From contig NZ_JAUSLT010000065.1 of the NCBI RefSeq assembly GCF_030646015.1, forward strand, positions 27,373-91,372: a DNA stretch of 64,000 bases, given 5' to 3'. Under the pieces are notes generated by a model. That model worked only from the letters and a program-made list of their open reading frames with translations. It had not been told where the DNA came from and searched no databases. The stretch comes from Bradyrhizobium sp. (lineage in GTDB: Bacteria > Pseudomonadota > Alphaproteobacteria > Rhizobiales > Xanthobacteraceae). Position 1 is the stretch's first letter. The number at the start of each line of letters is the position of its first letter. Below, piece by piece: positions 1 through 64,000 of this stretch. A program made the translations under genes and the position numbers.

Positions 1-27
1 ATATTGCTTGAGCCAGATCCGCTCCAT
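1..27 (-). CDS. 5' end of a long-chain acyl-CoA ligase (partial)
   Basis: Only the first nine codons (MERIWLKQY) lie in the window; the gene runs off the left edge. From memory this N-terminus matches FadD-type long-chain fatty-acid CoA ligases of Bradyrhizobium. A good ribosome binding site (GAGGGGAAG) lies just upstream of the ATG, which supports a real start here. The product name rests on nine residues and general recall, so it is tentative. Confidence 0.45.
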
Positions 28-176
28 GGTACTTCCCCTCTGATTGTTACCCGTTTTCTGGCCGGGACGCCTTGTTTGGGGCAGTATTGAGCAATGCGGC
101 CGTCAATGGCAAGCGGCTGCGCGCTATCGACGCATTGTCGGTTAAGAATGGCCGGTCCGGCGGGCCGAGGGCACCC

Positions 177-1721
177 CTAACCGCGCGGCGCGGCCGTGGT
201 CTTGGGGTCCGCGGGCTTGGCGGCAGAAGGCTTGCCGTCAGAAGGCTTGGCTTCGCTGCTCTTGGGCTTCGCGGCGGGCTTTGCAGCGGGCTTCTCTGCA
301 GGCTTCTCGGTGGTCCTCTCGGCGGTCTTGGGCTTGGCCGGCCTGGCGGCTGCGGCCACGGGTTTTTCCGCAGTCTTGTTTTCCGCAGCCTTGGGGGCGG
401 CTTCCGGCTTGGCGTGGGCCTGCCTGACGGTGGCCGGTTTGGCGCCGGGTTTTGCTTCGGATTTTGCTTCGGATTGGGCTTCCTTGCCCGCCCGTTTGGC
501 ATCGGCCTTCGGCTCCGCCGCGGCGTCAGGCTTCCTGGCCGCGACCCGCGACTTCTTTCCGCGCGGCTTCGTCGCCTGCTTTTGCTCGTCCACGGCCACC
601 GCGGCAATCAGGGCGGCGCCGGTCTTCTTGGGGCCGGTGTAGACGACCACCGGTTCCGATGGCGCAGGCGCCGCCGCCATCAGTTCAGACGGCTTCGCCA
701 TCGGAGCCTGCAGCCCGGCGGTGAAGAAGGCGATCGGGGATTCGCCGCTGCTCGCACTGCCGTTGCTGGCGACGGTGTCGGCGTCCTCGTCAGTGGCCGG
801 ACGCTTGCGCTTGCCGTTGCAGATTTCGTCGCGCAGGTTCGGCGGCGAGGCGTCGATGGGCGCCAGATTGTCGACGGTGCCGAGTGAAGGTCGCAGCCAG
901 GTCAACGTATTGTCGGCAAAGCCGCGGTCGAGCAGTTGCGCGGCCTTTACCGCGCGCGCCTGGCCCGACGATGAGCCGAGCACCACGGCGATCAGACGCC
1001 TGCCATTGCGCGTCGCCGAGGCCACCAGGTTGTAACCGGAAGCGCAGATGAAACCGGTCTTGAAGCCGTCCGCGCCCGGGTAGCGCCCGATCAGCTTGTT
1101 GAAATTCTGCGTGACCCGCCGGCCGTACCGGATCGAGGGGGTATGCATGAAATATTCGTATTCCGGCAGATCGCGAATGATCGCGCGCGCCAACATGGCG
1201 AGGTCGCGCGCCGAGGTGATCTGGCCCTCGGCGGGCAGGCCGTTCGGATTGACGTAGCTCGTCTGTGTCATGCCGAGCCGGAGCGCGGTCTGGTTCATCT
1301 GGGCCGAGAAACCATCGACCGAACCGGCGACGCCCTCGGCGAGCACCACGGCCATGTCGTTGGCCGATTTCACCATCATCATGTGCAGGGCGTTTTCGAC
1401 GGTGACCTGGGTACCCGGCTTGAAGCCCATTTTGGAGGGCGACTGCGAGGCGGCGACCGGCGACACCGTCAGTGTGCCGTCGAGCGCCAACCGGCCTTCC
1501 TTGACCGCCTTCAGCGTGACATAGGCCGTCATCATCTTGGTGACGGATGCGGGATACCAGGGATAGGTGGCGTTCTCCGCCTGCAGCACCTTGCCGGTAT
1601 CGGCTTCAACCACCAGCAGCGCTTCCGCATGCACGATGCGCGGCGCTGCGACGGCCAGCACCGCGCCGGCGACAATGAAGCTCAACGATATCTTGCGAAG
1701 CGAAGGGAAAGGAAAATGCAC
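177..1721 (-). CDS. D-alanyl-D-alanine carboxypeptidase (PBP5/6-like, peptidase S11)
   Basis: Penicillin-binding enzyme that trims the terminal D-Ala of peptidoglycan stem peptides in the periplasm. All three active-site motifs are present: SVTK (Ser about residue 59), SAN (about 119) and KTG (about 221). A signal peptide (hydrophobic run ending near VHA) is followed by the catalytic domain. The last 200 or so residues form a long Lys/Ala/Pro-rich low-complexity tail that could bind the wall; it makes the protein longer than typical family members. The track starts at a TTG (1790); I prefer the GTG at 1721, which places the signal peptide at the N-terminus. Monocistronic by context. Confidence 0.85.
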   Translation of the reverse strand: MHFPFPSLRKISLSFIVAGAVLAVAAPRIVHAEALLVVEADTGKVLQAENATYPWYPASVTKMMTAYVTLKAVKEGRLALDGTLTVSPVAASQSPSKMGFKPGTQVTVENALHMMMVKSANDMAVVLAEGVAGSVDGFSAQMNQTALRLGMTQTSYVNPNGLPAEGQITSARDLAMLARAIIRDLPEYEYFMHTPSIRYGRRVTQNFNKLIGRYPGADGFKTGFICASGYNLVASATRNGRRLIAVVLGSSSGQARAVKAAQLLDRGFADNTLTWLRPSLGTVDNLAPIDASPPNLRDEICNGKRKRPATDEDADTVASNGSASSGESPIAFFTAGLQAPMAKPSELMAAAPAPSEPVVVYTGPKKTGAALIAAVAVDEQKQATKPRGKKSRVAARKPDAAAEPKADAKRAGKEAQSEAKSEAKPGAKPATVRQAHAKPEAAPKAAENKTAEKPVAAAARPAKPKTAERTTEKPAEKPAAKPAAKPKSSEAKPSDGKPSAAKPADPKTTAAPRG

Positions 1722-1887
1722 TATCCGATTCCGGTCCTTTGAGATCCGCCTGAGAACAGGAGGTCCTGGGGTGTGACGTGCGGGTTTCAAGCGTGTCCGG
1801 CAGGTGCAAATCTATACCGGTCTGCCGGTCCGGAACAGAGCTTGTGGGATTAAATCGTGGACGAAATAGGTCAAATACTGGCGATAC

Positions 1888-3693
<1,806 letters not shown>

Positions 3694-3804
3694 GCGGGCG
3701 GGACTCGAAGGGATCGGCGGGGCGGACGGTGGTCAGAGCCGTATTCTAATCAGGGGATCGCCACGGAGATACAGCTTTCGCTGCTTTCTTCCTCAATTGA
3801 TTGA

Positions 3805-4872
3805 TCAATTGATCATGCGGCCGCCGAGCTCAGGCAGGAAGGAATCGTCGAAGATATCGGCTGCGGCCGGCCGTTTCTGGAATTTGAAGTCCTCGGCGAT
3901 CTGGTCGACCGAGCGCTCGAACCTGACGAGGTCGATGCCGCCGATGCCGTTGCGCCTGACTTCACCGGTGAGGACGTTTTCGCGAATGACGGCGTGCAGG
4001 CGTTCCAGCTCGAGATCGCGCGATCCGCCGTCCATCCGGCTCACCACCTCCTCGGCGGCGCGCGTCGGGTCCTTGATGGCGAGATGGGTGCCGGCCATCA
4101 CCGCGCGCAGAAAACCCTTCACCGCCTCGGGCCTGGCAGCGGCGAATGCCGGGTTGACGATCAGCGCGAAGCCGTAGGCCTCGCAGCCATAATCGGCGTA
4201 GCGCAGCACGGCAAGGTCGTCCGCCGGGACACCGCGGTCCCTCAGATTGACGCCCGAAAGGTAGGAAAACCCGGTCACGGCATCGACCTGACCCGCCGAC
4301 AGCATCGGTTCGCGCACGGCGGCGCTGATCCTGCTCAGCTTGACGCTGGCGGCCTTGATGCCGTTCTGCCGCGCCAGCGCCGGCCATAGCCGGATCGCCA
4401 GGTCGCCCTCGGCGACGCCGATCGTCTTGCCGTCGATGTCGGAGAGCGCCTGAATGCCGCGGCTCTTGCGGGCGATGATGGCGTAGGGCGCCTTGTTGAA
4501 CAGCACGAACACCGCCTTGATCGGCCGCGCGCCAGGCTTGTCGCGAAACCGGATCAGTTCGTTGATGTCGACCAGCGCCAGGTCGCTGGTCCCCGCGGCG
4601 ACGCGGGCGATGCCATCCTGCGATCCGCTGGCGATATTGGTGTTGACCGCCAGCCCCTCCGAGCTGAACAACCCCTTGTTCGCCGCCAGCACGAACGGGG
4701 CGGCGCTGGCATCGATCGGACGATCGAGCGAAAACTGGATCGCGACCGGCGACCGGGTTTCCCCCGCTGCGCCGCATTGCCCCAAGCCGGCACCCAAGCC
4801 CAACCCAAGACCCAGCAGGCCCAGCAGCGAAGTCAGGAAGCCGCGAACGACAGTGGACGAATTTGAATGCAT
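3805..4872 (-). CDS. ABC transporter substrate-binding protein (NMT1/SsuA-like)
   Basis: Periplasmic binding protein of the NMT1/THI5-like family used for nitrate, sulfonate or pyrimidine-precursor uptake; the ligand cannot be told from sequence. A Leu/Gly-rich signal peptide at residues 10-35 is followed by the conserved pattern of a type 2 binding protein (FVLAANKGLFSSEGL, then ASGSQDGIARVAAG and DLALVDINE). It is an orphan: no permease or ATPase neighbours it, so it must share a transporter encoded elsewhere or act alone. The 3' end contains a perfect inverted repeat (TCAATTGAT / ATCAATTGA) spanning the stop codon, without a T-run. Confidence 0.75.
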   Translation of the reverse strand: MHSNSSTVVRGFLTSLLGLLGLGLGLGAGLGQCGAAGETRSPVAIQFSLDRPIDASAAPFVLAANKGLFSSEGLAVNTNIASGSQDGIARVAAGTSDLALVDINELIRFRDKPGARPIKAVFVLFNKAPYAIIARKSRGIQALSDIDGKTIGVAEGDLAIRLWPALARQNGIKAASVKLSRISAAVREPMLSAGQVDAVTGFSYLSGVNLRDRGVPADDLAVLRYADYGCEAYGFALIVNPAFAAARPEAVKGFLRAVMAGTHLAIKDPTRAAEEVVSRMDGGSRDLELERLHAVIRENVLTGEVRRNGIGGIDLVRFERSVDQIAEDFKFQKRPAAADIFDDSFLPELGGRMIN

Positions 4873-5108
4873 TGCGATTACTTCAGGCGGGCCGGACGTC
4901 AGCTGCGGCGCCGGCTATGTTTGTTTCATGGCGCAGGGAGCGCCGGAGGGGGTCAAACTGTCGCATCGAACCTGAACGGCCGATGAGTGCCACGATTTCG
5001 ACACGGATCGTTCAGCCTGCGTTCGGATTGGGGAACCTAACCTGCGTCCAGGGGTTAGCCATACGAGGCGAGGCCTGCCAGGCCAGGGCGCCCATGGAGG
5101 ACATTGAG

Positions 5109-5567
5109 ATGTTCGCGCGCAAGATTTTGCTTTCACCGTTCGCCCGCGCCGCCGCAGTGGCGACAGTCGCTGCGTTGGCGTTGACAGTTTTCGAGCCGTC
5201 AACGGCCCGCGCCGGAACCGCTGCGGCAGGCCCGGGCCTGTCGACGGCTGCGGTCAGCGACGCCACCGATTTCAGCGCCCGTCGCCGACACTATCGTCGT
5301 GGCGGTGGCGCCGCGGCAGCGGCTGCTTTCGCCGGGATCGTGGGCACCGGTATCGCCATCGCGGCGACACAGAACCGCCGGCACTATTACTATGACCGAG
5401 GGCCGGGCTATTACGGTGGCGGCCCGGTTTATTACGGCGGTGGACAGCCTTACTATCGCAGCCAGCCCTACTACGGCGGCGGCCAATACCGAGGCGGCTA
5501 CCCCAGCAACCATTACGGCCGCGGCGGCGCCTTCGACACCCTGACGCCCCATCACCGCGAGTACTAA
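5109..5567 (+). CDS. Exported Gly/Tyr-rich repeat protein, copy 1
   Basis: Function unknown. The protein has a signal peptide (cleavage expected near TARAG), a basic stretch SARRRHYRRG, a short hydrophobic segment AAFAGIVGTGIAIAA, and a C-terminal half made of Tyr/Gly repeats (YYGGG). Such glycine-tyrosine tails are common in small envelope-associated proteins of Bradyrhizobium. I start at the ATG at 5109, not the track start, because GGAGG sits eight bases upstream and the same upstream sequence precedes the paralogue immediately downstream. The two genes are a tandem duplication. Confidence 0.75.
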   Translation: MFARKILLSPFARAAAVATVAALALTVFEPSTARAGTAAAGPGLSTAAVSDATDFSARRRHYRRGGGAAAAAAFAGIVGTGIAIAATQNRRHYYYDRGPGYYGGGPVYYGGGQPYYRSQPYYGGGQYRGGYPSNHYGRGGAFDTLTPHHREY

Positions 5568-5615
5568 CGCCCCATAGCGATACGGCCTGCCCAGACGACC
5601 ACGGAGGACATTGAG

Positions 5616-6074
5616 ATGTTCGCGCGCAAGACTTTACTCTCATCGATCGGCCGCGCCGCCGTCATGGCGACAGTCGCCGCGGTGGCGCTGACCACGTTGG
5701 AGCCGACGACGGCCCGCGCCGGATCTGCGCCTGCAGGCCAAGGCCCGTCCCAAGGCCTTTCCCAAGGCCTGTCGACGGCCGCCGCGACCAGCGACGCCAC
5801 TGACTTCAGCGCCCGTCGCCGGCATTATCGCGGCGGCGGTGGTGCCGCCGCGGCGGCCGCTTTCGCCGGTATTGTCGGCACCGGTATCGCCATCGCCGCG
5901 GCCCAGAACCGCCGGGACTACTACTATGGCGGTGGCCCGGTCTATTACGGCGGCGGCGAGCCGTATTATGGCGGCCAGCCCTACTACGGCGGCGGCGGTT
6001 ACTATGGCGGCGGCTACTACGGCTCCAAGGCGAGCGTGCCCCACTTCAACGGTCACCCGCTGGCCGGCTGGTAA
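5616..6074 (+). CDS. Exported Gly/Tyr-rich repeat protein, copy 2 (tandem paralogue)
   Basis: Paralogue of the preceding gene, sharing the ribosome-binding region (GGAGGACATTGAG), the start MFARK, the ARRRHYR block and the YYGGG repeats. It differs by a short internal duplication (SQGLSQGLS) after the signal peptide and a distinct C-terminus ending HPLAGW. The 48-bp gap to copy 1 suggests co-transcription, and a strong intrinsic terminator follows. No catalytic motif is visible; an envelope or extracellular structural role is only a guess. Confidence 0.75.
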   Translation: MFARKTLLSSIGRAAVMATVAAVALTTLEPTTARAGSAPAGQGPSQGLSQGLSTAAATSDATDFSARRRHYRGGGGAAAAAAFAGIVGTGIAIAAAQNRRDYYYGGGPVYYGGGEPYYGGQPYYGGGGYYGGGYYGSKASVPHFNGHPLAGW

Positions 6075-6096
6075 CCAGCGCTATCCGAGAGAATTG

Positions 6097-6131
6097 ATCC
6101 GCCGGCACCTTAACGATGCCGGCGGATTTTT
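6097..6131 (+). terminator. Rho-independent terminator of the Gly/Tyr-rich gene pair
   Basis: A perfect 11-bp stem (ATCCGCCGGCA / TGCCGGCGGAT) with a nine-base loop is followed directly by a T-run. It lies 22 bp after the stop codon of the second Gly/Tyr-rich gene and before the HisE-like gene. Confidence 0.85.
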
Positions 6132-6198
6132 CGTGCGCGGATGCGGCCGGGAACCGGCCGTTAACACGCTTTGCATCGGTTTCGACTAGGTTCGGGGG

Positions 6199-6624
6199 AT
6201 GGGTGATTCGCTCGAACGGCTTTATCTGGCTGTCCTCGCGGCCAAGGATCTCGATCCGGCCACGTCGCGAACCGCGCGGCTGTTTCAGCGTGGCCCGGCC
6301 AAGATGGCCAAGAAGCTGGCGGAAGAAGCCATCGAGGTCGTGATCGATGCCGTCAACGGCAATTCCGATGCGGTGGTCCGCGAGAGCGCCGATCTGCTCT
6401 ATAATCTCACCGTTTTGTGGGCATCGGCCGGCGTGCGCCCCGAGGACGTCTGGCGTGAGATGGAACGGCGCGAGCATCTGCAGGGCATCGCCGAGAAACT
6501 GCCGAAATCATCGTCCAAAATGCCCAAGACAACTGCAACGACAACTGCAACGAGCGCCGCGCCTGCGGCCAGTCGGCGACGAATTGTCGCGCTTGAAGGC
6601 CGCAGCCTGCGAAAGCGGCACTAA
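6199..6624 (+). CDS. HisE-like phosphoribosyl-ATP pyrophosphatase / MazG-fold protein
   Basis: All-alpha NTP pyrophosphohydrolase fold. The core reads KMAKKLAEEAIEVVIDAV and then ESADLLYNLTVLWAS, which carries the Glu/Asp metal-binding pattern (EExxE and ExxD) of HisE. The gene is not in a his operon here, so it may be a second HisE paralogue with another nucleotide substrate. After about residue 105 the protein leaves the HisE fold and ends in a Thr/Ala-rich then basic tail; the DNA there contains a repeated ACAACTGCAACG unit. The start ATG at 6199 gives the usual N-terminus SLERLYLAV. Confidence 0.75.
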   Translation: MGDSLERLYLAVLAAKDLDPATSRTARLFQRGPAKMAKKLAEEAIEVVIDAVNGNSDAVVRESADLLYNLTVLWASAGVRPEDVWREMERREHLQGIAEKLPKSSSKMPKTTATTTATSAAPAASRRRIVALEGRSLRKRH

Positions 6625-6672
6625 ACCTCCCGAATTTCTCCCATTTCCCGGCATGGACAAATTGGCTCTGGG

Positions 6673-7269
6673 ATGGTTCATCGCGCCATGCTGAGACGAA
6701 TTTACGATTGGTGCATCGACTCCGCCCACAAGCCATATTCGGTCTGGATCATGGGCGCGGTGTCGTTCGCGGAAAGCTCGTTCTTTCCGGTGCCGCCGGA
6801 TGTGATGCTGATCCCGATGTCGCTGGCGCGGCCGGAGCGCGCCTGGTTCTATGCCATGGTCTGCACCGTGACCTCGGTGCTGGGCGGCATCGTCGGCTAT
6901 GGCATCGGCGCGCTGCTCTATGATTCGCTCGGGCAATGGCTGATCCAGATTTACGGTCTCAGTGGCAAGGTCGAGGCCTTCCGTGCCTCCTATGCCGAAT
7001 GGGGTGCCCTGATCATCATCGGCAAGGGCCTGACGCCGATCCCCTACAAGCTGGTGACGATCACCTCGGGCTTTGCCGGTTACAACATCTGGCTGTTCGT
7101 GCTGTGCTCGATCATCGCCCGCGGCGGCCGCTTCTTCGTGGTCGCCATCCTGCTCAACCGCTACGGCGAATGGATCCGGGCCCAGATCGAGAAGCGCCTG
7201 GGGATGTGGGTGGCGATCGGCGCCATCGTGCTGGTGCTCGGCTTTGTCGTCGCACTCAAGTTGATCTGA
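6673..7269 (+). CDS. DedA/YqaA-family inner-membrane protein
   Basis: Integral membrane protein of the SNARE-associated/DedA superfamily (YqaA branch). Members act in membrane homeostasis, and some DedA proteins flip polyprenyl or phospholipid carriers. Visible family features are the re-entrant motif FAESSFFPVPPDVMLIP near the N-terminus, GGIVGYGIG, and the second half-motif GKGLTPIPYKLVTITSG. Four to five hydrophobic helices are evident. ATGs at 6673 and 6688 are both possible starts. It overlaps nothing and sits 48 bp after the HisE-like gene. Confidence 0.8.
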   Translation: MVHRAMLRRIYDWCIDSAHKPYSVWIMGAVSFAESSFFPVPPDVMLIPMSLARPERAWFYAMVCTVTSVLGGIVGYGIGALLYDSLGQWLIQIYGLSGKVEAFRASYAEWGALIIIGKGLTPIPYKLVTITSGFAGYNIWLFVLCSIIARGGRFFVVAILLNRYGEWIRAQIEKRLGMWVAIGAIVLVLGFVVALKLI

Positions 7270-7322
7270 TACCTCGTCGCGAAATGCTTTGCCGGTCCGC
7301 CGCTTCGGGCTACGCTTCAGGC

Positions 7323-7910
7323 ATGCTTGATTCAACCGGCAACTTCCCAGCGCGGTTCAGGACGCGGGTAGCGACCGCCGGCGCGGTGTTCTCGATATGC
7401 GTGCTGGCCACATCAGCGGCGTGGCCGCAGGCGGCGCCGTCGCTCGGCATCCAGTCGCCGGCCCAGCAGTCGATTCCGGACCGGCCGCAGCCGGCGCCGC
7501 AGCAGAACGAGCCCGCACCGCCATCGCCGCCGGAGAATCCGGGCCTGATCAACGAACTCGGCAAGCTCTGGGACAAATCCAAATCGATGCTGCCCACCAT
7601 CAAGAGCCCGCAGGAGGCCATCGAAGACCTGAATGCGCGCACCAAGGATGCCGGCGAGGGCCTGTCGCGCCTGACCAAACCTTCCCTGATGGTGACCGGG
7701 CGCATGGCCTGTCCGGTTTCAAGCAATGGCGCGCCGGACTGCAAGGCCGCCGCCGATAAGCTCTGCCAGAGCAAGGGCCACACCGAAGGCAAGAGCCTCG
7801 ATACCGATGCTGCGGAAAAATGCTCGGCCAAGGTGTATCTGCCGGGCCGAAAGCGCGAGCCGGGCGACTGCCGGACCGAAAATTACGTCACCCGCGCGCT
7901 GTGCCAGTAA
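7323..7910 (+). CDS. Exported hypothetical protein with Cys-rich C-terminus
   Basis: No known function. The N-terminus has a signal peptide (AVFSICVLATSAAWPQA). A Pro/Gln-rich linker follows, then a helical part (NELGKLWDKSKSMLP) and a C-terminal domain with six cysteines (ACP, DCK, LCQ, KCS, DCR, LCQ) that probably form disulfides in the periplasm. The ORF track extends this frame back into the DedA gene as an artefact; the ATG at 7323 is the first that gives a signal peptide, and an ATG at 7284 is possible. Conserved in appearance with Bradyrhizobium hypothetical proteins. Confidence 0.65.
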   Translation: MLDSTGNFPARFRTRVATAGAVFSICVLATSAAWPQAAPSLGIQSPAQQSIPDRPQPAPQQNEPAPPSPPENPGLINELGKLWDKSKSMLPTIKSPQEAIEDLNARTKDAGEGLSRLTKPSLMVTGRMACPVSSNGAPDCKAAADKLCQSKGHTEGKSLDTDAAEKCSAKVYLPGRKREPGDCRTENYVTRALCQ

Positions 7911-7938
7911 CGTCAAACGCAGCGTCAAAACGCAATAC

Positions 7939-7967
7939 TTGACACTGGAAAGATTGCCTTGTTGGTA
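7939..7967 (+). promoter_or_regulatory. Possible sigma-70-type promoter of the nitronate monooxygenase gene
   Basis: A perfect TTGACA -35 box is followed after 17 bp by TTGGTA, a weak -10 box. It sits about 60 bp before the start of the downstream gene. Only the -35 box is convincing. Confidence 0.3.
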
Positions 7968-8029
7968 GAGCGTCTGGCAGCCCCGGGCTGCCGCCTGGCC
8001 CGTTACGAATAACCAGAAGGATTTTTCGA

Positions 8030-8998
8030 ATGTCCATGCCTGCTCTGTTCAAGGGCCGTCTGTCGATTCCGGTGATCGGTGCGCCGCTGTTCATCATTTC
8101 GGTGCCCGATCTCGTGATCGCGCAGTGCAAGGCGGGGATCGTCGGATCGTTCCCTGCGTTGAACGCCCGCCCGCCGGCTTTGCTCGACGAGTGGCTGGTC
8201 CGGATCAAGGAAGAACTGGCCGCGCATGACAAGGCGCATCCCGAGCGGCTGTCGGCGCCGTTCGCGGTGAACCAGATCGTGCATAAATCCAACAACCGGC
8301 TCGATCAGGATCTGGCGCTCTGCGAGAAGCACAAGGTGCCGATGATCATCACCTCGCTCGGCGCCCGCGAAGAGCTCAATCAGGCCGCGCATCGCTGGGG
8401 CGGCATCGTGTTTCACGACGTGATCAACCAGAAGTTCGCGCACAAGGCGGTCGAGAAGGGCGCCGATGGCCTGATCCTGGTAGCCGCCGGCGCCGGTGGC
8501 CATGCCGGCGAGATCTCGCCATTGGCCTTCGTGGCGGAGACGCGGCAGTGGTTCGATGGACCGATCGCGCTGTCGGGGGCGATCGCCAATGGCCGCGCCA
8601 TCCGCGCGGCACGGATTCTCGGCGCCGATTTTGCCTATATCGGCTCGGCGTTCATTGCCACCACCGAGGCCAATGCGGTGGAGGCCTACAAGCGGATGGT
8701 GACGACGTCTTCGGCCGAAGATATCGTCTATTCCAACCTGTTCACCGGCGTGCACGGCAATTACCTGAAGCCGTCGATCGTCGCGGCCGGCATGGATCCG
8801 GACAATCTTCCGGAATCCGATGCCTCGAAAATGAGTTTCGGCACCGACGCCGCGGGCGAGCGCGCCAAGCCGAAAGCCTGGAAGGAAATCTGGGGCTCGG
8901 GCCAGGGCGTCGGCAGCGTGGCCAAGATCCTGCCCGCCGCCGAACTGATCGCGCGGTTCAAGAAGGAATACGACGAGGCAATCGATCCGCCGCTGTGA
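8030..8998 (+). CDS. Nitronate monooxygenase (2-nitropropane dioxygenase family), paralogue 1
   Basis: FMN-dependent TIM-barrel enzyme that oxidises alkyl nitronates such as propionate-3-nitronate to the carbonyl compound and nitrite. Family motifs visible are the N-terminal IPVIGAPLFIISVPDLVIA, the flavin-phosphate loop ILVAAGAGGHAGE, GPIALSGAIANGRAI, and ADFAYIGSAFIAT. Length 322 aa is normal. It is followed by a palindromic repeat and a thioesterase gene on the same strand. A closely related paralogue lies 3 kb downstream at 11675. Confidence 0.85.
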   Translation: MSMPALFKGRLSIPVIGAPLFIISVPDLVIAQCKAGIVGSFPALNARPPALLDEWLVRIKEELAAHDKAHPERLSAPFAVNQIVHKSNNRLDQDLALCEKHKVPMIITSLGAREELNQAAHRWGGIVFHDVINQKFAHKAVEKGADGLILVAAGAGGHAGEISPLAFVAETRQWFDGPIALSGAIANGRAIRAARILGADFAYIGSAFIATTEANAVEAYKRMVTTSSAEDIVYSNLFTGVHGNYLKPSIVAAGMDPDNLPESDASKMSFGTDAAGERAKPKAWKEIWGSGQGVGSVAKILPAAELIARFKKEYDEAIDPPL

Positions 8999-9025
8999 TG
9001 AATAGCACCGGCGCCGGTCGTGTCG

Positions 9026-9168
9026 CCCTCTCCCCTTGTGGGAGAGGGCATCGCCGGCGCCCGCAACGAACGCGCTCGGGTGAGGGGTTGCCTCAACGAG
9101 CAGACTGTTCGTGGATAGAGACCCCTCATCCGGCGCTTCGCGCCACCTTCTCCCACAAGGGGAGAAGG
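9026..9168. repeat. Dispersed intergenic palindromic repeat, family A copy 1
   Basis: Long imperfect palindrome with outer arms CTCTCCCCTTGTGGGAGAGG and TTCTCCCACAAGGGGAGAAG and inner arms GGTGAGGGGT / ACCCCTCATCCGGC. Two more copies of this family occur in the window (14669 and 28643), all directly after coding sequences. From memory this is a multicopy element of Bradyrhizobium-type genomes. The ORF track start of the thioesterase (9111) falls inside it and is therefore wrong. Confidence 0.75.
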
Positions 9169-9200
9169 AAGTAAGAAAGCGCTCGACAGGATCACCAGAG

Positions 9201-9977
9201 ATGGACGCCATTTTTCGCGTGGACGGCAATCGTGTCCTCACCCATCCGAACGCCGCCGGCCCCTGGGATCCCGGCATGCAGCACGGTTCCGCGCCGTCTG
9301 GGCTGGTGGTGTGGGCGGCCGAGGCGATTGCGACGCCGGTGCCGATGCAAATCGCGCGCGTCACCATCGACCTGATGCGCCCGGTGCTGGTGGCGCCGCT
9401 GACGCTGGAGACCGAAGTCCTGCGCGCGGGCCGCAAGATCCAGCTCTGCGCGGTCCGGCTGCTCGCCGACGGCGTCGTCGTGGTCGGCGCCACCGTGCTG
9501 AAGATCAAGACGCAAGGCTTGACCTTGCCGGCAGATGTCGTGGATCTGCCGGTCGAGCTTCCGGGGCCGGATCAATCGCGCGTGGAGCCGGCGGACTTCT
9601 CCTCGAGTCCCTTTGTGTCGGGCATGTCGCTGCGCGCCGCCCGCGGCCGCTTCGGCGCGCCCGGTCCCGGCGCGATCTGGTATCGCGCCGACCGGCCGCT
9701 GGTCGAAGGCTCGCCAATATCGCAGGCGATGCGCGCGGTGGTGGCGGCGGATTTCTGCAACGGCACTTCCGCCGCGCTGGATTTCCGCGAATGGACTTTT
9801 ATCAATGCCGACCTCACCGTCAGTTTTGCGCGGCAGCCGGTCGGTGAGTGGATCCTGCTCGACGCGGAGACCTCGATCGGTCCCGATGGCGCTGGCCTTG
9901 CGATGGCGCGGCTTGCAGATAGCAGAGGTTATTTCGGCCGCGCCGTGCAGAGTCTCGTGATCGAGAAGCGCGGATAG
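9201..9977 (+). CDS. Acyl-CoA thioesterase-like protein (double hot-dog, TesB type)
   Basis: Predicted cytoplasmic hydrolase of acyl-CoA thioesters. The first half has the hot-dog pattern MQHGSAPSGLVVWAAEAI and MQIARVTIDLMRPV, with the substrate-shaping RxTIDxxRP typical of TesB-like thioesterases. The second half repeats the fold (RADRPLVEGSP, FINADLTVSFARQPVGEWI, then ETSIGPDGAGLAMARL). I use the ATG at 9201 because sequence before it is a dispersed repeat. It lies between two nitronate monooxygenases and convergent to an acyl-CoA ligase, so it may serve the same acyl-CoA pathway. Confidence 0.75.
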   Translation: MDAIFRVDGNRVLTHPNAAGPWDPGMQHGSAPSGLVVWAAEAIATPVPMQIARVTIDLMRPVLVAPLTLETEVLRAGRKIQLCAVRLLADGVVVVGATVLKIKTQGLTLPADVVDLPVELPGPDQSRVEPADFSSSPFVSGMSLRAARGRFGAPGPGAIWYRADRPLVEGSPISQAMRAVVAADFCNGTSAALDFREWTFINADLTVSFARQPVGEWILLDAETSIGPDGAGLAMARLADSRGYFGRAVQSLVIEKRG

Positions 9978-10020
9978 ACGAAAGAAGGCACGCTGCGCCG
10001 CGTCCGGGAAACGAGAGTTT

Positions 10021-11583
10021 TTACCCCACCATCCGGTCCCGTCCGACCCAGAACCCCGCCTTCAGCACCTTCTTGTCGACCTTGCCGACGCCGGTCATCG
10101 GCAATTCCGTGACGAACTTGATGTGCTTGGGCGCATGTGCCGCGCCCTTGCGGGCCTTCACCAGCGCGATCAGCTCCTCCGCGTTCGGCTTGGCTCCTTC
10201 GCGCGCGACCACGACCGCGGTGACGGCCTCGCCCCATTTGTCGTCGGGCACGCCGACCACGGCGACCATCGCGACGTCGGCATGCTGCGACAGCACGTCC
10301 TCGACCTCGCGCGGGAAAATATTGAAGCCGCCGGAGACGATCATGTCCTTCTTGCGGTCGAGGATGAACAGATAGCCGCGCTCGTCGGCGCGGGCGATGT
10401 CGCCGGTATGCAGCCAGCCGTTCTTCAGGGTTTCGGCGGTTTGTTCCGGCCGCTTCCAGTATTCGGCCATCACATGCGGGGCGCGCACGCAAATCTCGCC
10501 GGCTTCGCCGGTGGCGACTTCCCTGTCATTGTCGTCGAGCACCTTGACGTCACAGGCGGCGATCGGGAAGCCGCAGGATGTGAACAGTTCAGGCGTCTTC
10601 GGGTCGTGATCCCGCTTGCGCAGCACCGACACCGGATAGCATTCGGTCTGGCCATAGAGCTGCGAGAACACCGGGCCGATCCGCTCGATGCCCTCGACCA
10701 GCCGGCTCGGCGACATCGCCGAGGCGCCGTAGAGCAATAGCTCCAGCGAGGAAAGATCGGTCTTGTCGAGCGCGGGGTGATCCAGCAGCACGTAGATCAT
10801 GGTCGGCACCAGCAGGGTAAAATTGATCCGCTCGCGTGCGATGGTTTTGAAAACCGCCTCGGGATCAAAGCCCTTGAGCAAATGCACGGTGCCGCCGCGC
10901 ATCAGCGTCGGCAGCACCTTGGTGCCGGCGACGTGGCTGATCGGCGCCACCGTGAGATAGCTCGGCGTATCGGGGATTTCGAAATCGGCCAGGATGGCAT
11001 TGGCAAAACCGCTATATTCGCGATGGGTGCGCAGCGCGCCTTTCGACTTGCCGGTGGTGCCGCCGGTGTAATTGAGCGTCGCGATGTCGTCGGGCCCGGC
11101 AAGATTACGCGGGCTGGCAGTGCCGGCCGCCTCGACCGCCGCCAGCAAGTCGACGCCGTAACCCGCGGGGCCGAGCGTGAACACGGTCTTCAGGTTCGAT
11201 GCCCTGGCAGCGAGTTGGCCGCCGCGATCCCGGAACGTATCGGCGTCGACCACCAGCACCTGGGTTTCGGAATCCTCGATCTGGAACAGCTGATCGTCGA
11301 GCGACCCCAGCGGATGCAGCGAGGTGACCGACAGCCGCGCCAGTTGCGCGGCGACGCCGCTGCACCAGCTGTCGGCGCGGTTGGCCGATAACAAGGCGAC
11401 CCGCGCGCCGGGTTGCAGCCCGAGCTGCATGAACACCTTCTGGAGGCGGCCGATCAGGTCGCTGGCGCCGGCATAGCTGAGCGATCCGCCGGGCCAGGAG
11501 AACGCCGTGCGCCGGGGATAGCGCGCCAGCGCCCGCAGCGTCTGCGCGCAGGCGGTCGGAAAGGCATGGAGCGGATCGGACAT
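10021..11583 (-). CDS. AMP-dependent acyl-CoA synthetase (ANL superfamily)
   Basis: Activates a carboxylic acid with ATP and CoA through an acyl-adenylate. Motifs in order: P-loop LNYTGGTTGKSKGALRTH, A4/A5 region YGQTECYPVS, A7 NGWLHTGDIARADERGYLFI, A8 hinge DRKKDMIVSGGFNIFPREVE, and the catalytic C-terminal Lys in MTGVGKVDKK. The chain length of the substrate cannot be read from sequence. I choose the ATG at 11583 (MSDPLHAFPT); the track extension to 11655 overlaps the divergent promoter region. Divergent from the second nitronate monooxygenase and convergent with the thioesterase. Confidence 0.85.
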   Translation of the reverse strand: MSDPLHAFPTACAQTLRALARYPRRTAFSWPGGSLSYAGASDLIGRLQKVFMQLGLQPGARVALLSANRADSWCSGVAAQLARLSVTSLHPLGSLDDQLFQIEDSETQVLVVDADTFRDRGGQLAARASNLKTVFTLGPAGYGVDLLAAVEAAGTASPRNLAGPDDIATLNYTGGTTGKSKGALRTHREYSGFANAILADFEIPDTPSYLTVAPISHVAGTKVLPTLMRGGTVHLLKGFDPEAVFKTIARERINFTLLVPTMIYVLLDHPALDKTDLSSLELLLYGASAMSPSRLVEGIERIGPVFSQLYGQTECYPVSVLRKRDHDPKTPELFTSCGFPIAACDVKVLDDNDREVATGEAGEICVRAPHVMAEYWKRPEQTAETLKNGWLHTGDIARADERGYLFILDRKKDMIVSGGFNIFPREVEDVLSQHADVAMVAVVGVPDDKWGEAVTAVVVAREGAKPNAEELIALVKARKGAAHAPKHIKFVTELPMTGVGKVDKKVLKAGFWVGRDRMVG

Positions 11584-11674
11584 GTTTCCTCCGGCAATTG
11601 TCACTGGCTTTGTCTTGGGCGTTCCGTCGTGCCAGTGTTGGGAAAACGCTAGCATCAGTGCGGAAGCGGGGACA

Positions 11675-12715
11675 ATGACTTTGGAGAAAACCGATCTTCT
11701 CGCGCGCTTTCAGGGCCGTCTCAGTCTGCCGCTGATCGCGGCGCCGATGTTTCTGGTCTCCGGTGTCGAGCTGGTGGCGGCGGCCTGCCGCAATGGCGTG
11801 ATCGGATCGTTTCCCACGGTGAACTGCCGCAGCCCCGAACAGCTCGATGGTTGGCTCGGCGACATCGAGGACCGGCTGCGCCGTCATTCCGATGAAACCG
11901 GAAAACCCGCAGCACCGATCTGTCCGAACCTGATCGTGCATCGTTCCAACGCGCGGCTTGAAGCTGATCTGCAAGTGCTGCTGCGACACCGGCCCGAACT
12001 CGTCATCACCTCGGTCGGTTCACCTGAGCCGGTGCTGGCGCCGCTGCATGATGCGGGCGCGCTTGTGTTCGCCGATGTCGCCAGCATCCGCCATGCCGAG
12101 CGCGCGGTGGCATCAGGCGCCGACGGGCTGGTGTTGTTGACGGCCGGGGCGGGCGGCCAGACCGGCTGGCTCAATCCCTTCGTGTTCGTCCGTGCCGTGC
12201 GCGCCTTTTTCGACGGGCCGATCGTGCTGGCCGGCGGCATCGGCGACGGCCATGCGCTGCGCGCCGCGCGGGCGCTCGGCTGCGACCTCGCTTATATGGG
12301 CACCAGGTTCATCGCCACCGCCGAGAGCATGGCCGACCCCAGGTACAAGGCGATGCTGGTCGCCAGCAGCGCCGACGACATCTTGCTGACCACGGCCTTC
12401 ACCGGCCTGCAGACCAACATGCTGCGGCCGTCGATTGTCGCCGCCGGCCTCGATCCTGAAGACCTGCCGCAGCGCGGCGCGATCGACATCGGCAAGGATA
12501 TCGACATCGGCGCCCGCGACCCTTCTACGCCAGAGGCTTCGACGGGCCCTGAGAGCCAGCCCGCCGAAGCTTTAGCGAAGGCGGGAAGCCGCCCGGCGCG
12601 CTGGCGCGATATCTGGAGCGCGGGGCATTCGACCTCGGGGGTCACTGCGGTGCTGTCGGTTGACGACCTCGTGGCCCAGACGCTGGCCGAGTACCGCGCC
12701 GCTGCAGCGCGATAG
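11675..12715 (+). CDS. Nitronate monooxygenase family, paralogue 2, with an in-frame repeat insertion
   Basis: Same fold and motifs as the gene at 8030: LSLPLIAAPMFLVSGVELV, LLTAGAGGQTGW, GPIVLAGGIGDGHAL and CDLAYMGTRFIAT. The region between EDLPQRGAID and RPARWRDIW is about 20 residues longer than in paralogue 1 and is encoded partly by a small palindromic repeat (see 12560), so the loop reads PAEALAKAGSRPARW. The reading frame is kept, so the enzyme may still be active. Start is the ATG at 11675; the track start at 11582 overlaps the divergent ligase. Oxidation of nitroalkane-like substrates is inferred from family. Confidence 0.8.
   Translation: MTLEKTDLLARFQGRLSLPLIAAPMFLVSGVELVAAACRNGVIGSFPTVNCRSPEQLDGWLGDIEDRLRRHSDETGKPAAPICPNLIVHRSNARLEADLQVLLRHRPELVITSVGSPEPVLAPLHDAGALVFADVASIRHAERAVASGADGLVLLTAGAGGQTGWLNPFVFVRAVRAFFDGPIVLAGGIGDGHALRAARALGCDLAYMGTRFIATAESMADPRYKAMLVASSADDILLTTAFTGLQTNMLRPSIVAAGLDPEDLPQRGAIDIGKDIDIGARDPSTPEASTGPESQPAEALAKAGSRPARWRDIWSAGHSTSGVTAVLSVDDLVAQTLAEYRAAAAR
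12560..12585. repeat. Small palindromic repeat inserted inside a coding sequence
   Basis: CCCGCC and GGCGGG arms flank GAAGCTTTAGCGAA. This motif is a very common dispersed repeat in bacterial genomes; on the other strand it encodes the familiar AFAKASAG peptide. Here it lies in frame within the second nitronate monooxygenase and adds residues that the paralogue lacks. Confidence 0.6.
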
Positions 12716-12816
12716 AACGGGTCACCGCATAGCGCCCCTGCGACAAAGCGCTTTCAAGCCGCCGGCCACACCGTATAGAACACCGGCCACAGGTTTCTCG
12801 CCCCGAAGGACAGCCC

Positions 12817-14661
12817 ATGCCAGCCTACCGCTCCAGGACCACCACCCACGGCCGCAACATGGCGGGCGCCCGCGGCCTGTGGCGCGCCACCGGCATGAAG
12901 AACGAGGACTTCGGCAAGCCGATCATCGCCGTGGTCAATTCGTTCACCCAGTTCGTGCCGGGCCATGTCCATCTCAAGGACCTCGGCCAGCTGGTGGCGC
13001 GCGAGATCGAAAAGGCCGGCGGCGTCGCCAAGGAATTCAACACCATCGCGGTCGATGACGGCATCGCGATGGGCCATGACGGCATGCTCTACAGCCTGCC
13101 GTCGCGCGAAATCATTGCCGACAGCGTCGAATACATGGTCAACGCGCATTGCGCCGACGCCATGGTCTGCATCTCCAACTGCGACAAGATCACGCCGGGC
13201 ATGCTGATGGCGGCGCTGCGCATCAACATCCCGACCGTGTTCGTGTCGGGCGGGCCGATGGAATCCGGCAAGGTCAGCATCAAGGGCAAGATCCGGTCGG
13301 TCGACCTGATCGACGCCATGGTCGCGGCTGCCGACGAGTCGGTCAGCGACGCCGATGTCGAGACCATCGAGCGCTCCGCCTGTCCGACCTGCGGCTCGTG
13401 CTCGGGCATGTTCACCGCCAACTCGATGAACTGCCTGACCGAGGCGCTGGGCCTGGCGCTGCCCGGCAACGGCTCGGTGCTGGCGACCCATGCCGATCGC
13501 AAGGGGCTGTTCGTCGAAGCCGGCCACCTGATCGTCGATCTGGCGCGCCGCTATTACGAGCAGGACGACGAGAGCGCGCTGCCGCGCAAGATCGCCAGCT
13601 TCAAGGCGTTCGAGAACGCCATGACGCTGGATATCGCGATGGGCGGCTCGACCAACACCGTGCTGCATCTGCTGGCCGCCGCCTATGAAGGCGAGATCCC
13701 CTTCACCATGCAGGATATCGACCGGCTGTCGCGCCGGGTGCCGGTGCTGTGCAAGGTGGCGCCCTCGGTGCCCGACGTGCATCTCGAGGACGTGCATCGC
13801 GCCGGCGGCGTGATGGCGATCCTCGGCGAACTCGACCGCGCCAACCTGATCCATCGCGAACTGCCGATGGTGCACGCCAGGTCGCTGGAGGACGCCCTGA
13901 ACCGCTGGGACATCAAGCGGACCAAGAGCGAGAGCGTGCGAAAATTCTTCATGGCGGCGCCGGGCAACGTGCCGACCCAGGTGGCCTTCAGCCAGGAACG
14001 CCGCTTCGAGGAACTCGATACCGACCGCGCGACGGGCTGCGTCCGCGACCTCGCGCATGCCTATTCGAAGGACGGCGGCCTCGCCGTGCTCTCGGGCAAT
14101 CTGGCGCTCGACGGCTGCATCGTGAAGACCGCCGGGGTCGACGAGAGCATCCTGAAATTCGAGGGGCCGGCGCGGATTTTCGAAAGCCAGGACGCCGCGG
14201 TCGAGGGTATTCTCGGCGGCAAGATCAAGCCCGGCGACGTCGTCGTGGTGCGTTACGAAGGCCCGCGCGGCGGTCCGGGCATGCAGGAGATGCTGTACCC
14301 GACCAGCTACCTCAAATCGAAGGGGCTCGGCAAAGTCTGCGCGCTGGTCACCGACGGCCGCTTCTCCGGCGGCTCCTCGGGACTTTCGATCGGGCATCTT
14401 TCGCCGGAAGCCGCTGAAGGCGGCCTGATCGGCCTCGTGGAGGACGGCGACCGCATCCGCATCGACATTCCCGCCCGCTCGATCAGCCTCGTGGTGGACG
14501 ACGCGGTGCTGGCGCAGCGCCGCGCGGCGATGCTGGGCCGCGGGGCCGAGGCATGGAAGCCGGCGAAGAAGCGCCCCCGCAAGATCACGATGGCGCTGAA
14601 GGCCTATGCCGCGCTGACCACCAGCGCCGCCCGCGGCGCGGTGCGCGTGGTGCCGGATTAG
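12817..14661 (+). CDS. ilvD: Dihydroxy-acid dehydratase
   Basis: Iron-sulfur enzyme converting 2,3-dihydroxyisovalerate (and the methylvalerate analogue) to the 2-keto acid in valine and isoleucine synthesis. Cluster-binding cysteines are visible in [11 protein letters not shown] and [18 protein letters not shown], and other family signatures are [26 protein letters not shown] and [16 protein letters not shown]. Length of 614 aa matches the family. No other ilv gene is adjacent, which is usual. A family A palindromic repeat follows the stop. Confidence 0.95.
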
Positions 14662-14668
14662 CGTCTTC

Positions 14669-14797
14669 CTCACCTCGCCCCGCTTGCGGGGAGAGGTCGA
14701 CGCGCGAAGCGCGGCGGGTGAGGGGGACTCTCGACAGACTGAACTTGTGGAGAGTCCCCCTCACCCCGACCCTCTCCCCGCAAGCGGGCGAGGGAGA
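14669..14797. repeat. Dispersed intergenic palindromic repeat, family A copy 2
   Basis: Arms CCCCGCTTGCGGGGAGAG and CTCTCCCCGCAAGCGGG flank inner arms GGGGGACTCTC / GAGAGTCCCCC. It begins a few bases after the ilvD stop and could also act as a transcript end. Confidence 0.75.
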
Positions 14798-14965
14798 AGT
14801 GGTCCGTCGCTTCCATCTCAACCCATCACGCTCGCGCACCGTGACACTACGGATTCACCCCGCCTTAACGCGCCGTTAACCGTCTCGCTCCAAGAATCGG
14901 TTCCAGGCCCTTTCCGTCGCCAAGCGCGCCGGGACGGCCAGAGCCGCCGTTCAAGGGGATGCGAT

Positions 14966-15211
14966 ATGGATCTCGAGACGCTGTTTGCCAAAACCCCGGC
15001 CACCATCGACGAGATCAGGGCCCGGGTGGCCTATGCGCTCGAACGGCACCCTTTGTGCCGCAGCGTGCAATTCGACATCGTCTCGATGCCCCGCACCCCC
15101 AAGGGCAACTGGACCATCAGCCTGAAATCGGTGGCGCCGGACGCGCTGTGGGAGGCCTCCGATATCGTTGCCGATATCCAGGAAGCCTACGAACTGGCGG
15201 TTGCGGCCTGA
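14966..15211 (+). CDS. Small conserved hypothetical protein (81 aa)
   Basis: No recognised domain. The protein reads MDLETLFAKTPATIDEIRARVAYAL, then a Pro-Lys-Gly segment TPKGNWTISLKSV and an acidic helix ASDIVADIQEAYELA. It has no signal peptide or membrane helix, so it should be cytoplasmic. The track starts it far upstream (14684), inside the ilvD-flanking repeat; the ATG at 14966 is the first sensible start, preceded by AAGGGGATG. Codon usage looks like that of neighbouring genes. Confidence 0.6.
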   Translation: MDLETLFAKTPATIDEIRARVAYALERHPLCRSVQFDIVSMPRTPKGNWTISLKSVAPDALWEASDIVADIQEAYELAVAA

Positions 15212-15338
15212 AATTAACCATTTTGGCAGCGATTCTGCCCGAATTGGGCCCTGCCGCAGGGGCGGCATGGTTAGGCCTTAATTAATTCCCAGTTATCGTG
15301 AAAGTGATCAGGGTCGCCTTAAGGAAACGGAGAGCTGC

Positions 15339-15986
15339 TTGACGCGGGTAACGACGATCATCGCGCTGACCTGTTTCCTCGTGTTCGGTGCCACCGCTGC
15401 CAGCATTCTCGGCCGCGACAGCGTCCCGGGCGCCCGGCTGGAAATGGCCGCCGCGTCGCTTTCCCAAAGCCCTGTCTCCAACAAGGCGGCCAAGCAGGAC
15501 AAGCTGACGGTTGCCGCCACCTTCGCGCTGGCCTCGTTCGGACCGCCGCAGGACGCCACCCTGAGCGAACCGCTGCGCCAGGCCTTTGCCGCCGCAGGCC
15601 CCGCCGATCTGGTGCCGCCGCCGGTCGCCGCCCCGCAGGCGCCGCAGAAGCCGAAGGTCGTCGCCAAGCCGCAGCCGCCGGTTCAAAAGCCCTACGCGCT
15701 GCTCAGCGACGCGCAGATCGCCGGCATCAAGGAGCGCCTCCAGCTTTCTTCCTCACAGCAATCCTACTGGCCGGCGGTGGAAACCGCGTTGCGCGGCATC
15801 GCCCGCAAGATCCACGCGAGCCGCAAGTCCGATCCCGGCGCCCTGATCGATCCCGATGCCGAGGAAGTCCAGCAGCTGAAGTCGGCGGCGATGCCGCTGT
15901 TGTTCCAGCTGCGCGAAGACCAGAAGCGCGAAGTGCGCACGCTCGCCCGCATCATCGGCCTGGAAAAAGTCGCCTCGATGATTTGA
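15339..15986 (+). CDS. Exported hypothetical protein, LTXXQ/Spy-like C-terminal region
   Basis: The N-terminus is a signal anchor or signal peptide (TTIIALTCFLVFGATAAS). A Pro/Ala/Lys-rich linker (residues 85-120) leads to a helical C-terminal domain with ERLQLSSSQQSYWPAVETALR, resembling the LTxxQ repeats of Spy/CpxP-like periplasmic proteins. The start is a TTG preceded by AAGGAAACGGAGAG. A role in envelope stress or chaperoning is possible from the family resemblance only. Confidence 0.65.
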   Translation: MTRVTTIIALTCFLVFGATAASILGRDSVPGARLEMAAASLSQSPVSNKAAKQDKLTVAATFALASFGPPQDATLSEPLRQAFAAAGPADLVPPPVAAPQAPQKPKVVAKPQPPVQKPYALLSDAQIAGIKERLQLSSSQQSYWPAVETALRGIARKIHASRKSDPGALIDPDAEEVQQLKSAAMPLLFQLREDQKREVRTLARIIGLEKVASMI

Positions 15987-16025
15987 GGGTGGCGCTACGG
16001 TCGCTGCTCGAGGTCGACGCCCCGC

Positions 16026-16158
16026 TCCCTCATGGTGAGGAGCGCGTCGGGTAGCGCCCTTGCGCTGCCTGACGCGCGTCTCGAACCATCTGGCAGGTCG
16101 CCTGCTGCCATCCTTCGAGACGCCGCGCGACGCGCGCGCGGCTCCTCAGGATGAGGTC
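16026..16158. repeat. Dispersed intergenic palindromic repeat, family B
   Basis: Contains CCCTCATGGTGAGGAGC at one end and GCTCCTCAGGATGAGG at the other, with an inner CGTCTCGAA / TTCGAGACG pair. I recognise this pattern from Bradyrhizobium intergenic regions. It lies between two convergent genes. Confidence 0.7.
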
Positions 16159-16190
16159 GTCATTTGCAGCACCTCGGTCCGTTCCCCGCC

Positions 16191-16412
16191 TCACCCGCCG
16201 CGCGATTCCACCACCTTGCGGCAGGAATCCGAAAGCTTGGTCTTGTTCTCCTTCAGGCAGGCGTTCATCTGCGGCGGCTTGCCGATATGCTCGGCGCAGA
16301 ATTTTCCGGCATCGGAACGGCAGGCCATCTGCTCCTGCGGGCTCGGTTGCGCGCCCGCCGATGCGCTGCCGGCTAGCAGCAGGACGAGTGAGACAAATAC
16401 CGACTTGTTCAT
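16191..16412 (-). CDS. Small exported protein with a cysteine-rich repeat
   Basis: 73-residue precursor with a signal peptide (VSLVLLLAGSASAGAQ). The mature part MACRSDAGKFCAEHIG then NACLKENKTKLSDSCRKVV has the four-Cys spacing of the Cys-rich repeat known from GLG1-like proteins and many short bacterial periplasmic proteins. Four cysteines probably make two disulfides. Function is unknown. A perfect palindrome (see 16487) lies about 75 bp upstream of its start and is shared with the adjacent two-component operon. Confidence 0.75.
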   Translation of the reverse strand: MNKSVFVSLVLLLAGSASAGAQPSPQEQMACRSDAGKFCAEHIGKPPQMNACLKENKTKLSDSCRKVVESRGG

Positions 16413-16486
16413 GGATCACCTTTCGACAATTTGATGGGTTGGATTTGCAAGTGGCCGGAACATCCTCGCCGCGTGGGCCACGGTCC

Positions 16487-16504
16487 ATGCCATGTTCATG
16501 GCAT
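16487..16504. promoter_or_regulatory. Palindrome ATGCCATG-TT-CATGGCAT, candidate operator copy 1
   Basis: Perfect 8-bp arms around TT. The core CCATGTTCATGG recurs exactly upstream of the response regulator gene (19692), and with one change at 16584. Placement about 75 bp upstream of the Cys-rich exported protein gene fits an operator. Confidence 0.45.
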
Positions 16505-16580
16505 CAGGCGATCCGCCCGATGTCGGCTTTGGCGAAGGGGCTGGCGCGATGAATAGGGGCTGAATGGCAGCGCCGGCCAT

Positions 16581-16600
16581 CACCCCATCTTCATGGGATG
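16581..16600. promoter_or_regulatory. Palindrome CCATCTTCATGG, candidate operator copy 2
   Basis: Arms CACCCCAT and ATGGGATG (seven of eight pair) around CTTC. It lies about 97 bp upstream of the small exported protein gene at 16697 and shares the CCAT-N-TTCATGG core with the other two copies. Confidence 0.4.
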
Positions 16601-16696
16601 TTTTCGCGCGCGGCGATGGTTCACCAACATCCCGCGTCAGCGGCGATGACCGTCCGGTCGTTCGCCTGGGCTGCACGACCAATCAGGAGAGATGAG

Positions 16697-16996
16697 ATGT
16701 TGAAGAAGGCAGGATGGCTGGGCGCCGGTTTGACCTTGACGGCGCTTGCGACACTGGCGTCGATTTCACTGGGTGCCGCCACCGCTGAAGCCGCGGTGGT
16801 CTATTGCAAGACCGTCGGCGTGCCGAAGGGCTGCGTGGTTCGGCCGACCGCGGCGGTGGTTGCAGCGCCGGTGGTCGCGGCGCCAGTGGCTGCCGCCGCG
16901 GTGGCGACGCCGGGGGTTGGCGCGCCGGGTGTCGGCGTCCGCGCCGGCACGCCGATGAATCGCGGCGGCCCGGTCAACCGCGTCGGTCGCCGCTGA
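16697..16996 (+). CDS. Small exported Ala/Val/Pro-rich protein
   Basis: 99-residue precursor. The signal peptide (TLTALATLASISLGAATAEA) is followed by a short segment with two cysteines (YCKTVGVPKGCVVRP), then low-complexity Ala/Val/Pro and Gly/Val runs and a basic end (NRVGRR). I use the ATG at 16697, which follows GGAGAGATGAG; the track start is upstream and lacks a ribosome site. Convergent with the sensor kinase gene, with only 11 bp between stops. Function unknown. Confidence 0.7.
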   Translation: MLKKAGWLGAGLTLTALATLASISLGAATAEAAVVYCKTVGVPKGCVVRPTAAVVAAPVVAAPVAAAAVATPGVGAPGVGVRAGTPMNRGGPVNRVGRR

Positions 16997-17007
16997 ACAA
17001 CCAACGC

Positions 17008-18951
17008 TCAACCGGCAGCGGCATCGCTGTCGGGAAAGCGGCGGGGCAATGTCAGCCTGACGCGGGTGCCGCCGGCGTCCGAGGTCAGCTCCAGCTCCGC
17101 GCCGCAGCGTGCGGCGCGGCTTCGCATGTTGCGCAGGCCGCGCGCCGCATGTTGCCCGGCCGCGGCTTCGCCATTTGTAGCCAGTTCAAAACCCTTGCCG
17201 TCGTCCTCGATGGTGATGCGGCCACGCGCGATGCCCTGGGTGTCAACCGATGTTTCGATGCTCACGGTGATGCGCCGCGCCCCGGCGTGCTTGACGGCGT
17301 TGGTCACGGCCTCGTCGAGCAGCCGTATGATCTGGATGACGTGCCAGGGCCTGAGTTCGGGATGGACCGGCAGGCCCTGCGGGCCGACCGCCCGCCACAC
17401 CAGCGCAATGTCATGCGGCCGCAGCTGCGCGGTGACCCGCTCGCGCCACGAGCCCAGCGCCAGCATCAGGTCGCCGCCGATATCGTCCATGGAATCGATG
17501 ACGAGACGAAGATCCTTCAGCGCCGCCCGGGCCGCGTCGCCGATTCCGGCACCGGCATTGCCGCGCTCGCTGAGGGCTACGATGCTGACGAGCTGACCGC
17601 CGAGGCCGTCATGCAGGTCGCGCATCAGGCGGGTTCGCTCGCGCGCCAGCGCCGCCGCGCGGGCGCGTTCTTCCTCTCTGACAAAACTGGCCTTCAGCTT
17701 GTCCTCGGCCTCGCGCACCAGGGTGACCATGCTGGCGGCAAAACCGTCGACCTGGTTGAGCGCGCGGGCGAAGCGCCAGGTCAACGCGGCGCCGATCGCC
17801 ACCAGCATGGCCGAATAAGACAGCCGTGCGAGCAGGATGCGCCGGCTGGGCACGAGCTGCAGCACCGAGAGCAGGTCGAGCGCCCAGCAGGTCAGCACGA
17901 TCGTCAGCGCGCAGCCGAGCATGACGCTGGCCGCATCCTGCCGCCGCCACACCGAGTGGCCGGCCACGACCGTCAGCGCGATGAGACACAGGCCGACGGT
18001 CGGCGCGCCGACCAGCAGAAAGGCATCGCGGCTGAGCGTCGCATCGCCGACCAACCCGGCAGCCGCGACCACAAGGCCGGGCGCGAAGATCAGCCAGCCG
18101 TAACGCGGCCATTTCCAGCCGAAGAACAATAGCGCGAAGGTCAGCACCAGCGCGCTTTCTAGCGGCGCCGCGGAGATCAACATCGCGTTGAGCCTCGAGA
18201 ACGCCGAATCCTCCAGCGGCGTCTGCAAAAAAGCCTGGGCGACGCCGAGCGCCATCGCCGCGGCCAGCACGCCATAGGCCGGCTCGTGGCGCCGCATCAC
18301 CCACATGATGCCGAGGATCACGGCGAGGATCGCCTGCCAGGCCGAAAACACCACCGGCAAGGTGACGAACAGCAGCGTCCGCATGTCGTAGCTCGGCCGC
18401 AGCTCGGCGTCCGGGCCGACATAGAGGCGATCGAGAAAGCCCCTGATCGGACCCCATACGAACAGGCGGATGGTGAGATCGTTGGCGCCCTCGCGCAGCA
18501 GCGAGGCCGGGATGACCGCGATTTCAGGCGCATTGCGATCGGGACGGTTGGCGGCGGGATTGCGCCGGCTGTCCAGGATCACGACGCCGTTGATGGCGAC
18601 CTCGACGCCGTTGGTGAAGCGCGGCAGCAAGACCGACCACGCGCCTTGCGGCTCGCCGCCGGCCCAAGTGGCTGGCCATGTGAACCGGCCGCTGTAGAGC
18701 GGCGGATCGTTCATCGTATAGCGCGAAGCGGTGAAGTGCGGCAGCGTCACCGGCTGCTCGACGCCGTGCTCGCGCAGGCTGAAATCGGTGACGAGATAAC
18801 GCGGGGAGGGCTCCGGCGGCGGGATGCGCAGCACCACCAGGCACAGCACGATGATGAACGGCTGGAGCAGGAGATACTGCACCAGCAGTGTGGCCCGCTT
18901 CGGCCAGCGGCGGCGGCCTGTAGAGGCGGTCGTCGGCGCCGCGTCGCTCAC
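17008..18951 (-). CDS. Membrane sensor histidine kinase, NarX/DesK type with 7TM sensor
   Basis: Partner of the response regulator encoded just upstream. An N-terminal membrane helix and a periplasmic beta-rich segment (residues 50-200) precede seven hydrophobic helices (about 205-415), an arrangement like 7TMR-DISM sensors. The kinase core has the HisKA_3 phosphoacceptor in RLMRDLHDGLGGQL and an ATPase domain with DEAVTNAVKHAGA and IEDDGKGFE. The start is a GTG that overlaps the regulator stop (GTGA), so the two are translationally coupled. The signal sensed is unknown. Confidence 0.85.
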   Translation of the reverse strand: MSDAAPTTASTGRRRWPKRATLLVQYLLLQPFIIVLCLVVLRIPPPEPSPRYLVTDFSLREHGVEQPVTLPHFTASRYTMNDPPLYSGRFTWPATWAGGEPQGAWSVLLPRFTNGVEVAINGVVILDSRRNPAANRPDRNAPEIAVIPASLLREGANDLTIRLFVWGPIRGFLDRLYVGPDAELRPSYDMRTLLFVTLPVVFSAWQAILAVILGIMWVMRRHEPAYGVLAAAMALGVAQAFLQTPLEDSAFSRLNAMLISAAPLESALVLTFALLFFGWKWPRYGWLIFAPGLVVAAAGLVGDATLSRDAFLLVGAPTVGLCLIALTVVAGHSVWRRQDAASVMLGCALTIVLTCWALDLLSVLQLVPSRRILLARLSYSAMLVAIGAALTWRFARALNQVDGFAASMVTLVREAEDKLKASFVREEERARAAALARERTRLMRDLHDGLGGQLVSIVALSERGNAGAGIGDAARAALKDLRLVIDSMDDIGGDLMLALGSWRERVTAQLRPHDIALVWRAVGPQGLPVHPELRPWHVIQIIRLLDEAVTNAVKHAGARRITVSIETSVDTQGIARGRITIEDDGKGFELATNGEAAAGQHAARGLRNMRSRAARCGAELELTSDAGGTRVRLTLPRRFPDSDAAAG

Positions 18952-19625
18952 AACCGGATCAGGCCCTGCTGCAGCGCCTCGAACACCGCCTCGCCGCGGG
19001 TATGGACTTCCAGCTTGCGGTAGATGTTCTTGATATGGCCGGGAACGGTCTGGCGCGACAGCCCGAGATGGCCGGCGATCTCGGCATAACTAAAGCCCTT
19101 GGCGATGCCCCAGAGGATATCGATCTCGCGCGGCGTCAGCTTGGCCGTGTTGAGCGGCGGGCCGGGCGGCGGCTCCGCGGTGCTCTGGGTCCGGCGCACG
19201 ATGAAGCGGGCGATCGACGCCGAGATCGGCGAATGTCCGGCCACCAGCTCGCGCACGGTGGCGGCGATGTCGGTCGGAAACGCGTCTTTCAACAGATAGC
19301 CGGTGGCGCCGACGGTGATGGCGGAGATCACGCTCTCCTCGTCGCCGAGAATCGAGATCACCATGATTTCGGTGTCGGGATAGCGCAGCCGGGTCTCGCG
19401 GATCAGCTCATTGCCGTGGCCGTCCGGCAGCTGCAGATCAGTCAACAGCACCTTTGGTCCGGCTTGCGCCAGGCTGGCGCGGGCCTCGGCCAGGGTCGCT
19501 GCCGAGGTGACGTGGAATCCGGCCTTGGCCAGCGCGTCCTGCAGCCGCCACAAGGTCGGCGCGTCGTCCTCGACCAGCAAAATCGAGATCGGCTGCGCCG
19601 CGCCCTGATCGCTCAACACACTCAT
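18948..19625 (-). CDS. NarL/LuxR-family response regulator
   Basis: Receiver domain at residues 13-130 with the acidic pair in LLVEDD, the phosphoacceptor in VLLTDLQLPDG and the Lys in GYLLKDAFP. The C-terminal HTH reads LTPREIDILWGIAKGFSYAEIAGHLGLS, typical of LuxR-type domains. It is the first gene of a two-gene operon with the sensor kinase. A CCATGTTCATGG palindrome 67 bp upstream may be its own binding site. Confidence 0.9.
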   Translation of the reverse strand: MSVLSDQGAAQPISILLVEDDAPTLWRLQDALAKAGFHVTSAATLAEARASLAQAGPKVLLTDLQLPDGHGNELIRETRLRYPDTEIMVISILGDEESVISAITVGATGYLLKDAFPTDIAATVRELVAGHSPISASIARFIVRRTQSTAEPPPGPPLNTAKLTPREIDILWGIAKGFSYAEIAGHLGLSRQTVPGHIKNIYRKLEVHTRGEAVFEALQQGLIRL

Positions 19626-19691
19626 CCATCCTGTCCCGGCTGCCTTCCCGTGGCAGAGACAGTTTAGCCTCGGGAACCGGTTTGGCGACAG

Positions 19692-19703
19692 CCATGTTCA
19701 TGG
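19692..19703. promoter_or_regulatory. Palindrome CCATGTTCATGG, candidate operator copy 3
   Basis: Same core as the element at 16487. It sits between the divergent response-regulator gene (start 19625) and the exported protein gene (start 19814), so it could control both. Confidence 0.45.
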
Positions 19704-19813
19704 GGCATCGGCCAAGGAGGCTTCTTTGAATGCTCGCCGTTCAGGCGGGGTTCAGCACCGGGCCGCCGGAACATCGGTACGACAGGCGCGTTTTCAGCCG
19801 AAGGAGTTTCGAC

Positions 19814-20440
19814 ATGCGCGCTTCGACGGCCTATTTTGCAGGAGCCGGAACCGTGATCGTCGCGATCGTCGGCGGTATCGGCGGCGGCCTCCTGTTTGCG
19901 GACATTGTCAGTCCGAAAGCTCCCAAACAGGAGATGACCCGGCTGGAACAGCGCATGTCGTCGCAACCGATCGACGTGAAAGCCGGAGCGGAACCGACGG
20001 TAAATCCGGGAGCGCCACCGTCATCCACGACAGCGGCGGCGCCCATTGTTCCCGAAGCGCCTCCGACGCAGCCCGAAGCCAAAATCGCGCCGGCTGCCAC
20101 GCCACGGGCTGATACCGTGGCGGCGACCCAGCCCGCCGTTCCCGTTACCGAAGCTCCGGCATCGCCGCCGGCCGCACAGAAGCAGGCCGCCACGGCGCCC
20201 GAAGATTCCCTTGCCAAGGCCAAGGACATCGACATCAAGCGCGCCGCGACCGAGAAACGCCGCGGCGAGCGCCGCCGGCAGTGGTCCGAGAAGCGGCGCT
20301 ACCAGCGGCGGGAGGACCCGGATCAAGAGTTGCGCGAGGTCGAGGCCAAGGTGCGGGAAGAAACGGAAACCACGGGGTTTTTTGGCACCGAGCCGGTGCG
20401 CTCCGAGGGACGCCGGATCCGTATCATCGATCTGGATTAA
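19814..20440 (+). CDS. Membrane-anchored hypothetical protein with basic C-terminal region
   Basis: One N-terminal membrane helix (AGTVIVAIVGGIGGGLLFA), then a long Pro/Ala-rich flexible segment (residues 50-130) and a highly charged region EKRRGERRRQWSEKRRYQRR ending with RRIRIIDLD. No catalytic motif is seen. The ATG at 19814 follows AAGGAGTTTCGAC; the track start at 19730 has no ribosome site. Divergent from the two-component operon and perhaps controlled by the shared palindrome. Confidence 0.65.
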   Translation: MRASTAYFAGAGTVIVAIVGGIGGGLLFADIVSPKAPKQEMTRLEQRMSSQPIDVKAGAEPTVNPGAPPSSTTAAAPIVPEAPPTQPEAKIAPAATPRADTVAATQPAVPVTEAPASPPAAQKQAATAPEDSLAKAKDIDIKRAATEKRRGERRRQWSEKRRYQRREDPDQELREVEAKVREETETTGFFGTEPVRSEGRRIRIIDLD

Positions 20441-20593
20441 GCCGTTTAGTCCAGATTCCGGCTACTGCGTGAGTTGTGAGCTTGCGCTACTACTGGGCAA
20501 TTGCACAAATATACGGCAGCGCACTCGCCGCAGGCAGCGAAATATCAAGCCAAATACTGCCACGGTTTCAACCCCTTCTGCCAATCCCAGTGT

Positions 20594-20609
20594 TGGCATG
20601 TCGATTGCT
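20594..20609 (+). promoter_or_regulatory. Sigma-54 promoter of the formate/nitrite-family channel gene
   Basis: TGGCATG-TCGA-TTGCT matches the -24/-12 consensus TGGCAYR-N4-TTGCW, with GG and GC ten bases apart. It predicts a start of transcription near 20620 and a leader of about 200 nt before the ATG at 20823. The rest of the 382-bp gap before the channel gene holds leader hairpins: GACGACTGC near 20629 pairs with GCAGTCGTC near 20716, and GGGTGGC-GCAT-GCCTCCC forms a local stem. Confidence 0.6.
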
Positions 20610-20822
20610 CTGTCTTTCTCAGGTCAATGACGACTGCCGTCCACCGGATTGCTGAAGCCGACGCAGGCTGAAGTGCAGGGGCAGCTCGAAGCGACCTTTC
20701 AAGAGGCAGCTTGGCGCAGTCGTCGCGATGTCCATCCCGCAAGGGGGTGGCGCATGCCTCCCTGTTTCCGATCGGAGCCGGTCCCGCGCGCTCATCCGAT
20801 TCAACAACAGGGGAAAAACTTA

Positions 20823-21635
20823 ATGGCCTATCTCGCGCCTTCGGAATTCGTCACCAAGATGGTGGACGCCGGCGAAGCCAAGATCTTCATGTCCACCAGG
20901 GACACCGTCATCCGGGCCTATATGGCCGGTGCGATCCTGGCATTGGCCGCGGCCTTCGCGGTGAGCGTCACCGTCTCGACCGGCGTTCCGTTCGTGGGTG
21001 CCGCGATGTTTCCGGTCGGCTTCTGCATGCTCTATCTGTTCGGCTTCGATCTTCTGACCGGCGTGTTTGTGCTGTGTCCGCTGGCGCTCATCGACAAGCG
21101 CCCCGGTGTCACCATCGGCGGCGTGCTGCGCAACTGGAGCCTGGTGTTCATCGGTAATTTCGCCGGCGCCTTTACGGTCGCCGTGATGATGGCGGTCGTC
21201 TTCACCTTCGGCTTCACCTCGCCGCCGGACAAGGTCGGCCAGGTCATCGGCACCATCGGCGAAGGCCGTACCGTCGGCTACGCCGCGCATGGCGCGGGCG
21301 GCATGCTGACGCTGTTCATCCGCGGCATGCTCTGCAACTGGATGGTCTCGGCCGGCGTCGTCGGCGCCATGATCTCGACCACGGTCAGCGGCAAGGTGAT
21401 CGCGATGTGGATGCCGATCATGCTGTTCTTCTTCATGACCTTCGAGCATTCCATCGTGAACATGTTCCTGTTCCCGTCGGGCCTGCTGCTCGGCGCCAAA
21501 TTCTCGATCATGGATTATTTGATCTGGAACGAGATCCCGACCGTGGTCGGCAATCTGGTCGGCGGCCTCGCCTTCACCGGACTGACGCTGTACGCCACCC
21601 ACGTCAAGACCGCGCCGAAGCGCGGGATCGCCTGA
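20823..21635 (+). CDS. Formate/nitrite transporter (FNT) family channel
   Basis: Pentameric inner-membrane channel for small monovalent anions. Six hydrophobic helices are evident, with family segments FVGAAMFPVGFCMLYLFG, GNFAGAF, GMLCNWMV (the C-N-W pore motif) and EHSIVNMFLFPSGLLLGA. Length of 270 aa is normal. I start at the ATG at 20823, because the track extension covers the leader. A sigma-54 promoter upstream implies nitrogen-responsive control, so nitrite is a more likely substrate than formate; the adjacent phosphatase/kinase gene is also often found with nitrate/nitrite assimilation genes. Confidence 0.85.
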   Translation: MAYLAPSEFVTKMVDAGEAKIFMSTRDTVIRAYMAGAILALAAAFAVSVTVSTGVPFVGAAMFPVGFCMLYLFGFDLLTGVFVLCPLALIDKRPGVTIGGVLRNWSLVFIGNFAGAFTVAVMMAVVFTFGFTSPPDKVGQVIGTIGEGRTVGYAAHGAGGMLTLFIRGMLCNWMVSAGVVGAMISTTVSGKVIAMWMPIMLFFFMTFEHSIVNMFLFPSGLLLGAKFSIMDYLIWNEIPTVVGNLVGGLAFTGLTLYATHVKTAPKRGIA

Positions 21636-21653
21636 TCGCGATTGACTTTACGG

Positions 21654-21679
21654 GGCCTCATCCTACTCAGGGTGAGGCC
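21654..21679 (+). promoter_or_regulatory. Hairpin between channel gene and phosphatase/kinase gene
   Basis: GGCCTCATCC pairs with GGGTGAGGCC over ten positions (one G-U) around a six-base loop TACTCA. There is no T-run, so it is more likely a processing or attenuation hairpin than a full terminator. Confidence 0.4.
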
Positions 21680-21700
21680 ATCAGGCCCTGGCGTCAAAAG

Positions 21701-23437
21701 ATGTCGCGTGAACTGAAAATATCGGTCGGGCAGCATTCTGATAAGGGTCGTAAGGAGACCAATCAGGACTTCCATGGCGTCCTCGTTCCGGAAGAGCCGC
21801 TGCTCGGCCTGAAGGGCATCGCCATCGTGCTGGCCGACGGCATCAGTTCGAGCCCGGTCAGCCGGATCGCAGCCGAGTCGGCGGTCAAGGGGTTCCTCAC
21901 CGACTACTACTGCACCTCGGAAGCCTGGTCGGTGAAGACCTCGGCCCAGCGCGTGCTGGCGGCCACCAACTCCTGGCTGCATGCGCAGACAAGGCGCAGC
22001 CAGTACTCCCATGACATGGACAAGGGCTACGTCTGTACCCTCAGCGCCATGGTCATCAAGTCGACCACCGCGCATATCTTTCACGTCGGCGACTCCAGGA
22101 TCTATCGCGTTTCCGGCAACGCGCTGGAGCAACTGACCACCGACCACCGGGTCATCATATCATCGCAGCAAAGCTACCTCGGCCGCGCGCTCGGGGTGAA
22201 TCCCCAGATCGAAATCGACTACCAGTCGCACCAGGTCGAGAAGGGCGATGTGTTCGTGCTCGCCACCGACGGCGTCTACGAACATGTCCCGGCCCGCTTC
22301 ATCGCCAGGGCGATCAGGGACAGCGCCGATGATCTCGATCGGGCCGCGAAGAGCATCGTCGAGCAGGCCTGGGAACAGGGCAGTCCGGACAATCTCACCG
22401 TCCAGATCGTCCGGATCGATGCTTCGCCCGCCGGCGAGGCCAGCGAGGTGTTCGGCCAACCCTCCGAACTGCCGCTGCCGCCGCTATTGGAAGCGCGGAT
22501 GGTGTTCGACGGCTACCGCATCGTCAGGGAATTGCATGCCTCGAGCCGCAGCCACATCTACCTTGCGGTCGATGCCGACAACGACGAACTGGTCGCGCTG
22601 AAAATTCCGTCGATCGATTTGCGCGGCGACCCCGCCTACCTGAAGCGCTTCATGATGGAGGAGTGGGTCGCCCGGCGCATCAACAGCGCCCATGTGCTGA
22701 AACCCTGCCTGCAGTCGCGCAAGCGCAATTACCTCTATGTCGTCACCGAATTCATCGACGGCCAGACGCTGGCGCAATGGATGATCGACAATCCGAAGCC
22801 GGATCTGGAAACCATCCGCGGCATCGTCGAGCAGATCGCAAAAGGATTGCGCGCCTTCCACCGCAAGGAAATGCTGCATCAGGACCTGCGGCCGGACAAT
22901 GTCATGATCGACAGGACCGGCACGGTGAAGATCATCGATTTCGGCTCCACCCGGGTCACCGGCGTGGTCGAGGCGGCGCCGCCGGCCGGCCGCGACGATA
23001 TTCTCGGCACCTTCCAGTACACCGCGCCGGAATACTTCATCGGCGAGAACGGCTCGTCGCGCTCCGATATCTTTTCGCTCGGAATCATCACCTACCAGAT
23101 GCTGACGGGGCGATTGCCCTATGGCGCCAAGATGGCGCGGACGCGGACCAAATCGCAGCAACGCAAACTGAAATGCCGTTCGGCGCTCGACGACAACAGC
23201 GAGATTCCGGCGTGGATCGACGGCGTCCTGAAGAAAGCGGTGCATCCCGATCCTTACAAGCGCTACGAGGCGCTGTCCGAATTCCTCCACGACCTGCGTT
23301 ATCCCAATGCGGAATTCGTCAACGCCGCGTCGGCGCCGCTGATCGAGCGCAATCCGCTGTTGTTCTGGAAGGGGCTGTCGGCGGCGCTGGTACTGGTCGT
23401 GGTGGTGCTGCTGGCGATGCTGCAGGGCCATCGCTAA
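21701..23437 (+). CDS. Bifunctional PP2C phosphatase / Ser-Thr protein kinase, membrane-anchored
   Basis: Two opposing activities in one chain. Residues 1-240 are a PP2C domain (QHSDKGRKETNQDFHG, VLADGISS, FHVGDSRIYRV, VLATDGVYE, GSPDNLTVQIV). Residues 265-530 are a Hanks-type kinase: Lys in VALKIPS, catalytic loop LHQDLRPDNVMID (HQD instead of HRD), DFG in IIDFGSTRV, then YTAPEYF. The glycine loop is degenerate. A single C-terminal helix (LVLVVVVLLAMLQG) anchors it in the membrane. The ATG at 21701 follows the channel gene by 65 bp. Context suggests control of nitrite transport or assimilation. Confidence 0.85.
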   Translation: MSRELKISVGQHSDKGRKETNQDFHGVLVPEEPLLGLKGIAIVLADGISSSPVSRIAAESAVKGFLTDYYCTSEAWSVKTSAQRVLAATNSWLHAQTRRSQYSHDMDKGYVCTLSAMVIKSTTAHIFHVGDSRIYRVSGNALEQLTTDHRVIISSQQSYLGRALGVNPQIEIDYQSHQVEKGDVFVLATDGVYEHVPARFIARAIRDSADDLDRAAKSIVEQAWEQGSPDNLTVQIVRIDASPAGEASEVFGQPSELPLPPLLEARMVFDGYRIVRELHASSRSHIYLAVDADNDELVALKIPSIDLRGDPAYLKRFMMEEWVARRINSAHVLKPCLQSRKRNYLYVVTEFIDGQTLAQWMIDNPKPDLETIRGIVEQIAKGLRAFHRKEMLHQDLRPDNVMIDRTGTVKIIDFGSTRVTGVVEAAPPAGRDDILGTFQYTAPEYFIGENGSSRSDIFSLGIITYQMLTGRLPYGAKMARTRTKSQQRKLKCRSALDDNSEIPAWIDGVLKKAVHPDPYKRYEALSEFLHDLRYPNAEFVNAASAPLIERNPLLFWKGLSAALVLVVVVLLAMLQGHR

Positions 23438-23583
23438 ACCAGGTTTGAGGTGGGCGGCGAGCCGAAGCGACACATCTGGCCATTGCAATCCATTTCCATC
23501 ATAGCCTGTGAACCACATCCGGCAACAATCCCGTTGGCTTTAACCCGCTTGCACTCTGCCCGAGAGCATACGAAGCAGATCAT
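23434..23583 (-). CDS. Candidate small Cys-rich protein (49 aa)
   Basis: Short open frame convergent with the kinase gene and overlapping its last codon. It contains six cysteines including a CFVC pair (MICFVCSRAECKR), and ends GSPPTSNLV. Cys clustering suggests a metal-binding or disulfide-linked peptide, but there is no clear ribosome site and it could be chance. The remaining 250-bp gap shows nothing else. Confidence 0.22.
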   Translation of the reverse strand: MICFVCSRAECKRVKANGIVAGCGSQAMMEMDCNGQMCRFGSPPTSNLV

Positions 23584-23692
23584 GGCTGGCAGGTGCAATC
23601 CGTGGCGACGACAGGGTGGCGATCCTGCTTCCATCCGGCGTTCGACCGGACTATGCTCGCGGCTGCGCCGCTGAACCCCCCGGCCATTTTAA

Positions 23693-26155
23693 ATGCCTGA
23701 CTTCAAAGAGCTGGACTTGCATGTGCAGGCGCGCGCGAGCGACGCCGGTTTCCTCCATCTCTTCGAGCATGCCGAGGTTGGCGTCCTGCTGGCCGGTTCC
23801 GGGGTGCATTTCATCGATGCCAATCCGGCGGCCTGCCGGATGCTCGGCTATTCCCGCGATGAGCTGAGCGGGCTGGACCTCTCGGATATCGTGGTGCAGG
23901 CCGCGGCGCGGGACATTGCGCCAGCATTGACCGCGACCGGCAGCGCCACTCATTGCCAGGAGCAGCGGTTTCGCCGCAAGGACGGTTCGGTGTTCGCCGT
24001 GGATGTCACGTCGATCGGGTTGGCGGACGGCGCCAGGTTGAGCATCTTCGGCGAAATCGGCCGGGTCCAGACTTCCCGCGAGCTTCTCGCTGCCATCGTC
24101 GACTCATCTTCCGACGCGATTGTCGGCAACGATCTGGACGGGATCGTCGGCAGCTGGAATGCCGCGGCAGAGAATATCTTCGGCTACCGCGCCGACGAGA
24201 TTGTCGGAACTTCCATTGATCGACTGATCCCGGACGACAGGAGGGGCGAGGAGGATATCATCCTGGACAAGCTGCGGCGCGGCGAACGCGTCGATCATTT
24301 TGAAACGGTTCGCCGGACCAAGGAAGGCAGGCTCGTCGATGTTTCGATCGCCGTCTCGCCGATCAGGGACGATCGCGGGCGAATCGCCGGGGCGTCGAAA
24401 ATTGTTCGCGACATTACCGCGCTGACGAAGCGGACGCGGGATGTCGAACGAATCTCCCGGCTCTATGCTTCTCTCAGCGAGATCAACCAGGCCATCGTAT
24501 TGACGCCGAGCCGCGAAGTACTGTTCACCCGGGTCTGCGAAGCGCTGGTCGACAAGGGCGCTTTTTCCGTGGCGTGGGTCTCCTGGTTCGATCCGCAGAC
24601 CGCCAGGCTGGTTCCGGTGGCCGTGGCTGGCGATCACAGCGGCTATGTTCAATCGATCGAAGTGTATGGTGAGGATCGCGCGCAGGGCCGCGGTCCGTCG
24701 GGCAAGGCCTTTCGCGATGGCGAGCCTCGCATCAGTCAGGATTTTTCCACCGACCCGGACATGCAGCCGTGGCTGGCAGAGGCCACGCGGCGCGGGTTTC
24801 GATCGTCGGCAGCACTTCCGATCCGGGTGGCGGGTAAGGTCTGCGGCGTGCTGGCGGTCAATGCGGATGAAACGGATTTCTTTCAGGAAGCGGAAATGGC
24901 CCTGCTCAAGGAAGCCGCCAGCGACATCTCGATCGGACTCGACGCATCCGCCCGCGAAGACGAGCGCCGGAGGGTTGAAGCCATTGCCAGGAGCGAGAGG
25001 GCGTTCTCCGACACCATTATCGAGAGCATGGCCGGCGTCCTCTATCTGTACGATGAGCACGGCCAGTTCTTGCGGTGGAATCGCGACTTCGAGATTGTCA
25101 CCGGCTATGCCGCCCACGAGATCGAGCGGATGCACCCCGCCGAATTCTTCTCCGATCAAGACAGGCCGCTGCTGACGACAAAGATAAAGGAGGTTTTCGA
25201 GAAGGGGGAATCCTCCATCGAGGCGCCGTTATTGGCCAAGAACGGCAAGAGCACGCCCTATTATCTCACCGGCCGCCGCATTGTCTTTGAAGGCAGGACC
25301 TGCCTGATCGGTGTCGGCATCGACATTTCGGAGCGCAAGCGGGCGGAAGAGGCCTTGCGTGAACTGAACGAAGGCCTCGAACGAAAAGTCACCGAGCGGA
25401 CGGTTGATCTGCAAACCGCGCTGGCGAGGGCCAGGGCGGCGGATCAAACCAAGTCGGCCTTTCTGGCGACGATGTCGCATGAATTGCGCACTCCGCTCAA
25501 TTCCATCATCGGCTTTTCGGGGATCGTGCTGCAGGGGCTGGCCGGCGAGTTGAACCCCGAACAGAAAAAGCAGCTTGGCATGGTGCGCGGCAGCGCCCGT
25601 CATCTGCTCGCCCTGATCAACGATGTTCTGGATATTTCGAAGATCGAGGCGGGGGAGCTGGAGGTCAGTTTCAAGGCGTTCGATATCGCGGCTTCGATCG
25701 AACGCATCGTTGCATCGATCATGCCGATGGCGGAGAAGAAGGGGCTGGCGCTGTCGGCCGACCTCGGGGATCTGCCCCGGGAATTCATCAGCGATCAGCG
25801 GCGCGTCGAGCAGATGCTGCTGAATCTTCTGAGCAATGCGGTCAAATTTACCGAGCAGGGAAGCGTGAAACTGTCCGCAACGATCGCACCCGGAATCGCC
25901 GGCCAGGATGGGCCGGCCCTGCTTGTCCGGGTCGCGGACACCGGCATCGGAATTCAGGCCGAACATCTTCCGAAGATATTTCAGGCCTTCCGGCAGATCG
26001 ATACCGGGATTTCCCGGCAGCATGACGGCACTGGCCTCGGGCTGGCGATCTCTCGCCGGCTGGCCGAGCGCCTCGGCGGAGGCATTCAGGTGGAGAGCGA
26101 ATTCGGGCGCGGTAGCGTCTTTACGCTCGTTCTGCCTTTCAAAGGGGGCGTTTGA
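23693..26155 (+). CDS. PAS-PAS-GAF-PAS sensor histidine kinase
   Basis: Soluble sensor kinase with no membrane helix. Two PAS domains (about 15-130 and 130-250, each with NPAA/WNAA then RKDGS or TKEGR), a GAF domain (about 260-420), a third PAS (about 430-560, ending VGIDISERKRAEEAL) and a coiled linker precede HisKA with the phosphoacceptor in MSHELRTPLNSIIGF (His about 597). The ATPase domain shows NLLSNAVKFT, DTGIGI and GTGLGLAISRRL. It lacks its own receiver; the next gene supplies one. First gene of a three-gene signalling operon. Confidence 0.88.
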   Translation: MPDFKELDLHVQARASDAGFLHLFEHAEVGVLLAGSGVHFIDANPAACRMLGYSRDELSGLDLSDIVVQAAARDIAPALTATGSATHCQEQRFRRKDGSVFAVDVTSIGLADGARLSIFGEIGRVQTSRELLAAIVDSSSDAIVGNDLDGIVGSWNAAAENIFGYRADEIVGTSIDRLIPDDRRGEEDIILDKLRRGERVDHFETVRRTKEGRLVDVSIAVSPIRDDRGRIAGASKIVRDITALTKRTRDVERISRLYASLSEINQAIVLTPSREVLFTRVCEALVDKGAFSVAWVSWFDPQTARLVPVAVAGDHSGYVQSIEVYGEDRAQGRGPSGKAFRDGEPRISQDFSTDPDMQPWLAEATRRGFRSSAALPIRVAGKVCGVLAVNADETDFFQEAEMALLKEAASDISIGLDASAREDERRRVEAIARSERAFSDTIIESMAGVLYLYDEHGQFLRWNRDFEIVTGYAAHEIERMHPAEFFSDQDRPLLTTKIKEVFEKGESSIEAPLLAKNGKSTPYYLTGRRIVFEGRTCLIGVGIDISERKRAEEALRELNEGLERKVTERTVDLQTALARARAADQTKSAFLATMSHELRTPLNSIIGFSGIVLQGLAGELNPEQKKQLGMVRGSARHLLALINDVLDISKIEAGELEVSFKAFDIAASIERIVASIMPMAEKKGLALSADLGDLPREFISDQRRVEQMLLNLLSNAVKFTEQGSVKLSATIAPGIAGQDGPALLVRVADTGIGIQAEHLPKIFQAFRQIDTGISRQHDGTGLGLAISRRLAERLGGGIQVESEFGRGSVFTLVLPFKGGV

Positions 26156-26160
26156 CCGCA

Positions 26161-26538
26161 ATGACCAACAAGATCCTCCTGATAGAGGACAACGAACAGA
26201 ACCGCTACCTCGCCACGTTCCTGCTGGAGAAGTCGGGCTATTCGGTCGTGCCCGCCTCCAACGGCCCGACCGGCGTTGAACTCGGATCGAGCTTTCGGCC
26301 GAAGGGCATTCTTCTGGACATCCAGCTGCCCGGGATGGACGGCTATCAGGTGGCGCGAGCGCTTCGGCTAAATCCTTCATTGAACGACGTGCCGATCATC
26401 GCGGTGACGTCCTACGCGATGGCGGGAGATCGTGAAAAGGCGATGGAAGCAGGCTGCGACGGTTACATTGAAAAGCCGATCGATCCCGAGACGTTCGTCA
26501 GCGAGATCGAGAAGTTCTTCCGGCGGGGGCCGTCATGA
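26161..26538 (+). CDS. Single-domain response regulator (DivK/CheY-like)
   Basis: Stand-alone receiver of about 125 residues with the acidic pair in LLIEDNEQNRYLA, phosphoacceptor Asp in GILLDIQLPGMDGY, Thr in VTSYAMAGD and Lys in GYIEKPIDPETF. The EDNEQNR pattern resembles DivK-type regulators that relay phosphate rather than bind DNA. The ATG at 26161 is 5 bp after the stop of the kinase gene, and its end overlaps the start of the next gene by four bases, so all three are coupled. Confidence 0.88.
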   Translation: MTNKILLIEDNEQNRYLATFLLEKSGYSVVPASNGPTGVELGSSFRPKGILLDIQLPGMDGYQVARALRLNPSLNDVPIIAVTSYAMAGDREKAMEAGCDGYIEKPIDPETFVSEIEKFFRRGPS

Positions 26539-28565
26539 CGGGCATGCCGCGGGTGCTGATTGTCGATGACAGCGAGGACAATCTGTATTATTTGCGGACG
26601 CTGCTTGGCGCGTACGGCTACGAAGTCGAGTCCGCGTTGCATGGCGCCGAAGCCCTGGAAAAAGCCCGTCATTCGCCGCCGGGCCTGGTCATCTCCGACC
26701 TGTTGATGCCGGTGATGGATGGCTACACCCTGCTGCGGCACTGGAGACAGGACGACCATCTCAGGAATATCCCGTTCGTCGTCTACACCGCGACATATAC
26801 CTCGGTCGAGGATGAAAGGCTGGCGATCAATCTCGGCGCGGATGCCTTCATCGTCAAGCCGAAGGAGCCCGACGAATTCATGGCGGCGATTGGCCATGTG
26901 CTTTCCAGGGTAACCGGCGCAGGCTCCAAGCCCGTGCATATGCCTGAGGCCAGCGACCAGGACATCGTCAAGCAATACAGCGCGGCGCTGGTGCGGAAAC
27001 TGGAGGACAAGACCATCCAGCTCGAAGCCGCGAACCGCGCGCTGCAGCAGGAGATAGCGGAACGCAAGCTGGCCGATATGCGGCTCGAGACCCTGATCGA
27101 ACAGGCGAATATCGGCATCCTGGTCCATCGCAACTTCAAGCCGATCCTGGCCAATGGCGAGATGGCACGGATTTTCGGCTACGCCAGCAAGGACGAAATC
27201 CAGAATATGCCCGACTGCAAGGTGCTGGTCGCCGACGGCGAATGGGAGCGGATCGAGGCCTGCTACAGGGAACGCCTCGACGGCCGCGACGCCCCCGTCT
27301 TTTATGACCTGAAGGGCAAGAAGAAGGACGGCACGTTCATCGACCTCGAGAACCGGGCGTTCGCCATTCAGTGGGACGATCAGCTGGCGGTCTGCTCGAT
27401 GCTGACGGATGTGACCCAGCAGCGAAAGGTCGAGGCCCAGTTGCGGCAGTCGTTGCGGCTGGAAGCCGTCGGCCAGATGACGGGCGGCATCGCGCACGAC
27501 TTCAACAATCTTCTCACGATCATCATCGGCAACGCCGAACTGATCGAGGAGAGCAGCGACCCGGCGCTGCGGGCGCTGGCCGAAGTGGCGCGCAAGGCGG
27601 CCGAGCGCGGCGCCGAATTGACCGGCAGGCTGCTCGCCTTTTCCCGCCAGCAGCCGCTGGATCCGAAGGCGATCGATATCAACCTGCTGATCTCGAAGAT
27701 GGACGGGCTGATCCGGCGCGCCATCGGCGGACAGCTCGAGATCAAGACCGTGCTGCCGGCCAATCTGTGGCACGTCTTCGTCGACCCGGCGCAGCTCGAA
27801 AACGCGTTGCTCAACCTTGCCATCAACGCCCGCGACGCGATGCCGGATGGCGGCCGCCTCACGATCGAGACCAGCAACATCCGCATGGATGAAGCCGCCG
27901 TCGCGGACCGTGGCCTTGCACCCGGAGATTACTTGCTGGTCACGGTATCCGATACCGGCACCGGAATGGACAGGGATACGCTGGCTCGCGCCTTCGAGCC
28001 GTTCTTCACCACCAAGGAGGTCGGCAAAGGCAGCGGTCTCGGCCTCAGCATGGTCTATGGCTTCGTCGCGCAGTCGCGCGGCCACGTCCGGATCCATTCC
28101 GCGCCCGGTCAGGGAACCAGCGTCCGGATCTATCTTCCAAGGGCAGCCGACGAAATCGCGCTGGCCAGGCCGGAAATCCGCGACGGGTCGCTGCCGCGCG
28201 GCAGCGAGAAGATACTGCTGGTCGATGACGATGCGATGGTGCGGGAAATGGTGGTGATGCAGCTGCAGAATCTGGGGTACCGCGTCGTCAGCGCGGTCAA
28301 CGGCTCGCAGGCGCTTGACCTGCTCAAGCGCGAGGGCGGGTTCGATCTGCTGTTCACCGACGTCGTCATGCCCGGCGGGCTGAACGGCCGCCAGCTCGCC
28401 GGTGAGGCCCGCAAGCTCAGCCCCGGCCTGCGTGTGATCCTTTCATCGGGATACGCGGACACCGCCGTCCCCCATCAGGGCGGCCTCGATCAAGGCGTCC
28501 ATCTCCTGAACAAGCCCTACCGCAGGAGCGACCTCGCAAAGAAGGTCAGGGAGGCGCTGACGTAG
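26535..28565 (+). CDS. Hybrid histidine kinase REC-PAS-HisKA-HATPase-REC
   Basis: Receiver 1 (residues 1-125, Asp in [13 protein letters not shown]), a coiled linker, a PAS domain (about 180-300), HisKA with [17 protein letters not shown] (His about 321), an ATPase domain ([33 protein letters not shown]) and receiver 2 (about 555-670, Asp in [11 protein letters not shown]). The HDFNN box is of the FixL/NtrB-like class. No DNA-binding output is present in any of the three operon genes, so the end of the phosphorelay must lie elsewhere. It overlaps the previous gene by 4 bp. Confidence 0.88.
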
Positions 28566-28642
28566 AAGCAGCGCAGCACGGTGAGATCAGGTCGCACTGG
28601 CGCCGCGTAATGCTTCATCCTTTCGAGACGCCTGGGCGATGC

Positions 28643-28791
28643 CTTTCTCCCCTCCCTCCACGCGCCCTTGCGCGTGGCGGGGAGGGGTCGGGGGTGGGGG
28701 GTGGTTCAGCGCATTCGACCAGCAGCGAATTTGCGGGAAGCGCCCCCCACCCCCGACCCCTCCCCACCGCTTCGCGGGAGGAGGGGAGAAG
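28643..28791. repeat. Dispersed intergenic palindromic repeat, family A copy 3
   Basis: Outer arms CTTTCTCCCCTCC and GGAGGGGAGAAG-like, inner arms GGGGTCGGGGGTGGGGG and CCCCCACCCCCGACCCC. It fills most of the 260-bp space between the convergent hybrid kinase and Mur-ligase genes. Confidence 0.75.
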
Positions 28792-28825
28792 AATGTGCGC
28801 CGGCTCGGATGAGCTGGAAAGTGCG

Positions 28826-30241
28826 TTATCGAGGGTATTTCATCTCGACCAGCTCCGGAATTTTTCGGATCAGTCCGCCAAGCTCGCCGGATGTCAGCAG
28901 CAGAACGACATCATCCGGGCGCAGGACATCGCTTAATCCCTGCAACGCCGCCTCCGGGTCGGTGATCGCTTCGGCATCGTAGCCCGCCGCTCTGGTGCGG
29001 GCGACAATTTCGTCCTGGCTCAACTGGGCATGGGAGCCGGCGCCCTGGGACGCCGGTTCGAAGATGAAAATCCTGGACGCGCCTGCGAATACGTCATCAT
29101 AGGCTGATATCGCCGACCTGTTTCGCCAGGTGAATGTATGCGGTTCGAAAACCACGATGAGGCGCCGTTCGGGGAAATGGAGTTTGGTGGCGACGATGGC
29201 GGATCTCGCCTTCTCGTACGACGATCCGAAGCCTTCGTAAACGGGCACGCTTGACGCGGGCGAGAGCAGTTCCATGCGGCGCTTCACGCCCTGGAATGTG
29301 CTGATGCCGGCATTCAACTCCTCCGGGGACAGCAGTTTCTTCTCCAGCAGCATCGCGCTGACGCCGATGATATTCTCGATGTTGTGATCGCCGAGCATGT
29401 TGGTCGACAGACGGGCGATCCGCTCAAAGCCCCGCATCAGGTCGAAGCCCGTTTCCGCGCCGCGTTCGATGTTTTCGGCATGCCAATGCGCCTTGTCGTC
29501 CAGTCCGTAGAACACAATGCGGCAGGCGAGACCCGCGGCGAGGGTGCGTGCGTGAGTCTCTTCGCTGTTGACGACCAGAAGCCCGTCGGCCGGCAATGAG
29601 CCGAGCAGGGTGCGAAACGGGGCGAGATAGTCCGCATGCGTCGGGAAAACATTGATGTGGTCGTGGGTTGCCGACGTGAGCAGGACGTTCCTTGCGTTAT
29701 AGCGCAGGAATTTCGAACGGTTGTCCCAGTTCGATGCCGGATACTCGTCGCCTTCGAGAACGAATGTCTCGCCCTGGCCGCGATGGGCGTGCGTATCGAA
29801 CCCGTTGGTGATCTCGCCGATGAAGTAGCTGGGGTCCCTGTTCGCGACCCTCAGGCACCACGCCAGCAGGGCGGTGCAGGTCGACTTGCCGTAGCTGCCC
29901 GCCGCAACGATGGTCTCCGAATCAGCGGTCATGTCGTGCAGCAGATCCGCAAACGATCGAACCGGCTTGCCCGAGTCCATCGCGGCGCGGACTTCTTCAT
30001 TGCTCTCGGGTGTAAGTTTTGCGTTCTTGCCGATCACGATGACGTCGGCGTCATCAGGGATATTCTCTTTCCGGTACCCTTCGGCAAACCGGATCTTCTC
30101 GCTCTTCAGGTAATCGCTGACCGGCGGATAGAATCCTTCGTCGGATCCGGTAATCTGCACGCCGATCTGCCTGAGCAGGAGCGCCGTCGCGCTCATGCCC
30201 TTCCCGGCAATGCCAATGAAATGCGCCTTCGAAAAATTCAT
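28826..30241 (-). CDS. Mur ligase family protein, Mpl-like (peptidoglycan recycling)
   Basis: Resembles UDP-MurNAc:L-Ala-gamma-D-Glu-mDAP ligase, which reattaches the recovered tripeptide to UDP-MurNAc. The N-terminal Rossmann motif is HFIGIAGKGMSATALLL, the P-loop AAGSYGKSTCTALLAW (GKS where GKT is usual) and the central acidic motif LEGDEYPASNWDNRSKFLRY, matching the Mpl/MurC pattern EADEYD...RSKF. DHNIENIIG and FEPHTFTWR follow as in the family. MurC itself is unlikely because the gene is outside a dcw cluster. Monocistronic between two dispersed repeats. Confidence 0.75.
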   Translation of the reverse strand: MNFSKAHFIGIAGKGMSATALLLRQIGVQITGSDEGFYPPVSDYLKSEKIRFAEGYRKENIPDDADVIVIGKNAKLTPESNEEVRAAMDSGKPVRSFADLLHDMTADSETIVAAGSYGKSTCTALLAWCLRVANRDPSYFIGEITNGFDTHAHRGQGETFVLEGDEYPASNWDNRSKFLRYNARNVLLTSATHDHINVFPTHADYLAPFRTLLGSLPADGLLVVNSEETHARTLAAGLACRIVFYGLDDKAHWHAENIERGAETGFDLMRGFERIARLSTNMLGDHNIENIIGVSAMLLEKKLLSPEELNAGISTFQGVKRRMELLSPASSVPVYEGFGSSYEKARSAIVATKLHFPERRLIVVFEPHTFTWRNRSAISAYDDVFAGASRIFIFEPASQGAGSHAQLSQDEIVARTRAAGYDAEAITDPEAALQGLSDVLRPDDVVLLLTSGELGGLIRKIPELVEMKYPR

Positions 30242-30249
30242 CGATCCCC

Positions 30250-30334
30250 CGTAGGGTGGGTTAGCCGTCAGGCGTAACCCACCATCTTGTTTCGCGAGCG
30301 GCGGGTTACGCCTTGCGGCTAACGCGCCCTACAA
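30250..30334. repeat. Dispersed repeat, family C (GTAGGGTGGGTTAGC type)
   Basis: GTAGGGTGGGTTAGCC and GGCGTAACCCACC form an inverted pair, repeated in GCGGGTTACGCC and GGCTAACGCGCCCTAC. The element touches the stop codon of the next reverse-strand gene. I recognise it as a common Bradyrhizobium intergenic repeat. Confidence 0.7.
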
Positions 30335-31111
30335 TACCTGCACCTCGACCGAGCCCAGCCCGTCGAGCTCGAACCGGTAGCTCGCCTCGGCGTCCGGAAA
30401 TACGGTTTTCATGACGGCGCCGGTCATTACCACCTCGCCGGCCTTCAGCCCCGCGCCCCGCGCAGCCAGTTGCGTGGCAAGCCAGGCGACCGAATTGAAG
30501 GGATGGCCGAGGATGTCGCGGCCGTGACCTTCGCCGATTGCTACCCCGTCCTTGCTGGCGCGGCCGGGCACATCGGCGAGATCAGGCCATGTGGCCGAAA
30601 ACTCCGACAGCACGATGCCGGCGTTCCAGGAATTGTCCGCCACCAGCGACAGCACATCGAGGCCGGCATAATCGGCGCTCCGATCGTCGACGATTTCGAT
30701 CGCGGCGCAGACGCCGTCGATGTGCGGCGCGATCGTCTCGGCGGTGAACGGCGTGCCCGCCGGCACGTCCGACTTGAGCCGAACTGCGATTTCGAATTCC
30801 AGCCCGAGCCGCCCGTAATCCGCGCGGCGGACGGTAGCTCCCGACTGCATGACGCGTTTGGCCAACACGACGCCCGCGATCGGATGGTCGATCCCGCAAA
30901 AGGTCTGCATCGCGGCCGAGGTCAGTCCGACCTTGTAGCCGACGGCGTCGCCATGCGTGCCCCGCAGCAGCGTGACGAACCTCTGTTGGATATCATAGGC
31001 GTCCGCGACCGTGGCGGGCCGGTCCGGCGGAGCCAGCGTCTTGAATTGCACATTGGCCTGGTGTGCCGCGAGCAGCGTTTCGGCTGCGCGCCGGGCCGCG
31101 AGTTCGTCCAT
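30329..31111 (-). CDS. 2-keto-4-pentenoate hydratase / MhpD-type hydratase
   Basis: Member of the fumarylacetoacetate hydrolase fold that hydrates 2-oxopent-4-enoate in meta-cleavage pathways, or a related decarboxylase. Family features are GYKVGLTSAAMQ, the metal-binding acidic cluster GLEFEIAVRL and CAAIEIVDDR, and the C-terminal LKAGEVVMTGAVMKT. Length of 260 aa fits. No ring-cleavage genes are near, so the substrate is uncertain. A gap of 124 bp separates it from acdS on the same strand. Confidence 0.75.
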   Translation of the reverse strand: MDELAARRAAETLLAAHQANVQFKTLAPPDRPATVADAYDIQQRFVTLLRGTHGDAVGYKVGLTSAAMQTFCGIDHPIAGVVLAKRVMQSGATVRRADYGRLGLEFEIAVRLKSDVPAGTPFTAETIAPHIDGVCAAIEIVDDRSADYAGLDVLSLVADNSWNAGIVLSEFSATWPDLADVPGRASKDGVAIGEGHGRDILGHPFNSVAWLATQLAARGAGLKAGEVVMTGAVMKTVFPDAEASYRFELDGLGSVEVQVL

Positions 31112-31235
31112 CGGTTCTCTCCCCTTCGCAAATCTTGGCGTTCACTTGGGGTAGATGATACCGGAAACTGGCGCGGAAAGCGCGTGTTCTCTCAGTCGCT
31201 TCCGCGGAAGCGGAAGATCAGCCGATGTCCTCCGC

Positions 31236-32249
31236 TCAACCGTTGCGGAAGGTATAGGCGTAACCGTTGATCGCCGGTGCGCCACCAAGATGGGCGTAGA
31301 GAACTTTCGATCCCTTGGGAAAATAGCCCTTCTTCACGAGATCGATCATGCCCTGCATGGACTTACCTTCATAGACGGGATCGGTGATCATGCCTTCGAG
31401 GCGGGCGCACAGGCGGATAGCCTCCTTGGTTTCCTGCGACGGAACACCATAGGCGGGGTAGGCATAATCCTCGACCAGAACGACATCCTGTTCGACAATT
31501 TCCCGGCCGAGTTCGACGAGGTCGGCGGTGTTCCGCGCGATCTCGAGTACCTGCGCCCTGGTCTGAGCCGGCGTGAAGGATGCGTCGATGCCGATCACCT
31601 TGCGCGCGCGACCGTCCCTGGCGAAGCCGACCAGCATGCCGGCATGGGTCGAACCGGTGACCGTGCAGACGACGATGTAGTCGAAGGCAAAACCGAGTTC
31701 CTTTTCCTGCGCGCGTACCTCTTCGGCAAAGCCGACATAGCCGAGGCCGCCATACTTGTGCACCGAGGCGCCCGCCGGAATCGCATAGGGCTTGCCGCCC
31801 TTCGCCTTCACGTCCGCGATCGCCGCTTCCCAGCTTTCCCGGATGCCGATGTCGAACCCTTCGTCGACCATTTCGACGTCGGCGCCCATGATCCGGCTCA
31901 GGAGGATATTGCCGACCCGATCGTAGACGGCATCCTCGTGTGGCACCCAGCTTTCCTGAACGAGCCGGCATTTCATGCCGATCTTCGCCGCGACGGCGGC
32001 AACCATGCGCGTGTGGTTTGACTGCACCCCACCGATCGAGACCAGTGTGTCGGCGTTGGAGGCAATCGCATCGGGAATAATGTATTCGAGCTTGCGCAGC
32101 TTGTTGCCGCCGAAAGCCAGTCCCGAATTGCAGTCCTCGCGTTTCGCGTAGAGTTCGACCTTGCCGCCCAGATGCGCGCCGAGGCGCTCCAGCTTCTCGA
32201 TATGGGTAGGTCCGAAAGTGAGGGGATAGCGTTCGAACTTCTCCAGCAT
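31236..32249 (-). CDS. acdS: 1-aminocyclopropane-1-carboxylate deaminase
   Basis: PLP enzyme that splits the plant ethylene precursor ACC into ammonia and 2-oxobutyrate, which lets root-associated bacteria lower plant ethylene. The PLP lysine is K50 in [12 protein letters not shown], and SNHT follows in [12 protein letters not shown]. The two residues used to separate true deaminases from D-cysteine desulfhydrases are present: Glu 294 (DPVYEGKSM) and Leu 321 (YAHLGGAPA), equivalent to E295 and L322 of the Pseudomonas UW4 enzyme. 337 aa as usual. Divergent from acdR. Confidence 0.93.
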
Positions 32250-32396
32250 GCAAGGTGCCCTTCTGCCTGTTGCTCCGATGGGCCGGAAACTAACATTGTC
32301 AGCGAGAGAGGTGCTCTCGAAGTCATCGAGAAAATTGCTCTACTTGAAGAAGTTCTGTATATAAATGGCAGAAGTCTTCGAATCCATCGTCGAATA

Positions 32397-32876
32397 ATGG
32401 AAGAATCTTCCGTGCACAAAAAACTTGATCGGATCGACCTGAAGATGCTGCGCCTGCTTCAGGGCAATGGCCGGCTCTCCAACGCCGAACTGGCGCAACT
32501 GGTCGACGTCAGTCCGGCAACATGTCACCGCCGTACCCAGTCGCTGTTCGAGCAAGGCTGCATCAAGAACGTTCGCGCGATGATTGTGCCGCAAAAGGTC
32601 GACAGGGGCGCGCTGGTCATGGTCGGCGTCGTTCTCGATCGTTCGACACCGGAGAGTTTCGCGACGTTCGAGAAAGCCGTCGCGAAATTGAAATTCATCC
32701 TCGATTGTCATCTGGTCGCCGGCGATTTCGATTATTCCCTGAAAATCAGGGTCAAGGACATGGCGGACTTCAACCGGATTCATGGCGATCAGTTGATCGC
32801 ACTGCCTGGCGTTCGGCAGACCCGAACGTTCTTCGTCATGAAGGAGGTCGTCGACAACGCTCCGCTGGAGTTTTGA
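32397..32876 (+). CDS. acdR: Lrp/AsnC-family regulator of acdS
   Basis: N-terminal winged HTH (LDRIDLKMLRLLQGNGRLSNAELAQLV, then VSPATCHRRTQSLFEQG) followed by the ligand-sensing RAM domain (VGVVLDRSTPESF to the end). Divergent placement from acdS with a 147-bp gap is the standard acdR-acdS arrangement; AcdR activates acdS in response to ACC in Pseudomonas. The ATG at 32397 is chosen over the track start at 32172, which lies inside acdS. A 45-bp piece of its 3' part is duplicated at 37963. Confidence 0.88.
   Translation: MEESSVHKKLDRIDLKMLRLLQGNGRLSNAELAQLVDVSPATCHRRTQSLFEQGCIKNVRAMIVPQKVDRGALVMVGVVLDRSTPESFATFEKAVAKLKFILDCHLVAGDFDYSLKIRVKDMADFNRIHGDQLIALPGVRQTRTFFVMKEVVDNAPLEF
32775..32819 (+). 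repeat. 45-bp acdR segment duplicated at 37963 (direct repeat copy 1)
   Basis: CGGATTCATGGCGATCAGTT and the following bases to CGGCAG match 37963..38007 at 44 of 45 positions (T at 32813 is C at 38001). Copy 1 is the native coding sequence of acdR. Confidence 0.9.
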
Positions 32877-32943
32877 TCCGCCAGCGATCTCGTCACAAAG
32901 GACGCACGGCGCGGCATCGTTGAGTCGAGCGCGTCCACCCAGG

Positions 32944-32961
32944 CTGTCATTCCCCCGTCAT
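32944..32961 (+). promoter_or_regulatory. Pho box upstream of ptxA
   Basis: CTGTCAT-TCCC-CCGTCAT is two 7-bp direct repeats four bases apart, one base off the alphaproteobacterial PhoB consensus CTGTCAT-N4-CTGTCAT. It lies 86 bp before the ptxA start and after the acdR stop, so phosphate starvation should induce the phosphite operon. Confidence 0.65.
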
Positions 32962-33047
32962 GAGCGCTTGATAGTCGGACTGAGTGAACAGTGGCCCGGT
33001 TTGTTCGGAACAGCCGAACATGCGGCCTCTGCTCTCCGGGGTTCGAC

Positions 33048-33806
33048 ATGTTATCGCTCTTGAATGTGTCCGTTACGTATCCCAACGGCGTGGTGGCGCT
33101 GCGGCCGACGTCAGCGGTGTTCCAGCGCGGCAAATTCATCGTCCTTCTCGGCACCTCGGGGGCAGGCAAATCGACATTGTTGCGCAGCCTGAACGGGCTG
33201 GTGCGACCGACTTCCGGCGAGGTTCGCGTCGAAGGACGCGGATCGATTTTCGCCAGCCGGGCCCAGTTGCGGGCGCATCGGCGGCGCACCGGCATGGTGT
33301 TCCAGCAGCATCATCTGATCGGTCGCCTGTCGGCGCTCGACAATGTCCTGACCGGGCGGCTGGCCGCGCATGGCGCGCTCCGCTCGATGTTTCCCCTGCC
33401 GCGCGCCGACCGCCTGCTGGCGCTGGAGGCGCTCGACCGGGTCGGCCTGGCCGACCGCGCGCTGAACCGCGCCGATCAGCTTTCCGGCGGGCAACAGCAA
33501 CGCGTCGGAATTGCGCGCGCCATGGCCCAGAAGCCGGAGATCGTGCTCGCCGACGAGCCGGTCGCGAGCCTCGATCCCGCCACGTCGGTCCGGGTGCTGG
33601 AGGACCTTCACCGGATTTGCCGCGAGGACGGCATCACCGCGATCGTCAGCCTGCATCAGGTGGATCTGGCCCGCCAGTTCGCCGATCACATTATCGGCCT
33701 CGCCCAGGGGCGCATCGTCTTCGACGGCGCGCCGGATCAACTCGGGTCGCACACGCTCGATCATATCTACGCGACGGAACGCCAGAGCCTGGCGCAAGCC
33801 GCCTGA
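33048..33806 (+). CDS. ptxA: Phosphite/phosphonate ABC transporter ATP-binding protein
   Basis: Energises uptake of reduced phosphorus through PtxC. Walker A LLGTSGAGKSTLLRSLNG, Q-loop VFQQHHLIGRLS, signature QLSGGQQQRVGIARAMAQ, Walker B IVLADEPVASLDP and the switch His in AIVSLHQVDLA are all present, typical of the PhnC subfamily. The ATG at 33048 (MLSLLNVSV) is preferred to the track start at 32991. First gene of the ptxABCDE operon, 30 bp before ptxB. A general phosphonate importer (PhnC) is the alternative if ptxD were absent. Confidence 0.88.
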   Translation: MLSLLNVSVTYPNGVVALRPTSAVFQRGKFIVLLGTSGAGKSTLLRSLNGLVRPTSGEVRVEGRGSIFASRAQLRAHRRRTGMVFQQHHLIGRLSALDNVLTGRLAAHGALRSMFPLPRADRLLALEALDRVGLADRALNRADQLSGGQQQRVGIARAMAQKPEIVLADEPVASLDPATSVRVLEDLHRICREDGITAIVSLHQVDLARQFADHIIGLAQGRIVFDGAPDQLGSHTLDHIYATERQSLAQAA

Positions 33807-33836
33807 TCGAACCCTTCAACAGGATGGAGAGACTAC

Positions 33837-34706
33837 ATGATTCAACGCCGTGATTTCCTTTTCGCATCCGTCGCAACCGGCCTCTGCGCGCTCGCCGGTC
33901 CTGCGTTCGCCGACAAGGCCAACCCCGACAAACTGCGCATCGCGCTGCTGCCCGACGAAAATGCCTCGACCATCATTCAGAACGCGCAGCCGCTCAAGGC
34001 GTATCTCGAGGGCGTGCTGAAGAAGCCGGTCGAGATCATCGTCACTACGGATTATTCGTCGATGATCGAGGCGATGCGGTTCGGGCGGATCGAGGTCGGA
34101 TATTTCGGGCCGTTCTCCTACGTGCTCGCCAAGTCGAAAGCGCCGGAAATCGAGCCGTTCGGCGTCGGTGTCGAAAAGGGCAAGCCCAATTATCAGTCGA
34201 TCCTGATCGCCACCGCGGACGGTCCGGTGAAGGAAATCGCCGAGATCAAGGGCAAGCCGTTCGCGTTCGGCGATCGGGCCTCCACGTCGAGCCATCTCGC
34301 GCCGCGCGCGCTGCTGGCCAAGCAGGGGCTGATCGGCGATGCCGACTACAAGGTCGTTCATCTCGGCCAGCACGATGCGGTCGCGCGCGCCGTCGCCGCC
34401 GGGCAGGTCCCGGCCGGGGCGCTGTCCGAATCGATCTACCGGATCCTGGTCGAGACCAAGAAGGTCGATGCTTCAAAACTCAGGCAACTCGCGCTGTCCG
34501 ATCCCATCCCGAACTATCCGATCACACTGCAGGGATTTCTGAAGCCAGAACTCAAGGACGCGATCAGGAAGGCATTCCTCGACCTCAAGGATCCGGCCAT
34601 CCTGAAGCTGTTCCGCGTCGAGGCCATCGCGGCGGCCACCGACAAGGATTACGACGTGCTGCGCGACATGGCGAAGGTGCTGCAGCTCGACATCGCCAAG
34701 CTGTAA
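33837..34706 (+). CDS. ptxB: Phosphite-binding periplasmic protein
   Basis: Binding protein of the PhnD/PtxB family. A Tat-like or Sec signal (RRDFLFASVATGLCALAGPAFA) precedes the mature domain KLRIALLPDENASTIIQNAQPL, with the ligand-site patterns TTDYSSMIEAMRFGRIEVGYFGPFSY and FGDRASTSSHLAPR. The residues YFGPFSY and STSS are those that bind the anion in this family. The stop codon overlaps the ptxC start by one base. Hypophosphite or phosphonates could also bind; phosphite is inferred from the linked ptxD. Confidence 0.85.
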   Translation: MIQRRDFLFASVATGLCALAGPAFADKANPDKLRIALLPDENASTIIQNAQPLKAYLEGVLKKPVEIIVTTDYSSMIEAMRFGRIEVGYFGPFSYVLAKSKAPEIEPFGVGVEKGKPNYQSILIATADGPVKEIAEIKGKPFAFGDRASTSSHLAPRALLAKQGLIGDADYKVVHLGQHDAVARAVAAGQVPAGALSESIYRILVETKKVDASKLRQLALSDPIPNYPITLQGFLKPELKDAIRKAFLDLKDPAILKLFRVEAIAAATDKDYDVLRDMAKVLQLDIAKL

Positions 34707-35512
34707 TGAAGTCCGCTTCGCAGACCTTCGACGCCATTCTCGCCGACCAGAGACGCTCCGCCCTGCGCGGGGCGGGGCTGGTCGGCCTGGTCGTCGCCGC
34801 CTGTATCGCCGCGCTTGCGGCAACCGGCTTTTTCGATGCGCAGCGGTTCATCGAAAGCGGGCCCGCGATCTCCACGCTGGCCTCGGAAATGGTGCCGCCC
34901 GATTTCAGCCGCTGGCGGACCTGGATACGGCCGCTGCTGGATACGCTGGCGATGTCGATCGCCGGCACCGCTCTCGCCGTGGTGTTCTCGCTGCCGCTGG
35001 CGCTTCTCGCCGCGCCCAATACCAGCCCGCATCCGGCGGTCTATCTGGCGGTGCGGACCCTGCTCGCCTTTCTGCGTTCGGTGCCGGAAATTATCCTCGG
35101 TGTCCTGTTCGTCGCCGCGGTCGGCTTCGGCGCCCTGCCGGGCGTTCTCGCGCTGGCGCTGCATTCGGTCGGCATGGTGGGAAAGTTCTATGCGGAGGCG
35201 ATCGAGCATGTCGATCCCAAGCCGCTGGAAGCGGCCCGCGCCGCCGGTGCGACGCCGATGCAGGTCATCATGCACGCCGTGTTGCCGCAGGTGCTGCCGC
35301 AGCTGACCGATGTCACGATCTATCGCTGGGAATATCATTTCCGCGCTTCCGCCGTGCTCGGCATCGTCGGCGCCGGCGGGATTGGCTTCGAACTGATCGC
35401 GGCGCTGCGGCTGCTGAATTACGACCAGGTATCGGCCATCCTGTTGTCGATCCTCGCCTGTGTGGTGATGGTCGACAGTGTCGGCGCCTACTTGCGCAAA
35501 TCACTCAAGTAA
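34706..35512 (+). CDS. ptxC: Phosphite ABC transporter permease
   Basis: Inner-membrane permease of the PhnE/PtxC type with five to six hydrophobic helices. The coupling EAA loop reads EAARAAGATPMQVIMHAVLPQ, and the end has the family segment YRWEYHFRASAVLGIVGAGGIG. It completes the ATPase-binding protein-permease set and is followed after 10 bp by ptxD. Length of 268 aa fits. Confidence 0.87.
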   Translation: MKSASQTFDAILADQRRSALRGAGLVGLVVAACIAALAATGFFDAQRFIESGPAISTLASEMVPPDFSRWRTWIRPLLDTLAMSIAGTALAVVFSLPLALLAAPNTSPHPAVYLAVRTLLAFLRSVPEIILGVLFVAAVGFGALPGVLALALHSVGMVGKFYAEAIEHVDPKPLEAARAAGATPMQVIMHAVLPQVLPQLTDVTIYRWEYHFRASAVLGIVGAGGIGFELIAALRLLNYDQVSAILLSILACVVMVDSVGAYLRKSLK

Positions 35513-35522
35513 CGGTGCACCG

Positions 35523-36533
35523 ATGACGAAATCGCCCCTCATTGTTCTGACTAGCCGGGTTTTTCCGGAGACGCGCGCCGCGCTCGAACGCGTTGCCCGA
35601 ATCGTCGCGAACGAGAATTCCGAACCGTGGAGCCGGGACGAAGTGATCGAACGGTGCAGGGAGGCGAGCGGGCTGATGGCCTTCATGACCGACCGCATCG
35701 ATCGGGCCTTTCTGGAACGATGCCCCCGACTGAAAGTCATCGGCGCCGCGCTGAAGGGCTATGACAATATCGATGTCGATGCCGCAAACGAACGCGGCGT
35801 CCAGGTCACCATCGTGCCGGATCTGCTCACCGAGCCGACCGCGGAACTGGCGATCGGATTGATGATCGCGCTCGGGCGACATATCCCGCTCGGCGATGTC
35901 GGCATTCGTCATCAGGGCTTCGCCGGCTGGCGGCCTCAATTGTATGGCACGGGTATCGGCCATTCGACGGTCGGGATCGTCGGGTTCGGCCTGGTCGGCC
36001 AGGCCATCGCGCGCCGGCTCCGTGGCTTCGGCTGCCGCATCGTCGCATTCGACACGAGGCCCATCGACGAGGGCGCCGGCGTCGAGCGGGCGGCATTCGA
36101 TGACGTCTTGAAGCTGTCCGATTTCGTGGTGCTGGGCCTGCCGCTGACGGAAACCACCACCGGATTGATCGATGCGAAGGCGATCGCCCGGATGAAGCCC
36201 GGGGCGTTGCTGGTCAACCCCGCGCGCGGGTCGCTGGTCGAGGAAGCCGCGGTGGCGGATGCGCTCGAGAGCGGTCATCTCGGCGGCTACGCCGCCGATG
36301 TGTTCGAATGTGAGGACTGGGCGCGGCCGCAGCGGCCGATGTCGATCGATGCGAGACTGACCGCACCGGGGGCGCGAACCGTGCTGACGCCGCATATCGG
36401 ATCGGCGGTGACGTCGGCGCGGCGCCAGATCGAACTGTCCACCGCCAACAGCATCCTGCAGGCTCTCGCAGGCCAGCTGCCGGCCGGGCTCGTCAATATC
36501 AAGAACATGAAGACCGCAGCATTGACCGGATAA
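35523..36533 (+). CDS. ptxD: Phosphonate (phosphite) dehydrogenase
   Basis: Oxidises phosphite to phosphate with NAD+. A D-2-hydroxyacid-dehydrogenase fold with Rossmann motif GIVGFGLVGQAIA (about 151-163) and catalytic residues R235 (NPARGSLVEE), E264 (VFECEDW) and H291 (LTPHIGSA), which correspond to R237, E266 and H292 of the Pseudomonas stutzeri enzyme. PtxD-specific stretches such as MAFMTDRID, GAALKGYDNIDVDA and GWRPQLYGTG separate it from lactate or glycerate dehydrogenases. Length (336 aa) equals that enzyme as I recall it. Start ATG at 35523. Confidence 0.9.
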   Translation: MTKSPLIVLTSRVFPETRAALERVARIVANENSEPWSRDEVIERCREASGLMAFMTDRIDRAFLERCPRLKVIGAALKGYDNIDVDAANERGVQVTIVPDLLTEPTAELAIGLMIALGRHIPLGDVGIRHQGFAGWRPQLYGTGIGHSTVGIVGFGLVGQAIARRLRGFGCRIVAFDTRPIDEGAGVERAAFDDVLKLSDFVVLGLPLTETTTGLIDAKAIARMKPGALLVNPARGSLVEEAAVADALESGHLGGYAADVFECEDWARPQRPMSIDARLTAPGARTVLTPHIGSAVTSARRQIELSTANSILQALAGQLPAGLVNIKNMKTAALTG

Positions 36534-36534
36534 A

Positions 36535-37425
36535 ATGCTGAACCTGACCCACGCCCGCACCTTCCTGACGGTGATCGCCGCCCGCGGCATTCGCGCCGCC
36601 GCGCGTCAGCTCGATCTGGCGCCGTCGACCATCGTGGATCATATCCGCCAGCTCGAAGAGGTTCTGGCAGCACCCCTGGTGTTGCGCCGGCGCGGCGGCG
36701 CGATGCTGACCGACCAGGGCGCGCGCTTCCTGCCGCTGGCGCGTTCGCTGGTGGAAACCGCCGGACGCGTGCGCGGCCTCGTCCAGCTTCCGACGCTGCG
36801 CGTCGCCGCATCGAGCAACGTCGGCACTTATTTGCTGCAGCCTCATCTGGCGGCCTTTCAGCGCAGCGCCGGCATTCCGGTCGAGCAATGGATCGGATCG
36901 AACGTCGATGTCATCGCCCGGCTGGAACGCGGCGAAGCCGATCTCGCCGCCATGGAATGGTGGGACGGCAGGGAAGGCTTTGCCGCACGCACCTGGGCGC
37001 GCGAGCCGCTGGTCGTCATCGTCGCACCCGATCATCGCTGGGCCGGGCTCGGCTCCCTGTCCGTGGCCGAGCTGCAGGGCGAACCGTTGCTGGGCGGCGA
37101 ATCCGGCACCGGAACCGGGCATCTCCTGCGCAGCCAGCTCGGACCATCCGCGAATACCCTCACGATCGTCGATGGCTTCGGCAGCACCGAGGCCGTCAAG
37201 CGCGCGGTCCGCGCCGGTGGCGGCGCGTCGATCGTCATGGAGTCCTCGGTCGCCGACGAAGTCGCCGCCGGGCGGCTGGTCGCGCTCCGTATCGAAGGCG
37301 TCGACCTCGCCAAGGAAATCAAGCTGATCGCTCCCGACACGCTGCCGCCGACGGCGCCGGCGATGGCATTGTTCGAGGCGTCGCGGGGGTGGGGCGGGGC
37401 GATGCAGGGCGCTTTGAATACCTGA
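36535..37425 (+). CDS. ptxE: LysR-type regulator of the ptx operon
   Basis: N-terminal winged HTH (ARTFLTVIAARGIRAAARQLDLAPSTIVDHIRQLEE) and a periplasmic-binding-like effector domain (LRVAASSNVGTYLLQPHLAAFQ, then VDGFGSTEAVKRAVRAGGGASIV). The ATG follows the ptxD stop after one base, so it belongs to the operon, the same gene order as ptxABCDE of P. stutzeri. A role in ptx control is inferred from position. Confidence 0.82.
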   Translation: MLNLTHARTFLTVIAARGIRAAARQLDLAPSTIVDHIRQLEEVLAAPLVLRRRGGAMLTDQGARFLPLARSLVETAGRVRGLVQLPTLRVAASSNVGTYLLQPHLAAFQRSAGIPVEQWIGSNVDVIARLERGEADLAAMEWWDGREGFAARTWAREPLVVIVAPDHRWAGLGSLSVAELQGEPLLGGESGTGTGHLLRSQLGPSANTLTIVDGFGSTEAVKRAVRAGGGASIVMESSVADEVAAGRLVALRIEGVDLAKEIKLIAPDTLPPTAPAMALFEASRGWGGAMQGALNT

Positions 37426-37446
37426 CGTCGCGCACGATCTCGCGCC

Positions 37447-37728
37447 CTATTGTGCCTTTGTTGACGTCTTTTTTCCTTCATTTTTTATGATGGCCCAGCG
37501 CGAGCATGTAAAGGACGAGCAACCGACACATGCGGTAACTCCTGCACAGGTGCAGTAGTCCGGCGCAGCCGCTCCTGACGGCAGGTTTCCCCTGCCTGTT
37601 ACACACGTGGCTTGATAATACACTTTTTCTCTCGCTTCGCTCCCGGTCGTGGCCAGGAAAGAAATGCCGAGTATTGTCAGGAACAGGAGTGAGATGTTCC
37701 TGGGCGTGATTGCCTTACGTCGATTCAT
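37447..37728 (-). CDS. Small exported Cys-rich protein (93 aa)
   Basis: No family recognised. The N-terminus is a signal peptide with basic start (NRRKAITPRN then ISLLFLTILGISFLATTGSEA). The mature part of about 60 residues has six cysteines in QATCVTGRG, DYCTCAGVTACVGCSSFTC, a density expected for disulfide-linked secreted peptides, and a Lys-rich tail. The ATG at 37728 is preceded by GGAAAAAATGA; the longer track ORF runs into the repeat region. Convergent with ptxE. Base composition is more A+T-rich than ptxE, which fits an acquired gene. Confidence 0.6.
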   Translation of the reverse strand: MNRRKAITPRNISLLFLTILGISFLATTGSEAREKVYYQATCVTGRGNLPSGAAAPDYCTCAGVTACVGCSSFTCSRWAIIKNEGKKTSTKAQ

Positions 37729-37796
37729 TTCATTTTTTCCTTTGGGTGGCCACCAGCATCCGAACTCCAGCCCGTTGAGGCCCTTTCGTTCAGCGC

Positions 37797-37820
37797 TACG
37801 GTGACAGTGCACTAAATGAG
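37797..37820 (+). repeat. Extra copy of the MITE-like arm sequence
   Basis: TACGGTGACAGTGCACTAAA is a diverged copy of the arm TACGGTGACAATGCACTCAA found at 37882, in direct orientation 85 bp upstream of it. Confidence 0.6.
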
Positions 37821-37881
37821 TTGCCGCGTCTCCGGCTGTGAAGCCGCGATCTACACAGTCTTCGAGCAAGAATCCTGACTG

Positions 37882-37960
37882 ATTACGGTGACAATGCACT
37901 CAATTGACTCGGTGAGGTCCGAACGCGCGACGCCTCAATTGAGTGCACCGTCACGGTAAT
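37882..37960. mobile_element. MITE-like 80-bp palindrome
   Basis: Arms of 26 bp beginning ATTACGGTGAC and ending GTCACGGTAAT pair at 23 of 26 positions around a 27-bp centre. No ORF is carried. It covers the last codons of the truncated helicase ORF and abuts the acdR-derived repeat. It could be terminal repeats of a transposon whose body is gone. Confidence 0.5.
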
Positions 37961-40693
37961 TTCGGATTCATGGCGATCAGTTGATCGCACTGCCTGGCGT
38001 CCGGCAGCCCGACGAACCGCAAGGCCATCGCGTCGATTGATTCGGCCCTCTCTCTGTTCGAGGTCGACCGGATTCGATGGGAGGTTCCAATGAACAATGT
38101 CGCGACAGAAGAGGTGAAAATCAAGCCCCTCCTGCCCAACGGACGTGGTCGAGAGCACGAATGGCCAGAACGGTGAGTTGAAGGCCTCGCGCACCGCGGT
38201 CTTTCGGCTCGGTCCAGACTGCTCAAGCGGCGACCCTTGGTCGGCCTTGACGTCTTCGCCAAATGCGAGCGCGAAATGCGAGCGGCGGACCAATTGCTCC
38301 GTACGTAGGCGCCCCGTATCCGTGGTTAGGTTGATCTTGGGGCTTCCAGTACCAACACCCAATACCCGAGCCAAATGTTCCGCCATTTCGCCTTGGGTGT
38401 TCCGCTGCAGAACGTTCTTGCCAACGTAAAGGTACTCGTCCGCAACCGCCTGAAAATGTGCGCGCTCGCAATAATCAATCGCGCCACGCGCATATCCACG
38501 TCTCGCCTGCGCCGTGCGTTCGACAATGGCACGAACTGTTCGTCTGTTGAAGTAACTGCGGAGTTCTCCGAAGCACAAGTCAATAAGCTTCTCATGAACC
38601 TCGCCGGCGTTATCGGGGAAAGTCGTCCAAAACGCGCGCAGTAAAGAGACGGCTGGCGAGAAAGCAGCGATGCGCGCGAGGTGCGTCAGCCGTTCTTCCG
38701 AGATTCGCAGCGTTCCTTGTTCGCCCATCCAGCTGGCAAAGGTGTCAACATGCTCAGCGAAACGCTCCGTCATGTCGTCACCGTTGTATGCGATGCTCTT
38801 CTCGAGAGCGCGGCGTATGGAAGAACCCGAGCGTTGTTCAAGACGAGCTACAACTTGCCATATCGGCGATCGGCTCGTGGTGGCAACCTCCACGCCAGCT
38901 TCTATGAGCGCCTGTTTCAGGGACTTCCGTGTTCGCCTAAGCAGGTCCTTGGCCGTGAGGTCGTCGCCCGCGATGGCCGAAGGCTCAATGAGCCGGGCCA
39001 GCGCCGGAGACGGCAGACAGACATCGAAGATATGGAACGAGCCTTTTTCGGTAAAGCGCAGCGGGGGCCGGTCGTCGCCGTCCCACAGCCGCCCACGTGG
39101 AGCAATCCGTTGTTCGGCTTCATGACTCGTCAGCAAGGCGATGGCCTTCGGCACAAAACGCCAACCAGAGAAGATGAGCATCTTCGTCGGATCCGCATCT
39201 TGGAAGAATTCGTCGCGGTAATAGGTATAGGTCGGTCGCGTCCACAAGAACTTCCACTGTGTACCAGGAGTGCCAAACACTGCCCGAAACAGCTCGCGGA
39301 ACCGTAGGTTCCGTCGTGCCAATCCGCCTAGCTTCGATGGCGGCTCCACGACACCTAAAGGCACAATGGCCTTCTTGCGCTTTGCCGCCGTCATCGGGGC
39401 GTACTGTGCATCCATGAACGTAAACGGTGCCGGGCAAGACTTCCAGTACTCGGTTATGTGCTGGGAGGTATCGACCTTGTCCAGCAGAAACCTCCGCAGG
39501 CGGATGTAATCGACCACTTCCTCTTTCTGCGGTACGGCAAACGCATCTCCTGTTGGCCGTATTTCCTGTATTCCTTTCGTTGGGTCTTGAATGTACGCGT
39601 TCCGCTCGGTCCTGCAGATCACCTTGCGAAGGCGTTTTTCAATACGGGCCCGCAGCGCCAGCAATTCGGGGTCGTTACCTTGCAGGAACGCTCCTACCTC
39701 AAGACGTTCTCGAAACGCCTTGAGATCGCCCCGAAGTCGCGCGACTTCCTGTTTGCCTTGATCCGCGAAAAGGAACCGAACGGTGTCCAAAAACTCGTCG
39801 TAGTGGCCCTGACCTTCATGATCCAAGGCCAGCATGCGGTAGGGCGTAGCGGAAAGAATGAGGACGCCAGGACGGCGGTCGAAGAGACGCGCCGCGATGG
39901 ACTTCTTGCTGCCCGCCTCCTCGATTACTTCCCTAAATCGTTGGACCTCATCGAGTATGACGAGATGAGGCTGAAGATCGTCGAGTAAAATGCGTTGGGC
40001 AGCGCTGCGAAGAATCCCGACAATACGGTTACGGCGCTTCCTACTCCCGGCATCATTCGGCTGAAATTGATCGACCTCATTTCGCAACACGTCAGATAAC
40101 ACCAGAGTCGAACCTTCCACCTCGATCGGCTTCCGCCATTCCTCGGCAATCCTTTGCTGCAGACCGGAACGCAGCTTCCTATTGAATTCCAATCGCAGGA
40201 CGCTAAACCGCGTGGTCGCCTTCCAGCGTTCTTCTCCGGCACCACATCGGAAGTATTCGCGCCATTTCCCTTTGCGAATGTCCTGGCGGAGCACGCGGTA
40301 GGTCAAGAAGAGCAGCAACTGCCGTTCCCACGCCAGTCCGGTACCCTCCGTTAGCGACGTGCCGGGTGTGAATGAATAGAGCTGAAGGTCGTCGGTTTTC
40401 TTGGCGCTCCACGCCAGTTGCGTAATCCTTCGCAAGGAGGGAGGTGCGTTGGGTGCTAACTTCGTCCGGTTCTGGTCAGCGATTTCGGAATTCGAACACA
40501 GATAGACTACGGTCAAATCTCGGCCTCGGCGGCGGCGCATGAGCTCTTCGATCACACCGCGCGCAACAACCGTCTTGCCCAGCCCTACTTCATCAGCAAG
40601 AAGAAAACGGCGCGATCCACCGGTGTCGGTCAATCGCTCGCAGATTGTCTCAACCGCCGCGCTCTGAAACTCCGCGAGCTTCACATTAGACAC
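37883..40693 (-). CDS. SNF2/DEAD-like superfamily 2 helicase, C-terminally truncated
   Basis: Large ATP-driven nucleic-acid motor. Walker A LLADEVGLGKTVVARG (residues 31-46), motif II VILDEVQRF, motif III LILSATPYRML, and the C-terminal lobe with LSTTSVGQEGLDFHLFCRD and NLPSNPVDLEQREGRINRR (motifs V and VI). Homology should continue after GLAVRR, but from about residue 896 the frame enters a 45-bp copy of acdR and then the MITE-like palindrome, giving a 41-residue tail of non-native sequence. The start overlaps the DUF6361-type gene by 8 bp, so the pair is coupled. Activity is uncertain because the C-terminus is lost. Confidence 0.8.
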   Translation of the reverse strand: MSNVKLAEFQSAAVETICERLTDTGGSRRFLLADEVGLGKTVVARGVIEELMRRRRGRDLTVVYLCSNSEIADQNRTKLAPNAPPSLRRITQLAWSAKKTDDLQLYSFTPGTSLTEGTGLAWERQLLLFLTYRVLRQDIRKGKWREYFRCGAGEERWKATTRFSVLRLEFNRKLRSGLQQRIAEEWRKPIEVEGSTLVLSDVLRNEVDQFQPNDAGSRKRRNRIVGILRSAAQRILLDDLQPHLVILDEVQRFREVIEEAGSKKSIAARLFDRRPGVLILSATPYRMLALDHEGQGHYDEFLDTVRFLFADQGKQEVARLRGDLKAFRERLEVGAFLQGNDPELLALRARIEKRLRKVICRTERNAYIQDPTKGIQEIRPTGDAFAVPQKEEVVDYIRLRRFLLDKVDTSQHITEYWKSCPAPFTFMDAQYAPMTAAKRKKAIVPLGVVEPPSKLGGLARRNLRFRELFRAVFGTPGTQWKFLWTRPTYTYYRDEFFQDADPTKMLIFSGWRFVPKAIALLTSHEAEQRIAPRGRLWDGDDRPPLRFTEKGSFHIFDVCLPSPALARLIEPSAIAGDDLTAKDLLRRTRKSLKQALIEAGVEVATTSRSPIWQVVARLEQRSGSSIRRALEKSIAYNGDDMTERFAEHVDTFASWMGEQGTLRISEERLTHLARIAAFSPAVSLLRAFWTTFPDNAGEVHEKLIDLCFGELRSYFNRRTVRAIVERTAQARRGYARGAIDYCERAHFQAVADEYLYVGKNVLQRNTQGEMAEHLARVLGVGTGSPKINLTTDTGRLRTEQLVRRSHFALAFGEDVKADQGSPLEQSGPSRKTAVREAFNSPFWPFVLSTTSVGQEGLDFHLFCRDIVHWNLPSNPVDLEQREGRINRRDGLAVRRAAGRQAVRSTDRHESEITVTVHSIEASRVRTSPSQLSALSP
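37963..38007 (+). repeat. 45-bp acdR segment, displaced copy (direct repeat copy 2)
   Basis: Matches acdR 32775..32819 at 44 of 45 positions. It lies exactly where helicase homology ends and so marks a recombination junction. Confidence 0.9.
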
Positions 40694-42368
40694 TGGCGTT
40701 TTCCTCCTCGAGCGAACTGCGGAACACTGCCCAGAATTCGCGGAATGTGCTCATGTTCGCGGTATCTCCACTAGCGGCCAAGACGGCCTCGACTTCTTGA
40801 GTACGACTTGGATCAGCCGTGCACGCTTCAAGGATTCGCTCGATAGTCGCTCGCCTGAGCAGTGGTTCACCCGACTGCCCACTCCCGTATTGCCGGTTAC
40901 CCGAGGAGCGTGACGTTCCGCCGGGCCGGCCGGCCAGAATGTCCAGGAGCAGGCTGCGAGCATCAACTCCCTCGAGAAGCCGGGCGTTCACAGCATTGTC
41001 TCGGTCGTCCGCGTCCCGAGCGCCTAGGTTGAGCTCGAACTGGATGACGAATGGCAGCTCGATGTCCTTGTGGTCCACATTCGAGATGACGATGTAGGCA
41101 AATGCCGCGACGTCCTCGAGTTCAATTCCTGTGAACAATGCGCCTGAGCCGTAAACTAGACGGTAGTCCGCCCGTGACGCGTGATCTCGCTGAAGCAGCG
41201 GAACAATCTGTGCGCACATACCAGCGGGCCATCCCTCAGCGCCGGCTGTGGACGGCTCGAGCAACCGCAAAGTCCTCGTGTTTGAGTCGTATTCGCCGCG
41301 AATCTGGTCGGCGTGCAGGAGGCGCTTGAAGGTCTCTAGGCGTTTGGTGACTTCCTTCTCGGGATCGGCGACTTCCGGCTGTCGCACGTACTCGTCGAAC
41401 CACCTATCGCCTCGATTCCCTGGGCGCAATGCGGATGACACTGTTGGCACAGTCACGAACTCGCTCGTGCTCCAATTTTTCAGAGGGTCCCTAGCCTCAT
41501 CCCACCATTGCTCGAAGACCGGTTGCACAATGTTCGTCGCGCTCTGGATCCCCAGCTTGTCGAGCTCTTCGATTAAGAGAGAGTAGTATTGGAGCGTCGC
41601 TCCTCGAACAAGAAGGCTCATATTTCTGGCGTGCCCAAGCCAGACACGGAGTTCCCGCGAGGCCTTCGGGCAGTCCCATGGCCACTGAATGCCAACTAGG
41701 CGGTGCGCGAGCATGTGCGACAACAGTGAATCGGGGAATCTCGACGTGAACCGCTTGTGCAGGTCTAGGGCCTCCGCCTTCGTGAGCTTGAATGTCTCTC
41801 CGGACTTCACCAGCCCTTCCGAATTTAGGAACCTTGCCGGCGGAAGATCGGCGCACCAATACTGGGCGCCCTCAGGCCCCTGTGCTGTCTTGTCGTCGTC
41901 TTGATAGCCACGATGACTGCGCCGGATGTCGTCGAACTGCTCCTGATACGCGCTTTCAGAGAGGCTCGATGTGAATATTCCAAGCTTGCGCAGTCCGCTC
42001 CAGTAGATAAGTGAAGGGAACTGCCTCAGGTCAATCCCAGCTTCCCGACCTATGACCCCCACGGTTTCCTTGGCGGCGAGAACGTCCCTCAACTCATCCT
42101 GTCGCTGTCGAGCGAGTTGAGATACCTGGCTCGTGTGAACGCCTTCAAGTTCGATCCGCCTATAAATTCCAGCGACGAAGTAGAAATATCGAGCGGATCG
42201 CATCAGCGTGGTGGTCGCCGGATGCAAAAGATCAGAAAAGCGTCCCAGAAGAGCGAGGAAACCGAGTTCGTCGATAACGCCTTCTTCTTGAAGCGATCGA
42301 ATGAAATTGCGCGCTTGCGAAAGATCGTCAGCTCGAAAGTCGAGCCAAGTCACTGCGTCGTGCTTCAT
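40686..42368 (-). CDS. DUF6361-family protein, partner of the helicase
   Basis: 560 residues without signal peptide or membrane helix. The N-terminus VTWLDFRADDLSQARNFIRS, DELGFLALLGRFSDLLHP and TTTLMRSARYFYFVAGIYR match my recall of DUF6361 (WLDYSE...DELGIG...FADLLFPGTSTIQTRARYF). No catalytic motif is visible. Proteins of this kind occur next to large helicases in genomic islands, which suggests phage defence, but no function is established to my knowledge. The ATG at 42368 has GGAG six bases upstream and is preferred to 42380. First gene of the two-gene operon. Confidence 0.7.
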   Translation of the reverse strand: MKHDAVTWLDFRADDLSQARNFIRSLQEEGVIDELGFLALLGRFSDLLHPATTTLMRSARYFYFVAGIYRRIELEGVHTSQVSQLARQRQDELRDVLAAKETVGVIGREAGIDLRQFPSLIYWSGLRKLGIFTSSLSESAYQEQFDDIRRSHRGYQDDDKTAQGPEGAQYWCADLPPARFLNSEGLVKSGETFKLTKAEALDLHKRFTSRFPDSLLSHMLAHRLVGIQWPWDCPKASRELRVWLGHARNMSLLVRGATLQYYSLLIEELDKLGIQSATNIVQPVFEQWWDEARDPLKNWSTSEFVTVPTVSSALRPGNRGDRWFDEYVRQPEVADPEKEVTKRLETFKRLLHADQIRGEYDSNTRTLRLLEPSTAGAEGWPAGMCAQIVPLLQRDHASRADYRLVYGSGALFTGIELEDVAAFAYIVISNVDHKDIELPFVIQFELNLGARDADDRDNAVNARLLEGVDARSLLLDILAGRPGGTSRSSGNRQYGSGQSGEPLLRRATIERILEACTADPSRTQEVEAVLAASGDTANMSTFREFWAVFRSSLEEENASV

Positions 42369-42609
42369 ACGGGACTCCATAGGCCGCTGCCTGGCTCCAA
42401 GCAGCTAGTGAGCAGCGATCTTGTAAAGCTTGCTGACGATGATTGCCTTATTCTTTTTTCTTCCCGGCCTGCTCAATGTTACCAATGAGAGCTTGGCCGC
42501 CGTCCCCGACGTCGACTCGTTCGATACGGATGATCGAGAAGGCGCGCGACAACCCGGCTTACCGCGGTCGCTGCCGCCAAGACACCACGGTCGCGATAGG
42601 CGCCACCAA

Positions 42610-42627
42610 GGCAGTCCAAGGACTGCC
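42610..42627. other. Perfect short palindrome after the resolvase gene
   Basis: GGCAGTCC-AA-GGACTGCC, just past the resolvase stop and within the 265-bp gap between the DUF6361-type gene and the resolvase. No T-run follows. The rest of the gap shows no supported gene. Confidence 0.4.
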
Positions 42628-42633
42628 ATCGTG

Positions 42634-43179
42634 TCAGTTGAGTCTGCTGATAGTGCTGTGGCTGACGTTGTAGGACCGCGCTATGTCAGTCAGCACTTCT
42701 CCCGCGTCTCGACGAGCAATAGCCTCTCTTCGCTGATGATTGGTCAACTTTGGTTTGCGACCGAGGATAACGCCCCTAGCTTTTGCGCGTTCTCGGCCTT
42801 CCCCGGTCCGCGTCCGGATCAGTTCGCGTTCGAATTCGGCGAGACCGCCCAAAACGGTTAGCATCAAGCGACCGTGCGCCGTCGTTGTGTCTGCCCAAGT
42901 ATCTCTCAGTGACTTGAACCCAGCCCCTCTCTCGGCGATCGTCCCAAGCAGATTAAGGAGATCCCGAGTAGACCTCGCCAATCGATCAAGCCGGGTGACG
43001 ACCAGCACGTCCCCCCTTGCGAGATTCTCCATCAGGCGGGTTAGCTGCTTGCGGTCAGACCGAGCACCGCTAATTTTCTCCTGGAATATCTTCTCGCATT
43101 TCGCCGCTTTCAGTTCGGCCAATTGGGCGGCCAAGGACTGACCGTCGGTGCTCACCCGCGCGTAACCGTAGACCGCCAT
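42634..43179 (-). CDS. Serine recombinase (resolvase/invertase family)
   Basis: Small serine recombinase of 181 aa. Catalytic Ser in YGYARVSTDGQSL, the arginine-bearing segments VVTRLDRLARSTRDLL and AEFERELIRTRTGEGRERAKARG, and a C-terminal HTH (IARSYNVSHSTISRL) are all present, so it looks active. The ATG at 43179 has GGAG six bases upstream. No transposase accompanies it. A res-like site lies just upstream. It may belong to the mobile unit that brought the helicase operon. Confidence 0.88.
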   Translation of the reverse strand: MAVYGYARVSTDGQSLAAQLAELKAAKCEKIFQEKISGARSDRKQLTRLMENLARGDVLVVTRLDRLARSTRDLLNLLGTIAERGAGFKSLRDTWADTTTAHGRLMLTVLGGLAEFERELIRTRTGEGRERAKARGVILGRKPKLTNHQRREAIARRDAGEVLTDIARSYNVSHSTISRLN

Positions 43180-43204
43180 ATCGCACTCCATTTCGCACAT
43201 ATAA

Positions 43205-43254
43205 TATGCACAACATAAACCCGCGTTCTATAAGGGTCAATGATTTTGTGCATA
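43205..43254. promoter_or_regulatory. Res-like recombination site / resolvase operator
   Basis: Exact inverted 9-mers TATGCACAA and TTGTGCATA lie 32 bp apart directly upstream of the resolvase, with further TGCAC sites on both sides (43192, 43266). The stretch is A+T-rich. The remaining 230 bp up to soxA hold no supported gene. Confidence 0.45.
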
Positions 43255-43485
43255 AATCATGATTTTTGCACGGACGACCTGATGCCTTCTTGAATGTGAA
43301 TCGGCATGGGAGCGCGCGTCGGTACTTCCGCTAGCGGACCCGATCTGGACATCCGGCCTGCCAACATTCGAGCCAGAAACGCAAGGAACGCTGGGCTTCG
43401 ATATCGACTGCAATCTCCCGCTGAGGGAATTTCGGAGTCGCAGGGATGCTCCCGTCCGGCGCAAGCCAACCCTGTCCTCATAAAG

Positions 43486-44256
43486 TCAAGGCCGCACCGC
43501 CGGGCTTTCCATGGGCATGCCGCGCGCGCGCCACTTCACGAAGGTTTCCAGTGCGATGTATTCCGGCGCACCGTAGACATACGCCTCCGCGCGCATGCCG
43601 ATCATGCAGTTGCGCAGACGTCGCTGCAGCGAGCCGAGAGCCTGCCATTCGAGACGATAGAGCGGGTAGCCGGTCGGGTGCGCCTGCGGCACGGGGATGC
43701 CCGCCAGTTTCTGGCCCCAGTTGTCGTCGTGGCATTGCGCGCAAGTGAGGTTGAGCTGTCCCTGGCGCGCCGTGAACAGCGACCGGCCCTTCTCGATGAA
43801 CGGCCTCAGCCGCTCGTCGCTGCTTTCGATCGGCATGCCGCGCGACTGCCGCGCGATGAAGGCGGAGAGTGCCAGGATATCCCGGCTTTCCCGCGCGGAG
43901 GCCGGTGCCTTCTGCTGTTCGGTGCGGCAGATGTTGATGCGGCCCTCCAGGTCGACCGGCTCACGCCGCTTCTCGTCGAACGCCGGATGGCGCGCGGCCA
44001 CACCCTTCATGCTTTGGGTCGCATCGCCGTGACAGTCGGCGCAGGAGCGGTTTGCCTCGCCCGTCTCGCGCTTCCACAGGGCTTCGCCCTCGAGCACCCA
44101 CAGCATGCCGGGATTGGACGTATCCTCGTCCTGCATCGCCCTGGTGTCGGGACTCATCAGTTCGTAACTCGACTGGCGCTGGTCGTGCGGGATTTCGGCG
44201 GACAGCGCAGGGGCTGCAATGGCCACTGCTGCGGCGAGGAAGGTGGTTCGCAGCAC
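43486..44256 (-). CDS. soxA: SoxA, diheme subunit of the SoxAX sulfur transferase
   Basis: Periplasmic c-type cytochrome that, with SoxX, attaches thiosulfate to the SoxY carrier arm. Signal peptide (FLAAAVAIAAPALSA), heme motifs CADCH and CAQCH, and the conserved Cys near the C-terminus in LRNCMIGMRAE that is the active-site ligand. The end (EYIALETFVKWRARGM) is complete. 256 aa is within the family range. Last gene of the reverse-strand operon; soxB would be expected next but a resolvase-carrying insertion lies there. Confidence 0.87.
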   Translation of the reverse strand: MLRTTFLAAAVAIAAPALSAEIPHDQRQSSYELMSPDTRAMQDEDTSNPGMLWVLEGEALWKRETGEANRSCADCHGDATQSMKGVAARHPAFDEKRREPVDLEGRINICRTEQQKAPASARESRDILALSAFIARQSRGMPIESSDERLRPFIEKGRSLFTARQGQLNLTCAQCHDDNWGQKLAGIPVPQAHPTGYPLYRLEWQALGSLQRRLRNCMIGMRAEAYVYGAPEYIALETFVKWRARGMPMESPAVRP

Positions 44257-44263
44257 GGTGCCC

Positions 44264-44584
44264 TCATTCCACCGTTATCTTGGCGGATTCGGTCGCCGCA
44301 TAGCCGTTGTCGCCGGTCCACCTGAACTCGATCGTGCCGCTCTCGGTCGCGACAGTATGAAAGGTGATGAACGGGTTCGCCGATAAGGCGGGGAAAAGCT
44401 CGGCGCGGAAAATCTCCTCGCCGTTGTAGGTGGCGACGAAACCATGAATGATGTCGCGCGAAATTCGCTCCCCGGCCGTCGTGTAACGGAAGCCCGTCTC
44501 CATCACGTGTGAGATCAGCGTCTTGATGGCGATGATCTCGCCGCGCCTGGCCCTGGATGGAACGTTGATGAGTGCGCGGGTCAT
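44264..44584 (-). CDS. soxZ: SoxZ, sulfur carrier complex subunit
   Basis: 106-residue immunoglobulin-like partner of SoxY, without its own signal peptide because the complex is exported with SoxY. Family pattern: ARRGEIIAIKTLISHVMETG, FVATYNGEEIFRAELFPA, ANPFITFHTVATESGTIEFRWTGDNG. Starts at the ATG at 44584, which overlaps the soxY stop (ATGA). The track ORF extends it wrongly into soxY. Confidence 0.9.
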   Translation of the reverse strand: MTRALINVPSRARRGEIIAIKTLISHVMETGFRYTTAGERISRDIIHGFVATYNGEEIFRAELFPALSANPFITFHTVATESGTIEFRWTGDNGYAATESAKITVE

Positions 44585-45069
44585 ATCCGTACTTCCTCCA
44601 GGCAGGCGCCGAGGGTGACGATGACCTCGACGGTGTCGGACCAGAACGAGCCGTCGTTCATCTCGCCGATCGCGACCACTTTCTGGGTGTCGGATAGCCG
44701 GATGCGGGTCGAGATGCTGGCGCGGCCGGCGCGCGGGCCGAGATAGACGCTGATGACATTGGGCTGCGGGTTGTGCTCGTTGAAGATGTGGATCGCCTTG
44801 CAGTGGTCGGCCGACGTCATCGGGCTCTCGACCGAAACCGAACACGCGACCGTGTTGCCGTTCTCGACCAGCGGCGGCAGCTCGAGTTTGACCCTTCCCG
44901 GCTGGATCCTGGCGTTGCCAGCGACCTTGGCGATCGCAGCCTGCATTTCGGTAGGGGTCGATCGGGCCGGGCGCACAGTGATCACGACCGTTGCTCCGGC
45001 GGCGGCGAGCCCGCCGGCGAGTTTGAAAAGATCTCTCCGCGTCGCGCCCGAGTTTTTCGCTTCGGCCAT
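44581..45069 (-). CDS. soxY: SoxY, sulfur carrier protein with atypical C-terminal arm
   Basis: Periplasmic protein that carries pathway intermediates on a cysteine of its flexible C-terminus. Tat signal TRRDLFKLAGG, then the domain PPLVENGNTVACSVSVESPM, HIFNEHNPQPNV and ASISTRIRLSDTQKVVAIGEM. Canonical SoxY ends in GGCGG; here the end is GACLEEVRI, so the Cys is kept but the Gly-rich tip is replaced by six extra residues. Start at the ATG at 45069 gives the Tat signal. Coupled to soxZ by a 4-bp overlap. Confidence 0.85.
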   Translation of the reverse strand: MAEAKNSGATRRDLFKLAGGLAAAGATVVITVRPARSTPTEMQAAIAKVAGNARIQPGRVKLELPPLVENGNTVACSVSVESPMTSADHCKAIHIFNEHNPQPNVISVYLGPRAGRASISTRIRLSDTQKVVAIGEMNDGSFWSDTVEVIVTLGACLEEVRI

Positions 45070-45073
45070 GGCT

Positions 45074-45541
45074 TCAATCCCGCATCGTCGCAAGAAACGC
45101 CACGACGTCCTCAATCTGCTCCGCTGTCAGCACTGGTCTATCACGGAAGGGGGGCGCCACGCGATGCAAGCCAACGATACGATAATATGGAGGCATGATC
45201 GTGTCCGCATTGAGCCGGCTGGCATCGACCATCCGCAGCCGCAACTGTCCTTCCGACCAGCGCGCGCCAGCGTTCCTGAGGTCCGGAGCAAGGGTGCCCT
45301 GGAACTTCTCCGCCGGGAACGGGCCGGAATGACAAAGCAGGCACAGCCCTACCTGGCGATTGGTCACGATTGCGCGACCGCGTTCCGGGTCGCCTTTAGC
45401 GTCCGTCAGTGATTCCACGATCGCGTCGCCCTGCACGGTGAACGGCCGCAGCGGTTCCTGCGCAGACGCCAGGCCGCGACAGGCCACGCCAAGGGCAAGG
45501 ATGACCAGCCAACGCGCGGCCAAATGCGCACGCTCCTTCAA
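45074..45541 (-). CDS. soxX: SoxX, monoheme subunit of SoxAX
   Basis: Signal peptide (LVILALGVACRGLASAQ), single heme motif LCLLCHSGPFPAEKFQG, then APDLRNAGARWSEGQLRLR and the distal Met in NADTIMPPYY, followed by LTAEQIEDVVAFLATM. All are typical of SoxX. 155 aa. Its start overlaps the fccB stop by 4 bp and soxY follows after four bases. Confidence 0.9.
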   Translation of the reverse strand: MKERAHLAARWLVILALGVACRGLASAQEPLRPFTVQGDAIVESLTDAKGDPERGRAIVTNRQVGLCLLCHSGPFPAEKFQGTLAPDLRNAGARWSEGQLRLRMVDASRLNADTIMPPYYRIVGLHRVAPPFRDRPVLTAEQIEDVVAFLATMRD

Positions 45542-46809
45542 CCGAAGACCTCGTTCGTAATCGTCTTGAACCAGCCATCGGCGAACTTCGCTTCCAGCGC
45601 GCGCGTGGAGTGCGGCGCATCCGTCGGGCTCACGCCGCCGGCGCCCTCGACGTCGGTCAGCATGCCATTCACCGGGCGATAAACGCCGGCGACCGTTATG
45701 CCGTAGTCGGGCGCGACCAGGCTGTAGCAGGTATTGATCAGCTTCGGCTCAGCCGGCTTGCGACCGGCGAGCAGCGCCGCGACGGCGAAGGCGCAAGCCT
45801 TGGCTTGAGCATTGGCGGAGAAAGCCGACTTCGGCATCCCGCCCGCGATCGCGGCGTCGCCCACGACGTGGATACCGGGCACGAGCCTGGATTCGAACGT
45901 GGCGGGATCGATCGGGCACCAGCCGGTGCGGTCGGTGACACCGGCCAGGTCGGCAATCCGGCCGGCCTTCTGCGGCGGGATAACGTTCGCGACGTCAGCC
46001 TTGTACGTTCCGAAATCGGTCGTCAGGGTCCTGGCTGTCACGTCAACCGACGTGACTTTTCCACCCTTCGAGAGGCCGACCCATTCGAGATTGGGATAGA
46101 GTTCGGCCCAGGCGTTCTGGAACAGCCGCTGCTTGGAGAACTGGTCCTTGGCGTCGAGCACGATGAGCTTCGACCTCGGTTTTGTCGTCTTGAGGTAGTA
46201 GGCGATCAGGCTCGCCCGCTCGTAGGGGCCGGGCGGGCAGCGGAACGGGTTGGCCGGGGCGGAAATGATGACCGTGCCGCCGTCCGACATCGCTTCGAGC
46301 TGGCGCCGCAGCAACAGCGTCTGCTCGCCAGCCTTCCAGGCATGCGGCATTTGCTCTGCCACCGCTTCATCGTAACCGGGCAGTCCGTCCCAGCGGATAT
46401 CGATGCCGGGCGCAACCACCAGCCTGTCATAGTCGAGACGCTGTCCCGTGCTCAGCGCGACGGTCTTTTTTTGCGGCTCGACTCCGGTTGCCGAGGCGAA
46501 GACGACGGCAATGCCGCCGGCGGATATCCTCTCATATCCGAACTGTTGCGCCGGCAACTCTCGCAAGCCGGCGATGACCCCGTTGGAGAACGGGCACGCC
46601 GTGAAGATGCGGCTCGTCTCAACCAGCGTGATCGCGATGCGCGGATCGGCTTTCCTGAGCGCGCGTGCCGTGCTGGCGCCGGCGAAGCCGCCGCCGACCA
46701 CGACAACGCGCGGAGCGGCCTGTGCGATGGCTGGCAGCGGCAGCAGCGATGCCGACGCGCCACCCACGGTCAGCTTGAGGAAGTTCCGTCGGCTGTGCTT
46801 CGGGGTCAC
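45538..46809 (-). CDS. fccB: Flavocytochrome c sulfide dehydrogenase, flavoprotein subunit
   Basis: FAD enzyme that oxidises sulfide in the periplasm and passes electrons to cytochrome c (also called SoxF). Tat signal KHSRRNFLKLTVGGASA, dinucleotide motif VVVVGGGFAGASTAR, the redox-active Cys in FTACPFSNG and a second in ANPFRCPPGPYERA, and the C-terminal flavin-binding part ending DGWFKTITNEVFG. I prefer the GTG at 46809, which has GAAGGTGAC upstream and a 10-bp gap to the cytochrome gene; the track start is 46836. Confidence 0.85.
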   Translation of the reverse strand: MTPKHSRRNFLKLTVGGASASLLPLPAIAQAAPRVVVVGGGFAGASTARALRKADPRIAITLVETSRIFTACPFSNGVIAGLRELPAQQFGYERISAGGIAVVFASATGVEPQKKTVALSTGQRLDYDRLVVAPGIDIRWDGLPGYDEAVAEQMPHAWKAGEQTLLLRRQLEAMSDGGTVIISAPANPFRCPPGPYERASLIAYYLKTTKPRSKLIVLDAKDQFSKQRLFQNAWAELYPNLEWVGLSKGGKVTSVDVTARTLTTDFGTYKADVANVIPPQKAGRIADLAGVTDRTGWCPIDPATFESRLVPGIHVVGDAAIAGGMPKSAFSANAQAKACAFAVAALLAGRKPAEPKLINTCYSLVAPDYGITVAGVYRPVNGMLTDVEGAGGVSPTDAPHSTRALEAKFADGWFKTITNEVFG

Positions 46810-46819
46810 GGCGTCACCT

Positions 46820-47119
46820 TCAGCGTTGCTCCGCATACCAGGCCGCGATGGCCTCGATTTCGTCGTCGGAAAATCCCTTGGCGATGCGGCCCATGACCGT
46901 GGCGCTACGCTGCCCGGCCCGGAACGTCTTCATTTGTTCCGAGATCTCGGCTGCATTGCGACCATTGAGCCGCGGGATGGGTGTATCGATGCCGGTATTG
47001 GCCGGATGGCAGCCCGAACAGGAACTCGCACCGGCCGGAGATTCGGGCGCTGCCGCCATTGCGCCGATCATTGGCGCCAGCAAAAACGCAGCGGCGGCGA
47101 AAAAACGCGGTGCGTTCAT
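46820..47119 (-). CDS. Cytochrome c, FccA/c4-like (SoxE type)
   Basis: 99-residue precursor with signal peptide (FFAAAAFLLAPMIGAMA), one heme motif CSGCHPA, the axial Met in SATVMGRIAKGF and the helix DDEIEAIAAWYAEQR. It is probably the electron acceptor of FccB, and by position could also serve the molybdenum enzyme upstream. Start ATG at 47119; it lies 69 bp after the iorB stop. Confidence 0.82.
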   Translation of the reverse strand: MNAPRFFAAAAFLLAPMIGAMAAAPESPAGASSCSGCHPANTGIDTPIPRLNGRNAAEISEQMKTFRAGQRSATVMGRIAKGFSDDEIEAIAAWYAEQR

Positions 47120-47188
47120 GGCATTGGGCTCTGGAAATCGCAGACTCAAAAGAATGCGGCGGCCCCTGAGGGCCGCCGCACCGACGGC

Positions 47189-49375
47189 TTACACCATCGT
47201 GATGCCGTGATTCTTCAGCGGAATCGAACGGATGCGCTTGCCTGTCGCGTTGAAGTAGGCGTTGAGCACGGCCGGCGCCGCGACGCAGATGGTCGGTTCA
47301 CCGACGCCGCCCCACGGATCGGTGCCGCCGCTCGGCATGATGATCGACTCGACCTTCGGCATCTGTGCGATCCGCATGGAATCGTAGGTGTCGAAATTGG
47401 TCTCGACGATGCGGCCGTCCTTGACCGTGCATTCCTGCAGGAACAGCGCGGACAGACCATAAACGAACGAGCCGGCCACCTGGCGGTCGATCTGTGCGGG
47501 GTTGACCGCATAGATCGGATCGGTCGCCGCGACGATGCGGTGCACCTTGATCTTGTTGCCATCGGTAACGGAAATCTCGGCCGCTGCCGCCACATAAGCC
47601 GCGAACGCCTTCATATGCGCAAGGCCCCGATAGATACCTTTCGGTGCCGGCTTGTCCCAGCCGATCTTTTCGGCCACGGCGTTGAGCACCGCGAGGTTCT
47701 TCGGATGCTTGCCGAGAAACTTGCGGCGGAACTCCAGCGCATCCTGTCCGGCCGCATGGGCGAGTTCGTCCATGAAGCATTCCATGAAGATGCAATTCTG
47801 GTTGATGTTCACGCCGCGCCAGAATCCGGGCGGGACGTGCGGGTTATGCATTGCATGGTCGATCAGCAGGTTCGGGATGGTGTAGCCGAAAGCGTGTTCG
47901 CCGGATTCGAATACTCCCTGGAACGCCAGCGGATCGCGTCCCTTCTGCTGTTCGACGATCGCCGGTCGCACCGCCGCCAGGATCGACTGGCCGGACAGCC
48001 GCATGTGCATGCCAGTCAGGTTGTTGTCCTTGTCGAAGGCGCCGACCAGCTTGCATTGCATGACCGGATGATAGCGGCCCTGCACCATGTCTTCTTCGCG
48101 CGACCACAACAGCTTGATCGGCGTGCCGGGCATTTCCTTGGCGATCAGAACGGCCTGATGCACATAGTCCTGGAATGCGCCGCGCCGGCCGAAGCCGCCA
48201 CCGAGATTGATCTTGTAGACTTCGCACTTGTCGGCCGGCAGACCCGATGCGGCCAGCACCGCCGCGAAGGACGCCTCGCCATCCTGCGTCGGCACCCAGA
48301 CTTCGCACTTGTCAGCCGTGTAACGCGCGGTGGCGTTCATCGGCTCCATCGGAGCGTGGTTCTGGTAGGGATAGGAATAGACGGCCTCGACCTTCTTCGC
48401 CGCGGAGGCAATGGCGGCCTTGGCGTCGCCGCTCTTGTTGCCGACAAACCCCTGTTCGGCATCGAGCCCCTGCTTGAGAGTGTCGGCGATCGAACTGCTT
48501 GAAACCTTGGCGTTGGGTCCCTCGTCCCAGACTATCGGCAGCGCGTCGAGCGCAGTCTTGGCATGCCACCAGGTATCGGCCACGACGGCAACGCCGGTAT
48601 TGCCGACCTGCACGACCTTCTTCACGCCCTTCATGCCGGCAACCCTGGCGGCGTCGAAACTCTTCACCTTGCCGCCGAAGACCGGGCATTCCTTGATCGC
48701 CGCGTTCAGCATTCCGGGGAGTTTGAGATCGCTCCCGTAGATCTGCTTGCCGGTCACCTTGTCGGCGGTGTCGAGCCGCTTGAGCGGCTTGCCGGCGATC
48801 TTCCAGTCCTTGGGATCTTTCAGCTTCGGCTTGTCCGGCACCGGCAGCTTCGATGCGGCTTCCGTCACCTTTCCGAATGTTGTCTTGCGGCCATCCGGTC
48901 CGGTAATGATGCTGTTCGCAGCCGAGCATTGTTCGACCGGAATTTTCCACTCGTTCGCCGCCGCCTGGATCAGCATCATGCGCGCGGCCGCTCCGCCCTG
49001 ACGCACATATTCATGCGATTCGCGGATACCGCGACTGCCGCCGGTGGAATACGAACCCCAGGCGCGCTTGCGCGCGACGTTCTGGCCAGGAGTCGGATAC
49101 TCGGTCGAGACCTTCGACCAATCGCATTCCAGTTCCTCGGCAACCAGTTGGGCGAGGCCGGTGATGGTGCCTTGGCCCATTTCCGAGCGCGCAATACGGA
49201 TGATGACGCTATCGTCCGGCTTGACCACGACCCAGACGCCAAGTTCAGGCTCGCTCGCGGACGCTTGCGCGGACTTTGGGCCGAACGGCAAGTCGAAGCC
49301 GATGGCAAGTCCGCCGCCGGCCGCCGCGCTGCCGATGACGAAGGAGCGACGCGAAATCTTCGAAAGGTAATTCAT
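47189..49375 (-). CDS. Molybdenum hydroxylase large subunit (isoquinoline 1-oxidoreductase beta type)
   Basis: Periplasmic molybdopterin cytosine-dinucleotide enzyme of the xanthine-oxidase family. Tat signal SRRSFVIGSAAAGGG, then EMGQGTITGLAQLVAEEL, the two Mo-binding domains with GGGFGRRG and GFWRGVNINQN, and the C-terminal catalytic Glu in GGVGEPTICVAAPAV. Enzymes of this class oxidise aldehydes or N-heterocycles and pass electrons to cytochrome c; the substrate here is unknown. The ATG at 49375 is chosen. 14 bp from the small subunit. Confidence 0.85.
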   Translation of the reverse strand: MNYLSKISRRSFVIGSAAAGGGLAIGFDLPFGPKSAQASASEPELGVWVVVKPDDSVIIRIARSEMGQGTITGLAQLVAEELECDWSKVSTEYPTPGQNVARKRAWGSYSTGGSRGIRESHEYVRQGGAAARMMLIQAAANEWKIPVEQCSAANSIITGPDGRKTTFGKVTEAASKLPVPDKPKLKDPKDWKIAGKPLKRLDTADKVTGKQIYGSDLKLPGMLNAAIKECPVFGGKVKSFDAARVAGMKGVKKVVQVGNTGVAVVADTWWHAKTALDALPIVWDEGPNAKVSSSSIADTLKQGLDAEQGFVGNKSGDAKAAIASAAKKVEAVYSYPYQNHAPMEPMNATARYTADKCEVWVPTQDGEASFAAVLAASGLPADKCEVYKINLGGGFGRRGAFQDYVHQAVLIAKEMPGTPIKLLWSREEDMVQGRYHPVMQCKLVGAFDKDNNLTGMHMRLSGQSILAAVRPAIVEQQKGRDPLAFQGVFESGEHAFGYTIPNLLIDHAMHNPHVPPGFWRGVNINQNCIFMECFMDELAHAAGQDALEFRRKFLGKHPKNLAVLNAVAEKIGWDKPAPKGIYRGLAHMKAFAAYVAAAAEISVTDGNKIKVHRIVAATDPIYAVNPAQIDRQVAGSFVYGLSALFLQECTVKDGRIVETNFDTYDSMRIAQMPKVESIIMPSGGTDPWGGVGEPTICVAAPAVLNAYFNATGKRIRSIPLKNHGITMV

Positions 49376-49389
49376 GGCTGTTCCCTCCC

Positions 49390-49842
49390 TCAGGCCGTGG
49401 CCGCTTGATGGATGGCTTCGCGCACCTGCTGGAAGGTGCCACAGCGACAGATGTTGGTGATCGCCGTGTCGATGTCCGCGTCTGTCGGCTTCGGCTTGTC
49501 CTTGAGCAGCGCCGCCACCGCCATGATCATCCCGGTTTGGCAATAGCCGCATTGCGGCACGTCGTTGGCGATCCAAGCCTGCTGCACCTTGTGCAGTGCG
49601 CCATTCGCACTCGCCAGTCCCTCGATGGTGGTGATCTGCTTGCCGACGGCTTCACTGACCGGCACGCCGCAGGAGCGGATCGCGACGCCGTCGATGTGGA
49701 CGGTGCAGGCGCCGCATTGTGCGATGCCGCATCCATATTTGGTGCCGGTCAGGCCGGCATTCTCGCGGATCGCCCATAGCAGCGGCGTATCCGGCTCGAC
49801 GTCGAGATCAAAAGCTTTGCCGTTGATCGTAAGATTTGCCAT
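49390..49842 (-). CDS. Molybdenum hydroxylase 2Fe-2S subunit (isoquinoline 1-oxidoreductase alpha type)
   Basis: 150-residue iron-sulfur protein. First 2Fe-2S cluster ligands in [17 protein letters not shown] and SCGVPV, second cluster in [11 protein letters not shown] and [14 protein letters not shown]. It transfers electrons from the molybdenum site. Start ATG at 49842 ([11 protein letters not shown]); the track extension upstream has no support. First gene of the long operon that continues through iorB, cytochrome c, fccB and soxXYZA. Confidence 0.88.
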
Positions 49843-50019
49843 CGCGCTTCCCCTGATTGGCTCAATCATCCGTTGATCCTTGGGGATGTTGGACCGGAAA
49901 CTGGAATTGTTCAAATGAATAGTCTGCGCTGCAGAAGGGAAGACACTTTGACGTTGCCCGTTGCACCGTGGAGCGGCTGATGCGGGGCATGGGTTTGCAG
50001 GGCGTGATCCGCGGCAAGC

Positions 50020-50139
50020 GATCTGCCTATCGAGCAGGCCGACAAGTTCACACTCATCTTAAACCTGAAAACGGCGAAGCAGCTTGGCATCACGGTGCCG
50101 TCAGCGCTGCTGGCGCAGGCCGACGAGGTGATCGAGTAA
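50020..50139 (+). pseudogene. 3' relic of an ABC substrate-binding protein gene
   Basis: The 39 codons before a TAA read [20 protein letters not shown] and then [19 protein letters not shown], the C-terminal signature of the ABC_sub_bind (TrpX-like) family. No upstream reading frame remains. The intact gene at 50374 ends with the same pattern. The flanking gap (49843-50373) otherwise holds only repeats. Confidence 0.75.
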
Positions 50140-50236
50140 CGCCCTTTTTTGCGGCGCGAAGTGAAGCGATTGGCACGAACCGGACCAACCCGGCCGGTCT
50201 GGTGACGTCCGTTCATAGGGGCAGACCGGAAATGGC

Positions 50237-50276
50237 TGTCAGGGGGTCAAACCGGCGCGATTGACCCGAACCGGAC
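50237..50276 (+). repeat. TGTCAGGG...TTGACCCG repeat, copy 1
   Basis: TGTCAGGG, a variable stretch, then TTGACCCGAACCGGAC. A similar sequence follows the intact substrate-binding protein gene (51453), so relic and intact gene share their downstream sequence as well. Confidence 0.45.
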
Positions 50277-50373
50277 ATGGGACGTATCGGCAGCGCGCCC
50301 GGATACGTGGTTCCCTGTTCATTGCTTAACGCAAAGTGCTAGGCTGTGTTAGCGCAAAACCCCTGGGACGCAA

Positions 50374-51357
50374 ATGGATCGACGCGAATTCATCAGGCTC
50401 GTTGGCGGTGCGGCAGCTATCGGACCGCAGGCGGCGTGGGCGCAAAAGGCGCCAGCCGTCATCGGGTTTCTCGGCAGCCAGGCAGCGGCACCGCCACCCA
50501 TGGATCCCCAGACGGTTGCCTTCAACCAAGGCTTCCTCGACCACGGATTGATCCAGGGCCGCGACTTCACCCTCGAACAGCGCTTCACAGCAGGCGACGA
50601 TGGTCGCTTTCCAGAGTTCGCGCGTGATCTGGCTCAGCTAAACGTGCGCATGATCCTGGCGAACACCCCCGCGGGGGTACGAGCGGTGCAGCACCTCGAT
50701 CCACACATGCCCGTCGTCATGGTTATTATGAATGACCCGGTCGGAGCTGGTCTGGTAGCGAGTCTTGCTCGTTCCGGTAACCACACCACCGGCACAGCGA
50801 ACTTGAATGAGGACGTAACGCCCAAGCTGCTTGAATTCCTGCGGGAGATTGTTCCCAACGCGCGCGTCCTCGGTGTTTTGTTCAACCCGCTCAATCCTAC
50901 CAACCCGGTCATGTTGGAGAATCTCCGAGGAAAGGCAGTTTCCTTCGGAGTCAAGGTGCTGCCCATTGCATTCAAACCGCGCGACGATCTTGATGCATTA
51001 TTTGCGGAGCTTGGAGCGCAACGCCTGGATGCACTTCAGATCATAGGAGATCCCGGGATTGGTGACTTGAAACATCGCATTACCGCGCTCGCATCGGCGC
51101 ATCGTCTCCCGCTGTTTTCAAGCAGCGATCTGATCGTTGAAGCGGGTGGCCTCGTCAGCTATGGCGCATCGGTGAACAAAAGCCTTCGCCGCACGGGCTA
51201 TTACGTGAAGAGGATTCTGGACGGAGCGAACCCTGCCGATTTACCCATTGAACAGCCGACGGGACTTGAGCTGATCATCAACCTCAAGACGGCCAAAAAG
51301 CTCGGTATCGAAATCCCCGCGACGCTGCTCGCACGCGCCGACCGGGTGATCGAATAA
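50374..51357 (+). CDS. ABC transporter substrate-binding protein (ABC_sub_bind / TrpX-like)
   Basis: Periplasmic binding protein, 327 aa. Tat-like signal MDRREFIRLVGGAAAIG followed by the family pattern IGFLGSQ, LEQRFTAGDDGRFPEFARDL, GTANLNEDVTPKLLEFLRE, GVLFNPLNPTN and the C-terminal DLPIEQPTGLELIINLKTAK. Orphan: no permease or ATPase is near. Such genes are present in many copies in Bradyrhizobium. Ligand unknown. A truncated relic of a paralogue lies just upstream. Confidence 0.82.
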   Translation: MDRREFIRLVGGAAAIGPQAAWAQKAPAVIGFLGSQAAAPPPMDPQTVAFNQGFLDHGLIQGRDFTLEQRFTAGDDGRFPEFARDLAQLNVRMILANTPAGVRAVQHLDPHMPVVMVIMNDPVGAGLVASLARSGNHTTGTANLNEDVTPKLLEFLREIVPNARVLGVLFNPLNPTNPVMLENLRGKAVSFGVKVLPIAFKPRDDLDALFAELGAQRLDALQIIGDPGIGDLKHRITALASAHRLPLFSSSDLIVEAGGLVSYGASVNKSLRRTGYYVKRILDGANPADLPIEQPTGLELIINLKTAKKLGIEIPATLLARADRVIE

Positions 51358-51452
51358 GCTGGTTCATTTCCGCTGTTGGCACCCTTGAGACATACCGATC
51401 GACGCTGACGATGTCTGTTCCTCGGGGGTTTACGGAAGTGACGTTTCCGGGG

Positions 51453-51481
51453 TGTCAGGGCAACTTTGACCCGGAACGGAC
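51453..51481 (+). repeat. TGTCAGGG...TTGACCCG repeat, copy 2
   Basis: TGTCAGGG followed by AACTTTGACCCGGAACGGA, similar to the element at 50237. Confidence 0.45.
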
Positions 51482-51575
51482 CTCAAAGCTTCTTGATATA
51501 CGTCAACGATGCCTGGCTGCATGAAGGTATTGTTTTTCAGCGGCGGCGATAACGCCCGCTCGCTGGGATCATCAT

Positions 51576-51773
51576 ATGGCAGACTGGCAGCCAATAGAGA
51601 CGGCTCCCTTCGATGAAGACCTCCAGCTTTGCGTCACTGAGGGTGAAGAGTTTCATCCCCTCGTGTTCCCATGCCGTCGAACCAAGGATGGATGGCTTCA
51701 CGGACTTACCAACAAGCTGGTTCCAGTCCGTCCGACCCATTGGCGATTTTTTGATTCGGAATCGGCTAATTGA
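51576..51773 (+). CDS. Small conserved hypothetical protein (65 aa)
   Basis: Short soluble protein starting MADWQPIETAPFDEDLQLCV and ending RPTHWRFFDSESAN. The WQPIETAP opening resembles DUF551-like small proteins, and similar proteins recur in Bradyrhizobium. No function is known. Located in the repeat-rich stretch between the substrate-binding protein gene and the GMC dehydrogenase. Confidence 0.6.
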   Translation: MADWQPIETAPFDEDLQLCVTEGEEFHPLVFPCRRTKDGWLHGLTNKLVPVRPTHWRFFDSESAN

Positions 51774-51880
51774 CGAATGTCGCGCACCAGACTTAGACTG
51801 CTCACATCACCGCCCTAGTCTCGGCTGCTATTCGTGCAGCGAGTTCCGGTATTGCTCGCGCCTAGTCCAGCGAGGTCGCT

Positions 51881-52045
51881 ATGCCCGATTTCGTCTTCAG
51901 GGCGAACATCGCCCATTTTGAAAACCTCTTGGTCACGGAAACGGATGCCAAGAAGATCGCAACAATCCGCCAACTGCTTGCCGATGAGAAAGCCAGGTTG
52001 GCTGACTTCCATGCCACTAGGCGAAGCTCGGACGCGGCAGAGTAG
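51881..52045 (+). CDS. Small hypothetical protein (54 aa), below the ORF-track cutoff
   Basis: Reads MPDFVFRANIAHFENLLVTE followed by TDAKKIATIRQLLADEKARL. Two amphipathic helices are predicted from the pattern. I recall many Bradyrhizobium proteins with the segment TDxKKIATxRxLLAEExAxL. No ribosome site is obvious upstream (AGCGAGGTCGCT is weak). Function unknown. Confidence 0.55.
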   Translation: MPDFVFRANIAHFENLLVTETDAKKIATIRQLLADEKARLADFHATRRSSDAAE

Positions 52046-52114
52046 GGCTGGATAACGTCCGCTGGAGAAGGGCCATGGGTAGGTCGGAATCTAAAACCAC
52101 GACTGTCGCTCATT

Positions 52115-52161
52115 GGCACTTTTCGGACATGGCGCAATGTCCGACTTGAGTCCGTTATGCG
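52115..52161 (+). repeat. 47-bp repeat, copy 1 (left of the GMC dehydrogenase genes)
   Basis: GGCACTTTTCGGACATGGCG followed by CAATGTCCGACTTGAGTCCG and TTATGCG. A near-identical copy in the same orientation is at 54646. It contains a small palindrome CGGACAT...ATGTCCG. Apart from this, the 270-bp gap 52046-52315 shows nothing. Confidence 0.75.
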
Positions 52162-52315
52162 CTCCATAGCGGACATCGGCTAACATTCCAGGTGTTCGAT
52201 GTGCGCTAGGTGTGACTTCCGCGCGCTGGCGATAAGTTGGTCGAGGGTCGACGCGGCCGTGCATCCAGAATCGCCGTGGCTTCGAACGATGCCAACGAAG
52301 GTCGCCATCTACAAC

Positions 52316-52756
52316 TCACCTGAGATTCCCCGCGCGTGCCTTGACGGGATCGAGCAGCGCCCAGTCGCCCTGCTCGAGCGTGTAGCCCTTGGGGAATGGC
52401 GCGCGAAGCTCCAGCCCGAGCGAGCTCAGCACGCGGTCGTCGCGATAATAGCATTGCAGTACCACGCGGACGAGTGTCGCCGCGGCGGCGCCGCCGGTGG
52501 CACGGAACTCGTTTGCTATCGCCTCGCGTTGGGCCGTATCAAGTTCGGCCAGAGGCTTGCCGGCGAGATGCGCGAGATGATCGAGCGCGTGCGTGACCAG
52601 CGCGGCGTCGCGGCTGAGCGTCGCCAGCATGTCGGCCTGGATCGCGGGATCGTCCGCGCCGGGCACCTTATACTCGTCGCTGGCGGGAACGATCATCGCA
52701 GCGATGGTTTGGAGATCGTCGCGTTGGAGGGAAGTCAGTTCATTTGCTGCGGACAT
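52316..52756 (-). CDS. Gluconate 2-dehydrogenase subunit 3-like protein
   Basis: Small partner subunit of membrane-associated GMC dehydrogenases. The pattern LTSLQRDDLQTIAAMIVPAS, then DLxxLD-type helices and VVLQCYYRDDRVLSSLGLE resemble the gluconate 2-dehydrogenase subunit 3 family. It lacks an obvious signal peptide, unlike many homologues. Start ATG at 52756; the larger subunit gene ends 7 bp upstream, so the two form an operon. Confidence 0.7.
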   Translation of the reverse strand: MSAANELTSLQRDDLQTIAAMIVPASDEYKVPGADDPAIQADMLATLSRDAALVTHALDHLAHLAGKPLAELDTAQREAIANEFRATGGAAAATLVRVVLQCYYRDDRVLSSLGLELRAPFPKGYTLEQGDWALLDPVKARAGNLR

Positions 52757-52763
52757 GGCGGTC

Positions 52764-54365
52764 TCAATCGAAGAGGTTGGCAAGGCGTTGCTTCATCTGG
52801 TCGGCGACGTAGAGCGCGATCGCCTGGATGGTCGAGGTCGGGTTTACGCCGCCTGACGTCACGAACACGCTGCCGTCAACGATGAAGAGATTCTTCACGT
52901 CATGCGAGCGGCCCCATTCATTGACCACGGAGCGCGCGGGATCGGTGCCCATCCGCGCCGTGCCGAGCAGATGCCAACCGCCCCAGGGAATCGGGTTGTT
53001 CATGCAGATGTCGGTCGCACCCGCAGCTTCGAGAATCTCGCGGCCGCGCGCCAGTCCATGATCCATCATCTTCCGGCTGTTCTCGCTGATCGTATAGTCG
53101 ATCTTCGGCGCAGCAATGCCGTGGCTGTCCTTCAGCACTGGATCGAGCGTGACGCGGTTGTGCTCCTCAGGCAGATCCTCGCAGATCGCGGAGACCGCGA
53201 GGCGATGGCCGTTGAGTTTGCGAAACACGCGGTGATGGTCCGCGCCCCACGGCAAGATGCCCTTCTGCTCGCTCGCGACCGCTTCGAACACTGGCCCGGC
53301 ACCGCGGCCGAACTGGATGCCGTAGCCGCGGACGAAGCCGCGCGAGACATCCGTGTCGTAGAACTCCTTGCTCCATAGACAGGTCGGCGGCGCGCGGTTA
53401 GAGTCGGTCGGCTCCTTCACGAAGCCGTAGATCTGCGCATAGGGATGGAACATCAGGTTCTTGCCGACCAGGCCGGACGAATTGGCCAGCCCGTTCGGGA
53501 AACGGCCGGAGACCGAATTCAGCAGCAGCCGCGGCGTCCCAACGCCATTGCAGGCGATGATGACGACCTCAGCCGGCTGGAATTGTTCGACACCATCCTT
53601 GTCGTAGTAGACGACGCCCGAGGCCATGCCGTGCTCGTTGGTCAGGATTTCGCGCACGCGGCAATGGGTCTTGACCTCGACGCCCGCGCGGATCGCGTGC
53701 GGCCAATAGGTGATGTCAGTCGAGGCTTTCGCGCCCTGCGCGCAGGCTGGCGTGCAATGGCCGAGATTGATGCAGCGCGCCCTGCCCTCATAATCCATCG
53801 TCGCGACCGTGGTGTCCGACGGCCACCAGTGCCAGCCGAGCTTGTTCATGGCGTTGCCGATAAGCGGGCCGGAGAGTCCGAGCGGCTGCGGCGGCATCCG
53901 CGGGTGCGTCAGCGGCGAAAGCGGGTCACCCGACAGGCCCGATACGCCCATCATCCGGTCGTTCTCTTCGAAGAACGGGGTGAGCGCGTCGTAATCGATC
54001 GGCCAGTCGTCAGCGACGCCGTCGAGCGTCTTCACCTTGAAGTCGCTTGGATGAAGCCGCGGCCAATGCGCGGTATACATCACCGTCGAGCCGCCAACGC
54101 CGTTGAAGTTCACGACCTTGATCGGCGAGTTGTCGTCGTTGATCGGATAGTCCTCGGGCCGGCCGCGGACGTTCGGGCTGGTCGACCAGTCGCCGTAGAA
54201 CTTCGCCTCCCAGTCGCGGCCGGTGCTAGGATATTCGGCAGGATTCATCCATCCGCCCTGGTCGAGGCAGAGGATGTGCATCTTGGTTTCGGCAAGGCTC
54301 CAAGCCACGGCGGCGCCGGACGCACCAGCGCCGATGATCAGGACGTCAACGGGATCGTGCTTCAT
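52764..54365 (-). CDS. GMC-family FAD oxidoreductase (gluconate 2-dehydrogenase-like large subunit)
   Basis: Flavin dehydrogenase of 533 aa for an alcohol or sugar acid. FAD-binding motif DVLIIGAGASGAAVAWSLAE at the N-terminus, FNGVGGSTVMYTAHWPRL, VVIIACNGVGTPRLLLNS, and the catalytic His region GGWHLLGTARMGTDP with the closing VFVTSGGVNPTSTIQAIAL. No Tat signal is seen. The small subunit follows. No cytochrome subunit is adjacent. Substrate unknown. Confidence 0.82.
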   Translation of the reverse strand: MKHDPVDVLIIGAGASGAAVAWSLAETKMHILCLDQGGWMNPAEYPSTGRDWEAKFYGDWSTSPNVRGRPEDYPINDDNSPIKVVNFNGVGGSTVMYTAHWPRLHPSDFKVKTLDGVADDWPIDYDALTPFFEENDRMMGVSGLSGDPLSPLTHPRMPPQPLGLSGPLIGNAMNKLGWHWWPSDTTVATMDYEGRARCINLGHCTPACAQGAKASTDITYWPHAIRAGVEVKTHCRVREILTNEHGMASGVVYYDKDGVEQFQPAEVVIIACNGVGTPRLLLNSVSGRFPNGLANSSGLVGKNLMFHPYAQIYGFVKEPTDSNRAPPTCLWSKEFYDTDVSRGFVRGYGIQFGRGAGPVFEAVASEQKGILPWGADHHRVFRKLNGHRLAVSAICEDLPEEHNRVTLDPVLKDSHGIAAPKIDYTISENSRKMMDHGLARGREILEAAGATDICMNNPIPWGGWHLLGTARMGTDPARSVVNEWGRSHDVKNLFIVDGSVFVTSGGVNPTSTIQAIALYVADQMKQRLANLFD

Positions 54366-54461
54366 TCTTATTCCTTGACCGCGATTCTCCAGATGACTCC
54401 CGATCTGGCATGGATACTCGTGTTTTTCCGGCCTTCCCGCAAGACAGAAACCAAGGCGCCC

Positions 54462-54646
54462 ATGGGGTGGGCGATTTACTGCGACGTTGTTAAACTCGGC
54501 GGTTTGTATGGATCGAAGGCTGCGGCGTTCGAGGTGGCAACGGTAGCAGATTCTCTGTTCAAGAGGGATCTGGCGTTCAGGTCAACGTGCCGGACGAGCC
54601 AGGCTCAGACGAGATACCGAGCAAGTGGTTTGCGGCGATTAAGTAG
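54462..54646 (+). pseudogene. Frameshifted relic of a small hypothetical gene
   Basis: One frame gives MGWAIYCDVVKLGGLYGSKA and then AAFEVATVADSLFK; after a frameshift another frame gives GVQVNVPDEPGSDEIPSKWF and AAIK before TAG. The two halves look like one short domain. The gap 54366-54747 holds this relic and the second 47-bp repeat only. Confidence 0.35.
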
Positions 54647-54692
54647 GCACTTTTCGGACATGGCGCGATGTCCGACTCGAGTCCGTTGTGCG
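54646..54692 (+). repeat. 47-bp repeat, copy 2 (right of the GMC dehydrogenase genes)
   Basis: Direct repeat of 52115..52161 with a few changes (GCGATGTCCGACTCGAGTCC against GCAATGTCCGACTTGAGTCC). Confidence 0.75.
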
Positions 54693-54747
54693 GGACAGAG
54701 CGGACGTGAGCCGGGCCTTCCCTATTCGCGATGAACAATGGCTCGGC

Positions 54748-54987
54748 CTACGGCTGCGATTGACGCTTACTTCGAGATGAAGGTGGCTGGAGCAAATCCA
54801 GGTGGCTGACGCCCAGCGCTTTCGCCAATTCGTAAAGCGTCACAATAGTTGGATTACGCCGCCCGGTCTCAAGGCCGCTCACATACTGCTGGCTAAACCC
54901 TGAGACATCGCTGAATTGCTCCTGCGTCAGGCCCCTTTCGAGCCGGATCCGCTTTACGTTCTGAGCGACTAACTTGCGCATATCCAT
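54748..54987 (-). CDS. XRE-family transcriptional regulator
   Basis: Small Cro/CI-type HTH protein: VKRIRLERGLTQEQFSDVSG, then FSQQYVSGLETGRRNPTIVT and LYELAKALGVSHLDLL. About 79 aa. Starts at 54987 (ATG) or 54993 (GTG) are both possible; no clear ribosome site. It is the leftmost gene of the integrative element and divergent from the DUF932 gene, so it may control that promoter. Confidence 0.82.
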   Translation of the reverse strand: MDMRKLVAQNVKRIRLERGLTQEQFSDVSGFSQQYVSGLETGRRNPTIVTLYELAKALGVSHLDLLQPPSSRSKRQSQP

Positions 54988-55098
54988 GCGCACAAGGGAA
55001 AACGATTACATATTTTAAGTTTACCAACTATAGTATGTACGTGGAAACCAACGGATCAACGCTTTGGGCTCTATTTGAAGTAGTCGCAAGGAAGAACC

Positions 55099-56082
55099 AT
55101 GACCGCTCTTTCACTCATGCCTGGAAAAGCGACTTGGCGCGCTCGGCACGTTCAATATTACGCTGGCGACTGGGCTTCAATCCAAACGGTACTACCTGAG
55201 TTCGACTTGAAGCCGTTTACTGCTGGCCCCGACGAGCCGCCTAATCCGTTCCTGAAGACGGTCGTGCGGAGACCGTTGTCCGCAGCGGAGCGTCCCTTGC
55301 CCGTCGGTATCGTCTCCCACACTTATTCGCTCGCTCCTCACCGTGACGTCGCCGGCCTATGCCGCCGCGGAGTCATGGTTGCCGGCATTGAGCCGGACGA
55401 TCTGCGCTACGAAGTCGGATTGTCGGAGCTAGGCGAATGGATGAACTTCCGCATTTATTTTCCAGATTCCTACAGCTTTATAGATGCACATGGCAGTAAT
55501 TTGGATCTGAGGCTTGAATGCTTCAATTCCGTCGACGGATCGTCATGCCTCATGATCCTTTTCGGCTGGTACCGATTTATTTGCTCAAACGGTCTTGTCA
55601 TCGGCGAGACAAAAATCGAAATCAACGAGCGCCACGGCCAGCAACTTGATTTGGCGTCAATACCCGGTCGGATTCAGCCGGCTTTAATTGCGGTCGAAGC
55701 CGACCGCCGCAGGATGAAGAAGTGGCAAGGTCAGAAGGTTGCCATCACCGACATAGCGACTTGGGCCAATAATAATGTGTCGAAGGATTGGGGAAAGAAA
55801 GCCGCGGCTCGCGTCTTCCACATTTGCGATGCTGGCAAGGACATCGAAATCGGTGATCCATTTGCAGCGGGCGCCGCGACTGAGAAGCCGATCCGATACT
55901 TAAACCGCGTGCCCGGTTGTCCAGAACACGCCGCAACCAAATACGACGTGTCGCAAGCGATGTCATACGTTGCGACGCATAGGAACAACGCCGAAGAGCG
56001 TGTCACACGGCAAGCCGCAATCCCGCACTTATTGGATCGCCTTCCGCAGTGGGCTGAGAACAGGCCAGGCTTTGCCAACTGA
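55099..56082 (+). CDS. DUF932 family protein (phage/plasmid-like)
   Basis: 327 aa, soluble. The pattern PVGIVSHTYSLAPHRDVAGL, LRLECFNSVDGSSCLMILFGWYRFICSNGL and the closing PGCPEHAATKYDVSQAMSYVATHRN fits DUF932 proteins encoded on phages, plasmids and genomic islands. Biochemical function unknown. The ATG at 55099 follows AAGGAAGAACC. Base composition is more A+T-rich than the flanking chromosome. Confidence 0.75.
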   Translation: MTALSLMPGKATWRARHVQYYAGDWASIQTVLPEFDLKPFTAGPDEPPNPFLKTVVRRPLSAAERPLPVGIVSHTYSLAPHRDVAGLCRRGVMVAGIEPDDLRYEVGLSELGEWMNFRIYFPDSYSFIDAHGSNLDLRLECFNSVDGSSCLMILFGWYRFICSNGLVIGETKIEINERHGQQLDLASIPGRIQPALIAVEADRRRMKKWQGQKVAITDIATWANNNVSKDWGKKAAARVFHICDAGKDIEIGDPFAAGAATEKPIRYLNRVPGCPEHAATKYDVSQAMSYVATHRNNAEERVTRQAAIPHLLDRLPQWAENRPGFAN

Positions 56083-56212
56083 GGTTCATCCGCTCAACTG
56101 ACGCATCGGAAACCCTTGGTAGGGATGGCAACCGACGCTTTGGATTGCTCCTTAGCCGGTTAAACCTTCTAAGAACCGCGAAAGTTCGAATGCAACACGC
56201 GAGTTCCCTTCG

Positions 56213-56968
56213 CTAGGGGGCTGTCTGAAGATGTTTCGGATAATTGGCCTTCAGTCGATTCAGCTCGTCTTGTTCGGCAACGCTGATGCCTTGGCCGATT
56301 TCCTGCAACGTCAATTTGAACAATCGTTGGCGGTCGCTACCCTCGGGACTTTTCTGATAGGCAGCTAGTTTTGCCGTCAAGATCGCTTCTTCTTCGTCTT
56401 CAGCGCCCTTTAGATTGCCGCCACCACACGAGGGGGGCGACAGGCGTTTGCAGTTTAGTTGGTGTAGTCGGTTACTATCTTTTGCTGCGTCACCTGGTCC
56501 GTAGCCCGGCGGACACACAAACTCCCCAGCCCTTTTGCTGATGAGAGCGCGTAGTTCGGTTTCCTCCGCAATTTGGGCAGCTGTCAGGGGGCCTCCATTC
56601 TCGCTTGGCCCGAGTCGCTTTCTCAGGAGAGCTGCGAGACGATGTTCCATGTCCCGAAATGTCTTTGCTTCCGCGAGATCGATGAACCCGTGCGTTCCTG
56701 CGCCACTACCATGGTCGCCGGCGCGGTCTCCTAGCGAGCCAATGTTCGGCTTTTCATGCATCAAGGGCGCTGCGGCGCGGGCGACCTGGACTCGAAGCCC
56801 AGTTGGGGCGGTTGGGTCCCGCATCACGCCGAGCAGGAACTGGAGCGGCGTAGTCGCCGGATCCACGGAGGCCGCCGACAGGGCGGCCTCTTTGAGAGCA
56901 GTGCTCCTGTTGGGAGTGCCCCGCCGCCGACCCCCGCGCCGCTCACCTGGTTTCGATCCCCTGGGCAT
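56213..56968 (-). CDS. Phage-like protein with GERRGGRRRGTPN start (small-terminase/DUF5681-like)
   Basis: 251 aa. The N-terminus PRGSKPGERRGGRRRGTPNR is seen in small phage DNA-packaging or DUF5681-like proteins; the centre (FLLGVMRDPTAPTGLRVQVARAAAPLMHEKP) resembles small terminase-like helices. The C-terminal half is charged and helical with CPPGYGPGD and CGGGN segments. No large terminase is present in the window, so a packaging role is doubtful. Confidence 0.5.
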   Translation of the reverse strand: MPRGSKPGERRGGRRRGTPNRSTALKEAALSAASVDPATTPLQFLLGVMRDPTAPTGLRVQVARAAAPLMHEKPNIGSLGDRAGDHGSGAGTHGFIDLAEAKTFRDMEHRLAALLRKRLGPSENGGPLTAAQIAEETELRALISKRAGEFVCPPGYGPGDAAKDSNRLHQLNCKRLSPPSCGGGNLKGAEDEEEAILTAKLAAYQKSPEGSDRQRLFKLTLQEIGQGISVAEQDELNRLKANYPKHLQTAP

Positions 56969-57054
56969 CGCTACTTTTGCTACTTTCGCTATTTGAATCG
57001 TACCGTGGGTTCTGGTGGCAGATCGTCGTACAGACTACGCGGGCATAATCTATT

Positions 57055-57645
57055 CTAAAGGTCCCATGCGAAAATGCGTCCGTGGGCGACCGGACATTTC
57101 CAAAACCTTTTGAGGGTGCCGGCAGCCTTGCGAAGGTTGACGACCTCGGTGCCCATGGCGACGACTTCTGCGTCGGCAATCATCCAGACCAGGCCCATGC
57201 TGTCGTAGCGATTCGCCGGATGCGTCGGATGGCAGCCGAATATATCCAGGGTCGACCAGCCCAGCGCGGCGGCTTGTCGGCCCCACAAGGCAACGAAGCG
57301 ATTCGCATCCTCTTGGAGTCGCAGCCATCGCTTCGGTTCGATCGTGATGGGGCAGGTCTTTTCAGCGATGCCCAACAAGCCGGAAGTCCAGTCGGTTGGG
57401 ATGTCGGTCAGCGGCTGGTTTACAGAAAGTGGTGGACGGGCCTCGTCTGCCTCACATTGCAATGAGGCGATGGAGCGGAAAGAAGAATTAGCGTTTTCCG
57501 CTGGCCGTGCCGCTAAAGTTGCTAAACCTGCTAAAGTAATCGACCGAGCCATGTTGTCCGCGTCTTCTTTAGCGACTTTAGCGACTTTAGCGGACGTCTC
57601 CGCGCCCAAATTTTCGTAAGGGTCGAATTTCCGATACGGGCTCAT
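57055..57645 (-). CDS. Hypothetical protein of the DUF3987 operon (196 aa)
   Basis: No known family. The N-terminal quarter is low complexity (SAKVAKVAKEDADNM, LAGLATLAARPAEN). The C-terminal part ITIEPKRWLRLQEDANRFVA, GWSTLDIFGCHPTHPANRYDSMGLVWMI has a conserved look often found beside island primase/helicase genes. Start ATG at 57645 overlaps the DUF3987 gene stop (ATGA), so it is translated with it. Confidence 0.6.
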   Translation of the reverse strand: MSPYRKFDPYENLGAETSAKVAKVAKEDADNMARSITLAGLATLAARPAENANSSFRSIASLQCEADEARPPLSVNQPLTDIPTDWTSGLLGIAEKTCPITIEPKRWLRLQEDANRFVALWGRQAAALGWSTLDIFGCHPTHPANRYDSMGLVWMIADAEVVAMGTEVVNLRKAAGTLKRFWKCPVAHGRIFAWDL

Positions 57646-59129
57646 GGGCGATCCTCCGGCACGATCAGCCATGCGTCGCGACGGCGTTCTCCCTTTACAA
57701 TCGTGATGCCTGGCAGTTTGACCAAGTTCCTGTGCGTTTCGAGTATCCGCACGAGGCGCAGAGCGGTCTTCCGGTCCCTGATGGCATTGGGGCCGGATTG
57801 ATAAATGTCGGGCAGCGAGACGTTGGGGTCATCCCACGAAACGAGCCAGTCGAGGAGCTGGGCGGCAAGGCGCAGTTCGCGGTCAATCTTGGCACCTTGG
57901 AAAAGGCGAAGCGCTTCGCTCGAATAGTGCTGCGCGAGAACAATTCCGCGAGCCATAAACTCCTGCGCGACTTCGGTGGCGGTGGGGTCCTCGACCAACG
58001 TCAGCACGACGGCGAGCCGGGCCGCGTGCTCGGGCAGTTTGTTGGCAAATCCGATAATCGGTTCGAGGGCACCACCGGGGCCGATTTGACCTTCGACATG
58101 GTCCGCGAAGGTGCGCCAGACCTTCGTGGCGCCGTCGCTCAGTCGTATGATCCGTGGTTCCAGAACGTTGCGAGTGTTGGTTGCGAGCGGAAACGGCCGC
58201 TGGAGAATATCGTGCAGGCGGCGGTCGTATGCCAACAGCTTATTCTTAGTTTCGGGAGCGGGCTCGCGAAAGAACCGGCGGCCGGAGTGAGACTCGGGTG
58301 CGGTGACCAGACACCGGGACAGCATCCCCTGATCGGCCAATTCGGTGTCAGCGAGCATGATCGTCGCGACGCCGGGCTGGACCATCAAATGCAACGACAC
58401 CCGGCGCCCAGTAAGAATTGTAACCCCGTCGCCGACGCGAACCCGCTTGATCGTCTCGCCGTCCCAGACACAGGAAAGTCCCGCGGCGGTTTTCAGTTTG
58501 TTTTCGGCGCTCATCGCGTGACCAGCGATGAATTGTCCGCCCTCGGTGGCGAAGATGCCGATGCTGGGTTGCCCGTGCTCGAGGGCGCGGCACAGTCCCT
58601 CGAAGGTGGGCTCCTGGCATGTAAACAGCGGGGAGAGCGGAGCTGCGGGTTCCGGTCCCAGATTGTTCAGCGCCGCTTTGATGGCAGCGAAATCCCCTTT
58701 GTGTGAATTGCACGCTTTCCTCCGCGCAGCGTCCCAGGCGGCCTTCGCATTGTTGTAGCCGGGCAACTCGGCGTCGTACGTTTCGCGCAGGATTTCTTCA
58801 TGCTTGCGGATCGGTGCAAGCGCGAGGGAGTCGGTGGCGGATTTGCGCTCGCCCGATCCAGCGACCGTCAGAAAGAAGTTAGAGATCGGCTTGATCTGAC
58901 CGGTCGGCAGCTCGACATCCGCGATGCCCTGCACTGCGAGCGTCGCCGCGGCCAGAACTGCCTGGCTGCACATTGCCCAGGGAGACTGCACGGCGTCCTG
59001 AATGGCTTCGGCGGCGGGGCCTAACACGTCGCCCAACGCCTCAACGGGAAATGCCTCGGGCGGCGGCAACGCGCGCAGCAGCGGCAGCGGGCGCTCGACC
59101 CTGAACTCGGCCTTGATGACGCCGTTCAT
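57642..59129 (-). CDS. DUF3987 (YfjI-like) protein, putative island helicase/primase component
   Basis: 495 aa. The opening LRALPPPEAFPVEALGDVLGPAAEAIQDAV and the segments VAGSGERKSATDSLALAPI (P-loop-like), FATEGGQFIAGHAMSAENK, RRVSLHLMVQPGVA and RCLVTAPESHSGRRFF are typical of DUF3987 proteins found in phage satellites and integrative elements, where they are thought to act in replication. Start ATG at 59129 overlaps the next upstream gene stop by 4 bp; the track start lies inside that gene. Confidence 0.78.
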   Translation of the reverse strand: MNGVIKAEFRVERPLPLLRALPPPEAFPVEALGDVLGPAAEAIQDAVQSPWAMCSQAVLAAATLAVQGIADVELPTGQIKPISNFFLTVAGSGERKSATDSLALAPIRKHEEILRETYDAELPGYNNAKAAWDAARRKACNSHKGDFAAIKAALNNLGPEPAAPLSPLFTCQEPTFEGLCRALEHGQPSIGIFATEGGQFIAGHAMSAENKLKTAAGLSCVWDGETIKRVRVGDGVTILTGRRVSLHLMVQPGVATIMLADTELADQGMLSRCLVTAPESHSGRRFFREPAPETKNKLLAYDRRLHDILQRPFPLATNTRNVLEPRIIRLSDGATKVWRTFADHVEGQIGPGGALEPIIGFANKLPEHAARLAVVLTLVEDPTATEVAQEFMARGIVLAQHYSSEALRLFQGAKIDRELRLAAQLLDWLVSWDDPNVSLPDIYQSGPNAIRDRKTALRLVRILETHRNLVKLPGITIVKGERRRDAWLIVPEDRP

Positions 59130-59755
59130 GCCACCGCCTCCAGCTTGTGTGCTGGGCCCGGGTCTGCCGAGCAGCGCACGAGGATGCGTGGCCTGGCACC
59201 GCCAACCGGAAACATCCCAACCAACTCGATCCGGTGGCTCTCGTCTTCCGCCAACAGGAGCGGAACTTTCTTGAGCACGATATGCGCGAAAGTTTTGCGG
59301 ACGATCACGATCCCTTCGCAGCCAGCGCGCAGCCAACCCAGCGGTGACCGGAACACAGGCAAGCCGGTCGAACTGTTTTCCATATGATCGCGGATTTTGT
59401 ATTCACCCAGAGCGAACCCGACGCCCAGCCAAACCGCGAGGCGTCGTGTGGCGGGGTGCCACGCGACGGCATCGATAAGGCCATTGTCGCTGATCACGCC
59501 CATGGTGAGGACCTGCTCGCCGCGGTCGTCGCCTTCATCGGCGAATTCAAAGTACTCGCCGTTGAACAGGACCCAGTCGACTTGTGTCGACCAGGGTCTG
59601 AACAGATCGATTGCCACGACGCCGTGCTCGCGAAAGCGATCGATCTCGGATTGGTTGAGATTTCGCCCCCTGCTGAGTGCCTGGAAAGCCATCTGCTGGA
59701 GTGGGGGCGCTTCCAGGAGGCGCGCGATCGGGTTGTCGGGAGCAAAATTGATCAT
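59126..59755 (-). CDS. Hypothetical protein of the DUF3987 operon (209 aa)
   Basis: No family recognised with confidence. The N-terminus MINFAPDNPIARLLEAPPLQ and helix RGRNLNQSEIDRFREHGVVAIDLFRPW are followed by a beta-rich part WVLFNGEYFEFADEGDD. Such proteins often sit between the excisionase and the DUF3987 gene in alphaproteobacterial islands; I infer a role in element maintenance. Coupled by ATGA overlap to the downstream gene. Confidence 0.6.
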   Translation of the reverse strand: MINFAPDNPIARLLEAPPLQQMAFQALSRGRNLNQSEIDRFREHGVVAIDLFRPWSTQVDWVLFNGEYFEFADEGDDRGEQVLTMGVISDNGLIDAVAWHPATRRLAVWLGVGFALGEYKIRDHMENSSTGLPVFRSPLGWLRAGCEGIVIVRKTFAHIVLKKVPLLLAEDESHRIELVGMFPVGGARPRILVRCSADPGPAHKLEAVA

Positions 59756-59756
59756 T

Positions 59757-59927
59757 TCAGTGCTCCTTCACGGCAGCGTTCGCAAGCAGTGCGGCGCGAA
59801 CGTGAGCGACGGAAAATCCGGACTGATGGCTGACGCGCCGTGCATAACGGTCGGCCGCTGACTCGAAATCGTTGGCGCTGATGAGGTTGTATTGATCGGG
59901 TTGTTTGGTGTAGAGTTGGACGTTCAT
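59757..59927 (-). CDS. Short hypothetical protein (56 aa)
   Basis: Reads MNVQLYTKQPDQYNLISAND and FESAADRYARRVSHQSGFS, closing with a helix AHVRAALLANAAVKEH. It lies one base before the next gene start, so it is in the operon. The ATG at 59927 is preferred to the track start. Function unknown. Confidence 0.55.
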   Translation of the reverse strand: MNVQLYTKQPDQYNLISANDFESAADRYARRVSHQSGFSVAHVRAALLANAAVKEH

Positions 59928-59978
59928 AGTGATGCCTCGATCCGCCCGGCTGCGTCTGAAGCGCACGCCGGGTTATCT

Positions 59979-60194
59979 TTAGGAGTTACTGGATTTGGTG
60001 ATTTTCGAATTGACGGAGGGGAGGCTCGCCAGCCAAGCGTTGAGGTCCGCATCAAAGATCAAGGTGCGGCGACCGGCTTTGCGCATTTTGAGATTGCCGG
60101 CCTTGATCTCTTCATCGATGAAGCTGCGGCCGACGCCGGTGAGCTTCGTGACATCGTCAATCGAGTGGGTGAGTTTTCGGCGTTCGCTTTGCAT
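59979..60194 (-). CDS. AlpA/excisionase-like DNA-binding protein
   Basis: 71-residue winged-HTH of the MerR-like excisionase type: LTHSIDDVTKLTGVGRSFIDEEIKAGNLKM then RKAGRRTLIFDADLNAWLASLP, the standard helix-turn-helix plus wing of Xis/AlpA proteins. It likely controls excision or expression of the integrase of this element. First gene of the reverse operon. Confidence 0.82.
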   Translation of the reverse strand: MQSERRKLTHSIDDVTKLTGVGRSFIDEEIKAGNLKMRKAGRRTLIFDADLNAWLASLPSVNSKITKSSNS

Positions 60195-60275
60195 GTCTCG
60201 TCTCCGACCACGTCCGGATGGACGTCCAGGTGCGGAGAAGACAGCTCCAGATGGTGAATAACGAACGAGGCGGCT

Positions 60276-60962
60276 CTAGTCCGGTTTGATTTTCACCAGT
60301 CCATGTGGTTCAGACTTCAGCGAATCAGTAATCCAGCTGTCTTGCTGCTTTTTTGTCCCCTTTAACGGGTAGTCTCCGACGACTGCTCGCAGCAGGCTAC
60401 CAGGGGGCGGCGCCATCTTAATGATCTTGACCCAACGAGCCCAGAATGCCGCTTGGCGTTTCGAGGCATCATCTGAGGTCGACGAGGGCCTATTCTGTCC
60501 TTGGTTCGGAAATCGCTCCCATCTCGCTTTGTCATTTGCGATCCTTTTTACGGCGTCGCGCTCGCTCAGTCCCTCCTGCAACAGCACCTGCATCATTTGA
60601 TAGAATATGAGGTGCTGTTCAGCCGTCCATTTGGCGGCGTTTTTATTTTTTTGACGCTTGGGCGTTGTCGATATGCCGCCCACGCCATGATGAATTGTCG
60701 CTAACAAGAAAAATGCTTTTCTCCAAACATCGGGCTGCTCCGGATCGACGTGCATTTCTCGCAGCAATTGCTCTATTTGCTGATCATTTTTGCGACGCAA
60801 ATTCAAAACGGTGTCGGCGTTGATTGCTCTTGCATCTTGGACAATGTCATCAAGATTATGAGGTTCAAATTGCGTTAGGCGGGCGGCCTGCGCTTCTCTC
60901 CAGCCGATTGAAGGTATCAATTGGAAAGAGTCTTTCGCAAGCCCTTTAGGTTTTCGAGACAC
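60276..60962 (-). CDS. Hypothetical island protein (228 aa)
   Basis: No domain recognised. Helical and charged, with INADTVLNLRRKNDQQIEQL, an internal basic run TPKRQKNKNAAKWTAEQ and KRQAAFWARWVKIIKMAPPPG. The start is a GTG. A+T-richer than the chromosome, in keeping with the rest of the element. Confidence 0.55.
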   Translation of the reverse strand: MSRKPKGLAKDSFQLIPSIGWREAQAARLTQFEPHNLDDIVQDARAINADTVLNLRRKNDQQIEQLLREMHVDPEQPDVWRKAFFLLATIHHGVGGISTTPKRQKNKNAAKWTAEQHLIFYQMMQVLLQEGLSERDAVKRIANDKARWERFPNQGQNRPSSTSDDASKRQAAFWARWVKIIKMAPPPGSLLRAVVGDYPLKGTKKQQDSWITDSLKSEPHGLVKIKPD

Positions 60963-61014
60963 TGCTATCGGTCCTTGGAGGGCGGAGAGGAAAGTCTTCG
61001 GCTACCGATGGCCG

Positions 61015-61212
61015 CTACGCGCGTAATTTGATGATGCTGGCTTCTTCGGTAATGCCAAGATTCGGAAAATTCGACCGGATCGTCTGTGCACCGTAGCTCG
61101 GCGCCAGACGGGCGAAGTGCTTCTCGGTCATGCGGGTGTCGGCATGGCCGAGCTGGGCGGCGACCACGCCCATCGGCGCCACTTTGGACCTCAATTTGAT
61201 TTTTGCGACCAA
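61015..61212 (-). pseudogene. C-terminal relic of a tyrosine integrase
   Basis: Reads VVAAQLGHADTRMTEKHFAR and LAPSYGAQTIRSNFPNLGI; the LGHADTRMTEKHFARLAP part is the HxxR-downstream, Tyr-region consensus of phage-type integrases, with Phe replacing the usual catalytic Tyr (KHYAHLAP). The rest of the gene is missing. It is of a different subfamily from the intact integrase next to it, so an earlier element used this locus. Confidence 0.7.
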
Positions 61213-61242
61213 GTCGGCCCTCGAACGCTGGGGGGTACCTTG

Positions 61243-62460
61243 TTAGGCTCGTAACGACACAACCCGACCAAGGTTGCGAAACTCGTCGAGATAGTTGGCC
61301 CACGCGGTCATCATGCGGACACGCTCCGCCCAATATTCCGCGGCGTGAGTGTAGGCTCCACGAACCTTGTCTTCTTCCTGGTGAGCAAGTTGCCGCTCGA
61401 TTGCGTCCGGATTCCATTTTCCAGTCTCATTGAGCCGCGTCGACGCCATCGAGCGGAAGCCGTGCGTCGTCATTTCGGTTTTGTCGTAGCCCAGCCGGCG
61501 CAGCGCCGCATTGAGTGTGTTTTCGCTCATCGGCCGATGCCACGAGCGAACCGAAGGGAAGAGAAATTTTGAGTTGCTGGTTATTTCCATTAGTTCGCGC
61601 AGGAGAGCTAACGACTGTCGAGCAAGGGGGACGCGATGCTCGCGGCGCATTTTCATCTTTCGTGCTGGGATGCGCCAAACCGCTTCGGGAATATTGAACT
61701 CGGCCCACTCGGCCGTTCGTAATTCGCCGGGACGTGCAAATAAGAGTGGTGCCAACTGAAGCGCAATTTTGGTGGTAGGTTGCCCCTCGAAGCCGTCTAA
61801 GGCGCGCAAGAGCGCGCCGATCTGGCCGGGCTCAACAATGGTGGCACGATGGGTAACGGTCGGGGTGATCAAAGCACCGCGCAAATCCGCGGACGGATCA
61901 CGTTCTGCACGGCCAGTAGCGATCGCGTAGCGGAAAACCGCGCCCGCCGTACTGCGGACCCGGCCGGCGGTTTCGTAACGGCCGCGTTTTTCGATCTTGC
62001 GAAGGGCGTCCAGCAATTCTGGCGCCTTTATCTCAGCGATGGGGCGATTGCCGAGCTCAGCATTTGCAAAATCGAGCAACCATTTTTTCTTTTTAAGCGT
62101 CGCCGCCGCGTCGCCTTCGGCCTTCCATTTGTCGAAAAGTTCCTCGGCCACGGCTGCGAAAGTGTTGCGGCGGGACAATCGAGCAGCGCCGCGTTCGGCT
62201 TTGCGCTCAACCGACGGATCAGATCCTTGGGCAAGCAACTTCTTTGCCGCCTCGCGCTTGGCGCGTGCCTCGGACAGAGATGTTACCGGATACGGTCCCA
62301 AGGCTAATAGCTTTTGCTTGCCGTCAAACCTGTAAGCAAGCCGCCACAGTTTGGCAGCGTTCGGCTGCACCAACAAATAGAGGCCGCCGCCATCCGATAA
62401 TTTGAACGGTTTCTGGCGCGGCTTAGCGTTACGGAAGGCAATATCGCTTCGAGCCGGCAT
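61243..62460 (-). CDS. Tyrosine site-specific integrase (P4-like, DUF4102 N-terminus)
   Basis: 405 aa. The N-terminal DUF4102 domain (KPFKLSDGGGLYLLVQP, WRLAYRFDGKQKLLALGPYP) is typical of P4-type integrases that insert at tRNA genes. Catalytic residues: Arg in LFARPGELRTAEW, HGFR box in MTTHGFRSMASTRLNE, His in QLAHQEEDKVRG and nucleophile Tyr in RGAYTHA. It appears intact. Start ATG at 62460. It faces away from tRNA-Leu, which lies about 175 bp upstream. Confidence 0.92.
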   Translation of the reverse strand: MPARSDIAFRNAKPRQKPFKLSDGGGLYLLVQPNAAKLWRLAYRFDGKQKLLALGPYPVTSLSEARAKREAAKKLLAQGSDPSVERKAERGAARLSRRNTFAAVAEELFDKWKAEGDAAATLKKKKWLLDFANAELGNRPIAEIKAPELLDALRKIEKRGRYETAGRVRSTAGAVFRYAIATGRAERDPSADLRGALITPTVTHRATIVEPGQIGALLRALDGFEGQPTTKIALQLAPLLFARPGELRTAEWAEFNIPEAVWRIPARKMKMRREHRVPLARQSLALLRELMEITSNSKFLFPSVRSWHRPMSENTLNAALRRLGYDKTEMTTHGFRSMASTRLNETGKWNPDAIERQLAHQEEDKVRGAYTHAAEYWAERVRMMTAWANYLDEFRNLGRVVSLRA

Positions 62461-62482
62461 CGCTAGTTCCCGTGAAAAGGGC

Positions 62483-62541
62483 GATACCAACACACCCTTA
62501 GGATACCAACACTAATACCAACAAAATCGTCGGATACCAAC
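62483..62541. promoter_or_regulatory. Array of four ATACCAAC direct repeats (candidate integrase arm sites)
   Basis: GATACCAAC, GATACCAAC, AATACCAAC and GATACCAAC occur within 59 bp between the integrase start and the tRNA gene. Short direct repeats here are where arm-type integrase or excisionase sites are expected. Confidence 0.5.
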
Positions 62542-62635
62542 GGAAAGTCTCGGATGTCCACGAACATCGAACAGACGTTTTGTCCCGTCGTTGCTGGCTA
62601 AGTTGGACATCGGCGGACGCGTGCGGATTAGCCCT

Positions 62636-62720
62636 TGGTGCCCCTGGCCGGAATCGAACCAGCACTCCTTGCGGAACTCGATTTTGAGTCGAGCGCGTCT
62701 ACCAATTCCGCCACAGGGGC
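62636..62720 (-). tRNA. tRNA-Leu (CAA)
   Basis: Acceptor stem GCCCCTG / CAGGGGC, D-loop AATTGGTAGAC, anticodon stem CTCGA / TCGAG around CTCAAAA (anticodon CAA), a long variable arm as in class II tRNAs, T-loop GGTTCGATTCC, and an encoded CCA. The 3' end points into the integrative element, the usual attachment position. Confidence 0.95.
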
Positions 62721-62945
62721 ATTCGCGACGCCGGCCGGAAGGCGTGGGGTCGTGAAGCCGGCGGAATATAGCGGCCGGGGAGGGCGGGTCAACCCGTTGG
62801 TTTTGAAACGGGTTTCGAGCGTCTTCGTTGTCCGGAACGGCGTGCCGAGAGCCATTCAGCGGGCCCAAAACACTCCCCTGTGATCGCGCCTCGTCTCGAC
62901 AGCGCCTCGGCTGCGGGATACGACGCTTTGGCACAGGAGACGACC

Positions 62946-63485
62946 GTGACGCTGAATGCCACCGCAAGCCAGTCGTATGCGCCCGCGCGGGTCAATCCCG
63001 CATTGACGGCCGCGCTGGCGATCACGGCTATCGCCGCGGCGACGCTGGCGGGGGCGTGGTTCTTTCAGCTGGTGCTGGACATCCGGCCCTGTCCGCTCTG
63101 CCTCGAGCAGCGCTATGCCTATTACCTCGCGATCCCGCTCGGCGCGCTGCTGGCGTTCGCGGCGGCGAGGGATACGCCGCGCTCGGTGCTGCTGGCGGGG
63201 CTCGCCATTCTCGCCGCGGCCGCGCTCGGCAATGCCTGGCTCGGGGCCTATCACGCCGGCGTCGAATGGAAATTCTGGCAGGGGCCGACCGATTGCTCCG
63301 GCCCGGTGGTCAATCTCGGCAGCGCCGGCAACCTGCTGGAGCGGCTCGAGACCACAAAAGTGATCCGCTGCGACGAGGTGCAGTGGCGCTTTCTCGGCCT
63401 GTCGCTGGCCGGCTACAATGTGCTGATCTCGCTGTTGATGGCCGCGATCGCGGGCTGGGGAATCTTCCGGCTGCAGCGCCGCTGA
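62946..63485 (+). CDS. dsbB: Disulfide bond formation protein B
   Basis: Inner-membrane enzyme that reoxidises DsbA and passes electrons to quinone. Four hydrophobic helices; the first redox pair is CPLC in DIRPCPLCLEQRYAYY, and the second pair lies in the periplasmic loop (DCSGP and IRCDE). The GTG at 62946 is chosen because AGGAG stands six bases upstream; the track start at 62880 lacks one. 179 aa is normal. No dsbA is adjacent. Confidence 0.85.
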   Translation: MTLNATASQSYAPARVNPALTAALAITAIAAATLAGAWFFQLVLDIRPCPLCLEQRYAYYLAIPLGALLAFAAARDTPRSVLLAGLAILAAAALGNAWLGAYHAGVEWKFWQGPTDCSGPVVNLGSAGNLLERLETTKVIRCDEVQWRFLGLSLAGYNVLISLLMAAIAGWGIFRLQRR

Positions 63486-63509
63486 GGCCGGGGGCCTGCC
63501 CCGCCATAG

Positions 63510-64000
63510 CTCGAAGAGCGGCGGCGGGACCCGACGGGCAAATCACTTCGGTTTATCAGAAATCAAAGTCAAGCCCTCGAAACAAAAATATTTCGCTTAA
63601 CACGTCGGGCAAATCACCTTTAGTGATTCGCCCGTCCCGCCCGAACGAGGGGCGTTGCGCACGTCACGAACGCGCGGTGGGATGCGATGGACGCGACAGC
63701 GTCGGGCGCGCAAGGGATTGCAGGGCGGAATGAACTCCGTGAGCGATCGGCCGGCGTGCGGACGAGCGGCGCTGCAAACCGTCTTCGCTGGAACTTGCCG
63801 GCACGCATGAGGACCGGCGAGAGCTCTGGCGGGACGGGCGCGGACGGCGAAGTCGTGTGGGCCTGACGCCCCGACGCTGGCGTCAAGTCCTGTGGAGATG
63901 TTTCGAGCCCAACCGGGCTTCGCAGGCATCGTCAATCCGCAGGGCGATGGTGGCAAGAAAGCCCGGTCACCAGGGTGATCACGTATAAGCCGTAACCCAT
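63510..64000. repeat. Long dispersed Bradyrhizobium-type repeat (runs off the right edge)
   Basis: Stretches such as GACGGGCAAATCACTTCGGT, GGGATGCGATGGACGCGACA, GTCCTGTGGAGATGTTTCGA and GCCCGGTCACCAGGGTGATC belong, from memory, to a several-hundred-base element present in many copies in Bradyrhizobium and Rhodopseudomonas genomes. No credible gene is seen in it. Confidence 0.6.

Follow-up and report, generated by a model that had tools for sequence, protein, structure and literature searches.

A PP2C phosphatase–Hanks kinase fusion encoded beside an FNT-family anion channel suggests a dedicated switch for nitrite or cyanate uptake in proteobacteria

In a 64,000-nucleotide stretch of the Bradyrhizobium sp. 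contig NZ_JAUSLT010000065.1 (the window), positions 20823–23437 hold two plus-strand genes, one for an FNT-family anion channel and the next, beyond an intergenic hairpin, for a membrane protein that carries a PP2C phosphatase and a Hanks-type kinase in one chain. As far as sequence comparison goes, channel and kinase genes are physically linked across many genomes, and the type of transporter next to the kinase follows the kinase tree. This adjacency suggests, though it does not prove, that the fused protein is a dedicated switch for nitrite/cyanate uptake.

The channel gene (20823..21635, +) encodes 270 residues; its product is NAR1/LCIA-like and keeps residues aligned with FocA. The fused gene (21701..23437, +) encodes 578 residues: a PP2C domain (residues ~6–241; 21716..22423, +) in which the metal-site residues Asp23, Asp46, Asp190 and Asp230 are intact, a Hanks-type kinase domain (residues ~267–534; 22499..23302, +) with intact Lys301, Glu320, Asp395, Asn400 and Asp413, and a C-terminal membrane helix (residues ~552–576; 23354..23428, +), just before which stands a near-invariant RNPxxFW motif. 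All Pfam scores exceeded their cut-offs (PP2C_2: 59.7 bits; PP2C: 38.7 bits; Pkinase: 133.8 bits), with PP2C bounded at residues 17–231 and the kinase at residues 282–525. An AlphaFold model (pLDDT 88, pTM 0.83) was obtained from an alignment of 31 sequences, comprising the window, species-collection and genome loci and leaving out plasmid-record rows; in Foldseek comparisons its N-terminal part matched the PP2C enzymes PppA, tPphA and PstP and its kinase part matched PknB-type kinases. A hydrophobic 19-mer at residue 553 has a mean hydropathy of 2.5, and the rest of the chain contains no comparable stretch; with strong hydrophobicity confined to the C-terminal end, both catalytic domains should be cytoplasmic. 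The metal-binding Asp residues and overall fold identify the first domain as a PP2C-type Ser/Thr phosphatase, the VAIK Lys, helix-C Glu, HxD Asp, Asn and DFG Asp identify the second as a Hanks-type kinase, and the placement of PP2C N-terminal to the kinase in a single chain puts the protein in the PP2C–kinase fusion class. The first-pass annotation had proposed this combination of PP2C, Hanks kinase and C-terminal membrane anchor, on which Pfam, AlphaFold and hydropathy agree, as well as a fused gene following the channel gene with a hairpin between them, which the coordinates and an 11-pair stem bear out. The closest orthologues are from two MAGs titled Bradyrhizobium sp. (97% and 95%).

Nine catalytic residues were checked across the two domains (D23, D46, D190, D230, K301, E320, D395, N400 and D413), and all nine were intact in 172 of 175 aligned relatives. 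The nucleotide loop, HASSRSHI (residues 279–286; 22535..22558, +), is glycine-free throughout the channel-linked clade, where H279, S281 and S284 stand in place of the glycines of GxGxxG; position 284 was Ser in 135/135 FNT-linked proteins. The catalytic loop reads HQD (residues 393–395; 22877..22885, +), a non-RD form typical of the clade, with Gln at position 394 in 130 of 135 FNT-linked proteins; NarK-linked relatives had HRD in 18/30 and HQD in 12/30. It had been claimed from the window alone that the loop was degenerate, that HQD replaced HRD and that the balance of activities might be unusual. The absence of all three glycines and the HQD are indeed there; the reading as a degenerate or inactive kinase is dropped, because both features are conserved in the clade and the catalytic residues are intact, and the same observations leave an unusual balance of activities without support. 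A glycine-free loop is a variant within the Hanks family and no ground for exclusion from it, and, judging from the aligned relatives, this loop and HQD are lineage traits and not decay. The Arg of HRD touches the activation loop in its phosphorylated state, and HQD enzymes may therefore do without such activation. With the active-site residues intact, both the kinase and the PP2C domain would be expected to catalyse, which probably enables one protein to attach phosphate and to take it off again.

The linkage of channel and kinase was evaluated in several genome samples. Among 80 orthologues drawn from a one-genome-per-species collection, an FNT gene adjoins the kinase upstream in 78, within ~760 bp and in a few cases with cynS in between; as for the two exceptions, one (L107) starts at a contig edge and the other (L071) is a locus without the channel. 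Across the phylum, 299 genomes were sampled, and a kinase was adjacent to 43 of the 45 FNT genes whose products were at least 60% identical to the window channel, compared with 0 of 23 below 60%. The exceptions are G337, where the channel and a kinase fragment lie on separate contigs, and G108, a genome that carries a second channel copy in a separate place. Close FNTs without an adjacent kinase do exist, namely at L213 and, in a further class-wide sample, at L218 (channel 64% identical, kinase absent from the locus). The pair is kept in alpha-, beta- and gammaproteobacteria, plasmids included (records from Azospirillum, Methylobacterium, Cupriavidus, Ideonella and Acinetobacter); a Sulfitobacter plasmid record starts just before the kinase, after which cyanase comes next. 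At L192 and L193 the two genes are adjacent yet convergent, indicating that the linkage does not rest on co-transcription.

Kinases 30–50% identical to the fused protein adjoin NarK-type nitrate/nitrite transporters, often with nirB, nirD and nasC in the run. The FNT-linked proteins formed one supported group in a tree built from 111 kinases, and the FNT/NarK partner label changed once, this being a quick tree in which 34 of 108 inner branches are open. The channel–kinase pair is preceded by nirB and nirD in several lineages, and cynS is found after or between the two genes in others. In the window genome the pair does not lie beside nir, nas or cyn genes, cyanase is on a different contig and no protein scores as NirB at the curated cut-off; in Bradyrhizobium japonicum, nitrite assimilation uses a NirA encoded elsewhere (PMC4724949). 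The earlier proposal that the target is the channel or a nitrite-assimilation protein gains comparative support from the genomic tie, in many proteobacteria, to channel genes and to genes of nitrite (and cyanate) assimilation, and the target itself is putative.

Some loci depart from these arrangements. At L097 (2936–7713) there are two kinase/phosphatase genes, one adjoining an FNT channel and the other grouping with the NarK-linked proteins, and at L126 (7059–10677) the gene for a 34% identical kinase/phosphatase is oriented divergently to one for an ammonium transporter (Amt). Divergent from the pair in the window are genes for a histidine kinase and a LuxR-type response regulator (17008–19625, −), best matching Mct/Mad/Nar-like families; these local two-component genes were rejected as part of the system, being upstream of the pair in L036 and not evident at L041, L056 or other listed Bradyrhizobium loci. 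A dead branch of the family was found at L175 (5984–7699), L176 (6204–8000) and L177 (6643–8403), each member adjoining a phosphofructokinase gene; the kinase catalytic Asp is changed to Gln/Arg/Ala, the PP2C Asps are lost and the membrane helix is kept. This branch is a possible pseudo-enzyme regulator of glycolysis.

The channel, the only FNT found in the window genome, scored 202.9 bits against Form_Nir_trans in Pfam (cut-off: 34.6 bits). This match and the conserved T79 and H209 place it in the FNT family: T79, aligned with FocA Thr91, was present in 129/129 kinase-linked channel rows, and H209, aligned with FocA His209, in at least 98% of kinase-linked channels. It did not reach the cut-offs of the NCBIfam NirC equivalog (39.1 vs. 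293 bits), the FocA equivalog TIGR04060 (105 vs. 290.1 bits) or TIGR00790, and among channels of solved structure its best relative is algal NAR1/LCIA; LCIA has been reported to transport nitrite and bicarbonate (PMC4620153). The label "nitrite-type" in the first-pass annotation fits the FNT family, and nitrite is a plausible but putative substrate, given the failed NirC and FocA cut-offs and the NAR1/LCIA relative. From the neighbouring genes we infer the substrate anion, and cyanate would be another candidate, given the cyanase neighbours. Overlapping specificity of nitrite and cyanate transporters has been reported (PMC6627978), and for an FNT beside cynS in Nitrospirales a role in cyanate import has been suggested (PMC12342949). 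At L213 (6505–10686), a 78% identical channel without a kinase is followed by nirB, nirD and cynS in a single run, which would fit a nitrite/cyanate substrate.

The hairpin between the two genes, GGCCTCATCCTACTCAGGGTGAGGCC (21654..21679, +), has 11 pairs and, in the window copy, no T-run. Its pattern occurred in 0 of 100 shuffled windows and in one copy in the genome, and with its flanks the hairpin gave z = −3.25. Stems with 8 or more pairs were present in 52 of 82 transporter–kinase gaps (8.8 expected from shuffles) and T-rich tails in 12 (1.6 expected). The stem-loop is conserved by position, not by sequence: hairpin sequences are often unrelated between gaps, even between the window genome and its 97% relative, and the L036/L037 gap carries a different palindrome, CCGGGCGA-type, in the hairpin's place. 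We rejected a repeated palindrome, the exact pattern being present only once in the genome, and, for the window copy, an intrinsic terminator, given the missing T-run and a terminator scan without a call there; Rfam yielded no RNA family at the locus. On the simplest reading, the positional stem-loop would lower kinase expression relative to the channel. Elsewhere in the window (28677–28767), a palindrome gives sub-threshold mir-629-like/animal microRNA-family matches on both strands and is probably a bacterial repeat.

The strict coupling to nitrogen-anion transporters leads to a specific hypothesis, that the kinase/phosphatase switches the transporter. Our tentative but quite plausible proposal is that the fused protein could be a membrane-anchored on/off switch dedicated to nitrite and/or cyanate uptake via the FNT channel encoded next to it. 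Facing the cytoplasm on one tail-anchored chain, its kinase and PP2C domains would set the phosphorylation of the channel, the likeliest sites being its cytosolic N-terminus (S7, T11, S24, T25, T28) or its C-terminal tail (T263), and nitrite or cyanate that is toxic or unneeded would be admitted only if the enzymes of assimilation are able to use it. A sister protein would do the same job in relatives with a NarK-type permease. Phosphorylation of the channel itself and the input signal are both putative, and adjacency alone does not identify a kinase substrate. From the FocA fold, T11, S24, T28 and T263 are expected on the cytosolic side. Ser/Thr occupies these four positions in 94–100% of kinase-linked channels vs. 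10–40% of unlinked ones, a contrast that is confounded by phylogeny since most unlinked channels come from other FNT clades. In two unlinked channels that are closer to the window channel, position 11 is Val in L213 (78%) and Glu in L218 (64%); the L214 channel (61%), whose genome has a kinase elsewhere, keeps Thr. Because several kinase-linked channels lack Thr11, this residue is a candidate site only. It is also possible, if rather doubtful, that a widespread module is at work in which the kinase/phosphatase gates a nitrogen-anion transporter, the transporter type (FNT or NarK) having been swapped and the enzyme's job kept, with the dead branch recruited beside phosphofructokinase genes.

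The switch could instead act on a cytosolic partner (nitrite reductase, nitrate reductase, cyanase or a nitrogen regulator), owing its place beside the transporter only to the sensing of ion flux or to membership of one regulon. The recurrence of nirBD, nasC and cynS in the same runs speaks for such a target, and a nitrite-assimilation protein had been named at first pass; however, the one neighbour that stays constant is the transporter, the nir, nas and cyn genes being in many cases missing or located away from the pair (the window genome is an example), and the partner type follows the kinase tree. We consider this reading unlikely. It is improbable that the channel is the sensor, its occupancy or flux driving the kinase/phosphatase towards targets elsewhere in the cell in a transceptor-like manner: since the kinase has a membrane helix and no extracytoplasmic sensor domain, the input could come from a partner in the membrane, yet no candidate target is conserved alongside the kinase.

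That the pair serves another anion, formate or bicarbonate, with nitrogen a secondary link, would suit a channel gene that fails the NirC cut-off and the fact that cyanase also consumes bicarbonate. The nearest solved structure, LCIA, is likewise a nitrite/bicarbonate channel (PMC4620153). Against this, nirBD, nasC and cynS recur as neighbours, also beside FNTs without a kinase, and the sister kinases are located with nitrate transporters, which leaves it quite improbable. Operons can travel together, and the adjacency might then be inherited gene order devoid of a functional link; we hold this for very improbable, as the pair is kept in three proteobacterial classes and also on plasmids, the two genes being convergent in some loci and co-directional in others, and as a different transporter from the same pathway took the partner's place on one occasion.

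The gene pair is real, and the fused architecture is already known yet uncharacterised; public records of relatives bear the name bifunctional protein-serine/threonine kinase/phosphatase. The Pseudomonas protein gi|9947763, probably PA1782, is presumably encoded near nasA and nirB, and would then be a NarK-linked sister and not an FNT-linked member. Fusion of PP2C and kinase in bacteria was first described in 2005, as a class then uncharacterised (Krupa and Srinivasan, PMC1262709); in the Pseudomonas fusions of that report, too, a single chain joins a PP2C at the N-terminus to a Hanks kinase, and the relevant passages give no transporter linkage, unlike the channel-linked protein here. PA1782 is in a list of Pseudomonas aeruginosa Ser/Thr kinases, without a function (PMC8560001), and in the main text of a survey of prokaryotic FNTs, as far as it was accessible, the word kinase is absent (PMC5525234). 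A search of the open-access literature yielded no publication describing the transporter pairing or an FNT–kinase operon, the positional hairpin, the dead paralogue beside phosphofructokinase genes or the function of PA1782.

Among characterised systems, the Stk1/PknB kinases and their Stp1/PstP PP2C partners match the fused protein in kinase and PP2C folds. Unlike them, it has both enzymes in one chain, a glycine-free loop and HQD and, unlike Stk1/PknB, no PASTA or other outer domain; its scores fall far short of the equivalog cut-offs, at 172 of the 450 bits required for the PASTA kinase Stk1/PknB (NF033483), the match being confined to the kinase, and at 111 of 230 bits for the second equivalog. 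NAR1/LCIA, FocA and NirC share the FNT family with the neighbouring channel, LCIA being the nearest solved; unlike FocA, NirC and TIGR00790 members, the window channel is below curated cut-offs and belongs to a subfamily coupled to a kinase. Arabidopsis NRT1.1, switched by CIPK23 through phosphorylation of T101 (PMC4620153), sets a precedent for a transporter of nitrogen anions that is tuned by reversible phosphorylation of a Thr, by analogy only, the proteins being unrelated.

If the proposed switch on the adjacent transporter is true, it would represent dedicated Ser/Thr kinase/phosphatase control of bacterial nitrogen-anion uptake, a regulation of which we found no description, and the comparison offers a concrete candidate substrate for the fused protein: the neighbouring transporter, with named candidate sites.

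Follow-up and report, generated by a model that had tools for sequence, protein, structure and literature searches.

Azaca and similar defence systems

Azaca (zacA-zacB-zacC) is a catalogued anti-phage system. Its helicase is listed as ZacC (PMC12278908), and it is listed as carrying a PLD-like domain in PMC10952713, which cites Millman et al. 2022 for the system. The locus described here was found in a window (the whole 64,000-nucleotide stretch of Bradyrhizobium sp. DNA that was analysed). It shares with Azaca the gene order and the DUF6361 and helicase families, but ZacA and ZacB are fused, and the copy has lost 84 aa from ZacA, some 360 aa from ZacB with its entire PLD region, and some 245 aa from ZacC.

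Two further systems showed a weak likeness to ZacC in the helicase motifs: DISARM through DrmD (E 6e-18; 64.5 bits against a curated cut-off of 610) and Dpd through DpdE (E 6e-17; 61 bits against 500). The scanned neighbours included no other gene of either system. Intact Azaca can be likened in mechanism to Hachiman (HamAB, PMC12278908), which follows a helicase and nuclease logic; the helicase family and the nuclease of Hachiman are different ones, however, and Azaca is not a member of it.

Gene content and family assignment

Two ORFs were located on the minus strand (37883-40693 and 40686-42380) with an overlap of 8 bp, in agreement with the sequence-only reading, which had described a helicase coupled to a DUF6361-like partner. 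Both frames are open with zero internal stops. For the partner gene, the second ATG at 42368, which was the start chosen in that reading, agrees with the start in the relatives. The features are collected in Table 1.

Table 1. Features of the Azaca remnant and its borders in the window
Feature	Position	Strand	Remarks
Helicase ORF, truncated zacC	37883-40693	-	936 aa, GTG start; PADLOC ZacC and DNA alignment to three relatives
zacA'::zacB' deletion fusion	40686-42368	-	564 aa if the start is 42380; PADLOC ZacA and ZacB, alignment to L003/L004/L005
zacA part kept in the fusion (DUF6361), codons 1-324 of 408	41397-42368	-	
Junction of the deletion and fusion, where 1331 bp present in L003, L004 and L005 are lacking (zacA end and first ~360 zacB codons)	41397-41402	-	
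zacB C-terminal part kept, codons ~361-596, without both PLD half-motifs	40686-41402	-	
Genuine zacC sequence within the helicase ORF, 896 codons of 1141	38006-40693	-	
50-bp inverted lrp/AsnC copy (source 32775-32825), inside the last, unrelated part of the helicase ORF	37963-38012	-	96% match
Dispersed host repeat ATTACGGTGACARTGCACTCAATTG, inverted copies	37882-37960		further copy at 37797-37817
Serine recombinase (resolvase/invertase), 188 aa	42634-43200	-	Pfam Resolvase E 7e-44

Helicase motifs were detected by Pfam in the 936-aa protein (ADEVGLGKT, DEVQ, SATP and QREGRINR in the sequence), and the protein matched ZacC of PADLOC-DB with an E-value of 1.4e-228 over profile positions 12-911 of 1019. 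In the 564-aa protein, the Pfam DUF6361 match (E 2.7e-20) covered only profile positions 4-249 of 388. Its N-terminal part (residues 9-320) matched PADLOC ZacA (profile 4-315 of 396, E 2e-63), and its C-terminal part (residues 325-561) matched PADLOC ZacB (profile 355-585 of 586, E 1e-18).

The matches to the ZacA, ZacB and ZacC models bear out the defence origin proposed earlier, and the family is the already known Azaca system, here as a broken copy. The proposal of an uncharacterised two-gene module was not upheld: the family has three genes, the two-gene form arose by deletion of the presumed nuclease, and counting genes misled because this deletion had fused them. Two points were likewise overlooked: the 564-aa product joins truncated parts of two genes, and the helicase is cut at its C-terminus.

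Intact relatives

Fifteen intact loci were compared, composed of L003, L004, L005, eight plasmid loci and four genomes of a 399-genome phylum sample. The nearest are two contigs of Nitrospira MAGs (L003 and L004, 88-89% DNA identity), followed by a contig of a Burkholderiales MAG (L005, 77-78%). All 15 loci contain three separate overlapping genes in the order DUF6361, phospholipase-D-like and helicase, typically encoding 390-410 aa (ZacA), 600-620 aa (ZacB) and about 1000-1140 aa (ZacC). None of them carries the fusion of ZacA with ZacB, which was seen in the window alone. The 8-bp zacB/zacC overlap of L004 is identical to that of the window ORF pair. At one of the 15 (L034, genome G284) a single TAA was flagged at the end of the helicase match, yet the ORF is full length (1044 aa). 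Most plasmid loci are annotated in their records as DUF6361 family protein, phospholipase D family protein and helicase-related protein.

In the phylum sample, ZacA and ZacC occurred in an identical set of five of the 399 genomes, so the pairing is conserved across genomes as had been expected. Full-length ZacB was present in four of these five, the exception being the window's own genome. The third, nuclease-type gene that had been anticipated is ZacB (PLD-like, a presumed nuclease), present in intact loci elsewhere. No relatives of ZacA or ZacB were found in viral contigs.

A UvrD-type helicase, usually together with a PD-(D/E)XK nuclease-type partner (an AddAB-like pair), adjoins zacABC in about eight of the 15 intact loci (L005, L026, L027, L030, L031, L032, L033 and L036) and could be accessory to the Azaca system. 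The pair is not near the window locus; its best match in the window's assembly is a helicase with 29% identity, located on a different contig.

Two other occurrences were recorded. Besides an intact zacABC, genome G248 has a partial ZacC-like ORF about 45 kb away from it (L039; contig C6, around 288124-288735). A ZacA gene 75% identical to that of the window (L006) comes from a contig of low coverage that had been placed, probably wrongly, in the bin of a Thermoplasmata archaeon.

Proposed action of intact Azaca

ZacC contains a complete SF2 motif set, and its likeness to DrmD, DpdE and RapA lies in those motifs only. As for ZacB, the PLD model PF13091 matched three of 13 members and the NgoFVII PLD model matched one of 13. 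The second ZacB motif aligned weakly with BfiI (2c1l, E 0.027), a restriction endonuclease by its record, and also with 7clg (E 0.0055). Structure prediction from three close sequences gave pLDDT values of 36 for ZacA and 32 for ZacB.

In the most likely scheme, ZacC would engage or translocate on invading DNA, ZacB would cut this DNA when licensed by the ZacC helicase, and ZacA would be the sensor or assembly partner. We infer both the nuclease activity of ZacB and this division of labour.

Two lesions in the window copy

The DNA alignment breaks at the fusion junction, and L003, L004 and L005 all have a further 1331 bp before it picks up again. The gap is in frame and joins ZacA codon 324 to ZacB codon 361. 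Among the lost ZacB residues are two half-motifs, H110-P-K112 with R140-N141 and H295-A-K297 with G312-S-x-N315, both invariant or almost invariant in the 15 loci. When the whole assembly was searched with intact ZacB, the retained fragment was the sole match, and no second ZacB came to light.

In the helicase, homology to each of the three relatives is lost at 38006. Many positions in the lost C-terminal part of ZacC are invariant, and the missing invariant or nearly invariant residues include those from P915 to P1022, with GQPxQ among them. The final 40 residues of the helicase ORF are unrelated to ZacC and read through an inverted lrp/AsnC piece, whose source gene is 5 kb away, and a dispersed host repeat.

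This repeat, ATTACGGTGACARTGCACTCAATTG, is a palindrome of roughly 25 bp and is mostly intergenic in other genomes of the genus. The region 37797-37960 was considered as transposon ends and rejected; it is the dispersed repeat, whose copies in L041 and L042 have ordinary genes nearby.

Three Azaca features were thus found wanting in the window: ZacC is not full length, its conserved C-terminus being absent; ZacA (DUF6361) keeps only 324 of its 408 codons; and ZacB has lost both half-motifs of its PLD-like HxK...N pattern. Descent from a zacABC operon is evident from the 88% DNA identity to L003 and L004 that flanks the deletion on both sides. We therefore call the locus an Azaca remnant and not a working member.

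Genomic context and acquisition

The higher A+T content noticed in the sequence-only reading was confirmed, the GC content of the two genes being 0.57-0.59 compared with 0.61-0.68 in most neighbours. The reported resolvase is also present, as a serine resolvase upstream of the two genes. A stretch 78% identical to it occurs elsewhere in the same assembly, at C9, and we found nothing to tie the resolvase to the Azaca system.

Ten neighbours in a Pfam scan were metabolic or regulatory, namely an FAA hydrolase, a PLP enzyme, an Lrp regulator, a phosphonate-binding protein, a D-2-hydroxyacid dehydrogenase, a LysR regulator, SoxA, SoxZ, SoxY and a flavocytochrome c. No defence-family match was revealed in the seven neighbouring ORFs scanned.

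None of the 36 further genomes examined from the genus has the locus, save a damaged ZacC fragment in genome G035, and given this absence from relatives it was probably acquired horizontally. No empty insertion site was found; soxA is common to the genus and the left flank is not. The fragment in G035 (L038; contig C83, around 799265-799822) is split by a stop and is accompanied by neither ZacA nor ZacB. It is a second decayed Azaca copy in the same genus.

Selection on the retained parts and interpretation

Judged from sequence comparison, the locus is very probably a decayed copy of the three-gene Azaca system that was acquired horizontally and is most likely inactive in defence. One in-frame deletion took out the ZacA end together with the whole ZacB PLD region, and a separate break cost ZacC its conserved C-terminus. 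What remains is an ATPase core that lacks its effector, which makes inactivity in defence most likely. Without its presumed nuclease, the window copy should not act by helicase-licensed PLD cutting.

The selection estimates are pairwise dN/dS values only. Against L003/L004 they were 0.15-0.17 for ZacA' (0.17 for the L003-L004 pair), 0.20-0.33 for ZacB' (0.21) and 0.09-0.11 for ZacC' (0.12), so relaxed selection is not clearly visible in the retained parts. The lesions may accordingly be recent, or the remainder may still be of some use. The open frames and low dN/dS count against decay; they fit a recent lesion and equally a retained function.

The same observations, with the in-frame fusion, would suit a functional Azaca variant in which the fusion and the shortened ZacC block or remodel phage DNA without cutting, or regulate. 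We regard such a variant as quite unlikely, since the fusion has no second example among the 15 intact loci or the plasmid matches, residues invariant in the relatives were lost through two independent lesions, the helicase tail is host debris, and a fusion falls in frame by chance one time in three. Its specific form, a working two-gene nuclease-free derivative that blocks phage or plasmid DNA uncut, is no more likely.

An assembly error, by which an intact zacABC was misjoined or collapsed in the contig, might be suspected in an assembly of 205 contigs. It would need two unrelated junctions both to be wrong, and no further zacB sequence exists in the whole assembly, while on this contig the truncated helicase continues into copies of a host gene and a host repeat; this explanation is highly improbable. 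A plasmid replication or resolution module of helicase and resolvase is hardly credible. In its favour, the resolvase gene adjoins and many relatives are plasmid-borne. Against it, the helicase resembles ZacC specifically, the genes beside several relatives include AbiE toxin genes, PD-(D/E)XK/UvrD and further defence-type genes, and the scanned neighbours in the window include no replication gene.

Read as a degenerate Azaca copy, the locus provides a natural example of the decay of a defence system, in which the presumed nuclease region has been lost, the rest is open and relaxed constraint is not yet clear. The comparison with intact relatives shows the conserved regions of the Azaca proteins, and it also reveals the recurring AddAB-like gene pair beside intact Azaca loci.
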